Origin: Desulfonatronum lacustre DSM 10312
GTDB taxonomy: Bacteria; Desulfobacterota; Desulfovibrionia; Desulfovibrionales; Desulfonatronaceae
Reading direction: 5' to 3'
Assembly: GCF_000519265.1 (NCBI RefSeq)
Contig: NZ_KI912608.1
Location: forward strand, 2,637,313 to 2,701,312
Length of the DNA stretch: 64,000 nt
Both the position numbers and the translations under genes were made by a program. How positions within the stretch are numbered: the stretch's first letter is position 1; each line of letters begins with the position of its first letter. Shown here in pieces: positions 1 through 64,000 of the stretch. The notes under the pieces were generated by a model, which worked only from the letters and a program-made list of their open reading frames with translations, was not told where the DNA came from and ran no database searches.

Positions 1-2
1 CG

Positions 3-125
3 GCCAAAGGCTTCGTCCATGCCGTGGCCAAGTTGAATCAACGGAACCGCGCGGATCATTTGAATCAGGGCAAGCCGATCCTGCTTCTGGATCTGGACGC
101 GGTGACGCGGAAGACGGATGAATGA
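3..125 (+). CDS. cheW: CheW-like coupling protein, C-terminal end (partial)
   Basis: The window opens inside an open frame that ends at TGA 123-125 and encodes about 40 residues. The tail reads KPILLLDLDAVT close to its end, which resembles the last beta strand of CheW domains, where an ILLLD-type segment is followed by a short charged tail. A CheW protein would couple receptors to CheA at the inner membrane. Its position directly upstream of STAS, CheY, CheA and receptor genes supports the call. Only the end is visible, so it could equally be the C-terminal CheW domain of a CheV- or CheA-type protein. Confidence 0.6.
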   Translation, partial: AKGFVHAVAKLNQRNRADHLNQGKPILLLDLDAVTRKTDE

Positions 126-200
126 AGTACAAAGCGGCGGATGGCGTGCCGGAAATCAGCGCTGAAGACCGGCCCGCCCCCCGATAAACCCGAGGAAGCC

Positions 201-545
201 ATGCGAATAGATACGGACGCCGGAACCTTGCGTGTTGTTTTGCCGGAAGATTGCCTGATTTTCGAAGTCGAAGCGCATGCCCAATTGTTGGCCGAGGCCC
301 AATGGGACGCCGCGAGCATCAATCAGGTGGTCGTGGACCTGGGCGCGGTTCAGTCCATGGACACGGCGTATTATCAATTGGTGCTGTGCATCGAACGGAC
401 GGCCCGGGACATGAACGTCCCCTGTTTGCTGGAGAATGTCGGCCCGGCCTTCCGGGAACTCCAGGAGTTGTACGGCCTGCGGTTGTCCGTGGACCAGGAC
501 CAAGCCGACGGCCCCAATCTTCAAGAGCAAGGAGAACACCCATGA
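201..545 (+). CDS. STAS-domain protein (anti-sigma-factor-antagonist type)
   Basis: A 114-residue protein made of a single STAS domain. The core VVVDLGAVQSMDTAYYQLVL matches the SpoIIAA/RsbV strand-loop-helix, with Thr after Asp where those proteins carry the phosphorylated Ser. ATG 201 was chosen because GAGGAA lies a few bases upstream; an upstream ATG at 141 has no comparable site. The stop overlaps the start of cheY (ATGA, 542-545), implying translational coupling. STAS proteins work as phosphorylation-switched partners. A possible cognate kinase is the RsbT-like ATPase at 4859. Role in chemotaxis is inferred from position only. Confidence 0.8.
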   Translation: MRIDTDAGTLRVVLPEDCLIFEVEAHAQLLAEAQWDAASINQVVVDLGAVQSMDTAYYQLVLCIERTARDMNVPCLLENVGPAFRELQELYGLRLSVDQDQADGPNLQEQGEHP

Positions 546-907
546 AATCTGTTTTGATCGTTGATGACGCGGTTTCCATGCGCGGGCTGGTAGCCATGAC
601 CCTGCGCGGAGCCGGATACGAGGTTGCTGAGGCTTCGGACGGCAAGGAGGCCCTGAATGTTCTCGGCGGCGGCAAGAAGTTCGACATGATCCTGACCGAC
701 CTGAACATGCCCAACATGGACGGCATCAGCCTGATCAAGGCCGTCAAGGCCATGCCCAAGCATAAGTTTTTGCCCATCGTGATGCTGACCACGGAGAGCG
801 AGGACGGCAAGAAGCAGGAAGGCCAACAAGCTGGGGCCAAGGCCTGGATCGTCAAGCCCTTCAAGCCGGACACCCTGCTGGCCGTTGTCAAAAAAATTAT
901 TGGCTGA
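542..907 (+). CDS. cheY: CheY-type single-domain response regulator
   Basis: A 121-residue receiver domain with no output domain. The acidic pair follows the N-terminal strand (VLIVDD), the phospho-acceptor is Asp53 in ILTDLNMPNMDG, the switch Thr is in MLTTES, and the conserved Lys is in VKPFKP. Such proteins carry the phosphate from CheA to the flagellar motor or another target. The start overlaps the STAS stop, and cheA lies downstream beyond a repeat-filled gap. It is the textbook length for CheY. Confidence 0.95.
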   Translation: MKSVLIVDDAVSMRGLVAMTLRGAGYEVAEASDGKEALNVLGGGKKFDMILTDLNMPNMDGISLIKAVKAMPKHKFLPIVMLTTESEDGKKQEGQQAGAKAWIVKPFKPDTLLAVVKKIIG

Positions 908-978
908 GCATGTCCTACCGAATTGAATCAGCTTTGCTTTCAAAAAGATACTATTGGGTCACTTAGCGTTGTTGTCAG

Positions 979-1052
979 TATCGAAATCGCAATCGAAATC
1001 GAAATCGGTATCGCAATAGTTTCATGATCTATTTATTTTTTCGATTTCGACC
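979..1052. repeat. ATCGAA-hexamer hairpin repeat, locus 1
   Basis: Between cheY and cheA lies a run built on TATCGAAATCG-type hexamers (979-1019). After about 18 bases comes a short reverse-complement TCGATTTCGA arm (1039-1052). The arms can pair into a hairpin. It resembles the elements at 10962, 20754 and 28143. Confidence 0.75.
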
Positions 1053-1162
1053 CCGAGCATGCACTGCTTCGCCTTAAATTGAACGTAAACCGGACTGAAT
1101 CAATGGGACGTGCCCCGAGCACCCCCTCGAACACCCTCGAACCCTCGCACCCGGACCCTGCC

Positions 1163-3319
1163 ATGGACAATAAGAAAGACCATTACCGCCAGCAGTTTAT
1201 CATCGAGGTGGGCGACATCCTGGACACGGTCACGGAAAGCCTGCTCAAGGCCGAAGCTGATCCCGCGAATCTGGAATTGTTGCACTCCATCTTCCGTGGC
1301 GTGCACACCATCAAGGGCAGTTCGGCGATGTTCGACATGGACGAACTGGGCGCTTTCGCCCACCACCTGGAAGGGGTACTCAACGGCCTGCGTGGGAAAA
1401 GCATGGTTCTGACCGGTGAGCTGGTTGATCTGCTGTTCCAGGGACTGGATACCCTGCGGGAAATCATGGCCGCGACACTGCGCGGCGAAGCCGTCATCCC
1501 GCCGGATGACTTGGTCCGGCGCTACGCGGAGCTGATTCAGGCCGCCGGCGGCAAAACCGTTCAGCACGATCAATACGCCGCCACCAGCGAGGCAGCGGTG
1601 GTCCCGCCGCGGCTGCCCCTGGACGAGGTGAACGGCCGGGCGCTCTGGAGTTCCTTCAACGATCCGGACCACCCCCAGCGCCATGTCTATTATATCGAGC
1701 CCATGTTCGACTCGGAGCATCTGGCCAACGGCTTTGATCCTCTGGTCTTTCTGCGCAACCTCAAAGAAAACTGCTCCTTTTATCTGGCGGATTGCCGCTG
1801 TCTGATTCCGGGGATCCGGGAATACCGACCACTGGATATCTATCTGCGGGCCACCCTGATCGTGATCACGGACCTCTCTGCGGCGGAAATCCGGGACCTG
1901 GCTTATGACCCGGAGCTGATCCACGTCACGGAACTGGAACCGGACGAGAGTCAGGACAGGACCACCCGGCCCGAGGTATCGCCCACCTGGAAGCCGTTGG
2001 GCAAAATTCTGCTGGAAGAGCGCAAGATCACCGAGGAAGACCTGGATCAGGCCCTTGCCAGACAGCGCGGCGAGCGCGGCGCGAATGCCGCCGCCCCAAG
2101 CGCCCAAGGGGAGCTGAAGGTGATGCGCGTGGAGGAGTCCAAGATCGACGACTTCGGCAACACCGTGGGCGAACTGATCATCGCCCGGAATGCCTATGAC
2201 TTTCTGGTGGACCGGCTGGACCAGGCTCAGAGTCTGGAGTCCGCGGACATCAAGGCCCTCAAGGACAACCTGCGCCTGTTCGCCCGGATCACCAACGAAC
2301 TGCAGTACGGCGTGATGAACCTGCGCATGACCCCGATCCGCGGAATTTTTCAGAAATTCAGCCGGGTGGTCCGGGATATCTCCAGCAAGCAGGGCAAGCT
2401 GATTGACATGACCATCGAAGGCGGGGAGACGGAAATCGATAAGAAGGTCGCCGATATTCTTGCCGATCCGCTGATTCACATGATCCGCAACGCCTGCGAC
2501 CACGGCCTGGAGCCTCCCCAGGAGCGGATCGCGGCGGGCAAGCCGGAACGCGGTGGGCTGATGCTCAAGGCCGCGCACGAAGGCAGCAATCTGGCCCTGA
2601 CCATCACCGACGACGGCCGGGGCATTGACCGGCAACGGGTCTTCGCGAAGGCCTCGCGCAACGGCCTGCCCGTGAACGGCCCCGATGATCCGGACATTCT
2701 GGACGTCATTTTTGAGCCTGGTTTTTCCATGAAGGAAGAGGTGTCGGACATCTCCGGCCGGGGCGTGGGCATGGACGTGGTCCGCTCCACCTTGCGCGAG
2801 CTGGGGGGCACGGTGCACATCGACAGCGTCCTAGGGCAAGGCTCCACCTTCAGTCTGACCATCCCCATGAGCATGGGCGTGACCACGGCCTTGCACGTGG
2901 CCGCCGGAACGGGGGAATACGCCCTGCCCATGGACGGCGTCCTGGAGACCGTCAAGGTCGCGGCCTCGGCGATTCATGACCTTGGGGCAAGCCGGGGCAT
3001 GCACTACCGGGGCGGGATGCTGCCCGTGGCCCACTTGGCCGACCTCTTCCCCGGCAGCCGACGGAACTGGTCCGATGACGAGGATCTGCTGGTGGTGGCC
3101 CTGAACGATGCCAGGGGCCGCTACGGATTGATCATCGACAAGCTGCTGCGCAACTGTGAAATCGCCGTGAAGCCCGTTCCCGATGCGTTTTCCGAACTCT
3201 CCTTCCTGGGCGGAGTGACCATCCTTGGAGATGGCCGGGTTCTGCTGGTGCTCAACCCGGAACTTCTCGGCCAAGCCCTGCGCCATAACCATGACGAGTT
3301 GCTGTATGACCTTACTTGA
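1163..3319 (+). CDS. cheA: Chemotaxis histidine kinase CheA
   Basis: About 718 residues. Domains in order: Hpt (His48 in VHTIKGSS); a long central part (about 140-310) instead of an ordinary CheY-binding domain; inside it a short segment [20 protein letters not shown] resembling the GspE N-terminal motif; dimerisation helices; HATPase with N box [19 protein letters not shown] and GRGVGMDVV; and a C-terminal CheW domain. The open frame extends upstream to TTG 1079 and ATG 1103, but the first 28 codons are low-complexity and the Hpt domain begins right after ATG 1163. No strong ribosome site supports any of the starts. The stop overlaps the receptor start by 14 bases. Confidence 0.9.
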
Positions 3320-4775
3320 CCGCCTTGAAGAACCCGGCAACCGCCGCCTGTTGCTCCTCGGACTTGCCGCGGGACTGATCCTGGCCGCGATCTGGACCGT
3401 GCTGCTGACGATTTACGGCCCGACCTGGTTTGCCGGACAAAGCCCGTTTGCAACCATCCCCGCGACCGTGGGCGGCCTTGTGGCGGCCTTGCTCCTGCCC
3501 CTGGCTGCGGCTGTGGCGCGGTTCGCGCCGGCCACCAGCCGCCGACACATCCAGGAACAACACGCCGTTGGGCTGGCGGAGCAGGAAGACCGGTGGCAAC
3601 GGCGTTTGGCCCAGGAACAGGAACGGCTCCTGGACTTGGAAGTCCGCTTCCAGGCCAGTCAGGCTGAGGCGGCTGAGACCCAAGCCCATATGGAACCGTT
3701 GGCCGAAACCATGATGTCCCTGCAACGCCGGATTCACATCGCCAAACAGGTTCTGGCCGTGGCCGTGGGCCAACTCAACCATTCCACCTCCAGCATCGAA
3801 ACCGCCACGGTCCAGGTTCTCGGGCAGCTCAACGAGCTGGTGGGCAGCATGGACCGGAGCATTACCGCCAATAACCAACTGATGACCAACATCAGGCAGC
3901 GGCTGGCCCAGCACATTTCCGCGGATCAGCGCGGCACGCACAAAGACTTCGCCTTTATCCGCGACCGCTACCTGGAAACCATCAAGAAAGTGGCGTCCGA
4001 ACTGAGCCTGATCGTGGAGGGCAAGGCCGAATACGCCCGGATGCTGGATCAGATGCAAAAAATCCTGGAGGAAGTGCTCCCTTTTTCCGACGACATCGCC
4101 TTTATCGCGGACCAGACCAACCTCTTGTCCTTGAACGCGGCCATTGAGGCGGCTCGGGCCGGGGACGCCGGACGCGGCTTCTCCGTGGTCGCGGACGAGG
4201 TGCGCAAGCTGGCCCACAAATCCGCCGGATCCGCCGACAACATTCGGGAAGGGCTGGAGCGGGCCCACGCGCATATTCAGGAATCCACCCAGGCCGTGAG
4301 AGAGGCCATTTCCGTGGAAAACGCCTACGTCCACTCCACCAGCGCCCTGATGGAGGGGCTGTTTGTCTCCCTGCTGGACATTTCCACGGAAATGGAAGGC
4401 ATCATGGGCCAGACCATCGGCGAAACCTCGTCCATCCGGGACCGGATCAACTCCATGATCTTCAGTTTGCAGTTCGAGGACATCATCAAGCAGGTGGTCA
4501 GCCATGTCATCAAAGCCCTGGAGGATATGAGCGAGGACTTTGCAGGCGTTCAGAGCAAAGAAGTCTTGGAGTCCGAACTGCTCCATCTGGGCCTGCGCGA
4601 AGAGATTCTCGGCCGGCTGTCCGCCATGTACACCATGGAAACGGAGCGCACATTGGCCCACTCCATCCTTGATTTGAAGCCGGAGAAGGCGGAGCGCAAG
4701 TCGGTGAAGGTGAAGGCCAAGCCCAAGGCCGTCCAGGCCGCTTCGGAGCCGGAGGACGACGTGACGTTTTTCTGA
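3306..4775 (+). CDS. Methyl-accepting chemotaxis-type receptor without periplasmic sensor
   Basis: 489 residues. Two hydrophobic helices (about 12-34 and 48-72) are joined by a short loop, so there is no room for a periplasmic sensing domain. A coiled coil follows, then the signalling hairpin with [20 protein letters not shown] and [18 protein letters not shown] 3306 lies inside the end of cheA, so the two are probably translationally coupled; the longer frame from 3225 only shadows cheA. With no sensor domain it may read membrane state, an intracellular partner or another receptor. The acidic C-terminus has no NWETF-like CheR-docking pentapeptide. Confidence 0.88.
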
Positions 4776-4858
4776 TCCGGGATCACGGTCCCTGGACGAG
4801 TCAAGCAGGAACATCAACCAACCATCAGCCCGCCTCCGATGAACACCAAGGAGAACCC

Positions 4859-5269
4859 ATGACGGCCGCCGCAACCACGACTTTGGAAATATCCATCAGC
4901 AGCTACGAAGACATCCTGGTCGCCCGACAACACGCCCGAACCGAGGCCCAGCGCATGGGCTTCGGGATGATCAACCAGACCAAGATCGTCACCGCGGTTT
5001 CGGAGCTGGCCAGAAACATCGTCGTCCATGCCGGCAAGGGCCGGATGCGCCTCAGTCCGACGCCCAACAACAGCGGCCTGACCCTGGAATTCACGGACCA
5101 CGGTCCGGGCTTCAAGGACGTGGACCAAGCCATGAGCCGGAGCGTCAGCACCACCAATTCCCTGGGCTTGGGCCTGAGCGGGGCCCGCTCTCTGAGCGAC
5201 GCCTTTGACATTCGGTCCACGCCTGGCAAGGGCACGACCGTGACCATCACCAAATATCTGAAAAAATGA
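4859..5269 (+). CDS. RsbT/RsbW-type serine kinase-like ATPase
   Basis: 136 residues forming one HATPase domain of the anti-sigma-factor kinase type. The N box is AVSELARNIVVHAGKG, the G1 box is DHGPGF and the lid region is NSLGLGLSGARSLSD, the glycine-rich pattern of RsbT. A good ribosome site (AAGGAGA) precedes ATG 4859. Proteins of this family phosphorylate STAS partners, and a STAS protein lies 4.3 kb upstream in the same cluster. The next gene is a receiver-domain protein, so the three may form a partner-switching branch of the chemotaxis system. That linkage is inferred from context. Confidence 0.85.
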   Translation: MTAAATTTLEISISSYEDILVARQHARTEAQRMGFGMINQTKIVTAVSELARNIVVHAGKGRMRLSPTPNNSGLTLEFTDHGPGFKDVDQAMSRSVSTTNSLGLGLSGARSLSDAFDIRSTPGKGTTVTITKYLKK

Positions 5270-5288
5270 TTGGCGCGGGGGGCGGGAA

Positions 5289-5702
5289 ATGCGAACTTTG
5301 ATCGTTGACGACAGTACCGCGCGGTTCCTGCTCCAGGAGATGATCGCGCATCTGGGGAGCAACGAGGTGGCGGCCAACGGAGAGGAGGGACTGCGGGCTT
5401 TTCTTCGCGCCCATGTCGAGGGCGCTCCCTACGACTTGATTCTTCTTGATGTGATGATGCCGATCATGGATGGACTGACTGCATTGCAGGAAATCCGCAA
5501 CCAAGAGGAGGCCATGGGGATCAACCCAATGAGTCGGGTCAGGATCATCATGGTCACGGCCTCGAACAGCCCGGAAACAGTCCGGGCGGCCTATAGCAAG
5601 AACCATCACGCGGACGGATATCTGGTCAAGCCCGTGGATAAATTCCTCGTCATGGAAGTCATTCGGAGCGTTATGAGCAATTCCAGAGATCAACGCGGCT
5701 GA
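5289..5702 (+). CDS. Single-domain response regulator (second CheY-like protein)
   Basis: 137-residue receiver domain with no output domain. The first strand is TLIVDD, the phospho-acceptor is Asp54 in LILLDVMMPIMDG, the switch Thr is in IIMVTAS, and the Lys is in YLVKPVDK. It starts 19 bases after the RsbT-like gene and is almost certainly co-transcribed. It could act as a phosphate sink, a second output of CheA, or a regulator of the neighbouring ATPase. Confidence 0.9.
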   Translation: MRTLIVDDSTARFLLQEMIAHLGSNEVAANGEEGLRAFLRAHVEGAPYDLILLDVMMPIMDGLTALQEIRNQEEAMGINPMSRVRIIMVTASNSPETVRAAYSKNHHADGYLVKPVDKFLVMEVIRSVMSNSRDQRG

Positions 5703-5726
5703 ACGACTTCTCCAGCGAAAACGCCC

Positions 5727-7100
5727 TCAGTTCCCCAGGCTCTGCAACGGTGCCGGAACCCGGCCGCCCAGGTTGATGAAGCGGTCCGAGCCGCCGGAGC
5801 CGGGGACGGGGATGATCACGGCTTCGCCCAGCAGGCCGCCGAAAAAGGCTTTTTCTCCGGCTTTTTTGCCGGGAACCGGGATCAGCCGGGCCGCGGTGGT
5901 CTTGCGGTTGATCACGCCGATGGCCATCTCGTCGGCGATGATCGCGGCCAGGGTTTCGGCCGAGGTGTCGCCGGGCAGGGCGACCATGTCCAGGCCCACG
6001 GAGCAGACGCTGGTCAGGGCCTCCAGCTTGGGCAGGGTCAGGTGGCCCTCGGCCGCGGCCTGGGCGATGTTCAGGTCTTCACTGACCGGGATGAAGGCCC
6101 CGCTGAATCCGCCCACCGAGGAGCTGGCAAAGGCCCCGCCCTTTTTCACCGCGTCGTTGAGCATGGCCAGGGCCGCGGTGGAACCGGGAGCCCCGATGTG
6201 GGCCAGGCCGAGCACCTGAAAGATTTCCCCGACGGAATCCCCGACGTTGGGCGTAGGAGCCAGGGACAGGTCCACCACGCCGAAGGGCACGTTCAGGCGC
6301 TTGGCCACCTCCCGGCCGATGAGTTCGCCGATCCGGGTCACCTTGAAGGCCGTGCGCTTGATGACCTCGGAAATCTCGTCCAGGGCCAGGTGGTCGTCGG
6401 CCTCCATGGCCCGCTCCAAGGCCCGCTTGACCACGCCCGGCCCGCTCACGCCCACGTTGATCACGGCATTGGGTTCGCCCACGCCCAGATAGGCCCCGGC
6501 CATGAAGGGCACGTCCTGGGGAATGTTCGCGAAGACCCCCAGCTTGGCGCAGGCCAGGCCGTCCTGGTCCGCGGTCCTGGCCGCCGCGGCCTTGATGGTC
6601 TTGGCCAGCAAGAGCACGGCGTCCATGTTGATCCCCGCGGCGGTGGTGGCCACGTTGAAGGAGGCGCAGAGCCGGGACGTGGCGGTCAGGGCTTCCGGGA
6701 CCGCCTCAATCAGACTCAGGTCGCCCCGGGCCAACCCTTTCTCCACCAGGGCGCTGAACCCGCCGATGAAATCCACGCCCACTTCCTGGGCCGCCTGGTC
6801 CAGGGTCATGGCCGTCTGGACCAGTTCCCGGGAGGAGAACGGCGCACCGACCACGGCCATGGGGCTGACGGAAATGCGCTTGTTGACCACCGGAATCCCG
6901 TAAATATCCCCCACCTCGTCGCACACGTCCACAAGCGAAGCGGCCATTCCGGTGATCCGGGACAGCAACCGATCCTGAAACCGGCCGACATCGTGGGTGG
7001 CCAGATCGAAAAGACTCAGGCCCAAGGTCACCGTGCGCACGTCCAGATGTTCGTTGCGCAGCATTTCCAACGTGGTCAAAACTTCTTTTTCCGTCAGCAT
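5727..7100 (-). CDS. PFL family protein (UPF0210/DUF711)
   Basis: 457 residues, the usual length for the UPF0210/DUF711 family. The family is distantly related to pyruvate formate-lyase folds but has no demonstrated reaction. No glycyl-radical motif was noticed, so a PFL reaction should not be assumed. The start ATG follows a GGAGATACCAAGAT leader on the minus strand. The ACT-domain gene lies upstream 99 bases away, the usual neighbour of this family in many bacteria (UPF0237 next to UPF0210). With putA further upstream, the three genes look like one operon. Confidence 0.85.
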   Translation of the reverse strand: MLTEKEVLTTLEMLRNEHLDVRTVTLGLSLFDLATHDVGRFQDRLLSRITGMAASLVDVCDEVGDIYGIPVVNKRISVSPMAVVGAPFSSRELVQTAMTLDQAAQEVGVDFIGGFSALVEKGLARGDLSLIEAVPEALTATSRLCASFNVATTAAGINMDAVLLLAKTIKAAAARTADQDGLACAKLGVFANIPQDVPFMAGAYLGVGEPNAVINVGVSGPGVVKRALERAMEADDHLALDEISEVIKRTAFKVTRIGELIGREVAKRLNVPFGVVDLSLAPTPNVGDSVGEIFQVLGLAHIGAPGSTAALAMLNDAVKKGGAFASSSVGGFSGAFIPVSEDLNIAQAAAEGHLTLPKLEALTSVCSVGLDMVALPGDTSAETLAAIIADEMAIGVINRKTTAARLIPVPGKKAGEKAFFGGLLGEAVIIPVPGSGGSDRFINLGGRVPAPLQSLGN

Positions 7101-7199
7101 ATCTTGGTATCTCCTGGTATTGGCAAATAACGCGGAGACCGCGCTCCATCCTCGGGCTTGGTCGAAAAAAACGTATGCGAATTAAGATGAGCTATGACA

Positions 7200-7769
7200 T
7201 CAAACCCGATGCACCGTTTCAAAAATGTCCCGGTGTTGGAGGCTGAGGCGTTGGTCGAGTTCCTGGGCCTTGCCGTGGAGCGCTTCCCTGAACTGCTGCC
7301 GATCCACTGATTTGGGCACGTCCACTTCGTAGATCATGACCCACTGAGAAACATCCTCGGTTTTGACGTTGGCCCGCAAGGCCGTGATGTTCACGCCGAA
7401 CCGGGCCAGGACTCCGGTCACTCCGGCCACCAGGCCAAGCTGGTCCGGGCCGATGGTGGTGAGTACGAACGGGTCCGTCGCACCCTGGGCTGGTTTGGGC
7501 GGCGCCGCTTCTTCCATGGGCGACAACCAGAAGGTCAGTTCCTCGCCTTGAAAGCCATCCTCAAGCGCCCGCAGAACCTGTTCCCGGGCCAGGCTCTCCT
7601 GAACCGGCTGGACCACGAACATTCCGGCAAACCGGTCATGCAGGATGGTTTGCGTGGCGTCTTCGATATTGCAGCCCATTTCGGCCAACAACCCGGAAAC
7701 CCGGGCCACGATCCCCGGACGGTCCTGGCCGAAAACGGCGATCATCATTTTTTTCGTATGATTGGACAT
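7200..7769 (-). CDS. Tandem ACT-domain regulator (GcvR-like)
   Basis: 189 residues with two ACT domains. The first begins MMIAVFGQDRPGIVARVSGL and the second TTIGPDQLGLVAGVTGV; both carry the Asp-x-x-Gly ligand-binding turn. The arrangement resembles GcvR and UPF0237 proteins, which bind amino acids and act without a DNA-binding domain. It starts 3 bases after the putA stop and precedes the PFL-family gene. An amino-acid-responsive role linked to proline or glutamate is plausible but inferred. Confidence 0.8.
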   Translation of the reverse strand: MSNHTKKMMIAVFGQDRPGIVARVSGLLAEMGCNIEDATQTILHDRFAGMFVVQPVQESLAREQVLRALEDGFQGEELTFWLSPMEEAAPPKPAQGATDPFVLTTIGPDQLGLVAGVTGVLARFGVNITALRANVKTEDVSQWVMIYEVDVPKSVDRQQFREALHGKAQELDQRLSLQHRDIFETVHRV

Positions 7770-7772
7770 TAT

Positions 7773-10700
7773 TCATCCCACCCATTCATCGTCGCCGGCT
7801 ATGGGTGCGAACCCTCGGCGCATGGTGTTTTCGGTGACCACTCGCGGGTCCAGGAATTGGATCAGATAGTCCGGTCCGCCGGCCTTGGAGCCCACGCCGG
7901 ACATCTTGAAGCCCCCGAAGGGCTGGCGAAAGACCAGAGCGCCGGTGTTGTTCCGGTTCAGGTACAGGTTGCCCACGCGGAATTCGCGTTTGGCCTGTTC
8001 CAACCGTTTCGGGCTGCGGGAGAACACGCCGCCGGTCAGGGCGAAGCGGGAGTTGTTGGCCATGTCCAGGGCTTCGGTGAAGTCTTTGGCCCGCATCACG
8101 GCCAGCACCGGCCCGAAAATCTCTTCCTGGGCCGTGCGGTGTTCGGGTCGGATGCCCTCGACAATGGTCAGGGGCACGAAGCAGCCCTTTTCCGGGACCT
8201 CGCGCTGGACCACGATCCGGCCTTCCTGTTTGGCCGTTTCGATGGCCGCCCAAACATTTTTCTGCTGCCCCGTATCCACCACCGCGCCCATGAAGTTGCC
8301 GGGATGCTCGCTGGGGCCGATCTTTACGGCCAGGGCCGCTTCGCGCAGCCGGGTCATGAACCGGTCGTAGATGGCGTCCAGGACGATGACCCGGGAGCAG
8401 GCCGAACACTTCTGGCCCTGGAATCCGAAGGCCGAGTAGATTACCTGGGGCACGGCCTCGTCCAGGTCCGCGTCGTCGTCGATGATGATGGCGTTCTTGC
8501 CGCCCATCTCGGCGATGACCCGCTTGCACTGGTCCTGGCCCGGATGGACTTTGGCCGCCTTTTCGATGATTCGCAGGCCCACTTCCACGGAACCGGTGAA
8601 GGCGATGACGCTGATATCCGGATGCTCCACCAGGTAGTCGCCCATCACCCGGCTGCGGCCCGGGCAGTAGTTGAAGACGCCCTCCGGCAGGCCGATCTCC
8701 TGGAAGACCTCCACCAAGCCGTAGCCCACCAGGGAGGAGAGGGAAGAGGGCTTGTAGATCACCGGGTTGCCGGCGACGATGGCCGCGGAGACCATGCCCA
8801 TGGAAATGGCAAAGGGGAAGTTCCACGGCGCGATGACCGCGGCGATGCCCTTGGGCTGATAAAACAATTCGTTGACCTCGCCCGGGGCGTTGCCCATCCT
8901 GCGGGGCACGCCCAGACGGATCATCTCCCGGGCGTAGTATTCCAGAAAGTCCACGGCCTCGGCCACGTCGTTGTAGGCCTGGTCCCACTGCTTGCCCACC
9001 TCCAGGACCTGCCAGGCGGACAGCTCATAGACCCTGCGACGGCAGACGTCCGCGGCCTTGAACAGGTACGCGGCCCGCTCCTCGGGGGACGTGTCCCGCC
9101 AACCGGGCAGGGCCTTGCGGGCCGCATCCAGGGCCTGGTCCACTTCCTCCCGGCCGGCCTGGCAGACCTGGCCCAGGACTTCGTCCGGATCCGCCGGGTT
9201 ATAGGAAGCGATGAGATCCTGGGTGAAGACCTCTTTGCCGCCGATGAACACCGGCCAGTTCTTGCCCTTTTGGGCGCGGACCTTGGCAATGGCCTCGGGG
9301 AAGGCGCTACGGGCCTCGGGCACGGTGAAGTCCACCAGAGGCATGTTCTTGAAGGCGGAAGCGCCCAGGGGGTTGCCGGTGGAGGTTTCCGGAGCAAAGG
9401 CCCTGGCCTTGTCCCGCTCCAGGGTCTTCAGAGGATTTTCCAGGAGCCGGTCCATGTCCGCCTGATCCGCGAAGCTCTGCTTCAGGAAAGACTCGTTGGC
9501 CGTGTTTTCCAGCAGCCTGCGTACCAGGTACGCCATGCCCGGCAGCAGCTCGCCGTAGGGGCAGTACAGCCGGACCCGGTCGGCCACGTTCTTCAGGCCT
9601 TTGCGCACGGGTTCGGCCATGCCGTAGAGCACCTGAAATTCGTAGCGCTCCGGGGGGACCCCGAGGTCCTTGGCCGTTTCCATAACCATGGAAATGGACC
9701 TGATGTTGTGGGAACCGCACTGAAAATAAATCAGGTTCTGTTGTTCCAGAATCATCCGGGCGTGGCGCTCAAAAGCCGCGTCGGTCTCCGGCTTTTTGGT
9801 CCAGACCGGGACGGGCCAGCCGTTCTGAACCGCGACGATGGTTTCCTGATCCCAGTAGGCCCCTTTGACCAGGCGGATGCCGATGGGCAGGTTTTGGGCC
9901 TTGGCCCAGTCGATCAGGTCTTTCAGGTCCTCGTCCGTGCAGCGCAGATAGGACTGGAGCACGATGCTCAGGTGCGGATAATCCCGGAACTCCGGCTCGG
10001 TGCGTAGCCGCTTGAACAGCTCCAGGGTGGCTTCCTTGAACTTGAGGGATTCCATGTCAATGCACAGCGCGCCGCCCAGTTCCTTGACCCGGGCGTAGAT
10101 GGGCCGCAACCGGGAGAGGATGCCCCGCACCGTGTCCTCCACGTCCACGGCCTTGGCTTGGGAGTAGAGGGCCGAGGGCTTGATGGAGACGTTCAGCCGG
10201 GGCGTGTGGCCCCAGTCCAGATCCGCGGACGCGCCGCCGGAGGACGCGAGGGGCTTCCAGGAGGATTGGACCTTGGCCAGGGCGTCCAGCAGTTCCATGT
10301 ACCCGTCCATGTAGGCCTGGGCCTCCTCCTCGCTGACCGTGGCCTCGCCCAGCAGGTCCACGGTGAAAGCAAAGCCGTCCTTGCGGATTTTTTGCAGACT
10401 GGAAACGGCTTCTTTGGTGTTCTGGCCGATGATGAACTGACGGGCCATGCCCTCGATGTTGGAACGGATGAGCTTGCCCATGGCCTTGGCCGCGAAGGCC
10501 CCGAACAAGCCACCGGACTTTTCCGCGCCCCATTTCAGGACCGCGGGAATGTCCCCGCTGCCCTGGCCGGAGAAATATTCCTCAATATGACGCTGCAAGG
10601 ACTCGGACGTGTTCAGGTAGGGAAGCACGTCCACGAACCGGAACAACTGGACCTTGAAGTCCTCGTTCTGCATGGCCCAATCCATGACCTTGCCGGTCCA

Positions 10701-10799
10701 GAAGCCTTTGTTGAAGACGCTGGGCGCTTCGCCCTGAATGGAACCGAAAAACTGTCGCCCCCGGGTGACGACCCGAGCTTCAAAGTCCGCGTCATGCAT
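7773..10799 (-). CDS. putA: Bifunctional proline dehydrogenase / glutamate-semialdehyde dehydrogenase (PutA)
   Basis: 1008 residues. The N-terminal half (about 100-450) is the FAD-dependent proline dehydrogenase barrel, with motifs such as IGIRLVKGAYWDQE and YGMAEPVRKGLKNVADRVRL. The C-terminal half (about 500-990) is an aldehyde dehydrogenase with the general-base Glu in IAEMGGKNA and the nucleophilic Cys in FQGQKCSACSRV. It converts proline to glutamate, channelling the semialdehyde internally. There is no N-terminal ribbon-helix-helix domain, so unlike E. coli PutA it should not be its own repressor. The start has GGAG at 10 bases. It leads the operon with the ACT and PFL genes. Confidence 0.95.
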   Translation of the reverse strand: MHDADFEARVVTRGRQFFGSIQGEAPSVFNKGFWTGKVMDWAMQNEDFKVQLFRFVDVLPYLNTSESLQRHIEEYFSGQGSGDIPAVLKWGAEKSGGLFGAFAAKAMGKLIRSNIEGMARQFIIGQNTKEAVSSLQKIRKDGFAFTVDLLGEATVSEEEAQAYMDGYMELLDALAKVQSSWKPLASSGGASADLDWGHTPRLNVSIKPSALYSQAKAVDVEDTVRGILSRLRPIYARVKELGGALCIDMESLKFKEATLELFKRLRTEPEFRDYPHLSIVLQSYLRCTDEDLKDLIDWAKAQNLPIGIRLVKGAYWDQETIVAVQNGWPVPVWTKKPETDAAFERHARMILEQQNLIYFQCGSHNIRSISMVMETAKDLGVPPERYEFQVLYGMAEPVRKGLKNVADRVRLYCPYGELLPGMAYLVRRLLENTANESFLKQSFADQADMDRLLENPLKTLERDKARAFAPETSTGNPLGASAFKNMPLVDFTVPEARSAFPEAIAKVRAQKGKNWPVFIGGKEVFTQDLIASYNPADPDEVLGQVCQAGREEVDQALDAARKALPGWRDTSPEERAAYLFKAADVCRRRVYELSAWQVLEVGKQWDQAYNDVAEAVDFLEYYAREMIRLGVPRRMGNAPGEVNELFYQPKGIAAVIAPWNFPFAISMGMVSAAIVAGNPVIYKPSSLSSLVGYGLVEVFQEIGLPEGVFNYCPGRSRVMGDYLVEHPDISVIAFTGSVEVGLRIIEKAAKVHPGQDQCKRVIAEMGGKNAIIIDDDADLDEAVPQVIYSAFGFQGQKCSACSRVIVLDAIYDRFMTRLREAALAVKIGPSEHPGNFMGAVVDTGQQKNVWAAIETAKQEGRIVVQREVPEKGCFVPLTIVEGIRPEHRTAQEEIFGPVLAVMRAKDFTEALDMANNSRFALTGGVFSRSPKRLEQAKREFRVGNLYLNRNNTGALVFRQPFGGFKMSGVGSKAGGPDYLIQFLDPRVVTENTMRRGFAPIAGDDEWVG

Positions 10800-11127
10800 T
10801 GTCTTTTGCCTCCGTGTTCGCGTTGTCTCACAACTGCCGCCGAGGAAAGTTTCCGAATCATTGCCGACTTGAAAAAGCGCAACCTAAGCCGGGTTCAGCC
10901 CTGGGTCAATTCCTTGCGCACGCCGGTACAGGGCCAATTTGTTCCCGATGGGCACATGTACCACGATCAAGTCACAATCGAAATCGTGATCGAAATCGAA
11001 ATCGAAAAACATTACGCAGTAACTTCGCAGTTCCGCTATCATTATTGTTCGGCGCGGAGACAAACCGATGGTGGACAGACGAAGCACCATTTGATAACTT
11101 TCTTCTTTTGGGCTTGCTCAAATTTTA
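10800..11127. other. Intergenic region upstream of putA
   Basis: Lies between the divergent putA gene and the SRP RNA gene. Apart from hexamer repeat locus 2 (10962-11010), I see no coding frame that looks real; short frames here encode repetitive Asp-Phe or Glu-Ile runs generated by the repeat. Promoters for both neighbours should be here, but I cannot pick convincing boxes. Confidence 0.5.
10962..11010. repeat. ATCGAA-hexamer repeat, locus 2
   Basis: Reads as ACGATCAAGTCACAATCG followed by AATCG units at six-base period up to 11010. Unlike loci 1, 3 and 4 I see no separate long reverse arm, only short local pairing such as CACGATC with GATCGTG-type units. It sits upstream of putA and the SRP RNA rather than after a gene. 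Confidence 0.65.
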
Positions 11128-11216
11128 AAGGAAGCCGGGTGGCATAAGCGCTGCCAACTCCGTCAGGCCCGAGAGGGAGCAGCGGTAACAGTTGCTTGTG
11201 GGTGCCTGGCTTCCTT
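11128..11216 (+). ncRNA. ffs: Signal recognition particle RNA (small, 4.5S type)
   Basis: The apical SRP core is recognisable: GTCAGGCCCGAGAGGGAGCA at 11162-11181 matches the bacterial GTCAGGYCCGRAAGGRAGCA consensus bound by Ffh. The ends AAGGAAGCCGGG and CCTGGCTTCCTT (11128-11139 and 11205-11216) pair into the closing stem, giving a hairpin RNA of about 89 nt. A strong intrinsic terminator follows at once. The RNA partners Ffh in co-translational membrane targeting. Exact transcript ends are estimated from pairing. Confidence 0.9.
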
Positions 11217-11220
11217 GAAA

Positions 11221-11250
11221 GCACGGATGGTCGCATCCGTGCTTTTTTTT
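11221..11250 (+). terminator. Intrinsic terminator of the SRP RNA
   Basis: GCACGGATG and CATCCGTGC form a perfect 9-bp stem with a 4-base loop (11221-11242), followed by eight T residues (11243-11250). It ends the SRP RNA five bases downstream of its closing stem. Confidence 0.95.
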
Positions 11251-11324
11251 CGTGCTTTTTTGTTTCCGCGGCCCAAGCCGCGCACTCCAAAACGAATACG
11301 GCAAAACGAACACGGACGGATACG

Positions 11325-12008
11325 ATGAACGAAGCGCTTTGGTTGGGATTCGCCTTCCTGGATCTGGTCATGGTTGTGGTGGTCTTCCGCTTCTTCGGCA
11401 GGCAGGGCTTGTTCGCCATGATCGTCTTCAACCTGATCCTGTGCAACATCCAGGTGCTCAAGACCATCGAGCTGTTCGGCCTGACCACCACGCTGGGCAA
11501 TATTCTGTATGCCAGCGTGTTTTTCTCCACGGACCTGCTGGGCGAGCACTACGGGCGGGAAGAGGCCAAAAAGGCCGTGCTGCTGGGCTTTTTGAGCCTG
11601 ATCCTGGCCGTGACCTATATGCAGATCGCCCTGCTGTTCACCCCTGCCGTCTCGGACTTCGCCCAGCCCCACCTAGAGGCCATTTTCGGCGTTTTGCCCC
11701 GGGTCGTCCTGGCCAGCATGGTCGCCTACATCGTCTCCCAGTGGCACGACATCTGGGCCTTCCATTTCTGGAAGGCGCGCACCGGCGGCAGGCACCTCTG
11801 GCTGCGCAACAACGCCAGTACCCTGGTCAGCCAGCTTCTGGACACCGTGATCTTTTGCTCCATCGCCTTTCTGGGCATCTTTCCCATGGACGTCTGGATC
11901 CAGATCGTGATCAGCACGTATCTGATCAAACTGCTGGTCGGGCTTTTGGACACCCCGTTCATGTATCTGGCAGCCCGGTTTCGGCCCCGGGACGCGGTTC
12001 CGGCGTAG
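11325..12008 (+). CDS. VUT family queuosine-precursor transporter (YhhQ-like)
   Basis: 227 residues, strongly hydrophobic with about six membrane helices. The stretch GNILYASVFFSTDLLGEHYG is the hallmark of the VUT/YhhQ family (DUF165), whose members import 7-deazaguanine precursors of queuosine. ATG 11325 was chosen because upstream in-frame codons overlap the terminator of the SRP RNA; GGACGGA lies just before it. No preQ1 riboswitch was recognised upstream. Substrate is assigned by family only. Confidence 0.85.
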   Translation: MNEALWLGFAFLDLVMVVVVFRFFGRQGLFAMIVFNLILCNIQVLKTIELFGLTTTLGNILYASVFFSTDLLGEHYGREEAKKAVLLGFLSLILAVTYMQIALLFTPAVSDFAQPHLEAIFGVLPRVVLASMVAYIVSQWHDIWAFHFWKARTGGRHLWLRNNASTLVSQLLDTVIFCSIAFLGIFPMDVWIQIVISTYLIKLLVGLLDTPFMYLAARFRPRDAVPA

Positions 12009-12096
12009 AATCGAGTCCGAGCACGGGTAGAATTTTTGAGCCGCTGCCAACTCAGGGAGTTGGCTGTCTACTCAATCACCGTTTTAGAATTGGGTA

Positions 12097-12138
12097 GTGC
12101 AGGCATCTTGCCTGCACGGACAGGCAGGATGCCTGTCC
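12097..12138. repeat. Double hairpin repeat
   Basis: Two abutting hairpins with 9-bp stems and 3-base loops: GTGCAGGCA/TGCCTGCAC (12097-12117) and GGACAGGCA/TGCCTGTCC (12118-12138). Both share the CAGGCA...TGCCTG core, so they look like a REP doublet. The element lies between the convergent YhhQ-like gene and the 91-residue gene and may act as a bidirectional transcript end. Confidence 0.8.
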
Positions 12139-12169
12139 CACCATTGATAGCCATATCCCTAAGAGATGT

Positions 12170-12445
12170 TCACCGCTCCCGCCGCAGGGCCTCCACGACG
12201 ATGTGGAACGTGTCCGAAGGACAGACCTTTTCATCGATGGCGCAATACTCCGGGGCTTCGGCTTCGGCGATACAGGTCAGGGCCTCGTAGAGGCAGACCA
12301 ACAACCCCTCTCCATCCGGGCCGCATACCTCGCGGGCCAGGTCCAGCAATTCACGAGGAGCGTCTTCCGCGAGCGTGATCCGCATGCCCTCCCCGGTAAG
12401 TTCCAGCTCGAAATAGTCCAGGTATCCCAAAGCCTTTTCTTGCAT
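12170..12445 (-). CDS. Small conserved-looking hypothetical protein
   Basis: 91 residues, acidic, beginning MQEKALGYLDYFELELTGEG. ATG 12445 was chosen because an excellent ribosome site (AAAGGAGGAGAGG) lies just upstream on the minus strand; the longer frame to 12556 has none. The C-terminal half (LVCLYEALTCIAEAEAP, then CAIDEKVCPSDTFHIVVEAL) looks like a compact folded domain with three Cys. I do not recognise the family. It is a lone gene, divergent from the activase pair. Confidence 0.65.
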   Translation of the reverse strand: MQEKALGYLDYFELELTGEGMRITLAEDAPRELLDLAREVCGPDGEGLLVCLYEALTCIAEAEAPEYCAIDEKVCPSDTFHIVVEALRRER

Positions 12446-12702
12446 TTCGCCCCTCTCCTCCTTTGCTTTGACGCGTGACGACTTCCTCTCGTCAACCCCG
12501 TTTCCGCTCCTGCTCGGCTGTAAAAGAGATTCCTCGCCCTTGTCCAGTTTTTTCAAGGCCGAGGGCTTTTCGCCCCATGCTCGTACGCCTGACTCCCCCT
12601 CGCACTTGCCCGGAGCATGGGACGTGGTTATAGATCAAGGCTTCGGGGGTGATGGTCGCCCCCTGTCCGAGTGTCGCAAATCCTGCAAGGAGCACCCCGC
12701 CC

Positions 12703-15700
12703 ATGGCTTACCATATCGGCGTTGACGTCGGTTCCGTCAGCGTCAATTGCGTTGTTCTCGACGATTCTGAAACCCTTGTTCACGAAGCCCCGTACCGCCG
12801 CCATTTCGGCCTGGTTCTCGATGAAACGGCCAGGGTCCTGGAAGATGTTCTCGCCCGTTTTCCAGGTGAAAAAATTCAGTCGATTTCCTTCACCGGCAAC
12901 CAGGGCCAAGCCATCAGCGAGCTGTTAGGCGCGCCCTTCGAGGTGGAGACCATCGCCCAGGTGCTCGGCGCGACCAAGGTTGCCCCGGGGGTGCGCAGCA
13001 TCATCAGCATCGGCGGTCAGGACGCGGCCCTGTTCGAGCTGGATTACGATCAGCAGGGCCAGTGGCGCTTGGCCGCCTTCAACGTCAACGGGCCCTGCGC
13101 CTCGGGCACCGGCTCGTTCATCGACCAGCAGGCCGAGCGGCTGACCTTTGCCATGTACGGCGACCAGTTCGACATGAACCAGGAAAAGCTCCAAAAGGTT
13201 CTGGAGGACTTCATCGCCCTGGGCGCGACCAGCACCTATCCGGCCCCGGTGGCCTGCCGCTGCACCGTGTTCACCAAGTCGGACATGATCCACCTCCAGA
13301 ACAAGGGCGAGACCCTGCCGAACATCATCGCCGGACTGCATCACGGCACCGCGGCCAACTACATGAGCACCATCGTGGCCAACCGGGAGTTGGTGGAACC
13401 GGTGATCTTCATCGGCGGGATGGCTTCCAATCAGCTTCAGGTGGAGGCTTTCCGCAAATATTACCCCAATCTGACGGTTCCGGAGCACCACGCCTCCCTG
13501 GGCGCTCTGGGTACGGCCCTGCAATCCCTGCGCGGCAAGGTTCGAAGCAGTATTGATCTGGACCTGCTCCGCTCCCCGGCGGCCTCCAAGGTGGACGCCA
13601 TCGGCCGGGCCCAGCCGCTGTCCCTGGAATACACGGTCTTTGATCCGGACAACACCCTGCCGCCCCTATCGGAAGACGGGGGGGTCATCGACGCCTATCT
13701 CGGCGTGGACATCGGCTCCACCTCCACCAAGTACGCCCTGATCGACGACCAGGGCCGGATCATCCACAAGCGCTACGTGCCCACCCAGGGCAAGCCCATC
13801 GAGGTGGCCCAGGGGCTGTTGCGCCATCTTCAGGCCGAGGTCGGCCCGCGCGTCCGGCTCAAGGCCGTGGCCACCACCGGCTCGGGCCGCAACGTGGTCG
13901 GGGATTTCATCAGCGCGGATCTGGTCATCGACGAAATCACGGCCCACGCCCGGGGCGCGGTGGCCGTGGATCCGGAAATCGACACCATTTTCGAGATCGG
14001 GGGCCAGGACTCCAAGTACATTGCCATCGACAAGACCCATCCCACGGACTTCATGATGAACAAGGTCTGCGCCGCGGGCACGGGCAGCTTTCTGCACGAG
14101 CTGGCCAACAAGATGAATATCAACATCATCGGCGAATTCCAGGAGGTGGCCCTGGCGTCCAAAAATCCGGTGAACCTGGCCGAGCGCTGCACCGTGTTCA
14201 TGGAGTCCGACCTGACCGCCTATGCCCAGAAGGGCGCGGGCCGGGAGGACCTCATCGCCGGGCTGTGCTACGCCATTGTCCGCAACTACCTGCACCGGGT
14301 GGTGGAGAACCGGCGCATTGGGCAGCGGATCATGTTTCTGGGCGGACCGTCGCTGAACAAGGGCATTGTCGCGGCTTTTGAAAAGGTGGCGGGCAAGCCC
14401 ATCCTGGTGCCCAAGCACCGGGAGGTCATGGGGGCCTTTGGCGCGGCCCTGGCCGTTCGCGAACTGGCCCAGGCCGGCAAGGTGGAGGAAAAGCAGCGCG
14501 ATTTGGAGCACCTGGCCGGGCTGGAAGTGGCCTTCAAGGAGAGCATCTGTCGGGCGGACAAGAACTGCCACAACGAGTGTAAGCTGAAGATCTACAATTT
14601 CGGAGGGCGCAAGAGCGTCTGGGGCGGGGATTGCGGCCGGTACGAAACCGCCCAGACCGCGGTGCGCAAGGAGACGGACTACTTTCAGTTGCGCTGGAAT
14701 CTGTTTCGGGACGCCGTCCAGGCGACCGGGGCGCATCTTGGAGAAGGGCGGCCCCAAAAGGACGACCGCCCCTTGATCGGCGTGCCCTTGAGCCTGCATT
14801 CCCTGGACTGGGGGGTGTTTTGGGCCCATTTATTGACAGGCATGGGCCTGCGCCCGGTCTTCAGCCCGCCCACCACCCAGGCCATGGCCATGGCCGGGGT
14901 GGAGAGCATGACCGCGGAAATGTGCTTTCCGGTCAAGGTATTCCACGGCCATGTGCATCACCTTCTGGAACACGCGGACTATCTCTTCCTGCCCAACGTG
15001 ATCAACATGGCCACCGCGGACCCAGAGGAAAAAGGCCAGTTCTGCCCCCTGGTGGAAAGCTCTCAGTACCTGGTCCGGGCCGCCCTGCGCATCGACAACC
15101 AGCGGATCATCCGGCCCACCCTGTTCCTCAAGGATGGCCCGGAAATGCTGGTGGACGCGGTCTACGACAGCCTGCCTCCCTCTCTGCGCCCGGCCAAGCC
15201 GGTGGTGGCCCGTGCCCTGCACCGGGCCTGGGACGAACAGCACAGGTTCAAGGCCGACCTGCGCCGCCGGGGCCGGGAAATCCTCAGCCAGGTCAACGGC
15301 GACGAGGCCGTCTGGATCGTCACCGGTCGGCCCTACAACCTGTACGACGAGCGGCTGAACCTGCAGATGGGCCGGCAGATGGCCAAGCTGGGCATCAAGG
15401 CCCTGCCCCTGGACTTCCTGGACGTGGACGACGAGTCCCTGGAGGACTTTCCCCGGATGTATTGGGGCCTGGGCGCCCGCATCCTGCGGGCCACCAAAAA
15501 GATCGCCCGCACCCCCAACTGGTTCGGCGTCCACCTGACCAACTTCTCCTGCGGCCCGGATTCGTTCATTGAACACTTCTACGGCCACGTGCTGAGCGAC
15601 AAACCCTTCCTGATCCTGGAACTGGACGAACACAGCGCCGTAGCCGGAATGCTCACCCGCATCGAGGCGTTTCAGAACGTGGTCAAGAATGTAAGGGCGG

Positions 15701-15738
15701 CGAGCAAGGCAGCAGAAGAGAAAGAGATCGCCGCGTGA
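12703..15738 (+). CDS. Acyl-CoA dehydratase activase-related ATPase (two BadF/BcrA-type domains plus DUF2229)
   Basis: 1011 residues. Two tandem ASKHA ATPase domains of the BadF/BadG/BcrA/BcrD type: the phosphate loops are VDVGSVSVN (about 6-14) and VDIGSTSTKYALID (about 343-356). Each domain carries the Cys pair expected to bridge a [4Fe-4S] cluster: Cys132 and Cys187 (CASGTGSF, CRCTVF), and Cys456 and Cys496 (CAAGTGSF, ERCTVF). A Cys-rich stretch near 625-645 and a DUF2229-like C-terminal part follow. The start has AAGGAG at 10 bases. These enzymes spend ATP to push a low-potential electron into a partner iron-sulfur protein, probably the next gene. No recognisable hydroxyacyl-CoA dehydratase is nearby. 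Confidence 0.85.
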   Translation: MAYHIGVDVGSVSVNCVVLDDSETLVHEAPYRRHFGLVLDETARVLEDVLARFPGEKIQSISFTGNQGQAISELLGAPFEVETIAQVLGATKVAPGVRSIISIGGQDAALFELDYDQQGQWRLAAFNVNGPCASGTGSFIDQQAERLTFAMYGDQFDMNQEKLQKVLEDFIALGATSTYPAPVACRCTVFTKSDMIHLQNKGETLPNIIAGLHHGTAANYMSTIVANRELVEPVIFIGGMASNQLQVEAFRKYYPNLTVPEHHASLGALGTALQSLRGKVRSSIDLDLLRSPAASKVDAIGRAQPLSLEYTVFDPDNTLPPLSEDGGVIDAYLGVDIGSTSTKYALIDDQGRIIHKRYVPTQGKPIEVAQGLLRHLQAEVGPRVRLKAVATTGSGRNVVGDFISADLVIDEITAHARGAVAVDPEIDTIFEIGGQDSKYIAIDKTHPTDFMMNKVCAAGTGSFLHELANKMNINIIGEFQEVALASKNPVNLAERCTVFMESDLTAYAQKGAGREDLIAGLCYAIVRNYLHRVVENRRIGQRIMFLGGPSLNKGIVAAFEKVAGKPILVPKHREVMGAFGAALAVRELAQAGKVEEKQRDLEHLAGLEVAFKESICRADKNCHNECKLKIYNFGGRKSVWGGDCGRYETAQTAVRKETDYFQLRWNLFRDAVQATGAHLGEGRPQKDDRPLIGVPLSLHSLDWGVFWAHLLTGMGLRPVFSPPTTQAMAMAGVESMTAEMCFPVKVFHGHVHHLLEHADYLFLPNVINMATADPEEKGQFCPLVESSQYLVRAALRIDNQRIIRPTLFLKDGPEMLVDAVYDSLPPSLRPAKPVVARALHRAWDEQHRFKADLRRRGREILSQVNGDEAVWIVTGRPYNLYDERLNLQMGRQMAKLGIKALPLDFLDVDDESLEDFPRMYWGLGARILRATKKIARTPNWFGVHLTNFSCGPDSFIEHFYGHVLSDKPFLILELDEHSAVAGMLTRIEAFQNVVKNVRAASKAAEEKEIAA

Positions 15739-15764
15739 GCGGGAAGTCGGATAATGTCCCCCCG

Positions 15765-15791
15765 GTAGGGGCACGGTGCGCCGTGCCCTAC
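15765..15791. repeat. GTAGGGGC-type palindromic repeat, copy 1
   Basis: GTAGGGGCACGG and CCGTGCCCTAC arms around a 4-base centre. It lies in the gap between the two activase-related genes. One base is missing from the right arm relative to a perfect palindrome. Confidence 0.75.
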
Positions 15792-15872
15792 GGATACCAC
15801 CCCATCCCCGCCATATCGATCAATTCGAAACCATCCCAACGAGCAAACAGTTAAAAGACAACGGACACCACC

Positions 15873-17252
15873 ATGGAAATGCCCCCCGACAAACCAACCT
15901 CCTCGTTCGCGGAACGGATGACCCAGCAGGTCGGCCGGTTCGACGTTACCGGCAGGACCCTTCTGGTCCCGGACATGGCCCCCATCGGCTCCCGGCTGCT
16001 GGCCGCCAGCTTTCGGGCCTTCGGGGTTCCGGCCGTGGTCATGCCCACCTACACCCATTTGCACCTGGGCAAGGAGTTCACCTCCGGCAAGGAGTGCTTT
16101 CCCTGCCAGGTCACCCTGGGGGACATTCTCGGTTTTCTGGAGGAGGAGAAGAAGCGGCTGGGCGAGGCCTTTGACGTCACCCAGTACGTCTATTTCATGC
16201 CCGAGGCCGACGGTCCCTGTCGCTTCGGGATGTACAACAAGATGCACCGCCTGGTCCTGGACCGCTTCCCGGAATTCAAGGACATCCCCATTCTCTACAT
16301 GTCCACGGCGGACGGCTACGCCTCCACGGGGGTGCTGCCCGGGGACAAGGCCAAGCTGTTCCGTCGCTTGGCCTACGTGGCCACGATCCTGGCCGATGTC
16401 CTGGACCGGATCACCTGGCGGGTACGACCCTACGAACGCGATCCCGGGGCTACCGACGCCTACATGGCCAAGGCCCTGCAAGAGATGATCGAGCTGATCG
16501 AGCGCCGCGGCGAGGCCCGGGATTTCAACGCCCTGTACGAGTTGCTGGGCAAAATCGCCGCCGGGGCCAGGGAACTCATCGATCCGGCCAAGCCGCGCAA
16601 GCCGAAGATCGGCATTGTCGGCGAAATCTACCTGCGCACCCATCCGGATTCCAACCAGAACATTGTCGGAGAGCTGGAGCGCTTTGGCGCGGAGGTGGTG
16701 GACGCCTCCCTGGGCGAGTGGGTGAACTACGTGAGCTTCGAGCAGCACCGGAACATCAGCAAGGACTGGCGGCAGGCCTGGAAGCGAATGGACGTCGGCG
16801 CTTTGGTGGACGCCACCCGGAAATGGGCGGACAGCCGGATCGAGATGGCCTGGCAGGGCTGGCGGCAGAATCAGGTCTACAAGAAGGCCCAGGAGCACCT
16901 GGACATCCAGGGCGACCACGCCATTACCACGGTGGAGGACAAGCTGGACAACGACAGCCTGTTCACCTTCGACATCGGCACCGAGGCGGCCCTGAGCATC
17001 GGCGGGGCGCTGGAATACGTCCACGACAACTTCGACGGCGTGGTCAACGTCTTCCCCTTCACCTGCATGCCCAGCACCATCACCTCGGCCATCCTCAAGC
17101 CCCTGCTCCTGAAAATGAACGTCCCCTATCTGGACGCCTCCTACGACGGAGCCATCCAACCCAACCGCGAAGTGGCTATCCGAACCTTTATGTACCAGGC
17201 CGCGCAGCATCAGGCGGCGCGGGGCGAGAAAAAAGGCGGGGCTTCCATGTAA
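15873..17252 (+). CDS. CoA-activase/HgdB-like partner protein (second half of split activase)
   Basis: 459 residues. The segment GKEFTSGKECFPCQVTLGD resembles the Cys-containing region of 2-hydroxyglutaryl-CoA dehydratase subunits and activase C-terminal domains. Later segments (KIGIVGEIYLRTHPDSNQN; FPFTCMPSTITSAILKPLL) also fit. In many anaerobes this region follows the tandem ATPase and DUF2229 parts in one polypeptide of about 1,400 residues; here it is a separate gene 134 bases downstream. It probably receives electrons from the preceding ATPase. The substrate is unknown. Start ATG 15873 lacks a strong ribosome site. Confidence 0.75.
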   Translation: MEMPPDKPTSSFAERMTQQVGRFDVTGRTLLVPDMAPIGSRLLAASFRAFGVPAVVMPTYTHLHLGKEFTSGKECFPCQVTLGDILGFLEEEKKRLGEAFDVTQYVYFMPEADGPCRFGMYNKMHRLVLDRFPEFKDIPILYMSTADGYASTGVLPGDKAKLFRRLAYVATILADVLDRITWRVRPYERDPGATDAYMAKALQEMIELIERRGEARDFNALYELLGKIAAGARELIDPAKPRKPKIGIVGEIYLRTHPDSNQNIVGELERFGAEVVDASLGEWVNYVSFEQHRNISKDWRQAWKRMDVGALVDATRKWADSRIEMAWQGWRQNQVYKKAQEHLDIQGDHAITTVEDKLDNDSLFTFDIGTEAALSIGGALEYVHDNFDGVVNVFPFTCMPSTITSAILKPLLLKMNVPYLDASYDGAIQPNREVAIRTFMYQAAQHQAARGEKKGGASM

Positions 17253-17297
17253 AAGCCCGCGCAAGCGCCGACTTCTCGCAGAGAATTTAGACGGAAC

Positions 17298-18038
17298 ATG
17301 CTTCAAAAAGCCCGCGACGCACTCCGGGGGTTCGCCAGCGAAGCGGACGCGGTAATCCTGCAACGGTTTTTCAAGACCGGTCCCGGTGAATACGGGGAAG
17401 GGGATCGGTTCCTCGGCGTCCGGGTTCCCGCGACCCGCAAGGTTGCCCGGATGTTCCGGGCAATGCCCCTGGCCGACGCGCAAGCCCTCCTGACCTCGGA
17501 AATTCACGAGGAACGTCTCCTGGCTCTGCTGATTCTGATCGGCCGGTATCAGCGCGGGACCGCCGACCAGAAGCGGGGAATCTTCGATCTGTATCTCGCC
17601 AACACGCGCCATATCAACAACTGGGACCTCGTCGACGTCTCAGCCGAACACGTGGTCGGCGCCCACCTTTGGGACAAAAGCCGCGCCCCGCTCTCCAACC
17701 TGGCCCGCTCCGCCGACATCTGGGAACGGCGCATCGCGGTCATGGCCACCTTTCACTTCATCAAGAAGAACCAGTTCGACGAGACGCTGCGGATCGCCGA
17801 ACTCCTCCTTTCCGACTCCCACGACCTGATCCACAAGGCCGTGGGCTGGATGCTCCGGGAAATCGGCAAGCGGGATCTGGACGCGGAAGAGGATTTCCTG
17901 CGACGCCACCACCAGCACATGCCCAGAACCATGCTCCGGTACGCCATCGAGAAATTTCCCGAGGACAAACGTCGCCGGTATTTGCTGAAGGGGCGGGGTA
18001 ATGGCGGCCGTGCTACTGATCCCAGGTCTCGGGAGTGA
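17298..18038 (+). CDS. DNA alkylation repair protein, AlkD-like HEAT-repeat glycosylase
   Basis: 246 residues, all-helical. FLGVRVPATRKVARMFR near residue 45 is the typical first conserved motif of the AlkD family; HINNWDLVDVSAEHVVG and HDLIHKAVGWMLREIGKRD are the other two, including the Trp-Asp and Lys-Trp residues lining the lesion pocket. AlkD-type enzymes excise N3- and N7-alkylpurines without flipping the base. It lies 45 bases after the activase partner but is functionally unrelated. Its last residues overlap the remains of the ASCH gene on the other strand. Confidence 0.88.
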   Translation: MLQKARDALRGFASEADAVILQRFFKTGPGEYGEGDRFLGVRVPATRKVARMFRAMPLADAQALLTSEIHEERLLALLILIGRYQRGTADQKRGIFDLYLANTRHINNWDLVDVSAEHVVGAHLWDKSRAPLSNLARSADIWERRIAVMATFHFIKKNQFDETLRIAELLLSDSHDLIHKAVGWMLREIGKRDLDAEEDFLRRHHQHMPRTMLRYAIEKFPEDKRRRYLLKGRGNGGRATDPRSRE

Positions 18039-18277
18039 ACTCAACACAGTCCGTCAGTTCACAACGGCCCACGAGCGCGCCAAAGGCCAACTGCTTCTCG
18101 ATCAAGCGAAACCGCTGCAAGAGCTTTCTTTCCCGCGTCATCCCGGCGTGCAACCACAGCGGCCCCCGGTGCCTGGTCGTCCATGAACGGATCTCGATGG
18201 CCTTGCGCCCCAGGGAGGGTCAGCTCAACCCAAGGTTGACGTATGCTCAGGGCAATCCGGGCCGGGTCCGTGGTCAT
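18013..18277 (-). pseudogene. Frameshifted and truncated ASCH-domain gene
   Basis: From ATG 18277 (minus) the frame reads MTTDPARIALSIRQPWVELT, a typical ASCH-domain start. It then loses sense at a GGGG run near 18205-18212. Shifting by one base restores GRKAIEIRSWTTRHRGPLWL, and later GALVGRCELTDCVEFTPETW, ending at TAG 18013-18015. The 265-base span is one base longer than a multiple of three, consistent with a single inserted G. The tail usual after TPETW is absent, so it is also truncated. ASCH domains bind RNA or modified nucleotides. A sequencing error could mimic the frameshift but not the missing tail. Confidence 0.8.
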
Positions 18278-18541
18278 ATTCGTCATAGCCGGTTGGTTTG
18301 TTGGAATTTGGAGAGAATATCCAGAATTGAAAGGTCTTTCGTTACGGACCAGAAGGAAAGCATATCGAGCTCTTTCCGAAGTCTTTCGCAAAATGGGGAG
18401 CAGCTTAGGCCACACAAAACGAAGCACATTCGCCGACCTGGCTGTGAGAAAAGCGGGAGAGGGGATTGGACGCCTGTTCCTCGTCCGGACGAGGAACAGG
18501 CGAAAGTTTCCTGGTGGCCGACCCGCCGCCCAGAGCCAAGA
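18278..18541. other. Intergenic region between ASCH remnant and ald
   Basis: No convincing gene. The main structure is the 32-bp palindrome at 18471-18502. The remaining sequence is AT-richer than the surrounding genes and includes a minus-strand upstream stretch that may have held the ASCH gene's promoter. Confidence 0.5.
18471..18502. terminator. Perfect 32-bp palindrome downstream of ald
   Basis: CGCCTGTTCCTCGTCC followed directly by its exact reverse complement GGACGAGGAACAGGCG. It lies 39 bases beyond the ald stop on the minus strand. A transcript would fold into a long hairpin, but no T-run follows in either direction, so an intrinsic terminator or mRNA-end stabiliser is possible rather than certain. 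Confidence 0.5.
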
Positions 18542-19648
18542 TCACGCCGGTTGGGCCTCCAGCCAGGTTTGGACCGGGGTGAAGTCCCGCTGCTGGTAGC
18601 GGGCCGCTTCTTCCAGCAGGAGCGTGCCCCCGGCGCAGGTCAGGCCTCGGGCCAGCCAGGGATCTTCCTTGCAGGCTTGAACCACGCCTTTGCCCGCAAT
18701 GGCCAGGATCTTGTCCAGCAGGGCTTCGCCGTATCCGGCCGAGGCCGTGACCGGGACAGCGCCTGGGATGTTGTCCACGCAGAAATGGCGCACCCCGTCC
18801 ACCTCGTAGACCGGATCGGCCCAGGTGGTGGGGCGGCTGGTCTCGATGGCCCCGGCCCGGTCGCAGGAAATGTCCACGATCACGGCCCCGAGCTTGAGCC
18901 GGCCCAGCATCTTCCGGGTGATCAGGTGGTCGGGCCGTTCCTTGGGCCAGAGCACGCAGTTGACCACCGCGTCCACGTCCTCCAGGTGGCGTTCCAGTTC
19001 GGTCACATCGCCCACATGCAGGCTTCGGTCGTGCCAGTCCAGGGCCGCGGCCTTGCGCGCACCCTCGAAAACATCCAGCCCGATCACCGTGCCCCCCAGT
19101 CCCAGCAAGGTGCGCACGGCCCCGCGACCCACGTTGCCCAGCCCCAGGACCAGCGCCTTCAGGGCTGGTTCACCGAAGTGGCCCATGAAATGCCGCCCCG
19201 TGCCGCCATACGTCGCCAGGCACAGCCGCACGGCCTCCAACGCGCCCACTTCTCCGGCCAGGACGCAGTTGGGCGAGCCGAAGCGGTGCGTGTTCTCAGC
19301 GGATATCGCGGTCAGCCCGACCTGGAGAAAAACGTCCAATTCCTCCTTGTTCATGGCCGCGTGAATATTGGTCAGGATAATATGTTCAGCCCTGAGCAGC
19401 GGGTATTCCGGCGGCAGAACCTCCTTGACCTTGATGATCAACCGGGCCGAGTCGAAAACTTCCTTGGCCGTTGGCAGCACCGTGGCCCCCACCGCGGCGT
19501 AATCCTGGTCCGAGGCGCGGGCCAGCAGACCCGTGCCGGATTCCACGAGCACGGCGTGTCCGGCCTGGGTCAGTCGTTGAACCTGTCTGGGCAGCAGAGC
19601 CGCCCGTCCTTCCTGGGGTTTGATTTCCTTGGGAATACCGATTCGCAT
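18542..19648 (-). CDS. ald: Alanine dehydrogenase
   Basis: 368 residues, the family length. It begins MRIGIPKEIKPQEGRAALLP and carries the pyruvate-binding Lys (IIKVKEVLPPEY) and catalytic His (TNIHAAMN). The Rossmann motif is VLGLGNVGRGAVRTLLGLGG; NIPGAVPVTASAGYGEALLD is typical of the C-terminal part. It interconverts L-alanine and pyruvate plus ammonium with NAD. The start has GAGGAA at a good distance. It is monocistronic, divergent from the DMT exporter; one possible role is feeding alanine into pyruvate in an amino-acid-using anaerobe. Confidence 0.93.
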   Translation of the reverse strand: MRIGIPKEIKPQEGRAALLPRQVQRLTQAGHAVLVESGTGLLARASDQDYAAVGATVLPTAKEVFDSARLIIKVKEVLPPEYPLLRAEHIILTNIHAAMNKEELDVFLQVGLTAISAENTHRFGSPNCVLAGEVGALEAVRLCLATYGGTGRHFMGHFGEPALKALVLGLGNVGRGAVRTLLGLGGTVIGLDVFEGARKAAALDWHDRSLHVGDVTELERHLEDVDAVVNCVLWPKERPDHLITRKMLGRLKLGAVIVDISCDRAGAIETSRPTTWADPVYEVDGVRHFCVDNIPGAVPVTASAGYGEALLDKILAIAGKGVVQACKEDPWLARGLTCAGGTLLLEEAARYQQRDFTPVQTWLEAQPA

Positions 19649-19823
19649 TGATTCCTCGCGAAAGCGTCGTTGACGGTTGATGTGGTTGGGCGTAGGAAGC
19701 CCGCCAAACTTGAGTTTATCGATAACCTGATAGGTTTGTCTTCAAGGGTTGTGCCGCTGTTTCCCCCCGCGGCATCCCCCCCGTGGCCCCCCCTGCGGCC
19801 TCTTGGGCCCGGAAAGGATCAAC

Positions 19824-20726
19824 ATGGTTCCCGCTGAAATCCTGGCGCTCTGCGCCGCGTTGTGCTGGTCCTTCGGTGGGCTGATCGCCCTGTTTCCGGC
19901 CCGAGAGCTGGGGGCTCTGCCCTTCAACCGCCTGCGGATGTCCATGGTCTTCGTGATGCTCGCCCTGGCCGCCCTGGTCACCGGGGGCTGGTGGAGCCTG
20001 ACCCTGGAGCACTCCTCGGTGCTGGTGGTCTCAGCCATGATAGGCATCTTCCTGGGGGACACGGCCCTGTTCGCGGCCCTGCGCCGGTTGGGGCCGAGGC
20101 GCTCCGGGATTCTTTTCGCCACCAACGCGCCCATGACCGCGCTGCTGGGCATCCTCATCCTGGGCGAACGGATGTCCCCGCTCACTCTGACCGGATGCAT
20201 CCTGGTGATGATCGGGGTGGTCATGGCCATCCACTTCAGGAGCGAGGCGGCATCGCGGCATGCTTTCGAGGAGGTCCGCGGCCGGTTGGCCGTGGGCGTG
20301 CTCATTGGTCTTGGGGCCGCCCTGTGCCAGGCCGTGTCCACGATCATCGCCAAGCCCGTTCTGGCCTCGGGAGTGGACCCGGTGGCGGCCTCGGCCCTGC
20401 GCGTGGGTACCGCTGCCCTGGCCCTCTCCGCAACCTTGCTTCTGCCGGCCTCCATGTTCCATTCTCCGGCCAAAATCACGCCCAAAATAGCCGGTCTGAC
20501 CGCGCTCAGCGGCCTTGTGGGCATGGCTCTGGGCATGACCTTTCTTTTGGCCGCCCTGGCCCGGGGCACGGCCGGAGTGGTGTCCACCCTGTCCGCCACC
20601 TCCCCGGTGCTGATCCTGCCCATTCTCTGGGTCGCCACCCGCCAGCGCCCGGCCGGTCCGGCCTGGCTGGGCGCGATTTTGGCGGTGATCGGAGCGGCCT
20701 GTATTTTCAACGGTCAGGCGTTCTGA
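19824..20726 (+). CDS. DMT-superfamily transporter (EamA type)
   Basis: 300 residues with about ten membrane helices in two EamA repeats. The first repeat contains GDTALFAALRRLGPRRSGIL followed by TLTGCILVMIGVVMA; the second ends GAILAVIGAACIF. EamA proteins usually export amino acids or metabolites. ATG 19824 has AAAGGATC upstream; the longer frame to 19749 encodes a Pro-rich non-membrane stretch and was discarded. Substrate unknown. Confidence 0.85.
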   Translation: MVPAEILALCAALCWSFGGLIALFPARELGALPFNRLRMSMVFVMLALAALVTGGWWSLTLEHSSVLVVSAMIGIFLGDTALFAALRRLGPRRSGILFATNAPMTALLGILILGERMSPLTLTGCILVMIGVVMAIHFRSEAASRHAFEEVRGRLAVGVLIGLGAALCQAVSTIIAKPVLASGVDPVAASALRVGTAALALSATLLLPASMFHSPAKITPKIAGLTALSGLVGMALGMTFLLAALARGTAGVVSTLSATSPVLILPILWVATRQRPAGPAWLGAILAVIGAACIFNGQAF

Positions 20727-20753
20727 CCAGATTCGCGGCCGGCTTTTGCTCTG

Positions 20754-20877
20754 AATCGAAATCGGTATCGAAATCGAAATCGGTATCGAAATCGTTCTTG
20801 AACAAAAACAATTCAATACATTGTGATGCCTGACTTTTTTCGATTTCGACACCGATTTCGATTTCGATTTCGATCCG
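20754..20877. repeat. ATCGAA-hexamer hairpin repeat, locus 3 (best copy)
   Basis: Left arm of alternating ATCGAA and ATCGGT hexamers (20754-20795) and a right arm of TTCGAT/ACCGAT hexamers (20841-20877). The arms are reverse complements over about 36 bases with few mismatches, around a 45-base AT-rich loop. It lies between the convergent DMT transporter and ABC ATPase genes, where a bidirectional terminator would be expected. Confidence 0.85.
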
Positions 20878-20924
20878 GACTCGCCCGGTTGATCCAAGTA
20901 TATCTTCTTGAAAGCAAAATGGAT

Positions 20925-21686
20925 TCAGTGCGAAAGGATCTGGGAGAGAAACAGCTTGGCCCGGTCCGTGCGCGGATTCCTGAAGAATTCCGTCGGCGTG
21001 TTGGCCTCGATGATTTCCCCGCCGTCCATGAAGACCACCCGGTCGGCCACTTCCCGGGCAAAGCCCATTTCGTGGGTCACGCAGAGCATGGTCATCCCGG
21101 ATTTGGCCAGATCCACCATCACGTCCAGGACTTCCTTGATCATTTCCGGGTCCAGGGCGCTGGTGGGCTCGTCGAAGAGCATGATCTTCGGGCTCATGCA
21201 CAGGCAGCGGGCAATGGCCGCCCGCTGCTGCTGGCCACCGGAGAGCTGGGCCGGATACTTGTCCGCCTGATCCGGGATGCGCACCCGGTCCAGGTAGTGC
21301 ATGGCCTGTTTACGGGCCTCCTCCAGGGGCATGCGCCGCACCCAGATCGGGGCCATGGTGCAATTCTCCATAATCGTCAGGTGCGGGAACAGGTTGAAAT
21401 TCTGGAAGAGCATGCCTACTTCCCGGCGGACCCGGTCGATGCGCTTCAGATCGTCGGTCAACTCGATCCCGTCCACCAGAATCCGTCCGCGCTGATGAAT
21501 TTCCAGCCGGTTGATGCACCGGATCAGGGTGGATTTTCCGGAGCCCGAGGGGCCGCAGATCACCACCCGTTCGCCCCGGGCCACGTCCAGATGGATATCC
21601 TTCAGGGCGTGAAAGGGTCCGAACCACTTGTGCAGGCTCTCGATTCGGATGACCATGTCCGTTGGCGCGGTTTCGTTCATTTCCAT
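20925..21686 (-). CDS. aapP: Polar amino-acid ABC transporter ATP-binding protein
   Basis: 253 residues. Walker [11 protein letters not shown]-loop [13 protein letters not shown], signature LSGGQQQR, Walker [14 protein letters not shown] and switch His in CVTHEMGF are all intact. The sequence is of the GlnQ/AapP/BztD class. It is the last gene of the importer operon, after the two permeases, and energises uptake at the cytoplasmic face. Gene symbols follow the general amino-acid (Aap/Bzt) transporter by architecture. Confidence 0.93.
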
Positions 21687-21736
21687 TTCGTTCTTCCGTT
21701 CCTCAACGTTTCATCATTCGCTTCGTCTTCTGTCCG

Positions 21737-23188
21737 TCATCTGTCCGTCTTTAGCCGCTTCTCCAGGTGCATGGAGTAGCGGGACAGGGCGAAGCAGAGC
21801 AGCCAGAAGGCCAGTCCCGCGAAAACATAGGCTTCCTTGGTGTAGCCCAGCCAGTTGCTGTCGGCCACAGCGCTTTTCAGAATGCCCAGAATGTCCATCA
21901 GGTTGATCACCGCCACCAGGGTGGTGTCCTTGAGCAGGCCCAGAAAGGTGTTGGTGATGCCCGGAATGACCAGCCGCAGGGCCTGGGGCAGGATGATCAG
22001 GCGCATGGACTTCCAGTAGCGCAGGCCCAGGGCTTCGGCCGCCTCGTACTGGCCCTTGGGAATGGCCTGCAGGCCGCCCCGGACCACCTCGGCCATGTAG
22101 GCCGCGTAAAACAGGGATACCCCGATCAGGGCGCGCAGCAATTTATCGAAATGTACGCCCTGGGGCAGGGTCAGGGGCAGCATCACCGAGACCATGAACA
22201 GCACCGAAATCAAGGGCACGCCGCGCACGAACTCTATGAAGCTGACGCACAGGGCCTTGATCACCGGCATCCGGCTGCGCCGCCCCAGGGCCAGGAGGAT
22301 GCCCACGGGCAGGGAGACGGCGATGCCGATCCCGGCAATGACCAGGGTCAGGAACATCCCTCCCCAGCGGTCGGTCTCCACCAGGGGCAGACCCAGCCCT
22401 CCACCCAGGAGCAGTAGATACGCGACGCAGGGATAGATGGTGAACAGCAGGGCGAATCGCCAGGAGGTCACGGACTGCCCGGACAGGGCAAAGGTGAGAA
22501 AGGCCAAGCCTCCCGCTGCCAGAGCCAGGGGGCCGGCCGCGCCGGGGTCCAGAGCCTGCATCGCTTGGCTCGTCACGAACCAGACCAGGACCGGAACGCC
22601 GATGAGCACGGCCTGACGCAGCCAGGGGAGCATGGTCGGTGGGAGCAGCTTGCGTTTGAACGCCCGGCCAAGCAGTTCCGGAGCCAGAAGCAGAACCAGG
22701 ACCGCCAGTCCCGGGAGCATGCCGTGGAACACGAGGCTGTAGGCCGCCACGGCCAGCGGCAGGACCAGCACCAGGTCCAGCACTAGGCCCTGCTTGATCC
22801 GCTCCCGGAAAGGCAGCAGGGTGGAAAGGACCAACGGTCCGCCCAGCCCTACCAGCACCAGGAAGGTCAGCACCACCCGCCAGCGCTCGGCCTGGGGATA
22901 AAAGCCGTACATCAGCAGGTCGAAGCGGACCCGGATGAACACCCAGCAGGCGCCGTCCGGATTGCCCTGGGGCGGCAGGCAGGCGTCCCTGGTCTGGCCG
23001 ATCCAGTTGGCCGAGAACAGACCCCAGTTCAGTATCGGCGGCAGGGCGGCCAGGAGCAGGCCCGCCGCGGCCAGGGTCATCAGCGAGTTCAGCCAGGAGG
23101 AGAACAGGTTCTTATGCAGCCAGCCCAGAACCCCGACCTCGGACAGGGGCGGCGGCAGGTCCGGATGGCGGGTGGTCTTTACGTACAT
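21737..23188 (-). CDS. aapM: Polar amino-acid ABC transporter permease (AapM/BztC type)
   Basis: 483 residues, longer than GlnP-type permeases because of an N-terminal extension with extra helices, as in AapM/BztC. The C-terminal BPD_transp_1 domain carries the EAA-loop sequence EALGLRYWKSMRLIILPQAL that docks the ATPase. It starts 3 bases after the other permease stop. Together they form the heterodimeric membrane channel. Confidence 0.92.
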   Translation of the reverse strand: MYVKTTRHPDLPPPLSEVGVLGWLHKNLFSSWLNSLMTLAAAGLLLAALPPILNWGLFSANWIGQTRDACLPPQGNPDGACWVFIRVRFDLLMYGFYPQAERWRVVLTFLVLVGLGGPLVLSTLLPFRERIKQGLVLDLVLVLPLAVAAYSLVFHGMLPGLAVLVLLLAPELLGRAFKRKLLPPTMLPWLRQAVLIGVPVLVWFVTSQAMQALDPGAAGPLALAAGGLAFLTFALSGQSVTSWRFALLFTIYPCVAYLLLLGGGLGLPLVETDRWGGMFLTLVIAGIGIAVSLPVGILLALGRRSRMPVIKALCVSFIEFVRGVPLISVLFMVSVMLPLTLPQGVHFDKLLRALIGVSLFYAAYMAEVVRGGLQAIPKGQYEAAEALGLRYWKSMRLIILPQALRLVIPGITNTFLGLLKDTTLVAVINLMDILGILKSAVADSNWLGYTKEAYVFAGLAFWLLCFALSRYSMHLEKRLKTDR

Positions 23189-23191
23189 GGA

Positions 23192-24421
23192 CTACCGCTC
23201 CTTCAGGGCCATCCGCTTGTTGTACCAGTTCATGAACAGGGAAATCAGCAGGCTCACGGTCAGATAGAAGAGCATGGTCATGGCGATGATTTCCACGGCC
23301 TGCCCGGTCTGGTTCAACGTCGTGCCGGCAAAGACCGAGATCAGATCCGGGTAGCCGATAACCACGGCCAGGGAGGAATTCTTGACCAAGGTCAGGTGCT
23401 GGCTGGTCAGGGGCGGAATGATCACCCGCATGGCCTGGGGAATGACCACCAGACGCATGATCGTGCCGGGCCGCAGTCCCAGAGCCGCTGCGGCCTCCTC
23501 CTGGCCCCTGTCCACGGACTGGATACCGGCACGGACGTTCTCGGCGATGAATCCGGCGGTGTACAGGGTCAGGGCCAGGATCAGGGCGGTCAGTTCCGGC
23601 AGCAGGGTCATGCCGCCTTGAAAATTGAAGCCGCGCAGTTCCGGGATCACCCAGGTCAGGGGAAATCCGGCCAGGGCCGCGCCCAGCAGAGGCAGGACCA
23701 CCAGCAGGCCCAGGGAGGCCGCGAAGGTCGGAAATCTTTGGCCTGTCAGGCGCTGGCGGCGTCTGGCCCAGAGGGTCAGGGCGACCACGGCCGGAATGGC
23801 CAGGACGGCGAATAACAGGATCAGCCAGGTGCCGGGATGAAATTCGGGTCGGGGCAGAATAAGTCCCCGGTTACAAAGAAAGAAGGTCTCCCAAAGACTG
23901 TAGGCTTGCCGGGGGCCGGGCAGCGGCATCAGAATGGCAATGTACCAGAACAGAATCTGCAAAAGCAGGGGGATGTTCCGGATCAGGCCGATATACGCGG
24001 CGGCCAAGCTTGAAATCAGCCAATTGGAGGACAGCCGGAGCACGCCCACCACGAAGCCGATCAGGGTGGAGGCCGTGATGCTGATCACCGAGACCAGCAG
24101 GGTGTTCAACAGACCCACCCAAAATACCCGGGCATAGGTGCTGGTCCGGGAGTATTCGATCAGGGTCTGACTGATCTCGAAACCCGCGGTCTGGCCCAGA
24201 AAACCGAAGCCCGAGGAAATCCCGGCCCGCTTCAGGTTGTCCGCCGTGGTGGAGACCACCCAGATCAGCCCCGCGACCACCGCGGCGAAGACCAGCAGTT
24301 GGACCAACGCGGACCGAAACGCGGGGTTGTTCGCGAGCCCGGCTAGAGCGGCCAGCCGGGAAGGGCGAGTCGGGTCAGAGGGAGGTGTCCCAAGAGGAAT
24401 TTTAGACGCGGGGGCGGACAT
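23192..24421 (-). CDS. aapQ: Polar amino-acid ABC transporter permease (AapQ/BztB type)
   Basis: 409 residues with a Pro/Ser-rich cytoplasmic N-terminus, then membrane helices interrupted by a periplasmic loop near 135-170 as in AapQ/BztB. The EAA loop is AALGLRPGTIMRLVVIPQAM. It is the first permease of the operon, downstream of the binding-protein gene, with a palindromic repeat between them. Confidence 0.92.
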   Translation of the reverse strand: MSAPASKIPLGTPPSDPTRPSRLAALAGLANNPAFRSALVQLLVFAAVVAGLIWVVSTTADNLKRAGISSGFGFLGQTAGFEISQTLIEYSRTSTYARVFWVGLLNTLLVSVISITASTLIGFVVGVLRLSSNWLISSLAAAYIGLIRNIPLLLQILFWYIAILMPLPGPRQAYSLWETFFLCNRGLILPRPEFHPGTWLILLFAVLAIPAVVALTLWARRRQRLTGQRFPTFAASLGLLVVLPLLGAALAGFPLTWVIPELRGFNFQGGMTLLPELTALILALTLYTAGFIAENVRAGIQSVDRGQEEAAAALGLRPGTIMRLVVIPQAMRVIIPPLTSQHLTLVKNSSLAVVIGYPDLISVFAGTTLNQTGQAVEIIAMTMLFYLTVSLLISLFMNWYNKRMALKER

Positions 24422-24466
24422 GGGAAAGGGCTATGGAGTCGTTCATACCTGGTTTCATGTCCAGGT

Positions 24467-24494
24467 GTAGGGGCGACCGGCCGGTCGCCCCTAC
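24467..24494. repeat. GTAGGGGC-type palindromic repeat, copy 2 (perfect)
   Basis: A 28-bp perfect palindrome, GTAGGGGCGACCGG joined to its exact reverse complement. It lies between the amino-acid binding-protein gene and its first permease gene. Such an intercistronic hairpin could keep the binding-protein mRNA more abundant than the permease mRNA, as REP elements do elsewhere. Confidence 0.9.
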
Positions 24495-24566
24495 TGCATG
24501 GCAAGAATGGCGTATATCCGCAACCAATTCTGAACCATTAGACCTGTATACGTTTCAGGGAGTTTC

Positions 24567-25580
24567 TTAGCGGATCGGGGGAGCGTAGAGCAGACCGCCG
24601 CGGGTCCAGAGGTCGTTTTGAACGCGTTCCAGCTTCAAGGCCGTGGTCGGTCCCACGTTGCGATCAAAGATTTCGCCGTAATTGCCCACATGCTTGACGA
24701 TCTGATAGGCCCAGGCATTGGTCAGTCCGAACTGTTCGCCGAAATTGCCTTCCTGGCCGAGCAGCCGTTTGACGTTGGGATTGGCCGATTCCAGCATTTC
24801 ATCCACGTTCTGGGAATTCACGCCCAGCTCCTCGGCATTGATCAGGGCGAAGAGGGTCCAGCGGGCTATTTTGCTCCAGCGGGGGTCGCCCTGGCGCACC
24901 GAGGGACCCAGGGGCTCCTTGGAAATGATTTCCGGCAGGATGATGTGATCGTCCGGGTTGGACAGCGTGGTCCGCCGGGCGGCCAGCCCGGAGGCGTCGG
25001 TGGTGTACACGTCGCAGCGTCCGGTGTCGTAGATCACCGTGGCCTCGTCCGCGCTCTCGAAGACCACGGGCTTGTAGGTCATGCCATGAGCCGCGAAATA
25101 GTCGGAAACGTTCATTTCCGTGGTCGTGCCGATCTGGATGCAGATGGAGGCTTCGTTCAGATCCTTGGCGCTGGTCACGCCCAGGTTCTTGTTGACCATG
25201 AAGCCCTGGCCGTCGAAAAAGATGATTCCCGCGAAATCAATGCCCTGTTCCACGTCCCGCTGGAACGTCCAGGTGGTGTTCCGGGAAAGGACGTCCACCT
25301 CGCCGGTCTGCACCGCGGTAAAGCGTTCGGTGGTGGTCAGGGGAACGAAGCGGACTTTTTCGGGATCGTTGAACACGGCAGCGGCCAGAGCCCGACAGTA
25401 GTCCACGTCCAGGCCTTTCCAGACGCCCTGCTCGTCCGGCACGGAGAATCCGGGCACCCTGCCGGCCACGCCGCAGGAAATATAGCCCTTGCCTTTGATG
25501 TTTTCCAGGACGTCCGCCAAAGCGGTCCCGGTCCAGAAAAAGACCGCCGCGGCCGCCAAAACCAGTATTTTGCCTTTCAT
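24567..25580 (-). CDS. aapJ: Polar amino-acid ABC transporter substrate-binding protein
   Basis: 337 residues with an N-terminal signal peptide (MKGKILVLAAAAVFF, cleavage near ALA). The mature start DVLENIKGKGYISCGVAGR and the motifs DVDYCRALAAAVFND, TTTERFTAVQTGEVDVLSRN and AYQIVKHVGNYGEIF are typical of the AapJ/BztA family. ATG 25580 was chosen because GGAGGAG precedes it; the frame extends 16 codons further without a signal sequence. It binds glutamate, aspartate or related amino acids in the periplasm. It is the promoter-proximal gene of the importer. Confidence 0.93.
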   Translation of the reverse strand: MKGKILVLAAAAVFFWTGTALADVLENIKGKGYISCGVAGRVPGFSVPDEQGVWKGLDVDYCRALAAAVFNDPEKVRFVPLTTTERFTAVQTGEVDVLSRNTTWTFQRDVEQGIDFAGIIFFDGQGFMVNKNLGVTSAKDLNEASICIQIGTTTEMNVSDYFAAHGMTYKPVVFESADEATVIYDTGRCDVYTTDASGLAARRTTLSNPDDHIILPEIISKEPLGPSVRQGDPRWSKIARWTLFALINAEELGVNSQNVDEMLESANPNVKRLLGQEGNFGEQFGLTNAWAYQIVKHVGNYGEIFDRNVGPTTALKLERVQNDLWTRGGLLYAPPIR

Positions 25581-25740
25581 CTGCTCCTCCAATCGGTAAC
25601 AAGGTGGACAATCAACATGCACGACCATTTCCGCATACCGAGACAGCCCGACCCTCTATCCCCTACGGGCGGACCCGGCAAGAAAACATGAACGCGCTTA
25701 TTTCCCCAGGAGAGGTTGGGAAGTCAAGAAAAAACTCATG

Positions 25741-25770
25741 TCTCAGCATGGAGGCTCTTTACGGCTGAGA
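25741..25770. promoter_or_regulatory. Small hairpin in the aapJ-selO divergent gap
   Basis: TCTCAGC (25741) and GCTGAGA (25764) form a 7-bp stem with a 16-base loop, followed by TAAAAAAT on the plus strand. It lies between divergent genes, so it may be an operator or leader structure. I can assign no protein or function. Confidence 0.3.
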
Positions 25771-25810
25771 TAAAAAATCACCATAACTACATTGACACCT
25801 CGAATTGACG

Positions 25811-27358
25811 ATGCATAGTTCCGAAATGCAAAATAATCCGTTGATCCAAAAGAGCGACATGGGCACGCATGATCAAGCGTCGAGGACACTTGCCACGGAC
25901 CCTGCCGGATGGCGCTTCGACAACAGCTATGCCCGGTTACCGGAGGTCTTCTTTTCCCGGCTGCGTCCGGTTCCGGTTCGTGAGCCGCGCATGGTGCTTT
26001 TGAATCGTCCTTTGGCCGAGTTTTTAGGACTGAACGGAGAGATTCTCTCCGTTCAGGACGGCGCGGCGGTTTTTTCCGGCAATCGCCTTCCCGTCGGCGC
26101 GGAGCCCATCGCCCAGGCCTATGGCGGGCACCAGTTCGGATATTTTACCATGCTCGGCGACGGGCGGGCGATCCTCCTGGGGGAACAGATCACTCCGCGC
26201 GGCGAGCGTTTCGATATCCAGTTCAAAGGCTCCGGGCAGACCCCGTATTCGCGCCGCGGCGACGGCCGGGCCGCGCTGGGGCCGATGCTCAGGGAATACA
26301 TCATCAGCGAGGCCATGCATGCCCTGGGCGTTCCCACCACCCGCGCCCTGGCCGTGGTGACCACCGGGGAGCCGGTGGTCCGGGAAACAGAGTTGGCCGG
26401 GGCGATTCTGACCCGTGTCGCGTCCAGCCACATTCGCGTGGGCACGTTCGAGTATCTCGCGGCCCGGGACGCGGCGGAGCATGTCCGAACACTGGCGGCT
26501 TACACCCTGCGCCGCCACTACCCCGAGTTGGAACCCTCCGACAACCCGCCCCTGGCCCTCCTGCGGGCCGTGATGGAGCGCCAGGCCGCGCTGGTGGCGA
26601 AGTGGATGCTTGTCGGATTTGTCCACGGCGTGATGAACACGGACAACATGGCCTTGAGTGGAGAGACCATCGACTACGGCCCCTGCGCGTTCATGGACGC
26701 CTACGATCCGGCCACGGTGTTCAGTTCCATCGACCAGCAGGGCCGCTATGCCTACGGCAATCAGTCCCGGATCGCCCAGTGGAATCTGGCCCGTTTCGCC
26801 GAGACGTTGGCGCCGGTGCTGGATGAAAGCCGGGAAAAAGCCGTTGACTTGGCCAACGAGGTGTTGGAATCGTTCCCCGACGTCTACCGCGATCATTGGT
26901 TGACGGGGATGCGGGCCAAGCTGGGGATGATCACGTCCGAAGAGGATGACGCCGCCCTGGTCCAGGATCTGCTGACGCACATGCATCGGAATCGGCTGGA
27001 CTACACGAACACGCTGCGCGATCTGGCCGCGGACCATCCGGAACGCCTGCCGCTGTTCCAGGACCAGGCCTTCGCGGAATGGCTGAAGCGCTGGCAAGCG
27101 CGGCTGAAGCGACAGCCGGAATCCTCGGGAGCCATGCCGTCCGTCCGTGAACGGATGCGCGCCGCCAATCCCGCCGTGATCCCCCGCAATCACCGCGTGG
27201 AGGAGGCCCTGAAAGCCGCCGTGGACCACGGCGACCTGCGCGTGACGCATCGACTCCTTGACGTCCTGGCCCAGCCCTACGCCGAGCCGATCGATTCCGA
27301 CTACCGGTTGCCGCCTCCCCCCTCGGCCGGAGCCTACAAGACGTTTTGCGGGACATGA
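25811..27358 (+). CDS. selO: Protein adenylyltransferase SelO
   Basis: About 515 residues. The start of the conserved core, [18 protein letters not shown], and the motifs [40 protein letters not shown] and [21 protein letters not shown] define the SelO (UPF0061/YdiU) pseudokinase family, which transfers AMP to protein hydroxyls. The C-terminus ends FCGT, carrying the usual terminal Cys. The ATG at 25811 is taken; later Met codons at 25826 and 25859 are possible, and the latter has AAAGAG upstream. The next gene is a methyltransferase. Confidence 0.92.
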
Positions 27359-27461
27359 CGAATCTGACAAGCATGACGGGCATGACGGACGCGACCGGAT
27401 CGAGACCGTCGTCGGCTTCGTTCGTGGATGCGGTCCAGCTCCGACACCATACCAGACCATC

Positions 27462-28109
27462 ATGGGATTCTACGCCAGCACCGTTCTTCCCCGGCTGATT
27501 CACGCCGCCTGCGGCAAAGGGCCGATCCGTCGCCTGCGGGCGCGGATCATCCCGCCGGCCCAGGGCCGCGTTCTGGAGGTCGGAATCGGCTCGGGCCTGA
27601 ATCTGCCCTACTATGACCCGGCTGTGGTAACCGAACTCTGGGGGCTTGATCCGTCTCCGGAAATGCTCCGCATCGCCGCCCACGCGGCCCGTTCCGGGCC
27701 GGTCGTTCCACACTGGATCGACCGGAGCGTGGAAGAGCTTCCGCTGGAGAGCGCAAGCATGGACACCATCGTCACGACCTTCACGCTTTGCAGCGTCGCT
27801 TCGCCCGAAGAGGGGCTGCGGCAAATGTACCGGGTGCTCAAGCCGGGAGGGACGCTGATCTTCTGCGAGCACGGCGCGGCGCCGGACCGAGCCGTGCGCC
27901 GCTGGCAGGACCGGCTGACCCCGATCTGGAAGCGGTTGGCCGGTGGATGCCATCTGAACAGGGATGTTTCGGGCTTGCTGACCCGGAGCGGTTTTCGATT
28001 GACCGCCCTGGAGACCACCGTGGTCCGGAAGTGGTGGCTGGCAGGGTATATTTTCCATGGAACCGCCACGAAATCGGTGGATCCGGTAACGCCAACCCTC
28101 CTTCGGTAA
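27462..28109 (+). CDS. Class I SAM-dependent methyltransferase
   Basis: 215 residues. Motif I VLEVGIGSGLNLPYY binds SAM, followed by the acidic strand-2 residue in LWGLDPSPEML, and LKPGGTLIFCEHGAAPD after strand 4. The protein resembles UbiE/METTL7-like enzymes. ATG 27462 was chosen because the sequence from MGFYASTVLPRLIHAAC fits the family start; the frame further upstream runs over the selO end. Substrate unknown. Confidence 0.82.
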   Translation: MGFYASTVLPRLIHAACGKGPIRRLRARIIPPAQGRVLEVGIGSGLNLPYYDPAVVTELWGLDPSPEMLRIAAHAARSGPVVPHWIDRSVEELPLESASMDTIVTTFTLCSVASPEEGLRQMYRVLKPGGTLIFCEHGAAPDRAVRRWQDRLTPIWKRLAGGCHLNRDVSGLLTRSGFRLTALETTVVRKWWLAGYIFHGTATKSVDPVTPTLLR

Positions 28110-28142
28110 TGCGTTATCCTCTTAAAATAATGCAGTTCTCTT

Positions 28143-28236
28143 GGTCGGCATCGGGGTCGGTATCGGGATCGAAACTGTTTGTTCGGCTATATCCTGATTT
28201 CGACCCAGATGCCGATATCGACACCGACACCGAAAG
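28143..28236. repeat. ATCGAA-type hexamer hairpin repeat, locus 4 (degenerate)
   Basis: Left arm GGTCGGCATCGGGGTCGGTA and on to 28175, right arm TTCGACCCAGATGCCGATAT and on to 28236. The six-base period is kept but the units have drifted to TCGGNA/GATACC forms. The arms are still partly complementary. It lies between the methyltransferase and thioesterase genes. Confidence 0.65.
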
Positions 28237-28281
28237 AGAATCGTTGATTGGAACTGGGATGACATATGAAGCGAGGCTGGT

Positions 28282-28707
28282 ATGAATCCGGAAGCGTTGC
28301 AGGCGTTTCGCGAATTGATCGAAACAGGCATCCCCTTCAATGCCTATCTGGGCATCCGACTCCTGGACCTCGGGGATCGCCAGTGTCGCCTGCTCCTGCC
28401 GTACAGGCCGGAACTCCAGGGCGATGCCCGCCGCCAAGCCCTGCACGGCGGAGTGATTTCCGCCCTGATCGACACCTGCGGGGGATTCGCGGTCTGGAGC
28501 ACCGGCAGCATCAAGGACCGGGTCGCCACCATCGACCTGCGCGTGGACTACCTCAAGCCGGCCGTGGCCTGCGACATCATCGCCCACTCCCGGATCAGGA
28601 TGCTGGGCAACCGGGTGGGGAACGTCTCCACCGTGGTCCACTCCACCACCGCTCCGGAGGTGATCATTGCCGAGGGTCGATCCGTCTACAATATCCGACG
28701 GTTCTGA
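28282..28707 (+). CDS. PaaI-family hotdog thioesterase
   Basis: 141 residues, one hotdog domain. ALHGGVISALIDTCGGFAVW carries the conserved HGG and following Asp of the PaaI/YdiI-type active site; ATIDLRVDYLKPA is the characteristic central strand. It should hydrolyse an acyl-CoA or aryl-CoA. No CoA pathway is adjacent, so the substrate is open. A 22-bp tandem repeat begins immediately after the stop. Confidence 0.88.
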   Translation: MNPEALQAFRELIETGIPFNAYLGIRLLDLGDRQCRLLLPYRPELQGDARRQALHGGVISALIDTCGGFAVWSTGSIKDRVATIDLRVDYLKPAVACDIIAHSRIRMLGNRVGNVSTVVHSTTAPEVIIAEGRSVYNIRRF

Positions 28708-28815
28708 AACGAGGTCGGACCCTGTGTCCACCGAGATCGGGCCAGACATCCTCCAAGATCGGACCAGACATCCACCGAGATCGGACCAGACATCCACCGA
28801 GATCGGACCAGGTAT
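28706..28815. repeat. 22-bp tandem repeat, four clear copies plus one degenerate
   Basis: Unit CCACCGAGATCGGACCAGAC followed by AT. Clear copies start at 28728, 28750, 28772 and 28794, with 2-3 mismatches or none. A degenerate copy occupies 28706-28727 and overlaps the thioesterase stop. There are no spacers, so it is not a CRISPR. It lies 24 bases before the stop codon of the convergent GntR gene. Confidence 0.9.
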
Positions 28816-28839
28816 TCATGAGCACGGGGCTTGGTCCAA

Positions 28840-29496
28840 CTAATGGAACATGAATCGGCTGTAGACCTTCTTGATCAGCCGCAGCCCGTTCTTGATATTC
28901 TGCTTGAAAATCTCCTTGAGCATGGCCTCGTCCTTCTTTTTCAGGGCTTCCAGAATCTGGGCGTGCTGCTCGTGCATTCGCGCCAGATCGTTGTCGTCCC
29001 GGGGGCGATTGACCAGAAAGATATCCACGGACTCCATCAGCTTGTCCACCACCAGGCAGAGATGGGTCAGCCTTGAGTACTCGTAAATCAGGGAGTGAAA
29101 CTGGCGGTCCAGATGGTAGAGGGCCTGAAGGTCCAATCCCGGCTGCATTTCCGCCAACATGGATTCCAGCTTGGCAATGCCTGACTCATCCATATTGCAC
29201 ATGGCCTCCAGGGCCAGAGTCGTCTCCAGCTTGACCCGCATTTCATAGATGATTTCAATCTCCCGCATCCGCGGAGACTCGGCCACCACCGCGCCTTTAT
29301 AGGGAATATTGCGCACAAGGCCGGATCGGTCCAGACGCATTAAAGCTTCCCGGATCGGCCCCTTGCCGATTCCCAGCTCCTCTTCCAACTCCGAGATCAC
29401 AAGCCGCGTTCCAGGGAGTTTCTCCCTGGTGATGACCATGTCCCTGATCCGCTGGTAGGCAGCCAGGGATTTCATTTCGCAGTTTTTTTCTTCCAC
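28840..29496 (-). CDS. GntR-family (FadR/FCD) transcriptional regulator
   Basis: 218 residues. N-terminal winged helix with LVISELEEELGIGKGPIREA and LMRLDRSGLVRNIPYKGAVV, and a C-terminal all-helical FCD ligand domain (YHLDRQFHSLIYEYS; MHEQHAQILEALKKKDEAM). The start is GTG 29496 with GGAG at 6 bases. FCD-type regulators bind organic acids and usually repress adjacent catabolic operons. It is divergent from the dehydrogenase/TRAP island, with a 500-base gap holding an AT-rich palindrome at 29862. It is the likely regulator of that island. Confidence 0.88.
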   Translation of the reverse strand: MEEKNCEMKSLAAYQRIRDMVITREKLPGTRLVISELEEELGIGKGPIREALMRLDRSGLVRNIPYKGAVVAESPRMREIEIIYEMRVKLETTLALEAMCNMDESGIAKLESMLAEMQPGLDLQALYHLDRQFHSLIYEYSRLTHLCLVVDKLMESVDIFLVNRPRDDNDLARMHEQHAQILEALKKKDEAMLKEIFKQNIKNGLRLIKKVYSRFMFH

Positions 29497-29586
29497 TTCT
29501 TCTCCACAGCATCTTCAGCGATAGATCATTCTGACAGAAACACAGTGACGCTTTCCGGGTACCCGACATGCTCTCCAGTGCCGAGG

Positions 29587-29616
29587 GTGGAGGGACGGTT
29601 CGCGAACCGCCCCTAC
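29587..29616. repeat. GTAGGGGC-type palindromic repeat, copy 3
   Basis: GTGGAGGGACGGTTCG and CGAACCGCCCCTAC arms, imperfect near the ends. Located in the gap between the GntR gene and the HpsN-like gene. Confidence 0.7.
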
Positions 29617-29861
29617 GGCAGACCGTGCATCCGCATGGGGTTTCTCAAGGCATGTCTCGACCGCCAAATGCCCGGCTGTTCTGAACCATCCCCTATCCGC
29701 AAGCTTGAATTTTCCGGACCACTCAACCGGCGCAATGAACCATAGGATTCGCCACGTCGAGCCGGAAGCGTTGCCGTCCTTGGACGTTCCGGTCATTACA
29801 CTAGGTGCAGGGCAAAGTTAAGAATGACTTAATATAAAAAAAGATTCAAGAAAATTTAATA

Positions 29862-29906
29862 AATATTTTATAAAATATTGACATTTATTTTGACCTTCTC
29901 TAAGCA
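29862..29906 (+). promoter_or_regulatory. Candidate operator/promoter of the catabolic island
   Basis: AATATTTTATAAAATATT (29862-29879) is an 18-bp perfect palindrome. Its end overlaps TTGACA (29878-29883), a consensus -35 box pointing toward the HpsN-like gene; a weak -10 (TAAGCA) follows at 17 bases. A dimeric repressor bound to the palindrome would block this promoter. The adjacent GntR/FCD protein is the obvious candidate, but the match to any known GntR site is not established. Confidence 0.4.
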
Positions 29907-29997
29907 GAAAGTGAAGGCTTGAAATACAAGGTGGATGGAGGCTGGCTTGCGAAGAATCCCCGTATCTCTCGGCATATGAAACAGAGACTTTATCCTC

Positions 29998-31308
29998 ATG
30001 GAATACATAAAAAAAGCGCGGAAATCGGCTGAAGACCACGGCGCAGAGATCAGTAAAACAGTTGCGCCCATGCTGGATGACATCCGAGCCCGTGGCGAAT
30101 TGGCAATCCGCGAGATGGCCGCCAAATTTGACGGTTGGTCCGGTGAGTTCGTGCTCAGAGAGAATAAAAAGCAGCACTTGATTGCCGCTGTCCCGGAGCA
30201 GGTCAGAGCGGACATCCGCTTTGCTTACGAACAGGTCCGCAGCTTCGCTCTGCGGCAGCGCGAAAGCATTCGAGATTTCGAGGTTAACTCCTTCCCCGGG
30301 GTGCGCCTGGGGCAGCGCGTTCTGCCGATGGACGTTGCGGGATGCTATGTTCCCGGCGGGCGATTCGCCCATGCCTGCTCGGCCATCATGAGCGTGGCCA
30401 CGGCCAAGGCCGCCGGAGTGCCCTTTGTGGTGGCCTGCTCTCCTCCTCGCGGTGAGAGCATCGACCCGGCAGTGGCCTTTGCCATGGACCTGGCCGGTGC
30501 GGATGTGATTCTCGAGCTCGGTGGCGTACAGGCCGTCGCGGCCATGGCCTACGGCCTTTTTACGGGCAGGCCGGCAAACATCCTCGTGGGGCCGGGCAAC
30601 GCCTACGTGGCCGAGGCCAAGGCCCTGCTGGCCGGGAGCGGGGCTTGCGGGATCGATGTGTATGCCGGGCCCACGGAGTCGGCGATCATCGCGGACCAGA
30701 ACGCGGATCCCATGACCGTTGCCGTGGACCTCGTTTCCCAGGCGGAGCATGGTCCGGATTCACCAGTCTGGCTGTTCACGGATTACCGCGAACTGGCGGA
30801 CCAGGTGCTGGACCTGCTGCCCAGAGTGATCGCGGACATGCCCGTTCCGGATGTCCCCAGAACCGCCTGGTCCGACTACGGCGAAATCATCCTCTGTGCG
30901 GACCGGGACGAATTGTGCCGGGTTTGCGATGCATACGCCCCGGAGCATGTCCAGGTCATGGCCGAGGATCTGGATTGGTGGCTGGACAATCTACGTTCCT
31001 ATGGATCGCTTTTTCTTGGCGAAGGCAGCTCGGTTGCCCATGGCGACAAGTGCTCCGGAACCAACCACATCCTCCCCACCAGGAAGGCCGCCCGACACAG
31101 CGGCGGACTGAGCGTGCATAAATTTTTAAAAATCAGCACGTATCAGGAAATCGACAGGGCGGCCAACAAGCAATTCAGCGCCGTTGCCTCACGACTTTCC
31201 AGGGTCGAGGGCATGGAAGGTCATGCCCGATCCTGCGATTGGCGGCTCAGGAAATTTTGCCCGGGCGAGAACTGGGATTTTCACGTCCACAACAATCTGG
31301 ATGGTTGA
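29998..31308 (+). CDS. Histidinol-dehydrogenase-like NAD enzyme, candidate sulfopropanediol 3-dehydrogenase (HpsN-like)
   Basis: 436 residues, HisD fold. The catalytic Glu316-His317 (APEHVQV) and zinc ligands Gln248, His251, Asp350 and His409 correspond in identity and nearly in spacing to E. coli HisD Gln259, His262, Asp360 and His419. The enzyme should therefore oxidise an alcohol to a carboxylate in two NAD steps. It is first in a run with a GntR regulator, an iron alcohol dehydrogenase and a TRAP transporter, with no other his gene. HpsN, a HisD homologue oxidising 2,3-dihydroxypropane-1-sulfonate to sulfolactate, occurs in comparable settings. Substrate is inferred; another polyol is possible. 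Confidence 0.7.
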   Translation: MEYIKKARKSAEDHGAEISKTVAPMLDDIRARGELAIREMAAKFDGWSGEFVLRENKKQHLIAAVPEQVRADIRFAYEQVRSFALRQRESIRDFEVNSFPGVRLGQRVLPMDVAGCYVPGGRFAHACSAIMSVATAKAAGVPFVVACSPPRGESIDPAVAFAMDLAGADVILELGGVQAVAAMAYGLFTGRPANILVGPGNAYVAEAKALLAGSGACGIDVYAGPTESAIIADQNADPMTVAVDLVSQAEHGPDSPVWLFTDYRELADQVLDLLPRVIADMPVPDVPRTAWSDYGEIILCADRDELCRVCDAYAPEHVQVMAEDLDWWLDNLRSYGSLFLGEGSSVAHGDKCSGTNHILPTRKAARHSGGLSVHKFLKISTYQEIDRAANKQFSAVASRLSRVEGMEGHARSCDWRLRKFCPGENWDFHVHNNLDG

Positions 31309-31429
31309 AGATTCGGTAACTGTTCAATAATTGAGGCAATGGAGCTTTCAGACAATGCCCAGCCTTTTTGAGCAGTTACAAGATGCACATGTACACGAAA
31401 CCACATCACAACAAGAAAAGGAGCGAATC

Positions 31430-32596
31430 ATGAGCGTAGACAGGCCGTTTGATCTGTATTGCCCCACGAAAATCAAGTTTGGTGCCGGGATTACGGCTGC
31501 GGCAGGCGCGGAGGTCAAGGCGCTCAGGGGGAGCAAGGTCCTCGTTGTCGCCGACCCTGGAGTCGTCAAGGCGGGCTTGCTGGAGGGCGTTCTGGACTCC
31601 CTGAAGAAGGAGAATTTGCCGTTTGCCGTCTTCGACCAGGTGGAGGTGAATGCCACGCTGAGTTCCGTTGTGAAAGCCTCGGAGCTGCAAAAGAGCGAAC
31701 AGTGCGACATTCTGCTGCTGGTCGGCGGCGGAAGCACCATGGACACCGGCAAGGGCGTCGGTTGCCTGGCCACCAACGAGGGGCCGCTGCCAGCCTACGA
31801 AGGGCCTGAAAAATACAGCAATCCACCCTTGCCTTCCATTGCCGTGCCCACCACAGCCGGAACCGGCAGCGAGCTGAGCTTTGGTGCGGTGCTCTTCGAT
31901 GAAGAGCGTAACTACAAATTCTCCTTCCGCAGCTCCATGCAAATCCCGAAAGTTGCACTGCTTGATCCGCTGCTGCTTTCAAGCCTGCCGTCCCATGTGG
32001 CCGCGGGAAGCGGAATGGATGCGCTCTCCCATTGCGCTGAAGCATTTGTTTCCAAGTGGGCGACGCACTTCACGGATGCCTACTGCCGGGAAAATTTTAT
32101 CCTCGTGGGCAAGTATCTGCGCCGCTTTGTCGCCGACCCCGCGGATACCGAGGCCGCTGGCGGCATGCTCCAGGCCAGCTCCATGGGTTCCATGGCCTTC
32201 AATACCGCCCGTCTTGGCCTGGTTCACGCCATGGCTTCCCCGTTGGGCGCCCACTTTCACCTGCCCCACGGCACGGCCTGCGCTGTACTGATGCCGGCGG
32301 TGATGCGCTTCAACCTGCTTGCCTGCCCTGAAAAATACCGTGAAATGGCCTTGTTGTTGGAAGGGGCGGTTTTCGGAAACAGCATGCTGGATCAAGCGGA
32401 GTCCGGCGTATACGCTGTGGAACGATTGCTGGATGATCTTGATATGAACGTTGAAATCGACACGACGCTTGTCACCGAGGAAAAGCTGTCCCAAATGGCG
32501 GATGAAACCTTGTCGTCAGGCATGCAGCTCACGAATCCCCGGAATGTGACAAAGGCTGACGTGATCAAGGTGTATAAGGATTATTTTAATATTTAA
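31430..32596 (+). CDS. Iron-containing (group III) alcohol dehydrogenase
   Basis: 388 residues. The NAD-binding GGGSTMDTGKGVG motif and metal ligands (Asp and His in GMDALSHCAEA, His in GLVHAMASPLG and HLPHG) are present. ATG 31430 has AAAAGGAG upstream. Enzymes of this family interconvert alcohols and aldehydes. In sulfonate pathways of anaerobes, family members serve as sulfoacetaldehyde reductase and are candidates for dihydroxypropanesulfonate dehydrogenase. Being directly downstream of the HpsN-like gene, it probably acts on the same compound, another enantiomer of it, or the derived aldehyde. Confidence 0.85.
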   Translation: MSVDRPFDLYCPTKIKFGAGITAAAGAEVKALRGSKVLVVADPGVVKAGLLEGVLDSLKKENLPFAVFDQVEVNATLSSVVKASELQKSEQCDILLLVGGGSTMDTGKGVGCLATNEGPLPAYEGPEKYSNPPLPSIAVPTTAGTGSELSFGAVLFDEERNYKFSFRSSMQIPKVALLDPLLLSSLPSHVAAGSGMDALSHCAEAFVSKWATHFTDAYCRENFILVGKYLRRFVADPADTEAAGGMLQASSMGSMAFNTARLGLVHAMASPLGAHFHLPHGTACAVLMPAVMRFNLLACPEKYREMALLLEGAVFGNSMLDQAESGVYAVERLLDDLDMNVEIDTTLVTEEKLSQMADETLSSGMQLTNPRNVTKADVIKVYKDYFNI

Positions 32597-32605
32597 GTTT
32601 ACAGG

Positions 32606-32645
32606 GCAAAGACAGCGCTGAAGGACAATCCCGTCTTTGCGTTTT
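32606..32645 (+). terminator. Hairpin after the iron alcohol dehydrogenase
   Basis: GCAAAGAC (32606) and GTCTTTGC (32633) form an 8-bp stem with a 19-base loop, followed by GTTTTCC. It lies 10 bases after the stop and could partly terminate transcription before the TRAP genes. Confidence 0.5.
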
Positions 32646-32861
32646 CCATTAAAGCTGGGGCGTAAAAATTTTGCCCCTTGATTGGGGAGGCACATGTCAG
32701 TGTGTGTTTTCATCAACGGAGATGGCCAAACCTGCCCACACCAATATCAACACAAACAGAGAGAGGAGGTGAAGCGCTTCAAGTCGATGGTGTCGTCTCC
32801 ATGTGGATGTTTTCGCGGAGATGGACGACAAATCAACCAGTAACGATGTGGAGGGACCGAG

Positions 32862-33857
32862 ATGTTTAAGAAAGTTACAATGATGGTCGTGTGTTTGTGT
32901 TTTTTCCTCGGCATGATGGCGGGCAGCGCTTCGGCCCAAAAGGTTATCAAGGTCGGCATGGGGGATCCCATTGATTCGGACCAGGGCGCTTTTGCCACGC
33001 GTTTCAAGGAGGCTGTGGAAGGCTTGTCCAACGGTGAGATTAAAGTGGAGCTTTTCCCCGGCGGTGCCCTGGGCGCGGAGACGGAAATGCTCCAGAACGT
33101 CCGCATGGGAACCTTGGAAGTGGCCATCACGGCCGTGGGCAACATGGCTCCCTTTGTGCCCCAGTTCGCTGCCCTGAGCTACCCCTACCTGATCGAGACC
33201 CACTACGACGCGGTCAAGGCGACCACCGGCTATCTTGGCAAGTATTGGAACGAGATCAGCAAGGAAAAGGGCGGCTTTGAGATCCTGGGCTGGACCTACT
33301 CGAACTTCCGCTACGTGACCAACTCCCGCCGCCCGGTCTGCAACCTGGCGGACATTAAGGACCTGAAAATCCGCGTTCCGCAGAACAGGGTCATCCTGGC
33401 TGCCTTCACCGCTTGGGGCGCCAACCCGGTGCCCATGGCCTGGGCCGAAACCTTCACCGCATTGCAGCAGCGCGTGGTGGACGGTCAGGAAAATCCCTAT
33501 ATCGTCAACTACACCATGAATTTCCACGAAGTGCAGGATTACATCACGGAAACCCATTACCAGTACTCCCTGCAGCCCATGATCATCGGCGTGAACACCT
33601 TGGCCAATATGGACGATGAAACCCGGGCGATCATTATCCGGGCCGGCATCGAAGCCCAGCAGTATGGGCTGCTCTTTCAGGTTCTGGAAGCTGAAAAAGC
33701 CAAACAGGCCATGCAGGCTGCCGGCGTCGAGGTCTGTGAACTGGAAGACGAGGAAGAGTGGAAGAGAATCGCCATGGAAAAAGTCTGGCCTGAATACTAC
33801 GACTTTGTCGGTGGGAAGGAAGTCATCGACACCATGCGCAAGCACCTTGGCAAGTAA
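32862..33857 (+). CDS. TRAP transporter substrate-binding protein, DctP family (copy 1)
   Basis: 331 residues with a signal peptide (FFLGMMAGSASA, cleaved before QKVIKVG). The DctP motifs are present: TNSRRPVCNLADIKDLKIRV and the carboxylate-binding Arg in KIRVPQN, then TALQQRVVDGQENP. GGAGGGA precedes ATG 32862. It would capture an anionic ligand in the periplasm and deliver it to the DctQM pair encoded downstream. It is closely related to, and exactly as long as, the next gene product. Confidence 0.93.
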   Translation: MFKKVTMMVVCLCFFLGMMAGSASAQKVIKVGMGDPIDSDQGAFATRFKEAVEGLSNGEIKVELFPGGALGAETEMLQNVRMGTLEVAITAVGNMAPFVPQFAALSYPYLIETHYDAVKATTGYLGKYWNEISKEKGGFEILGWTYSNFRYVTNSRRPVCNLADIKDLKIRVPQNRVILAAFTAWGANPVPMAWAETFTALQQRVVDGQENPYIVNYTMNFHEVQDYITETHYQYSLQPMIIGVNTLANMDDETRAIIIRAGIEAQQYGLLFQVLEAEKAKQAMQAAGVEVCELEDEEEWKRIAMEKVWPEYYDFVGGKEVIDTMRKHLGK

Positions 33858-33903
33858 TCTCTGATGTTGACCACCCTGTGAACATGGGGTGATTTCCAGG
33901 TAA

Positions 33904-33930
33904 GTAGGGGCGACCCGCGGTCGCCCCTAT
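33904..33930. terminator. GTAGGGGC-type palindromic repeat, copy 4, followed by a T-run
   Basis: GTAGGGGCGACC and GGTCGCCCCTAT arms around CGC, then TTTTTC. The structure satisfies an intrinsic terminator on the plus strand, 46 bases after the first dctP stop. It may make the first binding protein's transcript end here, with readthrough into the second dctP and dctQM. Confidence 0.75.
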
Positions 33931-34063
33931 TTTTCTCACGTATCGACAACGGACATATTTGTTTTTGGCGGTCACATGGATTCTCGAGAGTGATCATCAC
34001 TCCGGTTTTTCAGGACTGCCGATCATTATCGTACAACCATCTTCCCAACTGAAGGAGATCGCC

Positions 34064-35059
34064 TTGTTCAGGAAATTGGCCCTAGTTGCCGTATCCGCGA
34101 TTGTGTTGAGTCTCGTGGGACCGACCACTGCCCTGGCCACGCAGAGCATCAATGTGGGGATCGGCGACCTTCTGGATTCGGATCAGGGAAAGTTGGCCCA
34201 ACGATTCAAGGAGATTGTCGAAGCGGTATCAGAAGGGAATATCGACGTGCAGCTGTTTCCCGGCGGAACGCTGGGGACGGAACAGGAAATGGTGCAAAAT
34301 GTTCGCTCCGGCGCACTGGACATGGCCATTGCCAGCACAGCCACTTTGGCGTCGTTCGTACCGCATTTCGAGGCCCTGCACTACCCGTACCTGATCGAGA
34401 GCCAGGACGAAGCGATCAGGGCCACGACGGGCTATCTCGGCAATTTCTGGAACGACGCAGGCAAGAGCAGGGGCGGGTTCGAGATTTTGGGCTGGGCCCA
34501 CTCGGGCTTCCGGTATCTGACCAACTCTCGGCGCCCTGTCTGCACCCTGGCGGACCTTAAGGGATTGAAAATCCGTGTTCCCCAAAACAGGATCACCCTG
34601 GCGACGTTCTCCGCCTGGGGCGCCACCCCTGTGCCCATGGCCTGGGAGGAAACGTACACCGCTTTGCAGCAAGGTGTGGTGGACGGCCAGGAAGCACCAT
34701 ACATGCCGTTCCTGGAAGTCCAGAAATTCGTCAGCCTGACCCACTATCAGTACAAGCTGTCGCCAATGATCATCGGTACGAAAACACTGGAGAGCCTGGA
34801 CGACGACACGCGGAGGATCCTGACGCGGGCCGGTTTGGAAGCCCAGCAGTACTACCAGGTCCATCAAATCCACGAAGCGGAAAAGGCGCGGATGCATGCC
34901 GAAAAAATGGGTATCGCCATCTGCTCCCTGGAGGATGAGGAAACCTGGAAGGACATTGCCCGGGAAACGGTCTGGCCCAGGTTTTACGACTCCGTCGGCG
35001 GCAGGCAGGTCATTGACACCATCCAGCTCCGCCTTGGGAAACACCTGGATAATCGGTAG
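34064..35059 (+). CDS. TRAP transporter substrate-binding protein, DctP family (copy 2)
   Basis: 331 residues from a TTG start at 34064, chosen because AAGGAG lies 7 bases upstream and the frame then opens with a clean signal peptide (FRKLALVAVSAIVLSL, cleaved near ALA). It parallels copy 1 along its length (for example TNSRRPVCTLADLKGLKIRV), with a short deletion after VVDGQEAPYM where copy 1 has NYTMN. That region lines the ligand cleft in DctP proteins, so ligand preference may differ. It is followed directly by the permease genes. Confidence 0.9.
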   Translation: MFRKLALVAVSAIVLSLVGPTTALATQSINVGIGDLLDSDQGKLAQRFKEIVEAVSEGNIDVQLFPGGTLGTEQEMVQNVRSGALDMAIASTATLASFVPHFEALHYPYLIESQDEAIRATTGYLGNFWNDAGKSRGGFEILGWAHSGFRYLTNSRRPVCTLADLKGLKIRVPQNRITLATFSAWGATPVPMAWEETYTALQQGVVDGQEAPYMPFLEVQKFVSLTHYQYKLSPMIIGTKTLESLDDDTRRILTRAGLEAQQYYQVHQIHEAEKARMHAEKMGIAICSLEDEETWKDIARETVWPRFYDSVGGRQVIDTIQLRLGKHLDNR

Positions 35060-35100
35060 TCGGCAATTGTTCATCGGACCGCTAACCTTCGGGAGTCATC

Positions 35101-35646
35101 ATGGTGGCAAAAAAAATATTGCACGTCCTCGACAATCTGGAGCGGTACATCTGTCAGGTTCTCCTGGCATTTTTCGTCACCATTCTCTTCGCGCAGATAA
35201 CCCTGCGCGCCGTATTCAACATTGTTCTGCCCTGGAGCGAGGAAATTTCCCGCTTCTCTTTTGTCTGGTTCGTATTTTTCGGAGCCTCCTATGCAGCCAG
35301 ACTGTCGGCCCATAACAGGGTCACCCTGCAGTTCAAGCTGTTTCGGCCGGAGGTTGGCAAGTATTCCCAGATATTCACCGATTTGATCTGGATCGGCTTC
35401 AATCTGACCATGATCCATGAAAGCATCAAGGTCATCAACAACATGAAGCTCTTTGCCTTCCACTCCCCTGCCCTGGGCTGGAACATGGCTCATGTCTACT
35501 ACATTTTTCCCATCAGCTTCGCCTTGATGACCCTGCGCATCATCCAGGTCAATTACATCAAGCACGTCCTCAAGGAAGAGATCGGCGACGTGGACAAGGT
35601 CGACCCCGAGGAATTCAAGCAACTGGCCGAGAAGCCGAGCACCTAA
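35101..35646 (+). CDS. dctQ: TRAP transporter small permease (DctQ)
   Basis: 181 residues with four membrane helices. NIVLPWSEEISRFSFVWFVF is the diagnostic DctQ segment, with the acidic pair before a helix, and SAHNRVTLQF follows. It starts 41 bases after the second binding-protein gene and 12 bases before dctM. It forms the membrane complex with DctM for sodium-driven import. Confidence 0.93.
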   Translation: MVAKKILHVLDNLERYICQVLLAFFVTILFAQITLRAVFNIVLPWSEEISRFSFVWFVFFGASYAARLSAHNRVTLQFKLFRPEVGKYSQIFTDLIWIGFNLTMIHESIKVINNMKLFAFHSPALGWNMAHVYYIFPISFALMTLRIIQVNYIKHVLKEEIGDVDKVDPEEFKQLAEKPST

Positions 35647-35658
35647 AAGGAGCGCACA

Positions 35659-36942
35659 ATGTCCCCAGCAACCATCCTTTTCGGGTCTTTCGTGCTCCTG
35701 CTGCTCTTTGGTAGCCCCATTGCCGTGGCCCTGGGCGTATCCGCCATGCTCACCTTTCTCTATGTGGGCACGGATCTCTCCAGTATCGTCCAGATTGCCT
35801 TCAATTCCGTCAACTCCTTTCCGATCATGGCCCTGCCCGCCTTTGTCCTGGCCGGGGCGCTCATGGACTGCGCCGGGATTTCCAAACGGCTGGTGCATGT
35901 TGCCGAGACCATGGTGGGCAGGGTCCACGGGGGCCTGGCCATCACCACGACCCTGGCCTGTGTGTTCTTCGGGGCCATTTCCGGCTCCGGCCCGGCCACC
36001 ACCGCGGCCGTGGGCATGCTGATGATCCCGGCCATGATCAAGAAGGGCTACGACAAGGGCTATGCCGGCGCGGCCACGGCCACCGCCGGAGGCATCGGCA
36101 TCATTATCCCGCCAAGCATTCCCATGGTCATCTACGGCATCACGGCCCAGCAATCCATCACCAAGATGTTCATTGCCGGCGTCATCCCCGGCTTGCTGAT
36201 CGCCATGGGGTTGATCCTCGTCCATTACCTGCGCTGCCGGGGAACCGACTACAGCAGCGACATGGAAGCCTTTTCCCTGAGACGTTTCCTGCGAGCCGTC
36301 AAGGACGGTTTCTGGGCCATCCTCGCCCCGGTGGTCATTCTAGGCGGGATCTATTCCGGAATCTTCACACCCACCGAAGCAGCCATTGTGGCCATTTTCT
36401 ACACCTTGTTCGTCGGTATCTTCATCTACAAGGAGATTACCCTCGCGGGCCTGGAGAAATCTCTGACCACGACCTCCTGGCTGACCGGTCGGGTGCTGGT
36501 GATCATGTTCACGGCTTTCGCCTTCGGAAGAATTCTCGTGCAGTACCGGATTCCAGACATGATCGCCCAGGGAATGCTCAGCCTGACCTCGGACGTGCAC
36601 GTCATCTTCATTCTGGTCATTCTCTTTCTGCTGTTCATCGGCATGTTCATGGAAACCCTGGCCGTCATCCTGATCGTCACCCCGGTTCTGCTGCCGGTGA
36701 TGACCATTCTCGGAGTGGACCCCATCCACTTCGGCGTTATCCTGGTCTGTTGCTGCGGGGTGGGCTTTTCCACGCCACCCCTCGGGGAGAACATGTTTAT
36801 TGCCTCGGGGATCGCCAATATCTCCCTGGAGGAAATCTCCTGGAAGGCCCTGCCCTTTTGTGCCGTTACCGTCGGTGTCATCATCTTGATGGCCTTTTTC
36901 CCGCAAATCGTCCTCTGGCTGCCCACGGTCCTGGGGTACTGA
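35659..36942 (+). CDS. dctM: TRAP transporter large permease (DctM)
   Basis: 427 residues with about twelve membrane helices. Family motifs include FGAISGSGPATTAAVGMLMI, GIIIPPSIPMVIYG and, near the end, GVGFSTPPLGENMFI. AAAGGAG precedes ATG 35659. It is the transport channel, working with DctQ and the two DctP proteins. DctPQM systems import small carboxylates or sulfonates; HpsKLM for dihydroxypropanesulfonate is one described case. Confidence 0.94.
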   Translation: MSPATILFGSFVLLLLFGSPIAVALGVSAMLTFLYVGTDLSSIVQIAFNSVNSFPIMALPAFVLAGALMDCAGISKRLVHVAETMVGRVHGGLAITTTLACVFFGAISGSGPATTAAVGMLMIPAMIKKGYDKGYAGAATATAGGIGIIIPPSIPMVIYGITAQQSITKMFIAGVIPGLLIAMGLILVHYLRCRGTDYSSDMEAFSLRRFLRAVKDGFWAILAPVVILGGIYSGIFTPTEAAIVAIFYTLFVGIFIYKEITLAGLEKSLTTTSWLTGRVLVIMFTAFAFGRILVQYRIPDMIAQGMLSLTSDVHVIFILVILFLLFIGMFMETLAVILIVTPVLLPVMTILGVDPIHFGVILVCCCGVGFSTPPLGENMFIASGIANISLEEISWKALPFCAVTVGVIILMAFFPQIVLWLPTVLGY

Positions 36943-36979
36943 CCCCACTATCATAACCCAACCATCACTGGAGAATCTC

Positions 36980-37360
36980 ATGTCAAAAAACGTTATTCAC
37001 ACCACCAAGGCCCCAAAAGCCGTCGGCCCCTATTCCCAGGCCGTCGCATCCGGTCCGTTGCTGTTCACCTCAGGCCAGTTGCCCCTGGATCCGGAATCCG
37101 GAACCATGCCCCAGGGGGACATCCAAGTTCGGGCGGAACAGTGTCTGCGCAACCTGCAAAGCATTGCCGAAGCCGGTGGCACGAGCCTGGACCGGGCGGT
37201 CAAGGTCACGGTGTTCCTGACCAACATGGCCGATTTTCAGGCCGTGAACCAGGTTTATGCCCAGTTTTTCAAGGAACCGTTTCCGGCAAGAACGGCGCTG
37301 CAGGTGGCGGCTCTTCCATTGGGCGCGGACATTGAGATCGAGGCGGTTTTCGAGCGTTGA
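36980..37360 (+). CDS. ridA: RidA family enamine/imine deaminase
   Basis: 126 residues, full length for the YjgF/YER057c/UK114 family. It opens IHTTKAPKAVGPYSQAV, has FTSGQLPLDPESG, and retains the catalytic Arg in PARTALQVAALP and Glu in IEIEAVFER. RidA hydrolyses 2-aminoacrylate and similar imines to keto acids and ammonium. Its position just before a PLP-dependent lyase gene is telling, since such beta-eliminations release 2-aminoacrylate. It lies 37 bases after dctM. Confidence 0.93.
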   Translation: MSKNVIHTTKAPKAVGPYSQAVASGPLLFTSGQLPLDPESGTMPQGDIQVRAEQCLRNLQSIAEAGGTSLDRAVKVTVFLTNMADFQAVNQVYAQFFKEPFPARTALQVAALPLGADIEIEAVFER

Positions 37361-37538
37361 TGATCGAATCAGTGAAGCTTCCTGGTTTCATGAGCAAGAC
37401 GTCTGGAATCCTGCCCACGGAACACACGGAAAAACACGGAAAGGGTGAGGGGCAAGGGAGTCGCGTCCACAAATCCAGTGAAAGCTTTACAGTTGTGTAG
37501 AGTTTGTAGCCATCAAACAATTCAGGAGAGATAGAATC

Positions 37539-38546
37539 ATGAATTTTACCAAATTTCCCCGCCGTACCTACCTGCAAGGGGCTACGCCCATAGAACCCAT
37601 GGACAACCTGAGCAAGGCCCTGGGGAAGGGAGTCAATCTGTTCGTCAAGCGCGACGATCTGCTGCCGGGGGCCAGCGGGGGGAACAAGACCCGCAAGCTG
37701 GAATTCTGCCTGGCCGACGGCCTGGAACAGGGGGCGGACACGATCATCACCTGCGGCGCGGTCCAGTCCAACCACTGCCGCCTGACCGCTTCCTGGTGCT
37801 GCAAGGAGAATCTGGAGTGCCACCTGGTGCTGGAAGAGCGGGTCAAGGGCTCCTACAAGCCGGATGGCAGCGGCAACAACTTTTTGTTCGACCTGTTGAA
37901 CGTCAAAAGCATTGCCGTGGCTCCCGGCGGGTCGGACATGATGGCGGAAATGCGCAAAAAGGCGGAAGAACTGAAAGCCCAGGGCAAAAAGCCGTATATC
38001 GTCCCCGGGGGAGCGTCCAATGCCATCGGCGCTTTGGGGTACGTGGCCTGCGCGGAAGAAATCATGAATCAGTTGAATACGGAACACCTGAAGATCGACC
38101 ACATCGTCGTGCCCTCGGGCAGCGCCGGGACCCACGCCGGCATGGTGGTGGGCATGGTCGGCACCAACGCCAACATCCCGGTCAGCGGGGTCAATGTGTC
38201 CCGGCCCAAGGACGTCCAGGAAGGCATTGTGCACAAACTGGCGGAGGAAACGGCGCGGAAGCTGGAAATGAAGATGCCCATTACCAGAGAAACTGTCGTC
38301 TGCTACGACCAATATGTAGGCCCCGGCTACTCCCTGCCCACGGACTCCATGGTCGAGGCGGTCCGGCTGTTCGCCAAACATGAGGCCATTCTTCTGGATC
38401 CGGTCTATTCGGGCAAAGCGGCAGCCGGTCTGATCGATCTTGTCCGTTCGAACCAATTCGCCAAGGGCAGCAATGTGCTGTTCCTGCATACCGGAGGCTC
38501 TCCGGCGCTGTATGCCTATTTGCCGACGTTCAAGAAGGAAGGTTGA
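37539..38546 (+). CDS. PLP-dependent lyase, D-cysteine desulfhydrase / L-cysteate sulfo-lyase (CuyA) family
   Basis: 335 residues, fold-type II PLP enzyme. The PLP-binding Lys is Lys50 in [10 protein letters not shown] and the phosphate loop is [10 protein letters not shown]. The segment [20 protein letters not shown] and [20 protein letters not shown] look closer, from memory, to CuyA (L-cysteate sulfo-lyase) than to E. coli DcyD, which has ENYLTNGNRLLLDLF here. CuyA converts cysteate to pyruvate, ammonium and sulfite. RidA upstream and a racemase downstream fit a beta-eliminating amino-acid enzyme. D-cysteine desulfhydrase remains the main alternative. Confidence 0.72.
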
Positions 38547-38690
38547 AAAGTAGGAACCAGTTGAGGATGGCCCAGGTTGCACTGGTGGAGATCCAGGCTA
38601 CTGTTCGAATACCAGCCAGCATCTTGCCGCTAACAACTTGAATGCAAAAACATTTCTTAATTGATGAAAAAGGACTCAAGGAGTCATAGC

Positions 38691-40550
38691 ATGCCTTTCG
38701 GTTACAATGGAAAAATACTCATCGTAGATCTGACCAATCAAACTTGGTCCGTGGATGAACACGACGAGGCTTGGTACCGGACCTACTGGGGCGGCGGGGC
38801 TCTCGCCTCCTGGTACATGCTCAAGCATATTCCACCCAAGGCCGACCCCCTGGATCCGGACAACGTCCTGGTCTTTGCCGCTTCCGTGCTTTGCGGATCT
38901 GGCCTTTCGGGCTTCAACCGCTACACCGTCTCGGCCATGAATCCCTTGACCAGCGGTTTTGGAGAATCCGAGGCATCGGGGTATTTCGGACCTGAGCTGA
39001 AGCATGCCGGTTTCGATGCCGTGGTCTTCACCGGCAAGGCCCCCAAGCCGGTCTATCTGTGGATCAACAAGGGCCAGGTTGAGTTGCGGGACGCCGGTGG
39101 AGTCTGGGGCCTGGAGAACGCGCCGGCCCTGGACGCCATTCGCGAGGAGTTGGGCGACAAGAAGGTTCGCATCGCGTCCATCGGGCCAGCCGGGGAAAAG
39201 ATGGTTCGCTTGGCCTGCGTGATCAACGAGTTGGCCCATGCCAACGGCCGCTGCGGCATGGGCGCGGTGATGGGCTCCAAGAACCTGAAGGCCGTGGTTG
39301 TTCGCGGGGATGTGGAAAGCATGACCCTGGCCGACCCGGATGCTCTCAAGGAGCTGAACAAATGGCACCGGGCGCGCATCGGCGAGCACATGCCCTCGGT
39401 GAACATGCGCAAGTTCGGCACGGTCCAGCATCTGATGGCCCAGCAGAATTCCGGCATCCTGCCCACCCGCAACTGGAAGGACTGCCAGTTCGAGGATGCG
39501 TCCAAGCTGGGCTGGGACGGCTACGAAAAGGTCCAGGACGGCACGCACACCTGCTACAAATGCTCCGTGGCCTGCAAGCGCAAGGTGAACAACACCTCGG
39601 AGAAGCGCTACGGAGGTCCGGAATATGAAACCTTGGCCGCTTTGGGCTCCATGTGCGGCGTGGGCGACCTGGACGCGGTCTGCAAGGGCCATGAGCGCTG
39701 CAACGCCCTGGGGCTGGACACCGTGGGCACCGGCGCGGTGGTGGCCATGGCCATGGAACTGGCGGAGAAGGGCATTCTTACCGCCGAAGATCTGGGCGGC
39801 AGAGCGATTACCTTTGGCGACGGCCCCGGCATGCTGGAGCTGGTGGAGAAGATCGCGGCCCGTGACGGCATTGGCGACACTTTGGCCGAAGGCGTCAAGC
39901 GCGCGGCCCAGCGCATCGGCAAGGGCGCGGAGGAATACGCCTTCCACGTCAAGGGCCAGGAACCGGCTTTTCACGACCCCCGGGGCAAGACCGGCGTGGG
40001 CCTGGGCTTTGCCCTGTCCCCCACGGGCGCGGACCATATTGAGGCTCCCCATGAAGTGCCCTTTCAGGGCGAGGGAGTGAAGCTGGTCAACCCACTGGGC
40101 ATTTTCGTCGCACCTCAGGCCCTGGACAACGGACCGGACAAGGTCCGCTACTTCATTGCCGGGGAAAAGACCTGGGCCATGAACAACACCCTGGGCCTGT
40201 GCAATTTTGTGGTCGCCCCCCTGTTTTCCATGACCTACGACAAGCTGACCCAAGCCGTGGAGGCCATCACCGGCTGGTCCACCAGCCTGCATGAACTGAT
40301 GCTGGTGGCTGAGCGCTCCATTGTCCTGGCCCGGATGTTCAATGTTCGCGAGGGCATGACCAGCAAGGACGACAAGCTCTTCCGCCGGATGTTCGAACCA
40401 CTGCCCGACGGCGTGCTTAAGGATCAGAGCATTGACCCGGACTCCTTCCAGCAAGCCGTGGATCTCTACTACGCCATGATGGGCTGGGACGCGAACGGCG
40501 TTCCGAGCAAGGGGACGCTGTACAGGCTGAGCCTGGATTGGCTGGTGTGA
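38691..40550 (+). CDS. aor: Aldehyde:ferredoxin oxidoreductase (AOR family, W/Mo enzyme)
   Basis: 619 residues. The four [4Fe-4S] ligands are Cys288, Cys291, Cys295 and Cys504; the first three coincide in number with those of Pyrococcus furiosus AOR (288, 291, 295, with 494 as the fourth). Metallopterin-binding motifs ANGRCGMGAVMGSKNLKAV and FHDPRGKTGVGLGFALSP are intact. ATG 38691 has AAGGAG 10 bases upstream. It oxidises an aldehyde to an acid while reducing ferredoxin, or the reverse. In the island it could handle the aldehyde made by the alcohol dehydrogenase. The ThiS/MoaD-like gene follows. Confidence 0.93.
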   Translation: MPFGYNGKILIVDLTNQTWSVDEHDEAWYRTYWGGGALASWYMLKHIPPKADPLDPDNVLVFAASVLCGSGLSGFNRYTVSAMNPLTSGFGESEASGYFGPELKHAGFDAVVFTGKAPKPVYLWINKGQVELRDAGGVWGLENAPALDAIREELGDKKVRIASIGPAGEKMVRLACVINELAHANGRCGMGAVMGSKNLKAVVVRGDVESMTLADPDALKELNKWHRARIGEHMPSVNMRKFGTVQHLMAQQNSGILPTRNWKDCQFEDASKLGWDGYEKVQDGTHTCYKCSVACKRKVNNTSEKRYGGPEYETLAALGSMCGVGDLDAVCKGHERCNALGLDTVGTGAVVAMAMELAEKGILTAEDLGGRAITFGDGPGMLELVEKIAARDGIGDTLAEGVKRAAQRIGKGAEEYAFHVKGQEPAFHDPRGKTGVGLGFALSPTGADHIEAPHEVPFQGEGVKLVNPLGIFVAPQALDNGPDKVRYFIAGEKTWAMNNTLGLCNFVVAPLFSMTYDKLTQAVEAITGWSTSLHELMLVAERSIVLARMFNVREGMTSKDDKLFRRMFEPLPDGVLKDQSIDPDSFQQAVDLYYAMMGWDANGVPSKGTLYRLSLDWLV

Positions 40551-40641
40551 GGGGGGGGAAGTTCAGAGAACAGAAGTCAGGAGTCAGGAGTGAGAAGGCG
40601 TGAGGGCGTATGGAGTACGCCCCCGCGAAGGAAAGGGGATG

Positions 40642-40914
40642 ATGGGCAATACTGGTCAAGGAGCAGGACGAGCCGGGGAGGCGGAAGCGACGGTCAAGGT
40701 ACGGCTGATGGCCATTTTGGCGGAGCATGCTCCGGCGAATCCGAAAGCGTTTCCGATTCCAGAGGGCTGCACCCTGGCGGAGCTGATTCAACTGTTGGGT
40801 CTGCGGGAGGATCAGGTGATGTTCGCCTTTGTGAACGGTCACATGGCGACATTGAAAACCAGAATCCCAGACAAAGCTTTGGTTTCACTTTGCCCTTACA
40901 TTTGCGGAGGATAA
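40642..40914 (+). CDS. ThiS/MoaD-like ubiquitin-fold protein
   Basis: 90 residues: a flexible Gly-rich N-terminus, then a beta-grasp domain (VKVRLMAILAEHAP, IPEGCTLAELIQLLGL, FAFVNGHMATL) ending in the Gly-Gly needed for activation as a thiocarboxylate. Such proteins carry sulfur for molybdopterin synthesis and are often encoded beside AOR genes. AGGAAAGGGG precedes two adjacent ATGs at 40639 and 40642; the second has better spacing. It probably helps supply the pterin cofactor of the preceding enzyme. Confidence 0.8.
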   Translation: MGNTGQGAGRAGEAEATVKVRLMAILAEHAPANPKAFPIPEGCTLAELIQLLGLREDQVMFAFVNGHMATLKTRIPDKALVSLCPYICGG

Positions 40915-41030
40915 CAAACCTTCAGAACGGACAGTTGAAGGATAAAAGAAGAGGAAGTAGGGTCGGAAAAATTATTGCTCTCCAGGAGACAACTTCAGAA
41001 CCAGCCGAGAAGGAACCGCGCCAAGGCACA

Positions 41031-41738
41031 ATGGAATCGGTAAAGCAGGAAAAAATCGTCGGCATCATCGGCGGCATGGGGCCAGGGGCCACCGTGGATT
41101 TGATGGCCCGGTTGATCCGCCTGACCCCGGCCCTGGACGACGCGGATCATGTCCGATGCATCGTGGACAACAATCCCAAGGTGCCCTCGCGGATCAAGGC
41201 CCTGATTGAGGGCGGGGGGGGCAGCCCGGTGCCGGAGCTCCAGGACATGGCCAGGCGGCTGGAGGCCTGGGGGGCGGATTTTCTGGCCATGCCCTGCAAC
41301 ACCGCCCATTACTACTTCCAGGATATCCAGGATGCCGTGACCATCCCGATGCTCAACCTGATCCAGATCACGGTGCGGGAAGTCTTGAAACAACAGCCTG
41401 GGATCGTCAAGGTAGGCATTCTGGGCTCCACGGCAATGCAGCTCACCGGCCTGTATCAACGGGCCTTCTCCGCGATCGGGGCAGAGGTGGTCTATCCCGA
41501 ACCTTCCGCCCAGGACAGGATCATGGCCGCCATCAAGGACATCAAGAAAGGTCGCATGGACCAGGCCGCCGCCGCGCTTGATGCAGCCGTCACCAGTCTG
41601 GAGTCGCAAGGGGCTCGGGCCGTGGTCGTCGCGTGCACGGAATTGAGTCTCTTGCCTTTTGCCTCATCCCTGCCACACTATGATGCCGCGGACATTCTTG
41701 CCCGCGAAATTATTCGCGTCTGCAAGTGGCAGGATTGA
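41031..41738 (+). CDS. Aspartate/glutamate racemase family protein
   Basis: 235 residues. The two catalytic cysteines are in AMPCNTAHYYF and VACTELSLL; the N-terminal IGGMGPGATVDLMARL is typical of aspartate racemases. It should epimerise an acidic amino acid without a cofactor. In this island, acting on aspartate-like cysteate to present the right enantiomer to the PLP lyase is an attractive but unproven idea. ATG 41031 follows AAGGCACA; the longer frame upstream has no family sequence. Confidence 0.85.
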   Translation: MESVKQEKIVGIIGGMGPGATVDLMARLIRLTPALDDADHVRCIVDNNPKVPSRIKALIEGGGGSPVPELQDMARRLEAWGADFLAMPCNTAHYYFQDIQDAVTIPMLNLIQITVREVLKQQPGIVKVGILGSTAMQLTGLYQRAFSAIGAEVVYPEPSAQDRIMAAIKDIKKGRMDQAAAALDAAVTSLESQGARAVVVACTELSLLPFASSLPHYDAADILAREIIRVCKWQD

Positions 41739-41740
41739 AG

Positions 41741-41761
41741 GGGCGGGCTTGAAACCCGCCC
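41741..41761. repeat. GGGCGGG palindromic repeat (related to the GTAGGGGC set)
   Basis: GGGCGGG and CCCGCCC arms around CTTGAAA, right after the racemase stop and before the aldehyde dehydrogenase. Base composition and position resemble the GTAGGGGC elements, but the flanking GTA/TAC are missing. Confidence 0.6.
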
Positions 41762-41808
41762 AAACTTGTCTTGCCACACGACTCACCCCAGCCAAGAGAG
41801 GAATCCTG

Positions 41809-43275
41809 ATGAGCCTTGCGAAAACGATACTGTCACGAGATGCCGCATGCCTTGTGGGTGGGCAATGGATCAGCGCCGATTCAGGCAAGACCCTGGACGT
41901 GCTCAATCCGGCCACGGGCGAAGTGTTGGGTACCGTGCCCAATTGCGGACGCGGCGAGACGGCGCGCGCCATTGACGCCGCGGCCCGGGCCTGGCCGGCC
42001 TGGCGGGCCCTGACCGCGCTGGAGCGAAGCGCAATACTCTTGCGTCTGCACGACCTGTTGCTGGCCGAGCGCGAGGAGCTGGCCCACCTGATGACCCTGG
42101 AACAGGGCAAACCGCTGGCCGAGGCCCGGGCCGAGATCGGCTTCGGGGCCAGCTTTCTGCGCTGGTTTGCCGAGGAAGGAAGGCGGGCCTATGGAAGCAT
42201 CATCCCCGCGCCCTGGCGGGACAAGCGCATCCTGGTCACCCGGGAGCCGGTGGGCGTGGTGGGGATCATCACCCCCTGGAACTTCCCCACGGCCATGATC
42301 TGCCGCAAGGCAGGTCCGGCCCTGGCCGTGGGCTGCCCGGTGGTCGTCAAACCGGCCAGCCAGACGCCCTTCTCGGCCCTGGCCCTGGCTGAGCTGGCCA
42401 GGCAGGCGGGCATTCCCGACGGCGTGTTCAATGTGCTGACCGGCTCATCCCGGGAAATCGGCGCGGAACTGACCGGAAGCCCGGTGGTCCGCAAGCTCAG
42501 CTTCACCGGCTCCACGAAAGTGGGCAAGGAGCTGCTGCAACAATGCGCCGCCACCGTGAAGAAGGTTTCCCTGGAACTGGGCGGCAACGCGCCGTTTCTG
42601 GTTTTCGATGACGCGGATCTGGACCTGGCCGTGGCCGGGGCGGTTAACAGCAAGTATCGCAATACGGGTCAGACCTGCGTCTGCACCAACCGGTTTCTGA
42701 TTCAGGACGGGGTTTACGGGGCCTTTCTGGAGAAATTCACGGCAGCGGTGGGCCAATTAAAGGTCGGTGACGGACTGGAAGAGGGCGTGAGCCAGGGGCC
42801 GCTGATCGACGACCAGGCCGTGCTGCACATGGAAGCCCAGATAGCGGATGCCCAGGGCAAAGGCGGGCGTATCATCACCGGAGGCCGACGGCATGCCCTT
42901 GGAGGCAATTTTTTCGAGCCCACGGTCATCGCGGATGCGACCAGCGAGATGATCATGAGCACGGAAGAGACCTTCGGCCCCGTGGCCCCGGTGTATCGCT
43001 TTCAAACCGAACAGGAGGCCGTCGCCCTGGCCAACGCCACGGAATTCGGCCTGGCCGGCTATGTCTACACCCGCGACCTGGGCCGGGCCTGGCGGGTTTC
43101 CGAGGCCCTGGAATACGGCCTCGTGGGGGTCAATGAAAGCCTGATGTCCACCTGCGAAGCGCCCTTTGGCGGGATCAAGGAAAGCGGCTTCGGCCGGGAA
43201 GGCTCCCACTACGGCCTCGATGACTACACCACGCTGAAATACATCTGCATGGCCGGGCTCGCCGAAAAGATCTGA
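41809..43275 (+). CDS. NAD(P)-dependent aldehyde dehydrogenase (succinate-semialdehyde / sulfolactaldehyde dehydrogenase type)
   Basis: 488 residues. The catalytic Cys290 is in NTGQTCVCTN and the general base Glu in LELGGNAPFL; the cofactor site shows IITPWNFPTAMICRK and SFTGSTKVGKEL. The sequence is of the GabD class, which includes the sulfolactaldehyde dehydrogenase SlaB. ATG 41809 has AGAGGA upstream. Last gene of the island, 70 bases after the racemase. It gives the island a second, NAD-linked way to oxidise an aldehyde besides AOR. Confidence 0.88.
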   Translation: MSLAKTILSRDAACLVGGQWISADSGKTLDVLNPATGEVLGTVPNCGRGETARAIDAAARAWPAWRALTALERSAILLRLHDLLLAEREELAHLMTLEQGKPLAEARAEIGFGASFLRWFAEEGRRAYGSIIPAPWRDKRILVTREPVGVVGIITPWNFPTAMICRKAGPALAVGCPVVVKPASQTPFSALALAELARQAGIPDGVFNVLTGSSREIGAELTGSPVVRKLSFTGSTKVGKELLQQCAATVKKVSLELGGNAPFLVFDDADLDLAVAGAVNSKYRNTGQTCVCTNRFLIQDGVYGAFLEKFTAAVGQLKVGDGLEEGVSQGPLIDDQAVLHMEAQIADAQGKGGRIITGGRRHALGGNFFEPTVIADATSEMIMSTEETFGPVAPVYRFQTEQEAVALANATEFGLAGYVYTRDLGRAWRVSEALEYGLVGVNESLMSTCEAPFGGIKESGFGREGSHYGLDDYTTLKYICMAGLAEKI

Positions 43276-43282
43276 AGATTGT

Positions 43283-43323
43283 CCGGAGTCAGGTGCAAAG
43301 AGATGGTTTGCATCTGACTCCGG
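43283..43323. terminator. Long hairpin between convergent aldehyde dehydrogenase and RND genes
   Basis: CCGGAGTCAGGTGCAAA (43283-43299) pairs along all 17 bases, with one G-T wobble, with TTTGCATCTGACTCCGG (43307-43323) around a 7-base loop. It lies 8 bases after the aldehyde dehydrogenase stop. There is no long T-run. Its symmetric placement between convergent genes suggests a bidirectional transcript end. Confidence 0.65.
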
Positions 43324-43428
43324 CACCTGAATACCCATCCTGCCTGGCCGCCCTACTCCTCCCTCATCCATCCGACACCTTTCTCCCGAAACGAACTCGA
43401 TTCTCTCAACGGGCATTCTCACCGCCCG

Positions 43429-46400
43429 TCAGGGCGTCTTTGCTTCGTCTTTCGTCGACGCGATCGGTTCTTGCGGCACGTCGCGTCGCCCACCCCGAAG
43501 CCGATCCAGCATCCCGATCACCAGGGCGTAGAGAAAGGGCACGAAGACGACTCCCAGGAACGTGGCCGCGATCATTCCGGCGAAGACCGAGGTCCCCAGG
43601 GCGTGGCGGGCCGAGGCTCCGGCTCCGGTGGCCGTGACCAGGGGCAGGACTCCGAGAATAAAGGCCAGGGAGGTCATCAGGATCGGGCGAAAACGCATCT
43701 TGGAGGCTTCCACGGCAGCTTCCACCACGTCCATGCCCCGGTCGTAGGCCGTTTTGGCATATTCCACGATGAGCACGGCGTTCTTGGCCGCCAGGCCGAT
43801 GAGCATGACCAGACCGATTTGGGCGTAGACGTTGTTGTCCAGGCCGCGCAGCCATTGTCCGCTGAAGGCCCCGAGGGCTCCCAGGGGCAGGGCGAAGAGC
43901 ACGGCAAAGGGAATGGCCCAGCTTTCGTACAGGGCCGCCAGACAAAAGAAGACCATCAGCAGGGCCAGGGCAAAGACCGGACCGTAGGTTCCGGCGGATT
44001 CCTTCTCCTGCAGGGCCATGCCCGTCCATTCGTAACCGAATCCGGGGGGCAGGGCCTGGGCCGCGGTCTCTTCCAGGGCCGCGATGATCTGGCCGCTGCT
44101 GAACCCGGAGGCCGCGTCCGCGGTCACGCTGATGGCCGGATAGACGTTGTACCGGGCGATGTATTCCGGGCCGGAGGCGTCCGTGACCGTGACCAGGGTG
44201 GACAGGGGGACCATCTCGCCCTTGTTGTTGCGCACGTAGAAGTTTTCGATGTCCTCGGGCTTGCCCCGGAATTCGGGCTTGGCCTGGAGCATGACCCGGT
44301 AGGTTCGCCCGAACTTGTTCAGGTCGTTGATGTACAGCCCGCCAAGAAAGGCCTGCAACGCCGAATAAACCTGGGTCAGCGGCACGCCCATGTTCTTGGC
44401 CTTGTCCCGGTCCAGTTCCAGTTGCAGTTGGGGCACGTTCACGGAAAAGGTGGTAAAGGGATTGCTCACCTCGGGACGTTGGCCGGCGGCGGCCATAAAC
44501 TCATTGGCCACCCGGGCCAGATCCTGGATTCCCGCTCCGGTACGGTCCTGGATCTGAATCTCCACGCCGCCCGTGGCACCCAGCCCGGAAATGGCCGGAG
44601 GGGAAAAGGCGAAGGCCAGACCGTCGTCAATGCTCCATAAGAAGCGTCCGGCCCGGGCCAGGATGGCGTCCAGGGTCAGCTCCGGTGTTTGGCGCTCGTC
44701 CCAGGAATCCAGAATCACGAACATGGTGGCGGCGTAGGAAGACACCCCGGCCCCCAGCATGTTGAACCCTCCCAGGGAAATGTAGGCCTTGATCCCCTCG
44801 GCCTGGTCCAGATAGGCCTCCACCTTGCGCACCGCCGTATCCGTGCGCTCCAGGGACGCTGCCGGGGGCAACTGGATGCTGACCAGGAAATAGCCCTGGT
44901 CCTCCGGCGGGACAAAGCCCGTGGGCAGTGCTCGCAGCAGGCCATAGGTGGCGCCGAAGAGCACGACCAGGACGCACAGGGTCAGGACCCAGCCGCGAAT
45001 GGCTCCGCGCACCGTGGCCGTATAGCCCCGGGTGCAGAAGGCGAAGAAACGGTTGAACTGACGGAAGAACCAGCCCAGGGGGCCGCGGCCCGGCTTGGAG
45101 GGCCGCAACAAGAGCACGGCCAGGGCCGGACTCAGCGTCAGGGCGTTGAAGACCGAGATGCCCACGGACACCGTCAGGGTCAGGGCGAACTGTTTATAGA
45201 GCTGCCCGGCGATCCCGCCCAGAAAGGCCACGGGGATGAACACCGCCGCGATGACCAGCCCGTTGGCCACCACCGGCCCGGCCACCTCGTCCATGGCCTT
45301 GAGGGTCGCTTCCCGAGGGGTCATGCCCTCGTTGTCCAGGTTGTGCTGGGCCGCCTCCACCACCACGATGGCGTCGTCCACCACCAGGCCGATGGCCAGA
45401 ACCAGGGCGAAGAGGGTCAGGGTGTTCAGGGAGAAGTCAAGCATCGGGAAGGCGATGAACGCGCCCACCAGGGACACGGGCACGGCGATCATCGGGATGA
45501 TCGTGGCCCGCCAGCTTTGCAGAAAGAGAAAGACCACCAGAAAGACCAGGGCAAAGGCTTCGAACAGGGTCTGGACCACCTCTTCGATGGATTTGGAGAC
45601 GAACTCCGTGGTGTCGAAGGCGATCTCATAGCCCACGTCGTCCGGAAAGGCTCCGGCCAAGTCTTCGATGGCCTTGCGCACGTCGCTCACCACGGTCAGG
45701 GCGTTGGCCCCGGGGAGCTGGTAGATCATCAAGGTGGCCGTGGGCTTGCCGGAAAAGCGGCTGAATACGCCGTAAAAATCCCCGCCCAGCTCCACCTGGG
45801 CCACGTCCCGTAGCCGGACCACTGCTCCGGAATCGGCCGTCTTGATGATCACGTCCTCGAATTCCTCGACCTCCGTGAGCTGGCCGCGAACCCGCACCGC
45901 GTACTGGAACAGGGTTCCCGGCGGGGCAGGGGCCTGGCCGATCTGCCCGGCCGGGGCCTGGATGTTCTGATCCTGCAGGGCCTGGTCAATGTCCGAAGCC
46001 ACGATGCCCAGGGAGGCCATCTTGTCCGGATCGACCCAGATGCGCAGGGAAAACTCCCCGGCCCCGAAGGTGTCCACCTTGCCCACCCCGGGCACCCGGC
46101 TCAGGGCGTCGGTCAGGTTGATTTTGGCGTAGTTGAGCAGAAACAGGGCGTCGTAGGTTTCGTTCGGCGAGATCAGGTTCACGGCCAGGAGCATGCCCGT
46201 GGACTGCTTGTTCACCGTGACGCCCATGCGCTTGACCATGTCCGGCAGCTTGGGTTCGGCCTGGCTGACCCGGTTCTGGACGTCCACCGTGGCCATGTCC
46301 AGGTCGTGACCCACCTCGAAGGTTACGGTCAGGCTGTAGCTGCCGTCGTTGGAACTGGTGGAGGACATGGAGATCATCCCCTCCACGCCGTTGACCTGCT

Positions 46401-46602
46401 GCTCGATGGGCGTGGCCACGGCCTGCTCCACCACTTCGGCCGAGGCGCCGGGGTAGCTGGCGCTGACATTCACCGTGGGCGGGGTGATTTCCGGGTACTG
46501 GGCCACGGGCAAATTGACCAGCGCCAGAACCCCGGCCAGGGTCATGACGATGGACAGGACCGAGGCAAAGACGGGCCGGTCGATGAAAAATTTATAGAAC
46601 AT
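43429..46602 (-). CDS. RND multidrug efflux transporter (AcrB/HAE1 type)
   Basis: 1057 residues with twelve membrane helices and two large periplasmic loops. It starts MFYKFFIDRPVFASVLSIVM; the proton-relay Asp pair is in GLVVDDAIVVVEA (TM4) and Lys in LAAKNAVLIVEYAK (TM10). It pumps hydrophobic compounds from the periplasm or inner membrane out of the cell. The adaptor gene lies 7 bases upstream. No outer-membrane channel gene of the TolC type is adjacent, so one elsewhere must be shared. Confidence 0.95.
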   Translation of the reverse strand: MFYKFFIDRPVFASVLSIVMTLAGVLALVNLPVAQYPEITPPTVNVSASYPGASAEVVEQAVATPIEQQVNGVEGMISMSSTSSNDGSYSLTVTFEVGHDLDMATVDVQNRVSQAEPKLPDMVKRMGVTVNKQSTGMLLAVNLISPNETYDALFLLNYAKINLTDALSRVPGVGKVDTFGAGEFSLRIWVDPDKMASLGIVASDIDQALQDQNIQAPAGQIGQAPAPPGTLFQYAVRVRGQLTEVEEFEDVIIKTADSGAVVRLRDVAQVELGGDFYGVFSRFSGKPTATLMIYQLPGANALTVVSDVRKAIEDLAGAFPDDVGYEIAFDTTEFVSKSIEEVVQTLFEAFALVFLVVFLFLQSWRATIIPMIAVPVSLVGAFIAFPMLDFSLNTLTLFALVLAIGLVVDDAIVVVEAAQHNLDNEGMTPREATLKAMDEVAGPVVANGLVIAAVFIPVAFLGGIAGQLYKQFALTLTVSVGISVFNALTLSPALAVLLLRPSKPGRGPLGWFFRQFNRFFAFCTRGYTATVRGAIRGWVLTLCVLVVLFGATYGLLRALPTGFVPPEDQGYFLVSIQLPPAASLERTDTAVRKVEAYLDQAEGIKAYISLGGFNMLGAGVSSYAATMFVILDSWDERQTPELTLDAILARAGRFLWSIDDGLAFAFSPPAISGLGATGGVEIQIQDRTGAGIQDLARVANEFMAAAGQRPEVSNPFTTFSVNVPQLQLELDRDKAKNMGVPLTQVYSALQAFLGGLYINDLNKFGRTYRVMLQAKPEFRGKPEDIENFYVRNNKGEMVPLSTLVTVTDASGPEYIARYNVYPAISVTADAASGFSSGQIIAALEETAAQALPPGFGYEWTGMALQEKESAGTYGPVFALALLMVFFCLAALYESWAIPFAVLFALPLGALGAFSGQWLRGLDNNVYAQIGLVMLIGLAAKNAVLIVEYAKTAYDRGMDVVEAAVEASKMRFRPILMTSLAFILGVLPLVTATGAGASARHALGTSVFAGMIAATFLGVVFVPFLYALVIGMLDRLRGGRRDVPQEPIASTKDEAKTP

Positions 46603-46609
46603 GGCTGGC

Positions 46610-47896
46610 TCACTCCCCGGCGGGGCTGTCAGCCGGTTTCACGGTGGCGTCCGAAACAGGCGAGCCGGCGGGATCGGTCAAGGGGTCTGTCGGTGAGGTA
46701 GTCGGGGGCGCGGCCGGAGTCTCGACCGAAGTCTCTTCCGTATCCTCCAGTTCGTAGGGAACCACGGTGGGGGCGACATGGGCGCCGGGACGAAGCTTCT
46801 GGAGATTGTCCACAGCCACCCGGTCGCCGGGCTCGACGCCCCGGACTGCGCGCAGATTGCCGAGGCGCATGCCCACCTCCACGCCGCGGGAGGCAATCAG
46901 CCCCTGGTCGTCCACCACGAACACGCTCTTGCGACCCAGGGTGTCCATGATGGCCACCTGGGGAATAAGCAGCGTCTCCCATTCCTTCTCCAGGGTAATT
47001 CGGGCCCGCCCGAACATGCCCGGACGGAGCATCCCGTCCGGATTGGGGAACACGGCCCGGGCCGCGATGCTGCCGGTCTTGGGGTCCACCTCCCGGTCGA
47101 ACATGTCCAGATGCCCGGTGTGATCGTAGATCAAGCCTCCGGCCAGGGTCAGCCGAATGTCCAGGGTCTTGAAGACCTCCTGGAAGTCGTCCCCGAAATG
47201 GGCGCTGAGATTGAGATAGTCTTCCTCGCTGAGATAGAAGAAGAAATGCATCGGATCTACGGTGGAGATCTTGGCCAGCAGGGTCGAACCGGCAGTAACC
47301 AGTCCACCCTGGTCCACCAGGGCGAAGCCGATCCGTCCGTCGATGGGCGAGGTGATCCGGGTGTGACGGAGCTGGAGTTGGGCCAGGTTGACGGAGGCCG
47401 CATTGACCAGGACATTGGCCTCGGCTTCCTGTTCCTTGATCTGCTTCAGGTCGAACTCCTCCTGGGAGATCATGGCCTGACGAAGCAGCGTTGCGTAACG
47501 CTGGGTCTCCTTGCGGGCCAGTTCCAGGCTGACCTGGGAATACTCATATTGAGCCTTGGCCTTGGACAGATCCTGCTGGTACTGATCCGGGTCGATCAGA
47601 AACAGAAGCTGATCCTTTTTGACCAGGGACCCGTCTCCGAAGTCGCGGCGCAGCATGTGCCCGTTGACCCGGGAGCGAATTTCCACGGTCTCCACGGCCT
47701 GGGTGTTGCCCACGGCCTCGCCGTAGATGGGCACGGTCATCTTCTGGGCCGTGATCACGTTCACCGGCAGGGCCGGCGGCGGCCCCTGAGCCGGCGGCGA
47801 GGAATCCCCGCAGCCCGCCAAAAACATCGCCCCGGCCAGCAACAAGCAAACGGCCATCCCTCGCCACAAACGCCTTGCTCCAGAATCACCGCGCAT
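46610..47896 (-). CDS. RND efflux periplasmic adaptor (membrane fusion lipoprotein)
   Basis: 428 residues. A lipoprotein signal ends in LAGC near residue 29. Then come the first lipoyl half (TVEIRSRVNGHMLRRDFGDG), a coiled-coil hairpin with QYEYSQVSLELARKETQRY, and the second lipoyl half (RHTRITSPIDGRIGFALVDQ). The tail after about residue 380 is rich in Pro and Thr and probably disordered. It bridges the RND pump to an outer-membrane channel. It is the first gene of the two-gene operon. Confidence 0.93.
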   Translation of the reverse strand: MRGDSGARRLWRGMAVCLLLAGAMFLAGCGDSSPPAQGPPPALPVNVITAQKMTVPIYGEAVGNTQAVETVEIRSRVNGHMLRRDFGDGSLVKKDQLLFLIDPDQYQQDLSKAKAQYEYSQVSLELARKETQRYATLLRQAMISQEEFDLKQIKEQEAEANVLVNAASVNLAQLQLRHTRITSPIDGRIGFALVDQGGLVTAGSTLLAKISTVDPMHFFFYLSEEDYLNLSAHFGDDFQEVFKTLDIRLTLAGGLIYDHTGHLDMFDREVDPKTGSIAARAVFPNPDGMLRPGMFGRARITLEKEWETLLIPQVAIMDTLGRKSVFVVDDQGLIASRGVEVGMRLGNLRAVRGVEPGDRVAVDNLQKLRPGAHVAPTVVPYELEDTEETSVETPAAPPTTSPTDPLTDPAGSPVSDATVKPADSPAGE

Positions 47897-48003
47897 CAGG
47901 TGGACTCCTATCAGTATGTCAGGTCAAAGTTCTAAACGGGACCTGGGACAGGGCAGACCTTGAACCCCTGGTTCCCGAAACAGTAGCGTTGATGTCAGGT
48001 GGA

Positions 48004-48288
48004 ATAAACAGTCTATCCATTGCCCATTTCGTCGGATTATTGCCAATGCATTCCTGGAGCCGACTCCATTCGGACTCCTTGCGGATAATGTGTTCCCAAT
48101 GATTCCGTTGCCGTAATTTACCCAGAATGGTGCGGGGTTGGTTTTGGTTTATCCATTTCAACCCTTGGTGTACACAACGATTTATATCCCCCAACAATCT
48201 CGCCCATCGTAGGAGCACCCCTTGCGGGTGCCCCTACAACCACAATAATGCCGTGGATATGGGTCGGCACGACGGCAAACCCATCTAA
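48004..48288 (-). pseudogene. Remnant of REP-associated (Y1, IS200-like) transposase
   Basis: Reading from 48288 downward, one frame gives DGFAVVPTHIHGIIVVVGAP, holding the HUH metal motif of Y1 transposases, then TMGEIVGGYKSLCT. After a frame change near 48120 it reads KLRQRNHWEHIIRKESEWSR and IGNNPTKWAMDRL, the family C-terminus (usually RNYYEHIIRNE...NNPxKWxxD). The N-terminus is missing, cut by the MITE-like element at 48289. The catalytic Tyr position is not preserved as RNYYEH (RNHWEH). A palindromic repeat copy lies inside the reading frame. It is dead as an enzyme. Confidence 0.82.
48209..48237. repeat. GTAGGGGC-type palindromic repeat, copy 5, inside the transposase remnant
   Basis: GTAGGAGCACCC and GGGTGCCCCTAC around CTTGC. 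In the transposase frame it encodes VGAPARGAPT. This places a REP-like palindrome within the gene of a REP-type transposase. Confidence 0.8.
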
Positions 48289-48412
48289 CAGGCTGTTGAA
48301 GAATCCCCGCTAGCTGCGTTGCTGCAAAAAGTCCAACCCCCCTCAAGAACGACTAATCACCCTTCGACATTGAACTTTTTCCGCCTTGCCGCCGGGGTTT
48401 TTGAACAGCCTG
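48289..48412. mobile_element. MITE-like fold-back element with terminal inverted repeats
   Basis: 124 bases bounded by CAGGCTGTTGAAGAATCCCC (48289) and GGGGTTTTTGAACAGCCTG (48394-48412). The ends are reverse complements over 22 bases with four mismatches. Inner parts also pair: GCAAAAAGTCCAA with TTGAACTTTTTCCGC. It carries no gene and truncates the transposase remnant on its left side. No clear target-site duplication was seen. Confidence 0.75.
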
Positions 48413-48755
48413 CAGAATCTGGCTTTTTCAACTGCTAACAGACTTATTATACGAAATTGACAAAAACTCACCACCTTATCTCACAAACAGCTAAGCCTCT
48501 TCTCGAAAAGAACCTTTTTCGTTCACAACATTCTGTTTCAAAAGCATTATTTGCTCTGCAACACAATCCCTCCACCGTCGATGCCAACATTATGCAGTGC
48601 CAGATCAATCCTGAAAAAAGCCCTGCATAAAGCCCACCTCAGAGTGGTATGGCGGGGTGGAGCATGGCTGAACACTTTGAGAAAAGATGTCGCCTCGGTG
48701 CAATACGTTGAAAGCCGTGGTGGCGCATTCAGTCCGAATTCACGCCATTGGCCGC
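48413..48755. other. AT-richer intergenic region downstream of the radical SAM gene
   Basis: No convincing gene or precursor-peptide frame on either strand; frames here are Ser/Pro/Arg-rich shadows. Base composition drops clearly between 48420 and 48560. Nothing further can be assigned. Confidence 0.5.
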
Positions 48756-50615
48756 TTATAAATCCTCCGCACTCCGGTCCATGGGCACGGCCAGGCTCAG
48801 AAATCTGTCGGATTCCGAGAACATCAATCGCTTGTCCACCATCATCCGCAAAAAGCCGTCCAGTTTGTCCGCGGCCAGGTGGGGGAGCAGGGATTGGATT
48901 TGGTTTCTGGTGCGGCTTTTTCGGCAGAAGAGGTAGATGCGGCGTGAAGCTTGGGGCAGGCGGTGGGTGTCGTGGGTTTTGTCCGGGCGGCGGAGGGTGA
49001 TGATCAGGAAGTCCGCGCCGTCCTGGTAGCCCAGGATCGGGCCGGGATTCGGCCCGCGCATGGATTGGGCGTATTCCCTGGCCCACTGTCTTGCCCGGTG
49101 CTCCACCGGTCGCCACAACCTGCGCTGCTCCCGCTTGCCGCCGACGTACCCCTGCACCATGAAGCGGAGGGTCCGGGCGATTTGAGGAGGAAACAGGACG
49201 CTCCAGCGCGGGTCGTTGCCCGTCAGGCGGATTCCGTGGCCGCGCGGATCGCGGAATACCGGGCTTCCCAGGCCCAGCCAGAAGAATACCGGACGCAGGG
49301 GCAGGTAGAGGGCGACGAATTCCATGTTGGCCAGGGTTTCTTGGACTTCTTGGGCCGTGGAGCCGGGAAAACGCATCAGCAGGTTGCCGCCGTGATGGAT
49401 GCCCAGGGCCTCACAGTGGCGCATGACCTCGATGTTGTCCAGGGCGCTGGTGCCCTTGTTCATCCTGGCCAGCAGGGCGCTGCTCAAGGCCTCGACGCCT
49501 ACCTGGACTTCGCGCATCCCGGCCCGGCGCATGGCCGCGAGCAGGGTCGGGGGCGTGTCGGCCCGGATTTCGCCGAACAGTCGGTAGTCCCTGCCGGATT
49601 CGGCCAGCGTGGTGAACAATTCCGTCGCGCCCTTGCGGGGCAGCAGGTTATCCATAAAGGAAAAGCCCAGCACCTTGTGCCGGGTGCTCAGGGCGGTGAT
49701 TTCCTCCGCGACCTTGCGCGGGGATTTGGACCGGTATCCGGTCCAGTGCCGGTTCAGGTTGCAGAACGCACAGCCCTGAGCCGGGCGGTCTGGGTCCGGC
49801 TTCTTGATCCACCAGCAACCCCTGGAGGCCTCCACCGGAAGCACGGGATGAAACTGTTTCGCCGGGCCAAGAGATTGCAGTTGGGCGAAATAGTCGTCGA
49901 AGTCCGGTATGGGCAGATCGTCCAAATCCCGGATTTGGCGGTTGAGGCCGTCCGGGAGGGGTTTTCGCGCAGCCCCTTGGTTCCGACACAGGGCGTCCGT
50001 CAGCTCGGCCAGGTCCGTTTCCCCTTCTCCCTGGGTCAGGTAATCGATCTCCGGAAACGCGGCGGTCAGGGCCACGAAGGATTCGCCGGAAAAACCGGCC
50101 CCGCCGACCACGACGGGCAGTTCCGGATATTTTCGCTTGATGCGCCGGATCAGAACCAGGGAGCAGGTCGACTGGCACAGGGAGACGCTGAACCCGGCCA
50201 GACCGAACGCGGTCCAGTCGATGTCGGCGATGAACCGGTCGCAGGCCGTGTCCAGGGCCTGGGCCAGAGCCGGCAGCCCCACGGCGCGGATGGCCGGGTT
50301 TTGCCTGCTTTCCCGCTCGAAGAGCCGCTGAATGGCCGGACCCTGGTCCGGAAAGAGCAAGGTCGCGGCCACGCTTTCCGCGACCCAGGTTCGCTCGGAA
50401 ATGACTTGATACAAGGTGTAGCCGACGGCCGCAGCCACATGAAGATGAACATGCTCCGCCCGGACCGGCACGTCGGGGAACCGGCGGCGCAGGTGGGCCT
50501 TGAGCGTGCCGAGCTGGATGGAGGGCCGGTTGTACATGGCCCAGGGCGCGGAAACGAGTATGAGCGGACGGGGGGAGATTATTCCGGCTTCAGGCTTGTG
50601 TTCGGCTGTGTGCAT
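48756..50615 (-). CDS. B12-binding radical SAM protein of the RiPP-maturation type (TIGR03975-like)
   Basis: 619 residues. N-terminal cobalamin-binding-like domain (about 15-210, with PELPVVVGGAGFSGE and DYLTQGEGETDL), then a radical SAM domain. SAM-cluster cysteines are Cys267, Cys282 and Cys285 (SRGCWW then GCAFCNLN), giving C-x14-C-x2-C instead of the usual short spacing. TGYRSKSPRKVAEEI, FMDNLLPRKGATELF and VGVEALSSALLARMNKGTSA match the rSAM_ocin_1 pattern, which modifies ribosomal peptides. No precursor peptide was found beside it. Start ATG 50615 has no strong ribosome site. It is divergent from the small membrane-protein gene. Confidence 0.75.
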   Translation of the reverse strand: MHTAEHKPEAGIISPRPLILVSAPWAMYNRPSIQLGTLKAHLRRRFPDVPVRAEHVHLHVAAAVGYTLYQVISERTWVAESVAATLLFPDQGPAIQRLFERESRQNPAIRAVGLPALAQALDTACDRFIADIDWTAFGLAGFSVSLCQSTCSLVLIRRIKRKYPELPVVVGGAGFSGESFVALTAAFPEIDYLTQGEGETDLAELTDALCRNQGAARKPLPDGLNRQIRDLDDLPIPDFDDYFAQLQSLGPAKQFHPVLPVEASRGCWWIKKPDPDRPAQGCAFCNLNRHWTGYRSKSPRKVAEEITALSTRHKVLGFSFMDNLLPRKGATELFTTLAESGRDYRLFGEIRADTPPTLLAAMRRAGMREVQVGVEALSSALLARMNKGTSALDNIEVMRHCEALGIHHGGNLLMRFPGSTAQEVQETLANMEFVALYLPLRPVFFWLGLGSPVFRDPRGHGIRLTGNDPRWSVLFPPQIARTLRFMVQGYVGGKREQRRLWRPVEHRARQWAREYAQSMRGPNPGPILGYQDGADFLIITLRRPDKTHDTHRLPQASRRIYLFCRKSRTRNQIQSLLPHLAADKLDGFLRMMVDKRLMFSESDRFLSLAVPMDRSAEDL

Positions 50616-50897
50616 GGCAAGATCCGGATGCTATATATTTGGATGCGAGACGGTTGATCAAGGTTCTTGTTCTGGGCGTTTGTTCAGTATCCGTGCTCAG
50701 AATAGGGTTCTGAGCTGAAAACGCGCTCCACTCGCCCCCAAAATGGATAATCCGACCCAACTGTTCGATCAAGCCTTCAAACAGCATGAAGAACCGGCGT
50801 TCCTTCAGTGAATTGTCTTGTCCGCCTCCGTTCTTGACATTTGCCTGGACATTGACCAAAGACCTCGCATGTGAACTTTATTACAAAGGAGACGACC

Positions 50898-51056
50898 ATG
50901 GGCATTACGGAAATCATCCCCACTTTGATCGCCAACGCGGCCAAGGAAGCCGATCTTTCCAGCGTAATCGGCGTCGGGTTCATCTTCACCTATCTGACCG
51001 TGATCGTGATCACCGCGCTTGTCCGCATCAAGCAGGGCAAGCACATGGATCACTAA
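50898..51056 (+). CDS. Small single-span membrane protein
   Basis: 52 residues: MGITEIIPTLIANAAKEADL, then one hydrophobic helix (VIGVGFIFTYLTVIVITALV) and a basic tail RIKQGKHMDH. AAAGGAG lies 8 bases before ATG 50898, one of the best ribosome sites in the window, and a terminator follows, so it looks like a real monocistronic gene. The topology is reminiscent of OadG-like gamma subunits of sodium pumps, but it is too short to assign. Divergent from the radical SAM gene. Confidence 0.7.
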   Translation: MGITEIIPTLIANAAKEADLSSVIGVGFIFTYLTVIVITALVRIKQGKHMDH

Positions 51057-51126
51057 TCGCTTCTTGTCTTCATCCGGCCTCAGGGGCGACAAGCTCAAGG
51101 GGTTTTGGCCCCTCGGTCCACGGCCA

Positions 51127-51160
51127 AAGCTTCCTTGTTCGTGCGAACGAGGGGCTTTTG
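51127..51160 (+). terminator. Intrinsic terminator after the small membrane-protein gene
   Basis: CCTTGTTCG and CGAACGAGG stem with a TG loop (51133-51152), extended by outer AAGC/GCTT pairs and followed by TTTT (51156-51159). It ends the small-gene transcript before mog. Confidence 0.7.
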
Positions 51161-51205
51161 TCGTTTGGGCGTCCAAAGACTGTTCCGGGATTCACGGAAA
51201 ACGCC

Positions 51206-52078
51206 ATGCAATTGCGACTCAGCTCCATGCGGCGGGAGAATTTCGCCTCGGGGCAACGTCTGGCCGTGGTACGCGGTCCGGTTTTGGAGCCGGATACGGC
51301 TTCGGGCCTGTTTCCCGGCCCGCACCTGATCGCGGAAACGCCACCGTTGCCCGGCGTGGGCGCTGTCTTGGCCCGACCCGGCGAAGCCGGGAGCCTTCGG
51401 GTGCTGGGCATGTTCCGTTGGCCGGATCCCGTTGGCGGTCTGCCGAGCCGTGAGGGCTGCTGGGTCCAGGTGTTGGAAGCGTTCCAGGTTGAGCCGGGAG
51501 CGCAATCCTGGGCCGCGACAAAATGCGGCCACAGTCTGGCCTGGATCACGCTCAGCGACAAAGGCTACGTCGGACACCGCGAGGACCGGGCCGGGCCGCT
51601 GATCGTCGAGCTGCTGGACAAACAGACCGGCGGGCCCCTGGAACTGGCCTGGGCCCAAGGCTTTCTGCTTCCTGACGAGCCCGGAAGATTGCGCGCGCTG
51701 TTCACGGAACTGGCTCTGGAACAGGGCTTCGACCTGATCGTGACCACTGGGGGCACCGGGGTCGCGCCCCGGGACACCACCCCGGAAACCACCCTCTCCG
51801 TGATCGAAAAACGCCTGCCCGGCATGGAAGCGGCCATGCTCCAGGCCGGCCTGCGCAAGACCCCGCATGCCGTGATTTCCCGAGCCGTGGTCGGTATCCT
51901 GGGCCACGCCCTGATCATCAATTTGCCGGGTTCTCCCAAGGCGGTTCGGGAGAACCTCGAAGCCCTGCTGCCCGCTCTGGACCACACCCTGGCCAAGCTC
52001 CAGGGCGATCCCTCGGACTGCGCCACGGCGCATCCTCACGACGTCTCCCCCAACAATCACCCAGTGATTCCCGAATGA
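51206..52078 (+). CDS. MogA/MoaB-type molybdopterin adenylyltransferase domain protein
   Basis: 290 residues. The C-terminal 160 or so form a MoCF_biosynth domain: AWITLSDKGYVGHREDRAGP, the pterin-binding DLIVTTGGTGVAPRDTTPE, and INLPGSPKAVRENLEALLPA. MogA adenylylates molybdopterin before metal insertion, which AOR-type enzymes need. The N-terminal 115 residues are an extra beta-rich region of unknown role, not present in E. coli MogA (about 195 residues). The stop overlaps the next start (ATGA, 52075-52078), so it is translationally coupled to the nuclease-helicase gene. Confidence 0.85.
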   Translation: MQLRLSSMRRENFASGQRLAVVRGPVLEPDTASGLFPGPHLIAETPPLPGVGAVLARPGEAGSLRVLGMFRWPDPVGGLPSREGCWVQVLEAFQVEPGAQSWAATKCGHSLAWITLSDKGYVGHREDRAGPLIVELLDKQTGGPLELAWAQGFLLPDEPGRLRALFTELALEQGFDLIVTTGGTGVAPRDTTPETTLSVIEKRLPGMEAAMLQAGLRKTPHAVISRAVVGILGHALIINLPGSPKAVRENLEALLPALDHTLAKLQGDPSDCATAHPHDVSPNNHPVIPE

Positions 52079-55000
52079 CCTCCGACCTGTTCCGCGCGGA
52101 CCTGCATATCCACTCCCGGTATTCCCGGGCCACCAGCCGCGGCCTGACGCCGAGCCACCTGGCTGCCTGGGCCCGGGTCAAGGGTCTGGACGTGGTGGCC
52201 ACCGGAGACTTCACCCATCCCGGATGGCTGCAAGACCTTGAGGAATGTCTGGAAGAGGACGATTCCGGACTGCTGGTTCCGCGGCGGGAAGCGGACCTCT
52301 CGGCGGAGATCCCCTGGCTGGAGTCCGTTGCTCCGGGTCGCGGCGCAAGCCCGGTCCGGTTCATTCTCTCCGCGGAAATCAGCACCATCTACAAACGCGC
52401 GGGCCGGGTGCGCAAGGTCCATCATCTGGTGTACGTCCCCGGTCTGGAGCAGGCCAGGGCGTTGAACGCCAAGTTGGAACAAATCGGCAATCTGGGTTCG
52501 GACGGTCGGCCCATCCTCGGGCTGGACTCGCGCCATCTCCTGGAAATGGTCCTGGAGCTGCACCCCCAGGCCTTTCTCGTCCCCGCGCATATCTGGACGC
52601 CCTGGTTTTCCCTGTTCGGTTCCAAGTCCGGCTTCGACACCATTGAGGCGTGCTACGGAGCGCTGTCCTCGGAGATTTTCGCCCTGGAGACCGGGCTGTC
52701 CTCGGATCCGGACATGAACTGGCAGTGGAGCGCCCTGGACCGCTTCCGGATGATTTCCAATTCCGACGCCCATTCCGGGGAGAAGCTGGCCCGGGAGGCC
52801 AATCTGTTTCGCGGCGAGCCGAGCTTCGAGGGCATATACAAGGCCCTACGGGGCGACGGCGGGAGCCATGCCTTCCTGGGCACGGTGGAATTCTTTCCCG
52901 AGGAGGGCAAGTATCATTTGGACGGGCATCGCAAGTGCGACGTGGTCCTGTCCCCCGGAGAAGCCATGGCCCGGGGCAACATCTGCCCGGTTTGCGGCCA
53001 GCCCCTGACCCTGGGCGTGCTGCATCGGGTAATGGAATTGGCCGACCGGGACCAGCCGCTGAAGCCGTCCAATCAGCCTGGATTTCAGTCCCTGGTGCCC
53101 TTGGTGGAGTTGATTTCGGAAATCCTGGGCAAAGGCCCGGGTACCAAGACCGTGCGCCGGGAATACGCGGCCCTGGTCTCGGCTCATGGCTCGGAGCTGG
53201 ACATTCTCGGCGAGCTGCCCCTGGACGACATGGCCCGTCGCCGCCCGGCCCTGGCCGAATCGTTGCGCCGGATGCGCCAGGGCCTCGTGCTGCGCCGATC
53301 CGGATATGACGGACATTTCGGCACGATTTCCATGTTCACGCCCCAAGAACAGCGGGAACTGCGCGGAGGCCGCGCTTTTTTCGCGACGCCGCCCGCAGAG
53401 GCTCAACCCGTGGATGCTCAACCCTCGGCTGCCGAGCCACAATCTTCCTATGGGGCCGTCCCCCCATCGCGAATCCCATCGGAGCCTTCGGACAAAGGCG
53501 CACGGCCCGAAGCCCGGATGGAGTTCAACGCGGAACAGGGCCGGGCCTTGCGGGCCGGGCCGCGGCCGGTGTTGGTCCTGGCCGGGCCGGGCACGGGCAA
53601 GACCAGGACCTTGATGGGCCGGATCGCCTATTTGTTGCAAAAAGGGGAACAGCCCCGGCGGATGCTGGTGGTCACCTTTACCCGGCGGGCGGCCAATGAA
53701 CTCCGCGAACGACTCATCGCCACTCAGGGCGAGGAAGAAGCCCTGCCCCAGGCGGACACCCTGCACGCCGCGGCCTACGAGGTCTGGACCAGGGTCCAGG
53801 GCGACGCCCCGGTGTTGCTCTCCGAGGACGCGGCCCGGCGGGTTTTCGCCGCAGCCAATCCGGAACTCGGTCCAGCCGGGGTGAAGCAGGCCTGGAACGA
53901 ACTCTCCCGTGCCAGGGAGAGCCGCGTGGTGTCCGACCGTGCCGAGGGCGCGGCGGAAAGGGCGGAACGTGCCGCCCGGTACGCCCGCCAGAAGCAGGAT
54001 TGGAACCTGGTCGACTACACGGACCTGCTGGAGTTCTGGCTGGCCCAGGCCACCGAGGAGCGCGCCCATCACCCGTATACGCACATCCTGGTGGACGAGG
54101 TGCAGGACCTTTCCCGGCTCCAGTGGGAACTGCTTCAGGCCCTCGCCCCCCAGGACGGCTCCGGGTTCTGGGCCATCGGCGACCCCCGTCAGAGCATCTA
54201 TGGTTTTCGGGGCGCGGTGGACGACATCGCCGCGACCATGCGTGCTCGCTGGCCCGATCTGGAGGTCGTCTCCCTGAGCCGAAATTACCGCTCCACGGAA
54301 AACCTGGTGCGTCTCTCAGGGAAGGTGTTTCCGGGCGAGCAAGGCCTGTTGGCCGAAAATCCGCATGCGGGGCGGATCGCCCTGTTTCAGGCCTCCAGCG
54401 CGGCCCGGGAGGCCGCCTGGATCGCCGACCAAACGCGGACGCTGTTGGGCGGGAGCGCCCATTGGGAAGCGGATCGGGGAACTCAGGGCGGCCTGAGCCC
54501 CGGAGACGTGGCGGTGCTGGTCCGGATCAAGGCCTTGATTCCGCCCATCGTTCAGGCCATGCAGCGCCTCGGGGTGCCTTGTTCCGCGCCCGAATCCGAG
54601 CCGTTCTGGAAAGAACCCAGGGTCGCCCTGCTGTTGCAGGCCGCTGCGGAACTGCTGGGGCTCGGTCGGGCGGAGGATGCGGACCAGGAAGTCCTTACAC
54701 GGCATGTTCAGGGTCACGTTCTGGAACAGGCCCTGGTGCAGGGACCCGTGGCCCTGGCGGCCCATTTGCAGGAAGTGCCGCCCTTTGATCGCCTGTTCTG
54801 GCAAAGCAAGGAATTTTTGCGTCTCAAGGAGGCCTACGCCCGGCACAAGGGCTGGGCCGGGCTGCTGACCTGGATCAACTTCCACACCGAACTGGAACTG
54901 GTCCGCGCCCGGGCCGAAACCGTCCAGGTGATGACCCTGCACGCCTCCAAGGGGCTGGAGTTCGAGGCTGTCTTTTTGCCGGCCCTGGAAGACGGTCTGT

Positions 55001-55323
55001 TGCCCATGGTGGGGCTTGGTCCGCTGGGGGGGCATCGGGACGCCGAGGAACCTCCCCAGGAAGGCGTCATTGGTCCGCTATCCAGTTTGCCATCCAGTTT
55101 TCTCGGGGATCTGGAAGAGGAGCGGCGGCTGTTCTATGTCGGGTTGACCAGGGCCAGGCAATGGCTGTTTCTCAGCCATGCGGAAAAACGCAATCTGTTC
55201 GGTCGAACCTTGCGGCTCAAGCCGTCGCGTTTCCTGGGGGACCTGCCCCGGGAAGAGATGCGATGCAGCAAGACTGTGCAGCAGGTGGTCCGGCGGGAAA
55301 AGCGGATGACGTTATTTTCTTGA
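52075..55323 (+). CDS. Endonuclease Q-like PHP domain fused to UvrD/PcrA-type helicase
   Basis: 1082 residues. Residues 1-430 are a PHP nuclease of the TIGR00375/EndoQ type: metal-binding FRADLHIHSRYS, VATGDFTHPGWL, ILSAEISTIYK, VPAHIWTPWFSLFGS and ISNSDAHSG, then a zinc-binding segment with Cys288, Cys304 and Cys307 (CPVCGQPL). A Pro/Ala-rich linker (about 440-480) leads to an SF1A helicase with Walker A GPGTGKTRT (Lys509), HILVDEVQDLS, GDPRQSIYGFRGA, TLHASKGLEFEAVF and YVGLTRAR. EndoQ nicks DNA 5' of deaminated bases; the fused helicase could unwind from the nick. Probably a DNA repair enzyme. Confidence 0.88.
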   Translation: MTSDLFRADLHIHSRYSRATSRGLTPSHLAAWARVKGLDVVATGDFTHPGWLQDLEECLEEDDSGLLVPRREADLSAEIPWLESVAPGRGASPVRFILSAEISTIYKRAGRVRKVHHLVYVPGLEQARALNAKLEQIGNLGSDGRPILGLDSRHLLEMVLELHPQAFLVPAHIWTPWFSLFGSKSGFDTIEACYGALSSEIFALETGLSSDPDMNWQWSALDRFRMISNSDAHSGEKLAREANLFRGEPSFEGIYKALRGDGGSHAFLGTVEFFPEEGKYHLDGHRKCDVVLSPGEAMARGNICPVCGQPLTLGVLHRVMELADRDQPLKPSNQPGFQSLVPLVELISEILGKGPGTKTVRREYAALVSAHGSELDILGELPLDDMARRRPALAESLRRMRQGLVLRRSGYDGHFGTISMFTPQEQRELRGGRAFFATPPAEAQPVDAQPSAAEPQSSYGAVPPSRIPSEPSDKGARPEARMEFNAEQGRALRAGPRPVLVLAGPGTGKTRTLMGRIAYLLQKGEQPRRMLVVTFTRRAANELRERLIATQGEEEALPQADTLHAAAYEVWTRVQGDAPVLLSEDAARRVFAAANPELGPAGVKQAWNELSRARESRVVSDRAEGAAERAERAARYARQKQDWNLVDYTDLLEFWLAQATEERAHHPYTHILVDEVQDLSRLQWELLQALAPQDGSGFWAIGDPRQSIYGFRGAVDDIAATMRARWPDLEVVSLSRNYRSTENLVRLSGKVFPGEQGLLAENPHAGRIALFQASSAAREAAWIADQTRTLLGGSAHWEADRGTQGGLSPGDVAVLVRIKALIPPIVQAMQRLGVPCSAPESEPFWKEPRVALLLQAAAELLGLGRAEDADQEVLTRHVQGHVLEQALVQGPVALAAHLQEVPPFDRLFWQSKEFLRLKEAYARHKGWAGLLTWINFHTELELVRARAETVQVMTLHASKGLEFEAVFLPALEDGLLPMVGLGPLGGHRDAEEPPQEGVIGPLSSLPSSFLGDLEEERRLFYVGLTRARQWLFLSHAEKRNLFGRTLRLKPSRFLGDLPREEMRCSKTVQQVVRREKRMTLFS

Positions 55324-55496
55324 TGGTCGAAAAATCGTGGTTTTGAAAGGGCTTGCGGGAGGGAGACGGGCGTATCCTAACAAGTTTGTCGGCGAACTTA
55401 CCGGCGAATCTACCGGTGAATCTGGCAACTAACCTGTCGAACCGAGTTGGAACGTCCGGGCAGGCGCGATGGCACGGCAGGGTGTGACGCGAGAAA
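55324..55496. other. Intergenic region after the nuclease-helicase gene
   Basis: Contains three imperfect 12-base units described at 55391. No gene is evident. The small minus-strand frame at 55497 ends at its right border. Confidence 0.5.
55391..55426. repeat. Three imperfect 12-bp tandem units
   Basis: GGCGAACTTACC, GGCGAATCTACC and GGTGAATCTGGC follow each other without gaps. Copy number is low and the units diverge, so this may be a chance or decaying repeat. Confidence 0.5.
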
Positions 55497-55643
55497 TCAG
55501 AATCGGAAAGCGCGATAGACGAAGCGCTCGTACACCGTACAAAACCGTTGGGCCGTGCAGGTGTTGACGCCGATTTCCCGCAGTCTACAGTAGACGTGCA
55601 GGGGGTTGAAGTAGTGCTGGACGAAAAAGCGAACGGTGCGCAT
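55497..55643 (-). CDS. Small Cys/aromatic-rich protein
   Basis: 48 residues: MRTVRFFVQHYFNPLHVYCR onward to VYERFVYRAFRF. It is rich in Phe, Tyr and Arg with three Cys, and composition is unlike the shadow frames around it. The FNPLHVYCRL segment looks like a small conserved protein I associate with Desulfovibrio-type genomes, from memory only. AAGG lies 9 bases before ATG 55643. Function unknown. Confidence 0.5.
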   Translation of the reverse strand: MRTVRFFVQHYFNPLHVYCRLREIGVNTCTAQRFCTVYERFVYRAFRF

Positions 55644-55790
55644 TGGGCTGGGCCTTGGAAAACGGTGCGAAAAACCTGCTGAGCGGGCAGTCGTGCAAGT
55701 TTTTTTTGCAAGGTGTATGCCATCGTCCCTGGACTCCTGCGCGCTGAGAGCGTTCTGCTGTGATTTTTTCCCCATGTCAACCACGACTTC

Positions 55791-56693
55791 ATGAAAACGG
55801 GCGTCTTCCCAAAAATCCCGGCCATGTCCGCTTCCGGTCTCTGTTCACGCTCCAGGCTGAAACATGCAAGAATTGCCGCCCCGTCGTTCGTCTGGCCGGC
55901 GGATGTCGCCGCGAATTGCCGGCGGCTTGAGCCGTTGGTGGACGAAGTGGGGCTGCTTTTTTTTCAATCCGAAGCCTGCCTGGCCTACACCGAACATGAC
56001 CTGCCTCCCTGGCTGGCAGAGACCGGCCTCGGGTTTCACGTCCATCTGCCCCTGGATCTGCCCTGGAACGAAGGACCGGAACGGGTCTGGGAGATCGTCT
56101 CCGGGCTGCGACGCAAGGCGGCTTTTCTCCGTCCCTGGGCCTTCGTGCTGCATCCGCCCGAGGCGCGGGCCGATTTTGCCGATCTTTCCGGACAGTCCCG
56201 GATTTGCCCGCCATCGGGAAATGGCGTAGCCTTCAGGCAAAGTTTTGACTCCCTGCGCGATTTTGTCCGACTTTGGGATCAAGAGAGGGAGCAGAGGCAG
56301 GAACACGGGAGCGGACGCCCGGAGGAACTGCTGCTGGAGAACATCCGGGAAAACGATCTGGTGGACTCGTGGTCATTGATTCAATCCTCCAACCTGGGTA
56401 TTTGCCTGGACTTGGGGCATCTGCTCGTCCACGGACAGCAAACCCACCACCTGCCGGGGATTTGGTCCCGCGTGCGCATGATGCATCTCAGCGCTCCCGG
56501 CAAGTTTGGGGCGGATGGACGGCCACGGGACGGGCATCGTTCCCTGACCGAGCTGGACCACCGCGGCCGGTCGCTGCTGGAGGAAATTCTGGGGCGGATT
56601 CGCCCGGACTGTGTCTTGATGCTGGAAGTTTTTGAACCGGAGGGGTTCATGGAATCGTTGAACATGCTCCGCGCCATGACGGGTCGCTCATGA
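55791..56693 (+). CDS. cbiR: Cobamide-remodelling phosphodiesterase CbiR (AP endonuclease-2-like TIM barrel)
   Basis: 300 residues, xylose-isomerase-like barrel. It has IAAPSFVWPADVAANCRRLE near the start, FQSEACLAYTE, FHVHLPLDLPWN with a metal-type His pair, LLLENIREND and LGICLDLGHLLVHGQ. This pattern fits CbiR, which hydrolyses cobamides so the corrinoid can be rebuilt with another lower base. The next gene, overlapping by 4 bases, is CobU, which re-activates the released cobinamide; this pairing is the main support. Starts at 55791 or ATG 55824 are both possible; neither has a clear ribosome site. A generic sugar isomerase is the alternative. Confidence 0.72.
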   Translation: MKTGVFPKIPAMSASGLCSRSRLKHARIAAPSFVWPADVAANCRRLEPLVDEVGLLFFQSEACLAYTEHDLPPWLAETGLGFHVHLPLDLPWNEGPERVWEIVSGLRRKAAFLRPWAFVLHPPEARADFADLSGQSRICPPSGNGVAFRQSFDSLRDFVRLWDQEREQRQEHGSGRPEELLLENIRENDLVDSWSLIQSSNLGICLDLGHLLVHGQQTHHLPGIWSRVRMMHLSAPGKFGADGRPRDGHRSLTELDHRGRSLLEEILGRIRPDCVLMLEVFEPEGFMESLNMLRAMTGRS

Positions 56694-57214
56694 TTACCTT
56701 GATTCTCGGAGGAGAGAAGTCCGGCAAGTCCGCCTGGGCCTTGCAGCGTCTGCTTCAGGCGGACGGTCCGCATCTGTTCGTCGGCACGGCCGCGGCCCAG
56801 GACATGGAAATGCGCCAGCGTATCCGGGAGCATCGTCGCCAGCGGCCCGCGCATCTACCGGCCCTGGAGACGAATATCGAACTGCCCGAGGCGCTGCGCC
56901 GGGAGCGGGCGGACCACGGGGCCATTTTGGTCGACAGCCTGGACTTCTGGCTGTTCGCCTGCATCCAGGCCGACCAGGAGACCCGGTTGCGAACCGAACT
57001 GCTGGACTGCTTGCAAGAGAGCGCCCTGAAAATGGTCGGGACGCGCCTGCTTTTCGTCAGTTCGGAAATCGGCCTCGGCCCGATCCAGGCCACGCCCCAG
57101 ACCCGGCACTTCGTTCGCAGCTTGGGCCTTTTAAATCAACAAATCGCGGGCCTGGCCGACGAAGTGGTTCTGATGGTCGCCGGGTTGCCGCTTTGGCTGA
57201 AAGGAACGAGTTAG
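56690..57214 (+). CDS. cobU: Bifunctional adenosylcobinamide kinase / adenosylcobinamide-phosphate guanylyltransferase
   Basis: 174 residues. P-loop GGEKSGKSAWALQ at the N-terminus, ILVDSLDFWLFA as the Walker-B-like strand, and VSSEIGLGPIQATPQTRHFV, the signature VxxExGxGxxP region of CobU. It phosphorylates adenosylcobinamide and transfers GMP for nucleotide-loop assembly. Its start overlaps the cbiR stop (ATGA). It supports salvage of incomplete or imported corrinoids. Confidence 0.92.
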   Translation: MITLILGGEKSGKSAWALQRLLQADGPHLFVGTAAAQDMEMRQRIREHRRQRPAHLPALETNIELPEALRRERADHGAILVDSLDFWLFACIQADQETRLRTELLDCLQESALKMVGTRLLFVSSEIGLGPIQATPQTRHFVRSLGLLNQQIAGLADEVVLMVAGLPLWLKGTS

Positions 57215-58222
57215 ATGGGCTACTTCCGATCCCTGGGCTCCAAGATCGACGCCCTGAACGAGCTGTGGCGCAAATCGGACCGCTGGCTGATCATGATGAA
57301 CGCTGACCCGGACGCCCTGGCCTCGGCCCAGGCGCTGCGCCGGATCATGGCCCGTAAGGTGGCCGCGGTGGACTGCGCCCAGGTCAACGAGATCTCCCGG
57401 CCGGACAACCTGACCATGATCAAGACCCTGCGCATCCCCACCCAGCGCCTGACCCCGAACCTGGCCGCGCAGTATGACCACTTCGCCCTGGTGGACTCGC
57501 AGCCTCACCATCACCCGGCATTCAAGGACTACGCCTTTTCCCTGATCATCGATCACCATCCCCTGGTTCCGGAAAATCCGGTTGAGGCGGAATTTCAGGA
57601 CATCCAGCCGGGATACGGGGCCACCAGCACCATGCTCACGGAGTATCTCCATAGACTGAAGATCCGACCGGGAGAACTGCTGGCCACGGCCCTGCTCTAC
57701 GGCATCAAGACCGACACCCAGAGTTTCGAGCGGCAGTTCTCGGACATCGACGTCCGGGCCTTTCGTTACCTGAGCAAGTTCGGCAATCTGAACCTGCTGC
57801 GCAAGATTTCCCGCAGCGAGTTCCGGCTGGACTGGCTGAAGTATTTTTCCCTGGCCTTCCGCAAACTGCGGGTGAACGGCCATTGCCTGCACGTGTTCAT
57901 GGGACGACTGGACTCCCCGGACATTCTGGTGATCCTCGGGGATTTCTTCCTGCGACTGTACGGGATTTCCTGGACCGTGACCTGCGGGGTCTGCGACGAC
58001 ACCCTGGTCCTGATCTTTCGCGGCGACGGACTGCATCGGGACATGGGCAAGCTGGCCAACAAGCTGTTCGGCGACGTGGGCTCGGCCGGAGGCCACGCGA
58101 CCATGGCCCGGGCGGAAGTTCCGCTGGCCAATATCGGCGAAAACGACCCCGAGGATTTTGTCTGGCAGCGTCTTCGTTCCGCCAAACGCGCCGTGGCCAA
58201 GCCCACGCCCAGTACATCCTGA
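57215..58222 (+). CDS. DHH-family phosphoesterase (NrnA-like)
   Basis: 335 residues. DHH motifs run in order: MNADPDALASAQAL, FALVDSQPHHH, LIIDHHPLVPE and GIKTDTQSFE; the C-terminal DHHA1 motif is GDVGSAGGHATMARAEV. Family members degrade short RNA oligonucleotides and dephosphorylate pAp. It starts directly after the cobU stop, with GGAACGAG upstream. The first DHH motif is NADPD rather than HxDPDG, so the metal site is slightly unusual at that residue. Confidence 0.88.
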   Translation: MGYFRSLGSKIDALNELWRKSDRWLIMMNADPDALASAQALRRIMARKVAAVDCAQVNEISRPDNLTMIKTLRIPTQRLTPNLAAQYDHFALVDSQPHHHPAFKDYAFSLIIDHHPLVPENPVEAEFQDIQPGYGATSTMLTEYLHRLKIRPGELLATALLYGIKTDTQSFERQFSDIDVRAFRYLSKFGNLNLLRKISRSEFRLDWLKYFSLAFRKLRVNGHCLHVFMGRLDSPDILVILGDFFLRLYGISWTVTCGVCDDTLVLIFRGDGLHRDMGKLANKLFGDVGSAGGHATMARAEVPLANIGENDPEDFVWQRLRSAKRAVAKPTPSTS

Positions 58223-58282
58223 CCGCGTTTCAACCACCGTTTGAACATCCTCCGAGTGCTCCCAAGCCCTACCCGAGACTCC

Positions 58283-60940
58283 ATGAGCCTGAAATCCCGC
58301 CTGAACCTCTCCGCGGACCCGGTGTTTCTTCTTGACGGAACCTCCTTTTTGTACCGGGCCTTTTACGCCTTTCCGGATCTGAAGCGCTCGGACGGCTTCC
58401 CGACCAACGCCCTGTTCATCGTCCTGCGCCTGCTGTTGCGCCTGCATCGCGAGGAACGACCGCGCTACGCCGGCTTTTTCCTGGACGGCCCCGGCCCCAC
58501 GTTTCGCCATGAATTGTTCACGCCTTACAAGGCCCAGCGCCCCAAGACCCCGGAAGCCCTGGTCCAACAGATCGAGCCGCTGGTCCGGGGAGTGGAGCTG
58601 TTCGGCCTGACCGTCCAGGTGTCGGAAGGGGTGGAGGCGGACGACCTGATCGCCAGCCTGTGCAGGAAGTTCAAGTCCGAATGCCCGGTGGTTGTCGTCG
58701 GTTCGGACAAGGACCTGTTGCAATGCCTGGACAAGAATGTCGTGATCTGGGACCCGGGCCTGAAAAACGAGAAGCTGGTCACCAACGAATCCTTCCGCCG
58801 GGAACACGCCATGACCCCGGAGCAGTGGCCGGACTTCCAGGCCCTGACCGGAGACAGCACGGACAACATCCCCGGCATTCCCGGCGTCGGCCCAAAGACC
58901 GCCATGGGGCTGATGCGGCGATTCCCGACCCTGGAGGCTTTGCGGGACAACGTGAACGTGCTGACGCCCAAGGAGCGCAAAAAAGTCGAACCCGAGCTGG
59001 AGCGCATTTTTACCTACCGAGAGCTGACCCGTCTGCGCACGGACCTGCATCCGGACGCCCGGCTGGAGGATTATCGTTGCCGGGAATGGGACGACGCGTC
59101 GCTGCTGGCGTTTCTGCGCGAATACGAATTTCGCTCCCTCGAACGAGAGATGGCGGCCCTGTCCGCGCCTGAAGCATCGGCATCGTCCGATCAAGGGCGA
59201 TTGCGCCAAGGAGAGTTGCTGACCTCGAAAACCCAGAAGGCGACGAAACGCTTGGCCGCGCATCGGAACCCGAAAGACGACCCTCCGGATGAACAGGCTT
59301 TGGAACGAACGGAGGTTCTGCCGAATTTTTCCGGAAAACGGGTCGGGGTGGCCGCGGACCGAGACAGTTGGCGACTGGGGCTGGAAGGGCGTGAACTCCT
59401 GTGGGGCGGCACGTCCAAGAACGTGACCAAGGATTTGGTGGACGCGTTGCGTCCGGCGGCCCTGGTCGCGGCCCATTCCTGGAAGGATTTGCTGGCCCAG
59501 GACGCGTGTTGGTCCGAAGTGCCCATGGACCGGCGCTTCGACGTCAGTCTGGCTGCCTACCTGCTCCAGCCCGAGGAGCGCGACTACAGCCTGGCGGCGC
59601 TGGTTCGCCGATATGGCCATGAGCTGGCGGATGCCGCCCAGCCCGGCGAGGAAGCGCCCGCCCTGCTGACGTTGCGGCTGGCCGAGGCCCTGGGGCGCAG
59701 CGTGGGGCAGGCCGGGTTTTCCGAGCTGATCGCCACTCTGGAGATGCCCTTGATCCCGGTGCTGGTGGACATGGAGCGGGTCGGAGTGCTGCTGGACCAG
59801 CAGGCCCTGAAAGCCTTCCTGGACGAGGTTCAGGCGGGATTGGAGCGGCTTTCCAGGTCCATTTCCCAGCGGGCCGGAGGGTCGTTCAATCTGCGTTCCA
59901 GCCAGCAGATGGCCGAGGTGCTCTTCGAGCGCCTGGGCTTGAAGACCGGACGCAAGACCCCCGGCGGCGGCAGGTCCACCAGCGTGGAGGTCCTGGAGCG
60001 GCTGGCCGGGGAGCATCCCATCGTTCCGGAGATCCTGGAGTACCGCAAACTGGAAAAGCTGCGCTCCACCTATCTTGAACCGCTGCCCAAACTGGCCGAC
60101 AAAGGCGGCAGGGTGCACACCACCTTCAACCAGTTGGCCGTGGCCACGGGGCGACTGTCCAGCAGCAGCCCCAATCTACAGAACATCCCTATCCGAGGCG
60201 ACCAGGGACGGCGGATGCGGGCCTGCTTCACCGCGCCGCCCGGCCAGGAGCTGATCAGCGCGGACTATTCCCAGATCGAGTTGCGCGTCCTGGCCCATCT
60301 TTCCGAAGATCCGCACCTGCGGGATCTCTTTGCCCGGGGAGTGGACGTCCATTCCGGTACCGCGGCCATTTTGTTCGTCAAGGAGCCGGAGCAGGTCACC
60401 GCCGAGGAGCGACGCAAGGCCAAGACCATCAATTTCGGGCTGCTCTACGGCATGGGGCCGCAAAAGTTGGGCCGGGAACTGGGCATCAACCAGCAGCAGG
60501 CCAAGGACTTCATGGCCCTGTACTTCACCCGGCTGCAAAAGGTCCGGGATTTTTACGAAGAGGTGGTGGCCAAGGCCAAGGAACAAGGGGCGGTGTTCAC
60601 CCTGGCCGGAAGGCGCCGGACCTTGCCGGACATCAACTCCCGCAACGACAATCTGGCCCAGATCGCCCGGCGCATGGCCATCAACACCGTGGTTCAGGGC
60701 TCGGCCGCGGACATCATCAAAATGGCCATGATCCGCGTTCACGGCGACGAAGCACTGCGGGCGGCCGGGGCCCGGATGATCCTTCAGGTCCACGACGAAC
60801 TGCTCCTGGAGGCCCCGGACGCGGAGAGCCAGCGGGTCGGCGAACGAGTGGCCGAGTTGATGGCTTCGGTGGTTCAGCTGGACGTGCCCCTGGTGGTGGA
60901 TTGGGGCCGGGGGGCGAACTGGGCTGTGGGGCATGGGTAA
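58283..60940 (+). CDS. polA: DNA polymerase I
   Basis: 885 residues. Residues 1-300 are the 5'-3' exonuclease (FLLDGTSFLYRAFYAFP, VEADDLIASLCRKF, LTGDSTDNIPGIPGVGPKTA). The middle domain (about 350-480) lacks the Asp-x-Glu of the proofreading site. Residues 500-885 are the polymerase: ISADYSQIELRVLAHLSED, RRKAKTINFGLLYGMGPQKL and VHDELLLEAPD. It fills gaps and removes RNA primers. ATG 58283 was chosen since the family sequence begins there; the frame extends upstream without motif support. Weak ribosome site. Confidence 0.95.
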   Translation: MSLKSRLNLSADPVFLLDGTSFLYRAFYAFPDLKRSDGFPTNALFIVLRLLLRLHREERPRYAGFFLDGPGPTFRHELFTPYKAQRPKTPEALVQQIEPLVRGVELFGLTVQVSEGVEADDLIASLCRKFKSECPVVVVGSDKDLLQCLDKNVVIWDPGLKNEKLVTNESFRREHAMTPEQWPDFQALTGDSTDNIPGIPGVGPKTAMGLMRRFPTLEALRDNVNVLTPKERKKVEPELERIFTYRELTRLRTDLHPDARLEDYRCREWDDASLLAFLREYEFRSLEREMAALSAPEASASSDQGRLRQGELLTSKTQKATKRLAAHRNPKDDPPDEQALERTEVLPNFSGKRVGVAADRDSWRLGLEGRELLWGGTSKNVTKDLVDALRPAALVAAHSWKDLLAQDACWSEVPMDRRFDVSLAAYLLQPEERDYSLAALVRRYGHELADAAQPGEEAPALLTLRLAEALGRSVGQAGFSELIATLEMPLIPVLVDMERVGVLLDQQALKAFLDEVQAGLERLSRSISQRAGGSFNLRSSQQMAEVLFERLGLKTGRKTPGGGRSTSVEVLERLAGEHPIVPEILEYRKLEKLRSTYLEPLPKLADKGGRVHTTFNQLAVATGRLSSSSPNLQNIPIRGDQGRRMRACFTAPPGQELISADYSQIELRVLAHLSEDPHLRDLFARGVDVHSGTAAILFVKEPEQVTAEERRKAKTINFGLLYGMGPQKLGRELGINQQQAKDFMALYFTRLQKVRDFYEEVVAKAKEQGAVFTLAGRRRTLPDINSRNDNLAQIARRMAINTVVQGSAADIIKMAMIRVHGDEALRAAGARMILQVHDELLLEAPDAESQRVGERVAELMASVVQLDVPLVVDWGRGANWAVGHG

Positions 60941-60982
60941 GGATCGATTTTCATTGACGACAACCAGAAAGGAACGAATCGA

Positions 60983-62191
60983 ATGCGCAACAAGCTGCGT
61001 TTGCTGACCCCGGGGCCGACGCCCTTGCCCGAGGAGGTCCGCCTAGCCCTGGCCCAGGATATGGTCCATCATCGCAAGCCCGGATTCAAGGCTGTTTTGC
61101 ACCGCATCCAGGAAGGGCTGCAATGGCTGTTCGGAACCACGCAGCCCGTTTTGCCGCTGACCTGCTCCGGCAGCGGGGCCATGAACGCCGCGGTGTGGAA
61201 CCTGTTTCAACCGGGCGAGCGGGTGTTGGTGGTGGAGGCCGGGAAGTTCGGCCAGCGCTGGAAGGACATCGCCCTGGCCCGGGGCCTGGAAGCCACGGTG
61301 CTCAAGCTGCCCTGGGGCCAGGCGGTTTCCCCGGAGGCGATCCGCGAGGCCCTGGACGGGGACCCGGCCATCCGGGGGGTGCTGGTCCAGGCTTCGGAAA
61401 CCTCCACCGGGGTGCTGCATCCGGTGCGGGACATTGCCGAAATGACCCGGCACCGGGACGTCCTGCTGGTGGTGGACGGCATTTCCGCCGTGGCCATTTC
61501 CCCGTGCCCCATGGACGAATGGGGCGTGGACTGTCTGCTGACCGGCTCCCAGAAAGGCCTGATGCTCCCACCCGGCCTGGCCTTCATCGCCCTTAGCGCC
61601 CGGGCCTGGGCCGCGGTGGAACGCCAGGCAGGTCCCGCGGGCTCTCCGGGGGCCTGCCCCGTGGCCTATTTTGATCTGCGCCGGGAGCGGGAGAACTGCC
61701 TGAAGGACCAGACCCTGTTCACCCCGGCCATCAATCTGCTCAACGGACTGGACGTTTCGCTGAGGCTGTTCCGGGAGCGCGGGCTGGAGGAAATTTTCCG
61801 CAAGCAATGGGCCCTGACCCAGCTGACCCGCAGGGCGGTCCGAACCCTGGGGCTGGAACTGCTGGTGCAAAAACAGTACACATGGGGGCTGACCAGCATC
61901 CTGGTCCCCGCCGGTCTGGACGGACAGCGGCTGCTGCAAATCGCGGCCGACGCCTACGGCGTGGTCATGGCCGGAGGCCAGGATCACCTCAAGGGCCGGA
62001 TCATCCGTCTTGGTCATATGGGCCACGTGGACTACGCGGACGTCCTGGCCGGGCTCTACGCCCTGCGCCAGGCCTTCAAAGCCTGCGGTGGACACACCGC
62101 CAGCCGGGATTATCTGGAGGCCGGGTTGACCGCCTACGAACAGGCCCTGGATCCGCGGAGCGTTCCGGGAGAGGAACCGGAGAGAACCTGA
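60983..62191 (+). CDS. Alanine-glyoxylate / serine-pyruvate aminotransferase family (class V)
   Basis: 402 residues. It opens LRLLTPGPTPLPEEVRLALA, typical of the SPT/AGXT group; the PLP Lys is Lys191 in LTGSQKGLMLPPG, and VVDGISAVAISPCPMDEWG holds the PLP-contacting Asp. AAAGGAACG precedes ATG 60983. Probable reactions are serine or alanine with glyoxylate, pyruvate or hydroxypyruvate, or phosphonate or sulfonate-related transaminations. It lies after polA, with 42 bases between. Confidence 0.88.
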   Translation: MRNKLRLLTPGPTPLPEEVRLALAQDMVHHRKPGFKAVLHRIQEGLQWLFGTTQPVLPLTCSGSGAMNAAVWNLFQPGERVLVVEAGKFGQRWKDIALARGLEATVLKLPWGQAVSPEAIREALDGDPAIRGVLVQASETSTGVLHPVRDIAEMTRHRDVLLVVDGISAVAISPCPMDEWGVDCLLTGSQKGLMLPPGLAFIALSARAWAAVERQAGPAGSPGACPVAYFDLRRERENCLKDQTLFTPAINLLNGLDVSLRLFRERGLEEIFRKQWALTQLTRRAVRTLGLELLVQKQYTWGLTSILVPAGLDGQRLLQIAADAYGVVMAGGQDHLKGRIIRLGHMGHVDYADVLAGLYALRQAFKACGGHTASRDYLEAGLTAYEQALDPRSVPGEEPERT

Positions 62192-62251
62192 GCGAAACCG
62201 GTCGAGTGCATGAGCTTCCGTCCGACAAGCATTCGACAAGGAAGGTGAACA

Positions 62252-62629
62252 ATGAACGAAGAGATCAAGATCACGGATCGACGCGTTGGTCATGGCAAGG
62301 AAGGCACGGAGCAAGGTGCATCGGCCGTGGAACAGGCCCAGGCGGACCACCAGGCCGGAGCCGGAGCTTTTCAAGGCTGCGTGATGCCCCAGGTCTGCTT
62401 TCCCACCTTTGTTCTGTCCCTGAGTTCCTCGGCCCTGGTCCATCTGGGCGAGGTTCCGGACCCGGAAACCGGAAAGACCGCCGAGAACATCGAAATAGCC
62501 AAACACACCATCGATATCCTGGCCATGCTTGAGGAAAAGACCAAGGGCAATCTGGATGCCGAAGAATCCAAGCTGCTCAAGGACATGCTCTTCGAGTTGC
62601 GCATGCACTACGTGCGCAAATCGGCGTAA
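62252..62629 (+). CDS. DUF1844 domain protein
   Basis: 125 residues. The core FPTFVLSLSSSALVHLGEVP, then NIEIAKHTIDILAMLEEKTK and LLKDMLFELRMHYV are the DUF1844 pattern. Length is typical. AAGGAAGG precedes ATG 62252. The function of this domain is unknown. It sits 35 bases before argC and may share its transcript. Confidence 0.9.
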   Translation: MNEEIKITDRRVGHGKEGTEQGASAVEQAQADHQAGAGAFQGCVMPQVCFPTFVLSLSSSALVHLGEVPDPETGKTAENIEIAKHTIDILAMLEEKTKGNLDAEESKLLKDMLFELRMHYVRKSA

Positions 62630-62664
62630 CGAACTTTTTGAAATCACCAACCGTAGAGAGAACC

Positions 62665-63744
62665 ATGCAACGCATTCCCGTCGGACTCGTGGGCGTGGCC
62701 GGGTATACCGGCATGGAGCTGTGTCGGCTTTTGGCCGGGCATCCGGAAATGGAACTGGTTCGGGCCACCAGCCGGAGCGAGGCCGGAAAGACCCTGGGGC
62801 TGCTGCTGCCCCATTTGGCCGGGACCGGTTTGGCCGATCTGGTGGTCACCCAGCCGGACACGGACGATTTGGCCGAAGCCTGCAAGCTGGTCTTCCTGGC
62901 CGTGCCCCACGGGACGGCCATGGACATGGCCGCGGAGTTGCTCCAAAAAGGCGTCCGGGTGGTGGATCTGAGCGCGGACTTCCGGCTCCACGATTCTCAG
63001 GTCTACGCCCAGTGGTACAACCTGGAGCACCGCCACGCCGAACTGCTGAATCAGGCGGTCTACGGCCTGCCGGAGCTGTATGCCCGGGACATCGCCCGGG
63101 CTAGGCTGACGGCCAACCCCGGCTGCTACCCCACCAGCGTTCTGCTGGCCTTGGCCCCGGCCCTGCAAGGCGGGTTGGTGGAGCCGGACGGGATCGTGGC
63201 CGATTCCAAGTCCGGAGCCTCCGGGGCCGGGCGCAAGGCGGCAACGGCCACGCTGTTCTGCGAAGTGCATGACACCTTCCGGGCCTACGGCCTGGGCAAG
63301 CATCGCCATACCCCGGAAATGGAGCAGGAAGTGGGCAAGTTGGCCGGAACCCCGGTGGCCTTGTCCTTCAATCCGCACCTGCTGCCCATTGACCGGGGCA
63401 TCCTGTCCACGGTCTACACCCGGTTGACCCGATCCGTGACCGGGGCGGAGGTCCTGGAACTCTACCGCGATTTCTACGCCACTCGTTCCGATATCCTGGG
63501 CCCGACAGCCGGGTCCTGGGTGCGCGTCCACCCGCAAGGATCATGGCCGGAAACCCGTTTCACCCGCGGGACCATGTTCTGCGATCTCGGCCTGCTGGTG
63601 GATGCGCGAACCAATCGGCTGGTGATCGTCAGCGTCATCGACAACCTCTGCCGCGGCGCGTCCGGCCAAGCGCTTGTCAACGCCAACCTGATGCTGGGCC
63701 TCGACCCGGCCCTGGGTTTGCCGGTTGCGCCTTTGGTGCCGTAG
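62665..63744 (+). CDS. argC: N-acetyl-gamma-glutamyl-phosphate reductase
   Basis: 359 residues. NADP-binding GVAGYTGMELCRLLAGHPE at the N-terminus; catalytic Cys154 in TANPGCYPTSVLLAL; SKSGASGAGRKA and the active-site His region YGLGKHRHTPEMEQ follow. It reduces N-acetylglutamyl phosphate in arginine synthesis. ATG 62665 with GAGAG upstream was chosen over the in-frame codon at 62638. No other arg gene lies in the window. Confidence 0.95.
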   Translation: MQRIPVGLVGVAGYTGMELCRLLAGHPEMELVRATSRSEAGKTLGLLLPHLAGTGLADLVVTQPDTDDLAEACKLVFLAVPHGTAMDMAAELLQKGVRVVDLSADFRLHDSQVYAQWYNLEHRHAELLNQAVYGLPELYARDIARARLTANPGCYPTSVLLALAPALQGGLVEPDGIVADSKSGASGAGRKAATATLFCEVHDTFRAYGLGKHRHTPEMEQEVGKLAGTPVALSFNPHLLPIDRGILSTVYTRLTRSVTGAEVLELYRDFYATRSDILGPTAGSWVRVHPQGSWPETRFTRGTMFCDLGLLVDARTNRLVIVSVIDNLCRGASGQALVNANLMLGLDPALGLPVAPLVP

Positions 63745-63770
63745 CAGCATGCTCAGGGATTGAGTTTATC

Positions 63771-64000
63771 GTGACCCCATTAATCGCCTTTTTCCCCCTC
63801 ATCGCCCTGGCCCTCGGCCTCGTCCTGGGCAGCTTCTACAACGTCTGTATCCATCGCTACCTGACCGGAGAGTCCATTGTCCTGCCGGCCTCGCATTGTC
63901 CGCGTTGCCGCAACGCGCTTGTCTGGTGGGAGAATATTCCGCTGGTCAGCTTCATCCTGTTGCGCGGGCGGTGCCGGGCTTGCAAGGAGCCCATTTCCTG
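63771..64000 (+). CDS. pilD: Type IV prepilin peptidase, N-terminal part (partial)
   Basis: From GTG 63771 the frame gives about 76 residues to the window edge. The first helix is FFPLIALALGLVLGSFYNVC; GSFYNVCIHR is the PilD start motif. It is followed by the zinc-binding CPRC and CRAC pairs of the cytoplasmic methylation domain. The enzyme cleaves and N-methylates type IV prepilins and pseudopilins at the inner membrane. AGGGA lies 11 bases upstream of the GTG. Confidence 0.9.
   Translation, partial: MTPLIAFFPLIALALGLVLGSFYNVCIHRYLTGESIVLPASHCPRCRNALVWWENIPLVSFILLRGRCRACKEPIS

Follow-up and report, generated by a model that had tools for sequence, protein, structure and literature searches.

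A TIGR03975 radical SAM gene of Desulfonatronum with a variable cluster loop, no linked precursor and a possible role in trans in sulfite reducers

The gene analyzed here lies in a 64,000-nucleotide stretch of Desulfonatronum DNA (the window) and belongs to a branch of the TIGR03975 family, clade B. This branch appears to consist of solitary enzymes tied to sulfite reducers, in which a peptide-grasping kind of domain has been kept and no peptide is in view. Our tentative preference is for a stand-alone B12 radical SAM C-methyltransferase whose target, a protein or peptide of sulfite reducers, would be encoded elsewhere and modified in trans. What it methylates is probably a constant component of sulfite reducers and not an antibiotic-like peptide.

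The gene and its protein

A search with TIGR03975 (RiPP maturation radical SAM C-methyltransferase), which a preliminary description of this DNA had proposed, places the protein in the family with a score of 354 bits (cut-off 281.85), with residues 19 to 610 aligned to profile positions 2 to 606. It is the one gene over the cut-off in its genome. Elsewhere in that genome (G000:C1:3703112-3705245), two adjoining radical SAM-like genes reach 99.6 and 42.7 bits, below the cut-off. Four comparisons among four Desulfonatronum genes gave dN/dS values of 0.21 to 0.27; the frame has therefore evolved under purifying selection. The features that we distinguish are collected in Table 1.

Table 1. Features of the TIGR03975 gene, in window positions
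Feature	Position	Strand	Evidence or remark
CDS, 619 aa, TIGR03975 clade B B12-type radical SAM protein	48756..50615, stop codon within	-	
Cobalamin-binding domain, approximately residues 125-215	49971..50243	-	PF02310 27.2 bits, under the 32.1 cut-off; the full model matches B12 radical SAM structures in fold
Cys267 codon (first cluster cysteine, in SRGC)	49815..49817	-	Invariant in alignments
Cluster loop of variable length, 14 residues here (268-281), predicted to be flexible	49773..49814	-	4-55 residues in relatives; low pLDDT
Radical SAM core, residues 280-428	49332..49778	-	PF04055 53.7 bits, cut-off 29.5
Cys282 codon (second cluster cysteine)	49770..49772	-	
Cys285 codon (third cluster cysteine); the clade-B signature N-L-N-x2-W occupies residues 286-291 behind it	49761..49763	-	
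Predicted C-terminal winged-helix domain, RRE-like, residues 528-607	48795..49034	-	Model: 3 strands, 3 helices, wing; weak PqqD profile match

The assignment of the radical SAM core is based on the PF04055 score over the cut-off together with the three invariant cluster cysteines. For the N-terminal part, PF02310 stays below its cut-off in the window protein and reaches 32.7 bits in one relative (L105), and by eye no D-x-H-x-x-G motif was seen in the domain. The structure model, which has a mean pLDDT of 90.8 overall, returned OxsB, TsrM, MgmA, TokK, and CysS as the top Foldseek matches (E 2e-15 to 6e-11, TM about 0.4 to 0.5). As the matches to OxsB, TsrM, TokK, and CysS extend over more than 500 alignment columns, we assign a cobalamin-binding domain to the N-terminal part. 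Long N-terminal extensions in two relatives (L125 and L133) were considered as possible fusion partners and set aside, by eye, as frame left open; a Pfam scan of L125 found no extra domain. Among 135 pattern stretches considered in the search for viral copies, none was a relative.

The spacing of the cluster cysteines had been singled out beforehand. Cys267, Cys282, and Cys285 are indeed present in the translated frame as C-x14-C-x2-C, with KKPDPDRPAQ inside the first gap, and the spacing is thus CX14CX2C instead of the canonical CX3CX2C. What is not supported is that this is a peculiarity, as gaps of 4 to 55 residues are usual in the branch and the same spacing has been published for QueE. 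The CX14CX2C cluster motif of QueE has been described as canonical, its loop being extended (PMC4389238).

The cluster cysteines are all invariant, both across alignment A1 (29 sequences) and in 55 clade-B and 14 clade-A sequences. Across the 55 clade-B relatives, the gap between the first two cysteines measures 4 residues in 23 sequences, 8 or 9 in five, 12 to 17 in 25, and 55 in two. The 14 sequences of clade A, which are of the RiPP type, have x7 in ten, x4 in three, and x9 in one, in agreement with the moderately longer gap that had been noted for the ocin_1 family. A gap of 13 residues is the commonest among 80 near loci from named genomes (54 of them have it; these are the best 80 of at least 576 relatives), and within the genus Desulfonatronum the gap is 13, 14, or 55 residues. 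The longest stretch seen, 55 residues, occurs in two Desulfonatronum enzymes that otherwise look normal (L054:7010-8983 and L055:6671-8695).

When the gap lengths are grouped into classes (4; 7 to 9; 12 or more), only four changes of class are needed on the tree of 50 clade-B rows, which indicates that gap length is inherited and changes slowly. Prediction of the loop structure, suggested as a check in the preliminary description, gave a mean pLDDT of 55 over residues 271 to 280. With lengths of 4 to 55 residues in the branch, an inherited length, a loop of low pLDDT, and the precedent of QueE, the C-x14-C spacing is most simply an ordinary loop insertion.

The predicted C-terminal winged helix is common to clades A and B (hhalign probability 99.3). 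In VIA-align, the first two ranks are taken by two TbiB1-leader-peptide complexes (Z 8.4, rmsd 2.3 to 2.5, 73 to 75 residues aligned) and the third by TigE (Z 7.6), which carries an RRE, followed by general winged helices at 7.5 and lower. Under the rule applied, a difference of up to 1 Z is a tie, so TbiB1 at 8.4 is tied with the winged helices at 7.5, and the RRE likeness is a lead and not proof. A Foldseek search with the domain returned nothing under E 1e-3, and its matches were mostly winged helices and methyltransferases. DsrD ranked eighth in that search (E 0.12), is absent from the 50 VIA-align rows listed, and was set aside as a general winged-helix similarity.

A PqqD-like profile, for which 12 of 13 loci were used and one short locus was left out, was matched in hhalign by clade A at E 1.2e-4 (probability 54%) and by both clades together at 2.5e-4 (43%). 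The match of clade B was at E 0.004 (8%) over 19 columns, that is, one helix only; five further segments of these proteins gave E values of 0.03 to 0.26. According to the authors of RRE-Finder, its false positives include helix-turn-helix or winged-helix proteins and also radical SAM enzymes that have no RiPP context (PMC7470986). We describe the modeled domain as RRE-like, as a lead, and do not call it an RRE.

Two clades and their distribution

In a phylum sample of 395 Desulfobacterota genomes, with at most three candidates scored per genome, TIGR03975 exceeded its cut-off in 67, and the scores were bimodal. The high-score group, clade A, comprises 11 genomes with best scores of 586 to 662 bits, some with several copies. 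The low-score group, clade B, comprises 56 genomes at 284 to 403 bits, of which five were placed by score alone, and includes the window protein. A tree of 14 clade-A rows and 50 of the 55 clade-B alignment rows splits the two groups with an SH-aLRT of 100. Outside the genus, identity to the window protein is 37 to 48% in clade B and 25 to 31% in clade A, and the residues N286 and W291 are found in 55/55 clade-B and 0/14 clade-A sequences. The copies in G450 and G473, which were missed by the gene caller, bear the clade-B signature.

The phylum sample has, as a rule, one gene over the cut-off per genome, with up to three candidates scored in each. At the level of the class, seven of 348 genomes have a match over the cut-off, all of them members of the genus, in which seven of eight genomes carry the gene and each has one copy over the cut-off. 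The remaining genus genome (G002) has a 36-codon match to the C terminus of the gene at C98:6523-6630 (61%, stop counted), possibly a relic.

In the phylum sample, clade B is nearly restricted to genomes with dsrB. Among the 395 phylum genomes, dsrB was found in 55/56 with clade B versus 136/339 others (Fisher p 3e-18, a value that treats genomes as independent, which they are not, and so ignores kinship); 6 of the 11 clade-A genomes have it. Clade B is spread over 27 of the 55 dsrB-bearing families. The one clade-B genome without a dsrB match at E 1e-60 (G646) also has no dsrA over the cut-off, and seven other clade-B genomes of its family carry dsrB. Within the genus, dsrA is present and the enzyme absent in G002, and in G007, a genome outside the phylum sample that is 84% complete, the enzyme is present and no dsrA was found. 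On these data, therefore, neither the enzyme nor dsrA strictly requires the other, and common descent in sulfite-reducing orders could be the source of the dsrB pattern. CdhC is present in 52/56 clade-B genomes versus 198/339 others, and the Wood-Ljungdahl pathway was considered as an obligate partner. It was ruled out, as the genome that contains the window is without CdhC.

Genomic context

The preliminary description had noted no adjacent precursor, which is borne out at this locus and at the other loci examined. A survey took in 134 clade-B loci, some of them present in more than one collection, and the proteins form 56 clusters at 60% identity; no family recurs within five genes in more than nine clusters. 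The commonest, found in nine of the 56, is response-regulator-like by eye and scattered in position. None of the 25 most recurrent families of small ORFs within 2.5 kb of 135 loci was recognized as precursor-like, and by eye nearly all of them resemble other frames of neighboring genes; a 115-aa gene follows the enzyme gene in seven loci of that survey. Behind the enzyme gene, nine loci have genes of unrelated kinds (TPR, CsgG, S1, epimerase, CofD, and DUF4198, with three lacking a match).

When the window locus is compared with six other Desulfonatronum loci, DNA matches at E 1e-5 do not reach beyond the gene. The exception is about 170 extra similar bases behind it that are common to the window and G005, and no reading frame common to the two was found there. 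Other loci of the genus do have neighbors in common, L054 and L055 before the gene and L052, L053, and L055 in an epimerase behind it. As observed across the seven loci L049 to L055, the window neighborhood is unlike that of the other six species, though two of the copies are 87 to 88% identical to the window gene.

The surroundings in the window contain some features that deserve mention in their own right. Divergent from the enzyme gene, a 52-aa hydrophobic ORF on the plus strand (50898-51056), with a good ribosome-binding site by eye, precedes a MoCF_biosynth (PF00994) gene; its residues 4 to 52 have no match in Pfam or NCBIfam. A UvrD-type helicase is encoded at 52075-55323 (+), the long N-terminal part of which is PHP-like, with a weak PHP_C match only. 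At 47919-48218 (-), a 99-aa ORF with an NPTKW stretch and no Pfam match stands beside a short palindrome at about 48210-48240, and looks like the remnant of a REP-associated transposase.

Leader peptides of two families, NHLP and Nif11, were sought genome-wide, as had been suggested, and neither is present in the genome that contains the window. NHLP leaders are found in 0/62 clade-B genomes and in four of 11 clade-A genomes, three of them over the cut-off. Nif11 matches occur in 4/62 clade-B genomes (three over the cut-off), at least 39 kb from the gene or on other contigs, and in 5/11 clade-A genomes; four of these five have their closest copy no more than about 2.1 kb from the enzyme gene. 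Separate PqqD-family matches are present in three of the eight Desulfonatronum genomes, away from the enzyme locus (G001:C84:20616-20780, G003:C4:226575-226739, and G004:C2:99362-99526), and none was found in the genome of the window.

The view of the gene as a RiPP-type radical SAM/B12 protein is thus to be retained in part. The protein is of the B12 type, scores over the TIGR03975 cut-off, and has an RRE-like domain in common with RiPP-type members. The RiPP role itself has become doubtful, as precursor-like ORFs and recurrent partners are missing from the surveyed loci, NHLP leaders from all clade-B genomes searched, and Nif11 leaders from the vicinity of the gene. The better half of the earlier interpretation is that the substrate may be encoded elsewhere or may not be a peptide.

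Function and alternatives

In B12 radical SAM methylases, SAM is converted to a 5'-deoxyadenosyl radical, the substrate carbon loses a hydrogen, and methylcobalamin gives the methyl group. By the same route, the three cysteines of the window protein would bind a [4Fe-4S] cluster, SAM bound to that cluster would be cleaved, and the resulting 5'-deoxyadenosyl radical would abstract hydrogen from an unreactive substrate carbon, with methylcobalamin of the N-terminal domain as the likely methyl donor. The stretched loop between the first two cysteines would be an insertion tolerated at the surface rather than a new cluster. The RRE-like winged helix would most likely grip a peptide stretch of the substrate, and the acceptor would be a protein or peptide of sulfite-reducing anaerobes that is encoded away from the enzyme gene. 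That the substrate includes a peptide stretch is suggested by the RRE-like domain, and that the enzyme acts in trans by the lack of a linked precursor.

It is rather unlikely that the gene instead encodes a C-methyltransferase for a small molecule, lipid, or cofactor of anaerobic metabolism, with the winged helix as a structural element or relic. OxsB, TokK, CysS, BchE, HpnJ, and HpnR have small molecules or lipids as substrates; the first three are related by structure matches and the last three by profile matches, and the winged-helix matches are unspecific, all of which would suit such a role. However, the C-terminal domain is conserved and common with RiPP-type relatives, and no biosynthetic partner genes recur nearby.

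A genuine RiPP maturase, with a precursor of an undescribed leader family elsewhere in the genome and a C-terminal RRE that binds the leader, seems unlikely. It would account for the score over the TIGR03975 cut-off, for the C-terminal domain held in common with RiPP-type members, and for the top rank of RRE structures, and separate PqqD-family matches exist in the genus, although none in the genome of the window. Yet the gene is single as a rule, with one copy over the cut-off in each genus genome that has it. Across the 62 clade-B genomes NHLP leaders are absent and Nif11 leaders are few and not near the gene, and no precursor-like small ORF or recurrent partner was seen at the surveyed loci. 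The spread over so many dsrB-bearing families is also unlike secondary metabolism. Lastly, it is highly improbable that the long C-x14-C gap signals an inactive enzyme or an altered cluster, for its departure from the canonical motif and the low model confidence in the loop are outweighed by cysteines that are invariant throughout, purifying selection on the frame, and gaps of 4 to 55 residues among relatives that share the same core.

Returning to the reading of a stand-alone methyltransferase acting in trans, it is speculation, resting on co-occurrence, that the acceptor belongs to sulfite reduction. Mmp10, like MgmA, methylates methyl-coenzyme M reductase. By analogy, clade B might C-methylate a residue of the sulfite-reduction machinery (e.g., DsrAB or DsrC) as a counterpart of MgmA and Mmp10, a proposal that we regard as a long shot. 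If it were true, many Desulfobacterota genes named "RiPP maturation" by TIGR03975 would be misnamed. The modification of a core sulfate-reduction protein would be an overlooked post-translational methylation in a main anaerobic respiration, and the modification of an unlinked peptide would be an unusual organization of a RiPP pathway. In both cases, RiPP pathways in Desulfobacterota may be overcounted where the count is based on the TIGR03975 profile. In literature search listings, TIGR03975 appeared only in papers on other subjects, nothing was found that connects B12 radical SAM enzymes with sulfate reducers or Desulfobacterota, and among the matches listed for Dsr together with radical SAM, none deals with Dsr.

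Comparison with known systems

The closest comparison is with clade A (ocin_1). Like its members, the window protein aligns in full length over the TIGR03975 cut-off and has SRGCWW, the three cluster cysteines, and the C-terminal domain. Clade A differs in a gap of x4 to x9, in FC[GS] where clade B has FCNLNxxW, and in its 25 to 31% identity to the window protein. It differs also in context, with Nif11 matches beside the enzyme gene in 4/11 genomes and in 0/62 of clade B. With RREs such as TbiB1 and PqqD, the modeled window domain has in common three strands, three helices, and a wing, as well as the first rows in VIA-align; the difference is that this match is tied with other winged helices and that the PqqD profile match is weak. 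QueE, which has no B12 domain, belongs to a different radical SAM family and resembles the window protein in the CX14CX2C spacing only.

MgmA is similar to the window protein in fold (Foldseek E 4e-13), whereas sequence similarity is remote: TIGR04014, named "methyl-coenzyme M reductase glutamine C-methyltransferase," gives 31 bits in the window protein against a cut-off of 360. MgmA is described as a B12 radical SAM enzyme whose target is methyl-coenzyme M reductase, in which it methylates a glutamine, and its cleft could accommodate a peptide; the modified protein is a core energy enzyme and not a RiPP (PMC11796369). MgmA shows that core anaerobic metabolism can be served by enzymes of this kind.

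Follow-up and report, generated by a model that had tools for sequence, protein, structure and literature searches.

To our knowledge, UDG is regarded as near-universal in bacteria, and EndoQ as a mainly archaeal enzyme with few bacterial cases. EndoQ is already known, as are a homologue from Desulfovibrio (PMC4357722 and PMC4858679) and the β-clamp motifs of bacterial EndoQ homologues, which were reported in PMC4858679. The products of EndoQ are a 3'-OH and a 5'-phosphate, and the discoverers proposed downstream strand displacement or removal by a helicase (PMC4357722). H139, G169 and S171 of the Pfu enzyme serve to exclude T and A (PMC8307549). For E. coli, a helicase fused to a uracil-DNA glycosylase, Lhr, is described in PMC10953399. 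In the literature searched, we found no description of an EndoQ-helicase fusion such as the one reported here.

Domain organization of the fusion protein

The gene coding for the EndoQ-UvrD fusion is located at 52075..55323 on the + strand of the window, the whole stretch of 64,000 nucleotides that was analysed, and runs from ATG to TGA with a product of 1082 aa. The EndoQ domain (residues 1-430, 52075..53364, + strand), composed of a PHP nuclease, a zinc-binding part and a C-terminal part, is separated by a disordered linker with pLDDT <50 (residues 436-480, 53380..53514, + strand) from a SF1A helicase (residues 481-1068, 53515..55278, + strand). The initial annotation had read a complete SF1A helicase behind a PHP domain and a zinc segment, and this reading is borne out, the catalytic residues and motifs being all present.

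The EndoQ half matched the solved PfuEndoQ (5zb8) by sequence with E=1.6e-54, together with the EndoQ structure 7k30, and NCBIfam TIGR00375 with E=8e-47 and 160.3 bits, under the equivalog cut-off of 326.6, a score which places the fusion outside the equivalog group of that model and does not thereby exclude EndoQ homology; this cut-off was reached by 0 of 296 genomes of the phylum. The sequence alignment showed that the PHP metal ligands D9, H11, H13, E101, H116, H172, E205, D231 and H233 fall one-to-one on D6, H8, H10, E76, H84, H139, E167, D193 and H195 of PfuEndoQ, and that the pocket residues H139, G169 and S171 of Pfu correspond to H172, G207 and S209. Across 120 fused and 35 stand-alone sequences, both the catalytic set and the pocket show essentially no variation. 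The zinc-binding segment HxxC...CxxC (residues 285-307, 52927..52995, + strand) has its four ligands in the form H285-x2-C288 ... C304-x2-C307, the first zinc Cys of Pfu being replaced by a His that is conserved in the alignments of bacterial relatives. In the same way, the predicted structure of this half matched 5zb8 (Z 46.3, rmsd 2.6, 391 aligned) and the dU-bound EndoQ 7k30 (Z 45.3, rmsd 2.5, 389 aligned). PHP domains have varied roles, AP sites are cut well by EndoQ (PMC11354406) and the score stays below the TIGR00375 cut-off, so that the PHP half might be thought to have moved to a different task, whether as an AP endonuclease, in the cleaning of 3' ends or in the excision of ribonucleotides, with deaminated bases no longer its main substrate; with G207, S209 and every ligand retained, and with a modelled fold matching the dU complex, we consider such a drift improbable.

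The C-terminal half exhibited PF00580 and PF13361 matches above the cut-offs, with intact helicase motifs at residues 504-510 (Walker A GPGTGKT, 53584..53604, + strand), 674-675 (DE), 702-703 (GD), R739, H956/K959/G960/E962 and E1016/R1018/R1026. A set of 75 relatives spread over many phyla shows nearly all of these motifs without variation, including K509 and most of the Walker A motif, and this conservation, together with that of the EndoQ set, indicates that both activities have been selected together. The model of the helicase half matched the D. radiodurans UvrD structure 4c30 (Z 41.2, rmsd 3.9, 539 aligned). The 2B-like region, of about 100 residues, is shorter than in E. coli UvrD, with 159 residues from the motif IV region to motif V compared to 213. 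The score of the fusion falls far short of the equivalog cut-offs for uvrD, pcrA and rep, and the fused helicase shares 26% identity with the UvrD encoded in the same genome. Pairwise score comparison could not settle the origin of the helicase, because distant fused helicases score about equally against both; in the tree, the fused helicases form a group apart from 30 UvrDs with a support of 99.9, which rules out a recent capture from the resident UvrD. By analogy with the SF1A family, the fused helicase would unwind in the 3'-to-5' direction.

The fusion protein of the window ends in RMTLF (residues 1077-1081, 55303..55317, + strand), a degenerate version of QLxLF, a sliding-clamp motif that is canonical in many relatives. 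Among EndoQs, 54 of the 94 fused and 17 of the 37 stand-alone proteins had a QLxLF-type motif within 15 residues of the C-terminus, against a shuffle expectation of about 0.1. In many relatives, this C-terminal motif would hold the enzyme on the sliding clamp.

Distribution and origin of the fusion

A survey of fused versus separate genes, which the initial annotation had suggested, showed that the fusion is widespread. Of the 61 genomes of the order, which its named members indicate to be Desulfovibrionales, 58 were found to have EndoQ, with 56 single-frame fusions and 2 copies that are split or truncated at contig ends. Among the 80 nearest named loci, from about 15 phyla, 69 are fused. The fused EndoQs form a clade with a support of 95, and a single origin of the fusion agrees with both trees, that of the nuclease and that of the helicase. 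A recent or artefactual fusion is ruled out by these trees and by the 56 single-frame copies. The fusion is an ancient repair protein of many bacterial phyla.

Gene neighbourhood of the fusion

Upstream of the fusion lies a mog-like gene (51206..52078, + strand) coding for 290 aa with a MoCF_biosynth (MogA-like) domain; the ORF listed from 50786 is too long and 51206 is the likely start. The four-base overlap (ATGA) noted earlier between the two genes is real, with the mog stop at 52078. As for the coupling to a molybdopterin gene, the adjacency holds and nothing special attaches to it, mog being an ordinary operon neighbour that directly precedes the fusion in the genus and, for other families, in some of their genomes, and that lies 1.5-2 kb off or is absent elsewhere. 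Moco-dependent detoxification of base analogues is a conceivable tie to mog; a functional reason for the overlap was discarded, the adjacency being patchy outside the genus. The neighbours include mog, rSAM, cbiR, cobU and DHH genes, and in the window, all on the + strand, the fusion is followed by a cbiR-like gene for a cobamide remodeling phosphodiesterase (55791..56693), a conserved downstream neighbour, by cobU (56690..57214), by a conserved DHH-family phosphoesterase gene (57215..58222) and by polA (58241..60940), which codes for a DNA polymerase I with a 5' nuclease domain (PF00476, PF02739, PF01367). In 15 of 20 loci of the order, and likewise in the window, polA follows the fusion at a short distance on the same strand; matches of a small upstream ORF whose query was out of frame were left out of this comparison. 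In family f5 most genomes have no conserved gene order; the family has the fusion and lacks UDG.

This synteny bears on two other readings of the fusion. The first places the helicase at the replication fork, where it would track exposed single strands or clear the way while EndoQ cuts passing deaminated bases, followed by recombination or gap filling. The clamp-type motifs of many relatives suggest an association with the fork, and dU and dI in single-stranded DNA are also cut by EndoQ (PMC11354406), but cutting of single strands at a fork would cause breaks, replicative polymerases inhibit EndoQ, which has been interpreted as a guard against such breaks (PMC6202378), and the conserved partner is polA; we hold this reading to be unlikely. 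In the second, already raised in the initial annotation, the fused nuclease and UvrD-type helicase would act against phages with uracil- or modified-base DNA. For the EndoQ of Bacillus, a part in antiviral defence has been suggested (PMC8307549), and the helicase part resembles the GajB and RT-associated helicase profiles of PADLOC, although the GajB similarity is no more than that of any UvrD-like helicase. When the neighbours were scanned against PADLOC, neither a GajA partner nor any other defence gene was found, and searches of viral contigs, phages and plasmids yielded no copy of the fusion. We regard the PADLOC matches as generic helicase matches and not as a Gabija-like or other defence system. 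The fusion is near-universal in the order and chromosomal, mostly a few genes upstream of polA, so that housekeeping repair is favoured; defence against modified-base DNA is unsupported and, of all the readings weighed, the most improbable.

UDG and EndoV in the order

By family searches, on which all these absences rest, the genome of the window has no recognisable UDG or EndoV. Among the 61 genomes of the order, 7 have strong UDG matches and 3 have EndoV, compared to 271 and 132, respectively, of the 283 other genomes of the phylum. The order is thus mostly without recognisable UDG and EndoV, though UDG is near-universal and EndoV common elsewhere in the phylum, which is new; the losses may be few events, so that the genome counts are not independent. 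In 12 further genomes of the order, mostly from one genus of family f4, PF03167 was matched marginally (E 7e-6 to 8e-4) by proteins that could be divergent UDGs, and in one fairly complete genome of the order (G041) neither EndoQ nor UDG was found. The remainder of uracil handling is in place, with both a dUTPase and an enzyme of the ExoIII family present. Lhr was also considered as the missing uracil enzyme and set aside, with DEAD_assoc (Lhr-type) matches in 0 of 31 genomes of the order, a result of low weight since the E. coli control gave no match either.

From these gene contents, the fusion probably serves in the order as a stand-in for UDG and EndoV and as the main initiator of deaminated-base repair. 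It is not strictly a UDG substitute, as most fusion-bearing genomes outside the order also have UDG, and part of the work could fall to other enzymes, such as those with uracil activity of the AlkA or ExoIII type. More tentatively, with chances somewhat short of even, most of the order may have dropped UDG and EndoV and come to rely on the EndoQ-helicase for a glycosylase-free excision of uracil and hypoxanthine, which would make the fusion a widespread, overlooked bacterial repair enzyme.

Proposed mechanism

Both complete domains and their folds, the catalytic residues, the single-origin fusion, its order-wide retention, the scarcity of UDG and EndoV and the frequent polA synteny argue for the fusion as a glycosylase-independent initiator of deaminated-base repair, and we consider this role likely. 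We infer the substrate range, the direction and loading of the helicase, the order of the steps and the clamp binding. The EndoQ half would flip uracil, hypoxanthine, xanthine or an AP site out of the DNA and cut the backbone 5' of the lesion, so that a 3'-OH remains on one side of the nick and a lesion-bearing 5' end on the other. The tethered 3'-to-5' helicase would then load at the nick on the intact strand, head toward and beyond the lesion and peel the damaged strand away as a 5' flap. Pol I would extend the 3'-OH and trim the flap, and ligase would seal. The repair idea of the initial annotation stands, as does its domain reading, and its 'one-protein repair pathway' is too strong, since gap filling, flap cutting and ligation need other enzymes.

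EndoQ appears here as a broad bacterial family whose fused form brings its own helicase and coincides with a lineage mostly without UDG and EndoV. If confirmed, the fusion would offer a simple genetic setting for testing glycosylase-independent uracil repair, supply a helicase step left unspecified in the EndoQ model and provide a mesophilic nick-and-unwind enzyme for the detection of deaminated DNA.

Comparison with known systems

The Desulfovibrio EndoQ homologue of PMC4357722 and PMC4858679 very probably belongs to the same family as the fusion; the passages on it describe neither the helicase part, nor the wide distribution, nor the loss of UDG. The fusion shares with the characterised EndoQs (PfuEndoQ 5zb8/7k30, TkoEndoQ and Bacillus pumilus EndoQ) the fold, the metal ligands, the base-pocket residues and the zinc segment, with 36% identity to PfuEndoQ over 373 aligned positions, and many bacterial relatives share the clamp-type C-terminal motif. 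Characterised EndoQs have about 400-425 aa and no helicase, whereas the fusion carries the helicase in the same chain, a His for the first zinc Cys and a degenerate C-terminal motif placed after the helicase. With the SF1A helicases UvrD, PcrA and Rep (4c30, 2is4, 3pjr, 1uaa) it has in common every motif and the overall fold, but the fused helicase is a separate clade with a shorter 2B-like region and scores under the equivalog cut-offs. Gabija GajB and the defence-associated UvrD-like helicases have the same UvrD-like core, and the fusion differs from Gabija in having no adjacent GajA, a PHP nuclease in the same chain and a near-universal presence in the order. E. coli Lhr (PMC10953399) likewise joins uracil recognition to a helicase, with a glycosylase instead of an endonuclease and a helicase of another type.

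The EndoQ-UvrD fusion protein and its active sites

The open reading frame at 52075-55323 on the + strand encodes a protein of 1082 residues, in which NCBIfam and Pfam matched the EndoQ-type family TIGR00375 to the N-terminal part and the two UvrD-helicase domains, N- and C-terminal, to the remainder. In a search against solved structures, residues 8-419 matched P. furiosus EndoQ (PfuEndoQ, 5zb8; E = 1.6e-54) and residues 479-1082 matched UvrD, PcrA and Rep (E down to 6.8e-44). The AlphaFold2 model, with 75 fused relatives as input, had a mean pLDDT of 85.9 with a disordered segment at 436-480; its pTM was 0.61 and the placing of the halves relative to each other is unreliable. PfuEndoQ superposed on the first part of the model (Z 46.3; 45.3 for the dU complex) and D. 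radiodurans UvrD on the second (Z 41.2).

All the EndoQ metal ligands are present in the fusion. Among 120 fused proteins and 35 stand-alone ones, these ligands were essentially invariant, and so were the equivalents of PfuEndoQ G169 and S171, two residues that act with H139 to exclude T and A from the pocket (PMC8307549). The first cysteine of the zinc segment is replaced by a histidine, conserved among bacterial relatives. The helicase motifs are intact, nearly all of them invariant. The domain matches, fold matches and near-invariant residues bear out the initial annotation, which had read PHP metal motifs and a zinc segment ahead of a complete SF1A helicase. From the motif IV region to motif V the fusion has 159 residues, compared to 213 in E. 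coli UvrD, so its 2B-like region is small. Since 2B restrains Rep-type helicases, this small region may, by analogy, favour monomer activity.

Distribution and origin of the fusion

A survey of fused versus separate genes had been proposed with the initial annotation, and the fused form prevailed in the order and among the nearest named loci. EndoQ was present in 58 of the 61 genomes of the order, with both halves in a single reading frame in 56 and split or cut by contig ends in 2. Of the three genomes with no intact EndoQ, two were less than 55% complete, one of these carrying a degraded copy; the third was G041, a member of the order 94% complete, which gave no match to EndoQ, UDG or EndoV. 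Across the phylum, EndoQ occurred in 197 of 296 genomes, in two length classes of about 420 and about 950-1180 residues. Among the best 80 named loci of a bacterial and archaeal genome collection, which are the nearest ones and a sample tilted toward fused forms, 69 were fused, 6 were without the helicase (one of them at a contig edge), 3 were cut by contig ends and 2 had EndoQ and helicase as neighbouring frames. These last two (L116:50-3534 and L099:4992-7920) could be true splits or sequence errors. The names of the 80 loci cover about 15 phyla, many being metagenome bins with possibly wrong names; isolates include Geobacter argillaceus, Saccharothrix, Prauserella and Anaerotruncus.

In the EndoQ tree, the fused sequences all clustered together (SH-aLRT 95); a few unfused ones were nested among them, and the 30 stand-alone EndoQs included from the phylum branched outside. 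A support of 99.9 set the fused helicases apart from the phylum's UvrDs, of which 30 were included. The simplest reading of these trees is one old fusion with a few later helicase losses.

In one genus of family f3 (L170 in G014; also G022 and G030), the helicase of the fusion is far more divergent from that of the window (37-39% identity, with about 61% for EndoQ).

A QLxLF-type clamp motif lay within the last 15 residues of 11/29 order fusions, 43/65 named-genome fusions and 17/37 stand-alone EndoQs, the shuffling expectation being about 0.1 or fewer; in the window's genus it is degenerate (RMTLF and similar). Several fusions have a further copy where the EndoQ domain ends, about 660-680 residues from the C-terminus, and such a second motif was listed at the EndoQ-helicase junction in loci L085, L092, L101, L111, L124, L129, L136 and L141. 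This internal copy is probably left over from the C-terminus of EndoQ and would be expected had a helicase been added to an EndoQ that bound the clamp. The two-frame locus L116 carries clamp-type motifs both at the EndoQ domain end and at the helicase C-terminus. PMC4858679 reports that PCNA stimulates archaeal EndoQ via the EndoQ C-terminal motif, and already mentions clamp motifs in bacterial homologues, including Desulfovibrio.

Genome neighbourhood

In most families of the order, cbiR, cobU, a DHH-family phosphoesterase gene and polA come after the fusion on its own strand, an arrangement absent from most of family f5. Besides the window, 15 of the 20 order loci compared have polA at most about 4 kb downstream. 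The DHH gene (57215-58222, +), between cobU and polA, keeps its position in most families, and a putative role of its product in clearing excised oligonucleotides is possible. Directly upstream of the fusion in the window's genus is a mog-like gene, overlapping by four bases in the window. It is close upstream in some f2, f3 and f5 genomes and 1.5-2 kb off in f4 and others; among the loci compared across the order, those of f6 and most of those of f5 showed no mog near the fusion. This overlap had been thought hard to rationalise; four-base overlaps are commonplace in operons, and mog is an ordinary operon neighbour. Adjoining the cluster on the opposite strand is a gene for a RiPP maturation radical SAM C-methyltransferase (48756-50615, -; TIGR03975, above cut-off). 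Between it and mog, an ORF of 52 residues with one likely membrane helix (50898-51056, +) is conserved at the DNA level within the genus and had no match in Pfam.

Scarcity of UDG and EndoV and proposed role of the fusion

The most surprising side of the fusion is that UDG and EndoV, the usual enzymes starting deaminated-base repair, are scarce across the order. Neither a UDG-superfamily match nor an EndoV match turned up in the window's genome, which has one ExoIII-family enzyme. Of 61 order genomes, 7 had strong UDG matches (E < 1e-7), a further 12 had marginal ones and 3 had EndoV; among 283 genomes from the rest of the phylum, UDG occurred in 271 and EndoV in 132. dUTPase was present in 30 of 31 order genomes. 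Many other families have UDG alongside the fusion, which therefore probably did not originate as a UDG substitute; within the order, it may have become one.

The initial annotation had offered repair or defence against DNA with modified bases. Repair is strongly favoured; the defence reading loses ground, as no EndoQ relative was found among viral contigs, phage genomes and plasmids.

UvrD-family helicases move 3' to 5', and a helicase loading on the uncut strand at an EndoQ nick would travel in the damaged strand's 5'-to-3' direction, raising the 5' end with the lesion into a flap that Pol I could then fill behind and trim; polA here encodes polymerase and 5' nuclease domains. EndoQ incises 5' of the lesion, leaving a 3'-OH and a 5'-phosphate (PMC4357722). 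The nicking and polymerase steps are proposed by homology, and we infer the coupling of nicking to unwinding.

No description of a helicase fusion of EndoQ was found in the open-licence literature, a range missing several core EndoQ papers, and within it the helicase-fused protein is an undescribed form of a known enzyme. The discoverers of EndoQ drew pathways with a strand displacement or helicase step (PMC4357722), and the fusion provides the helicase of their proposed pathway.
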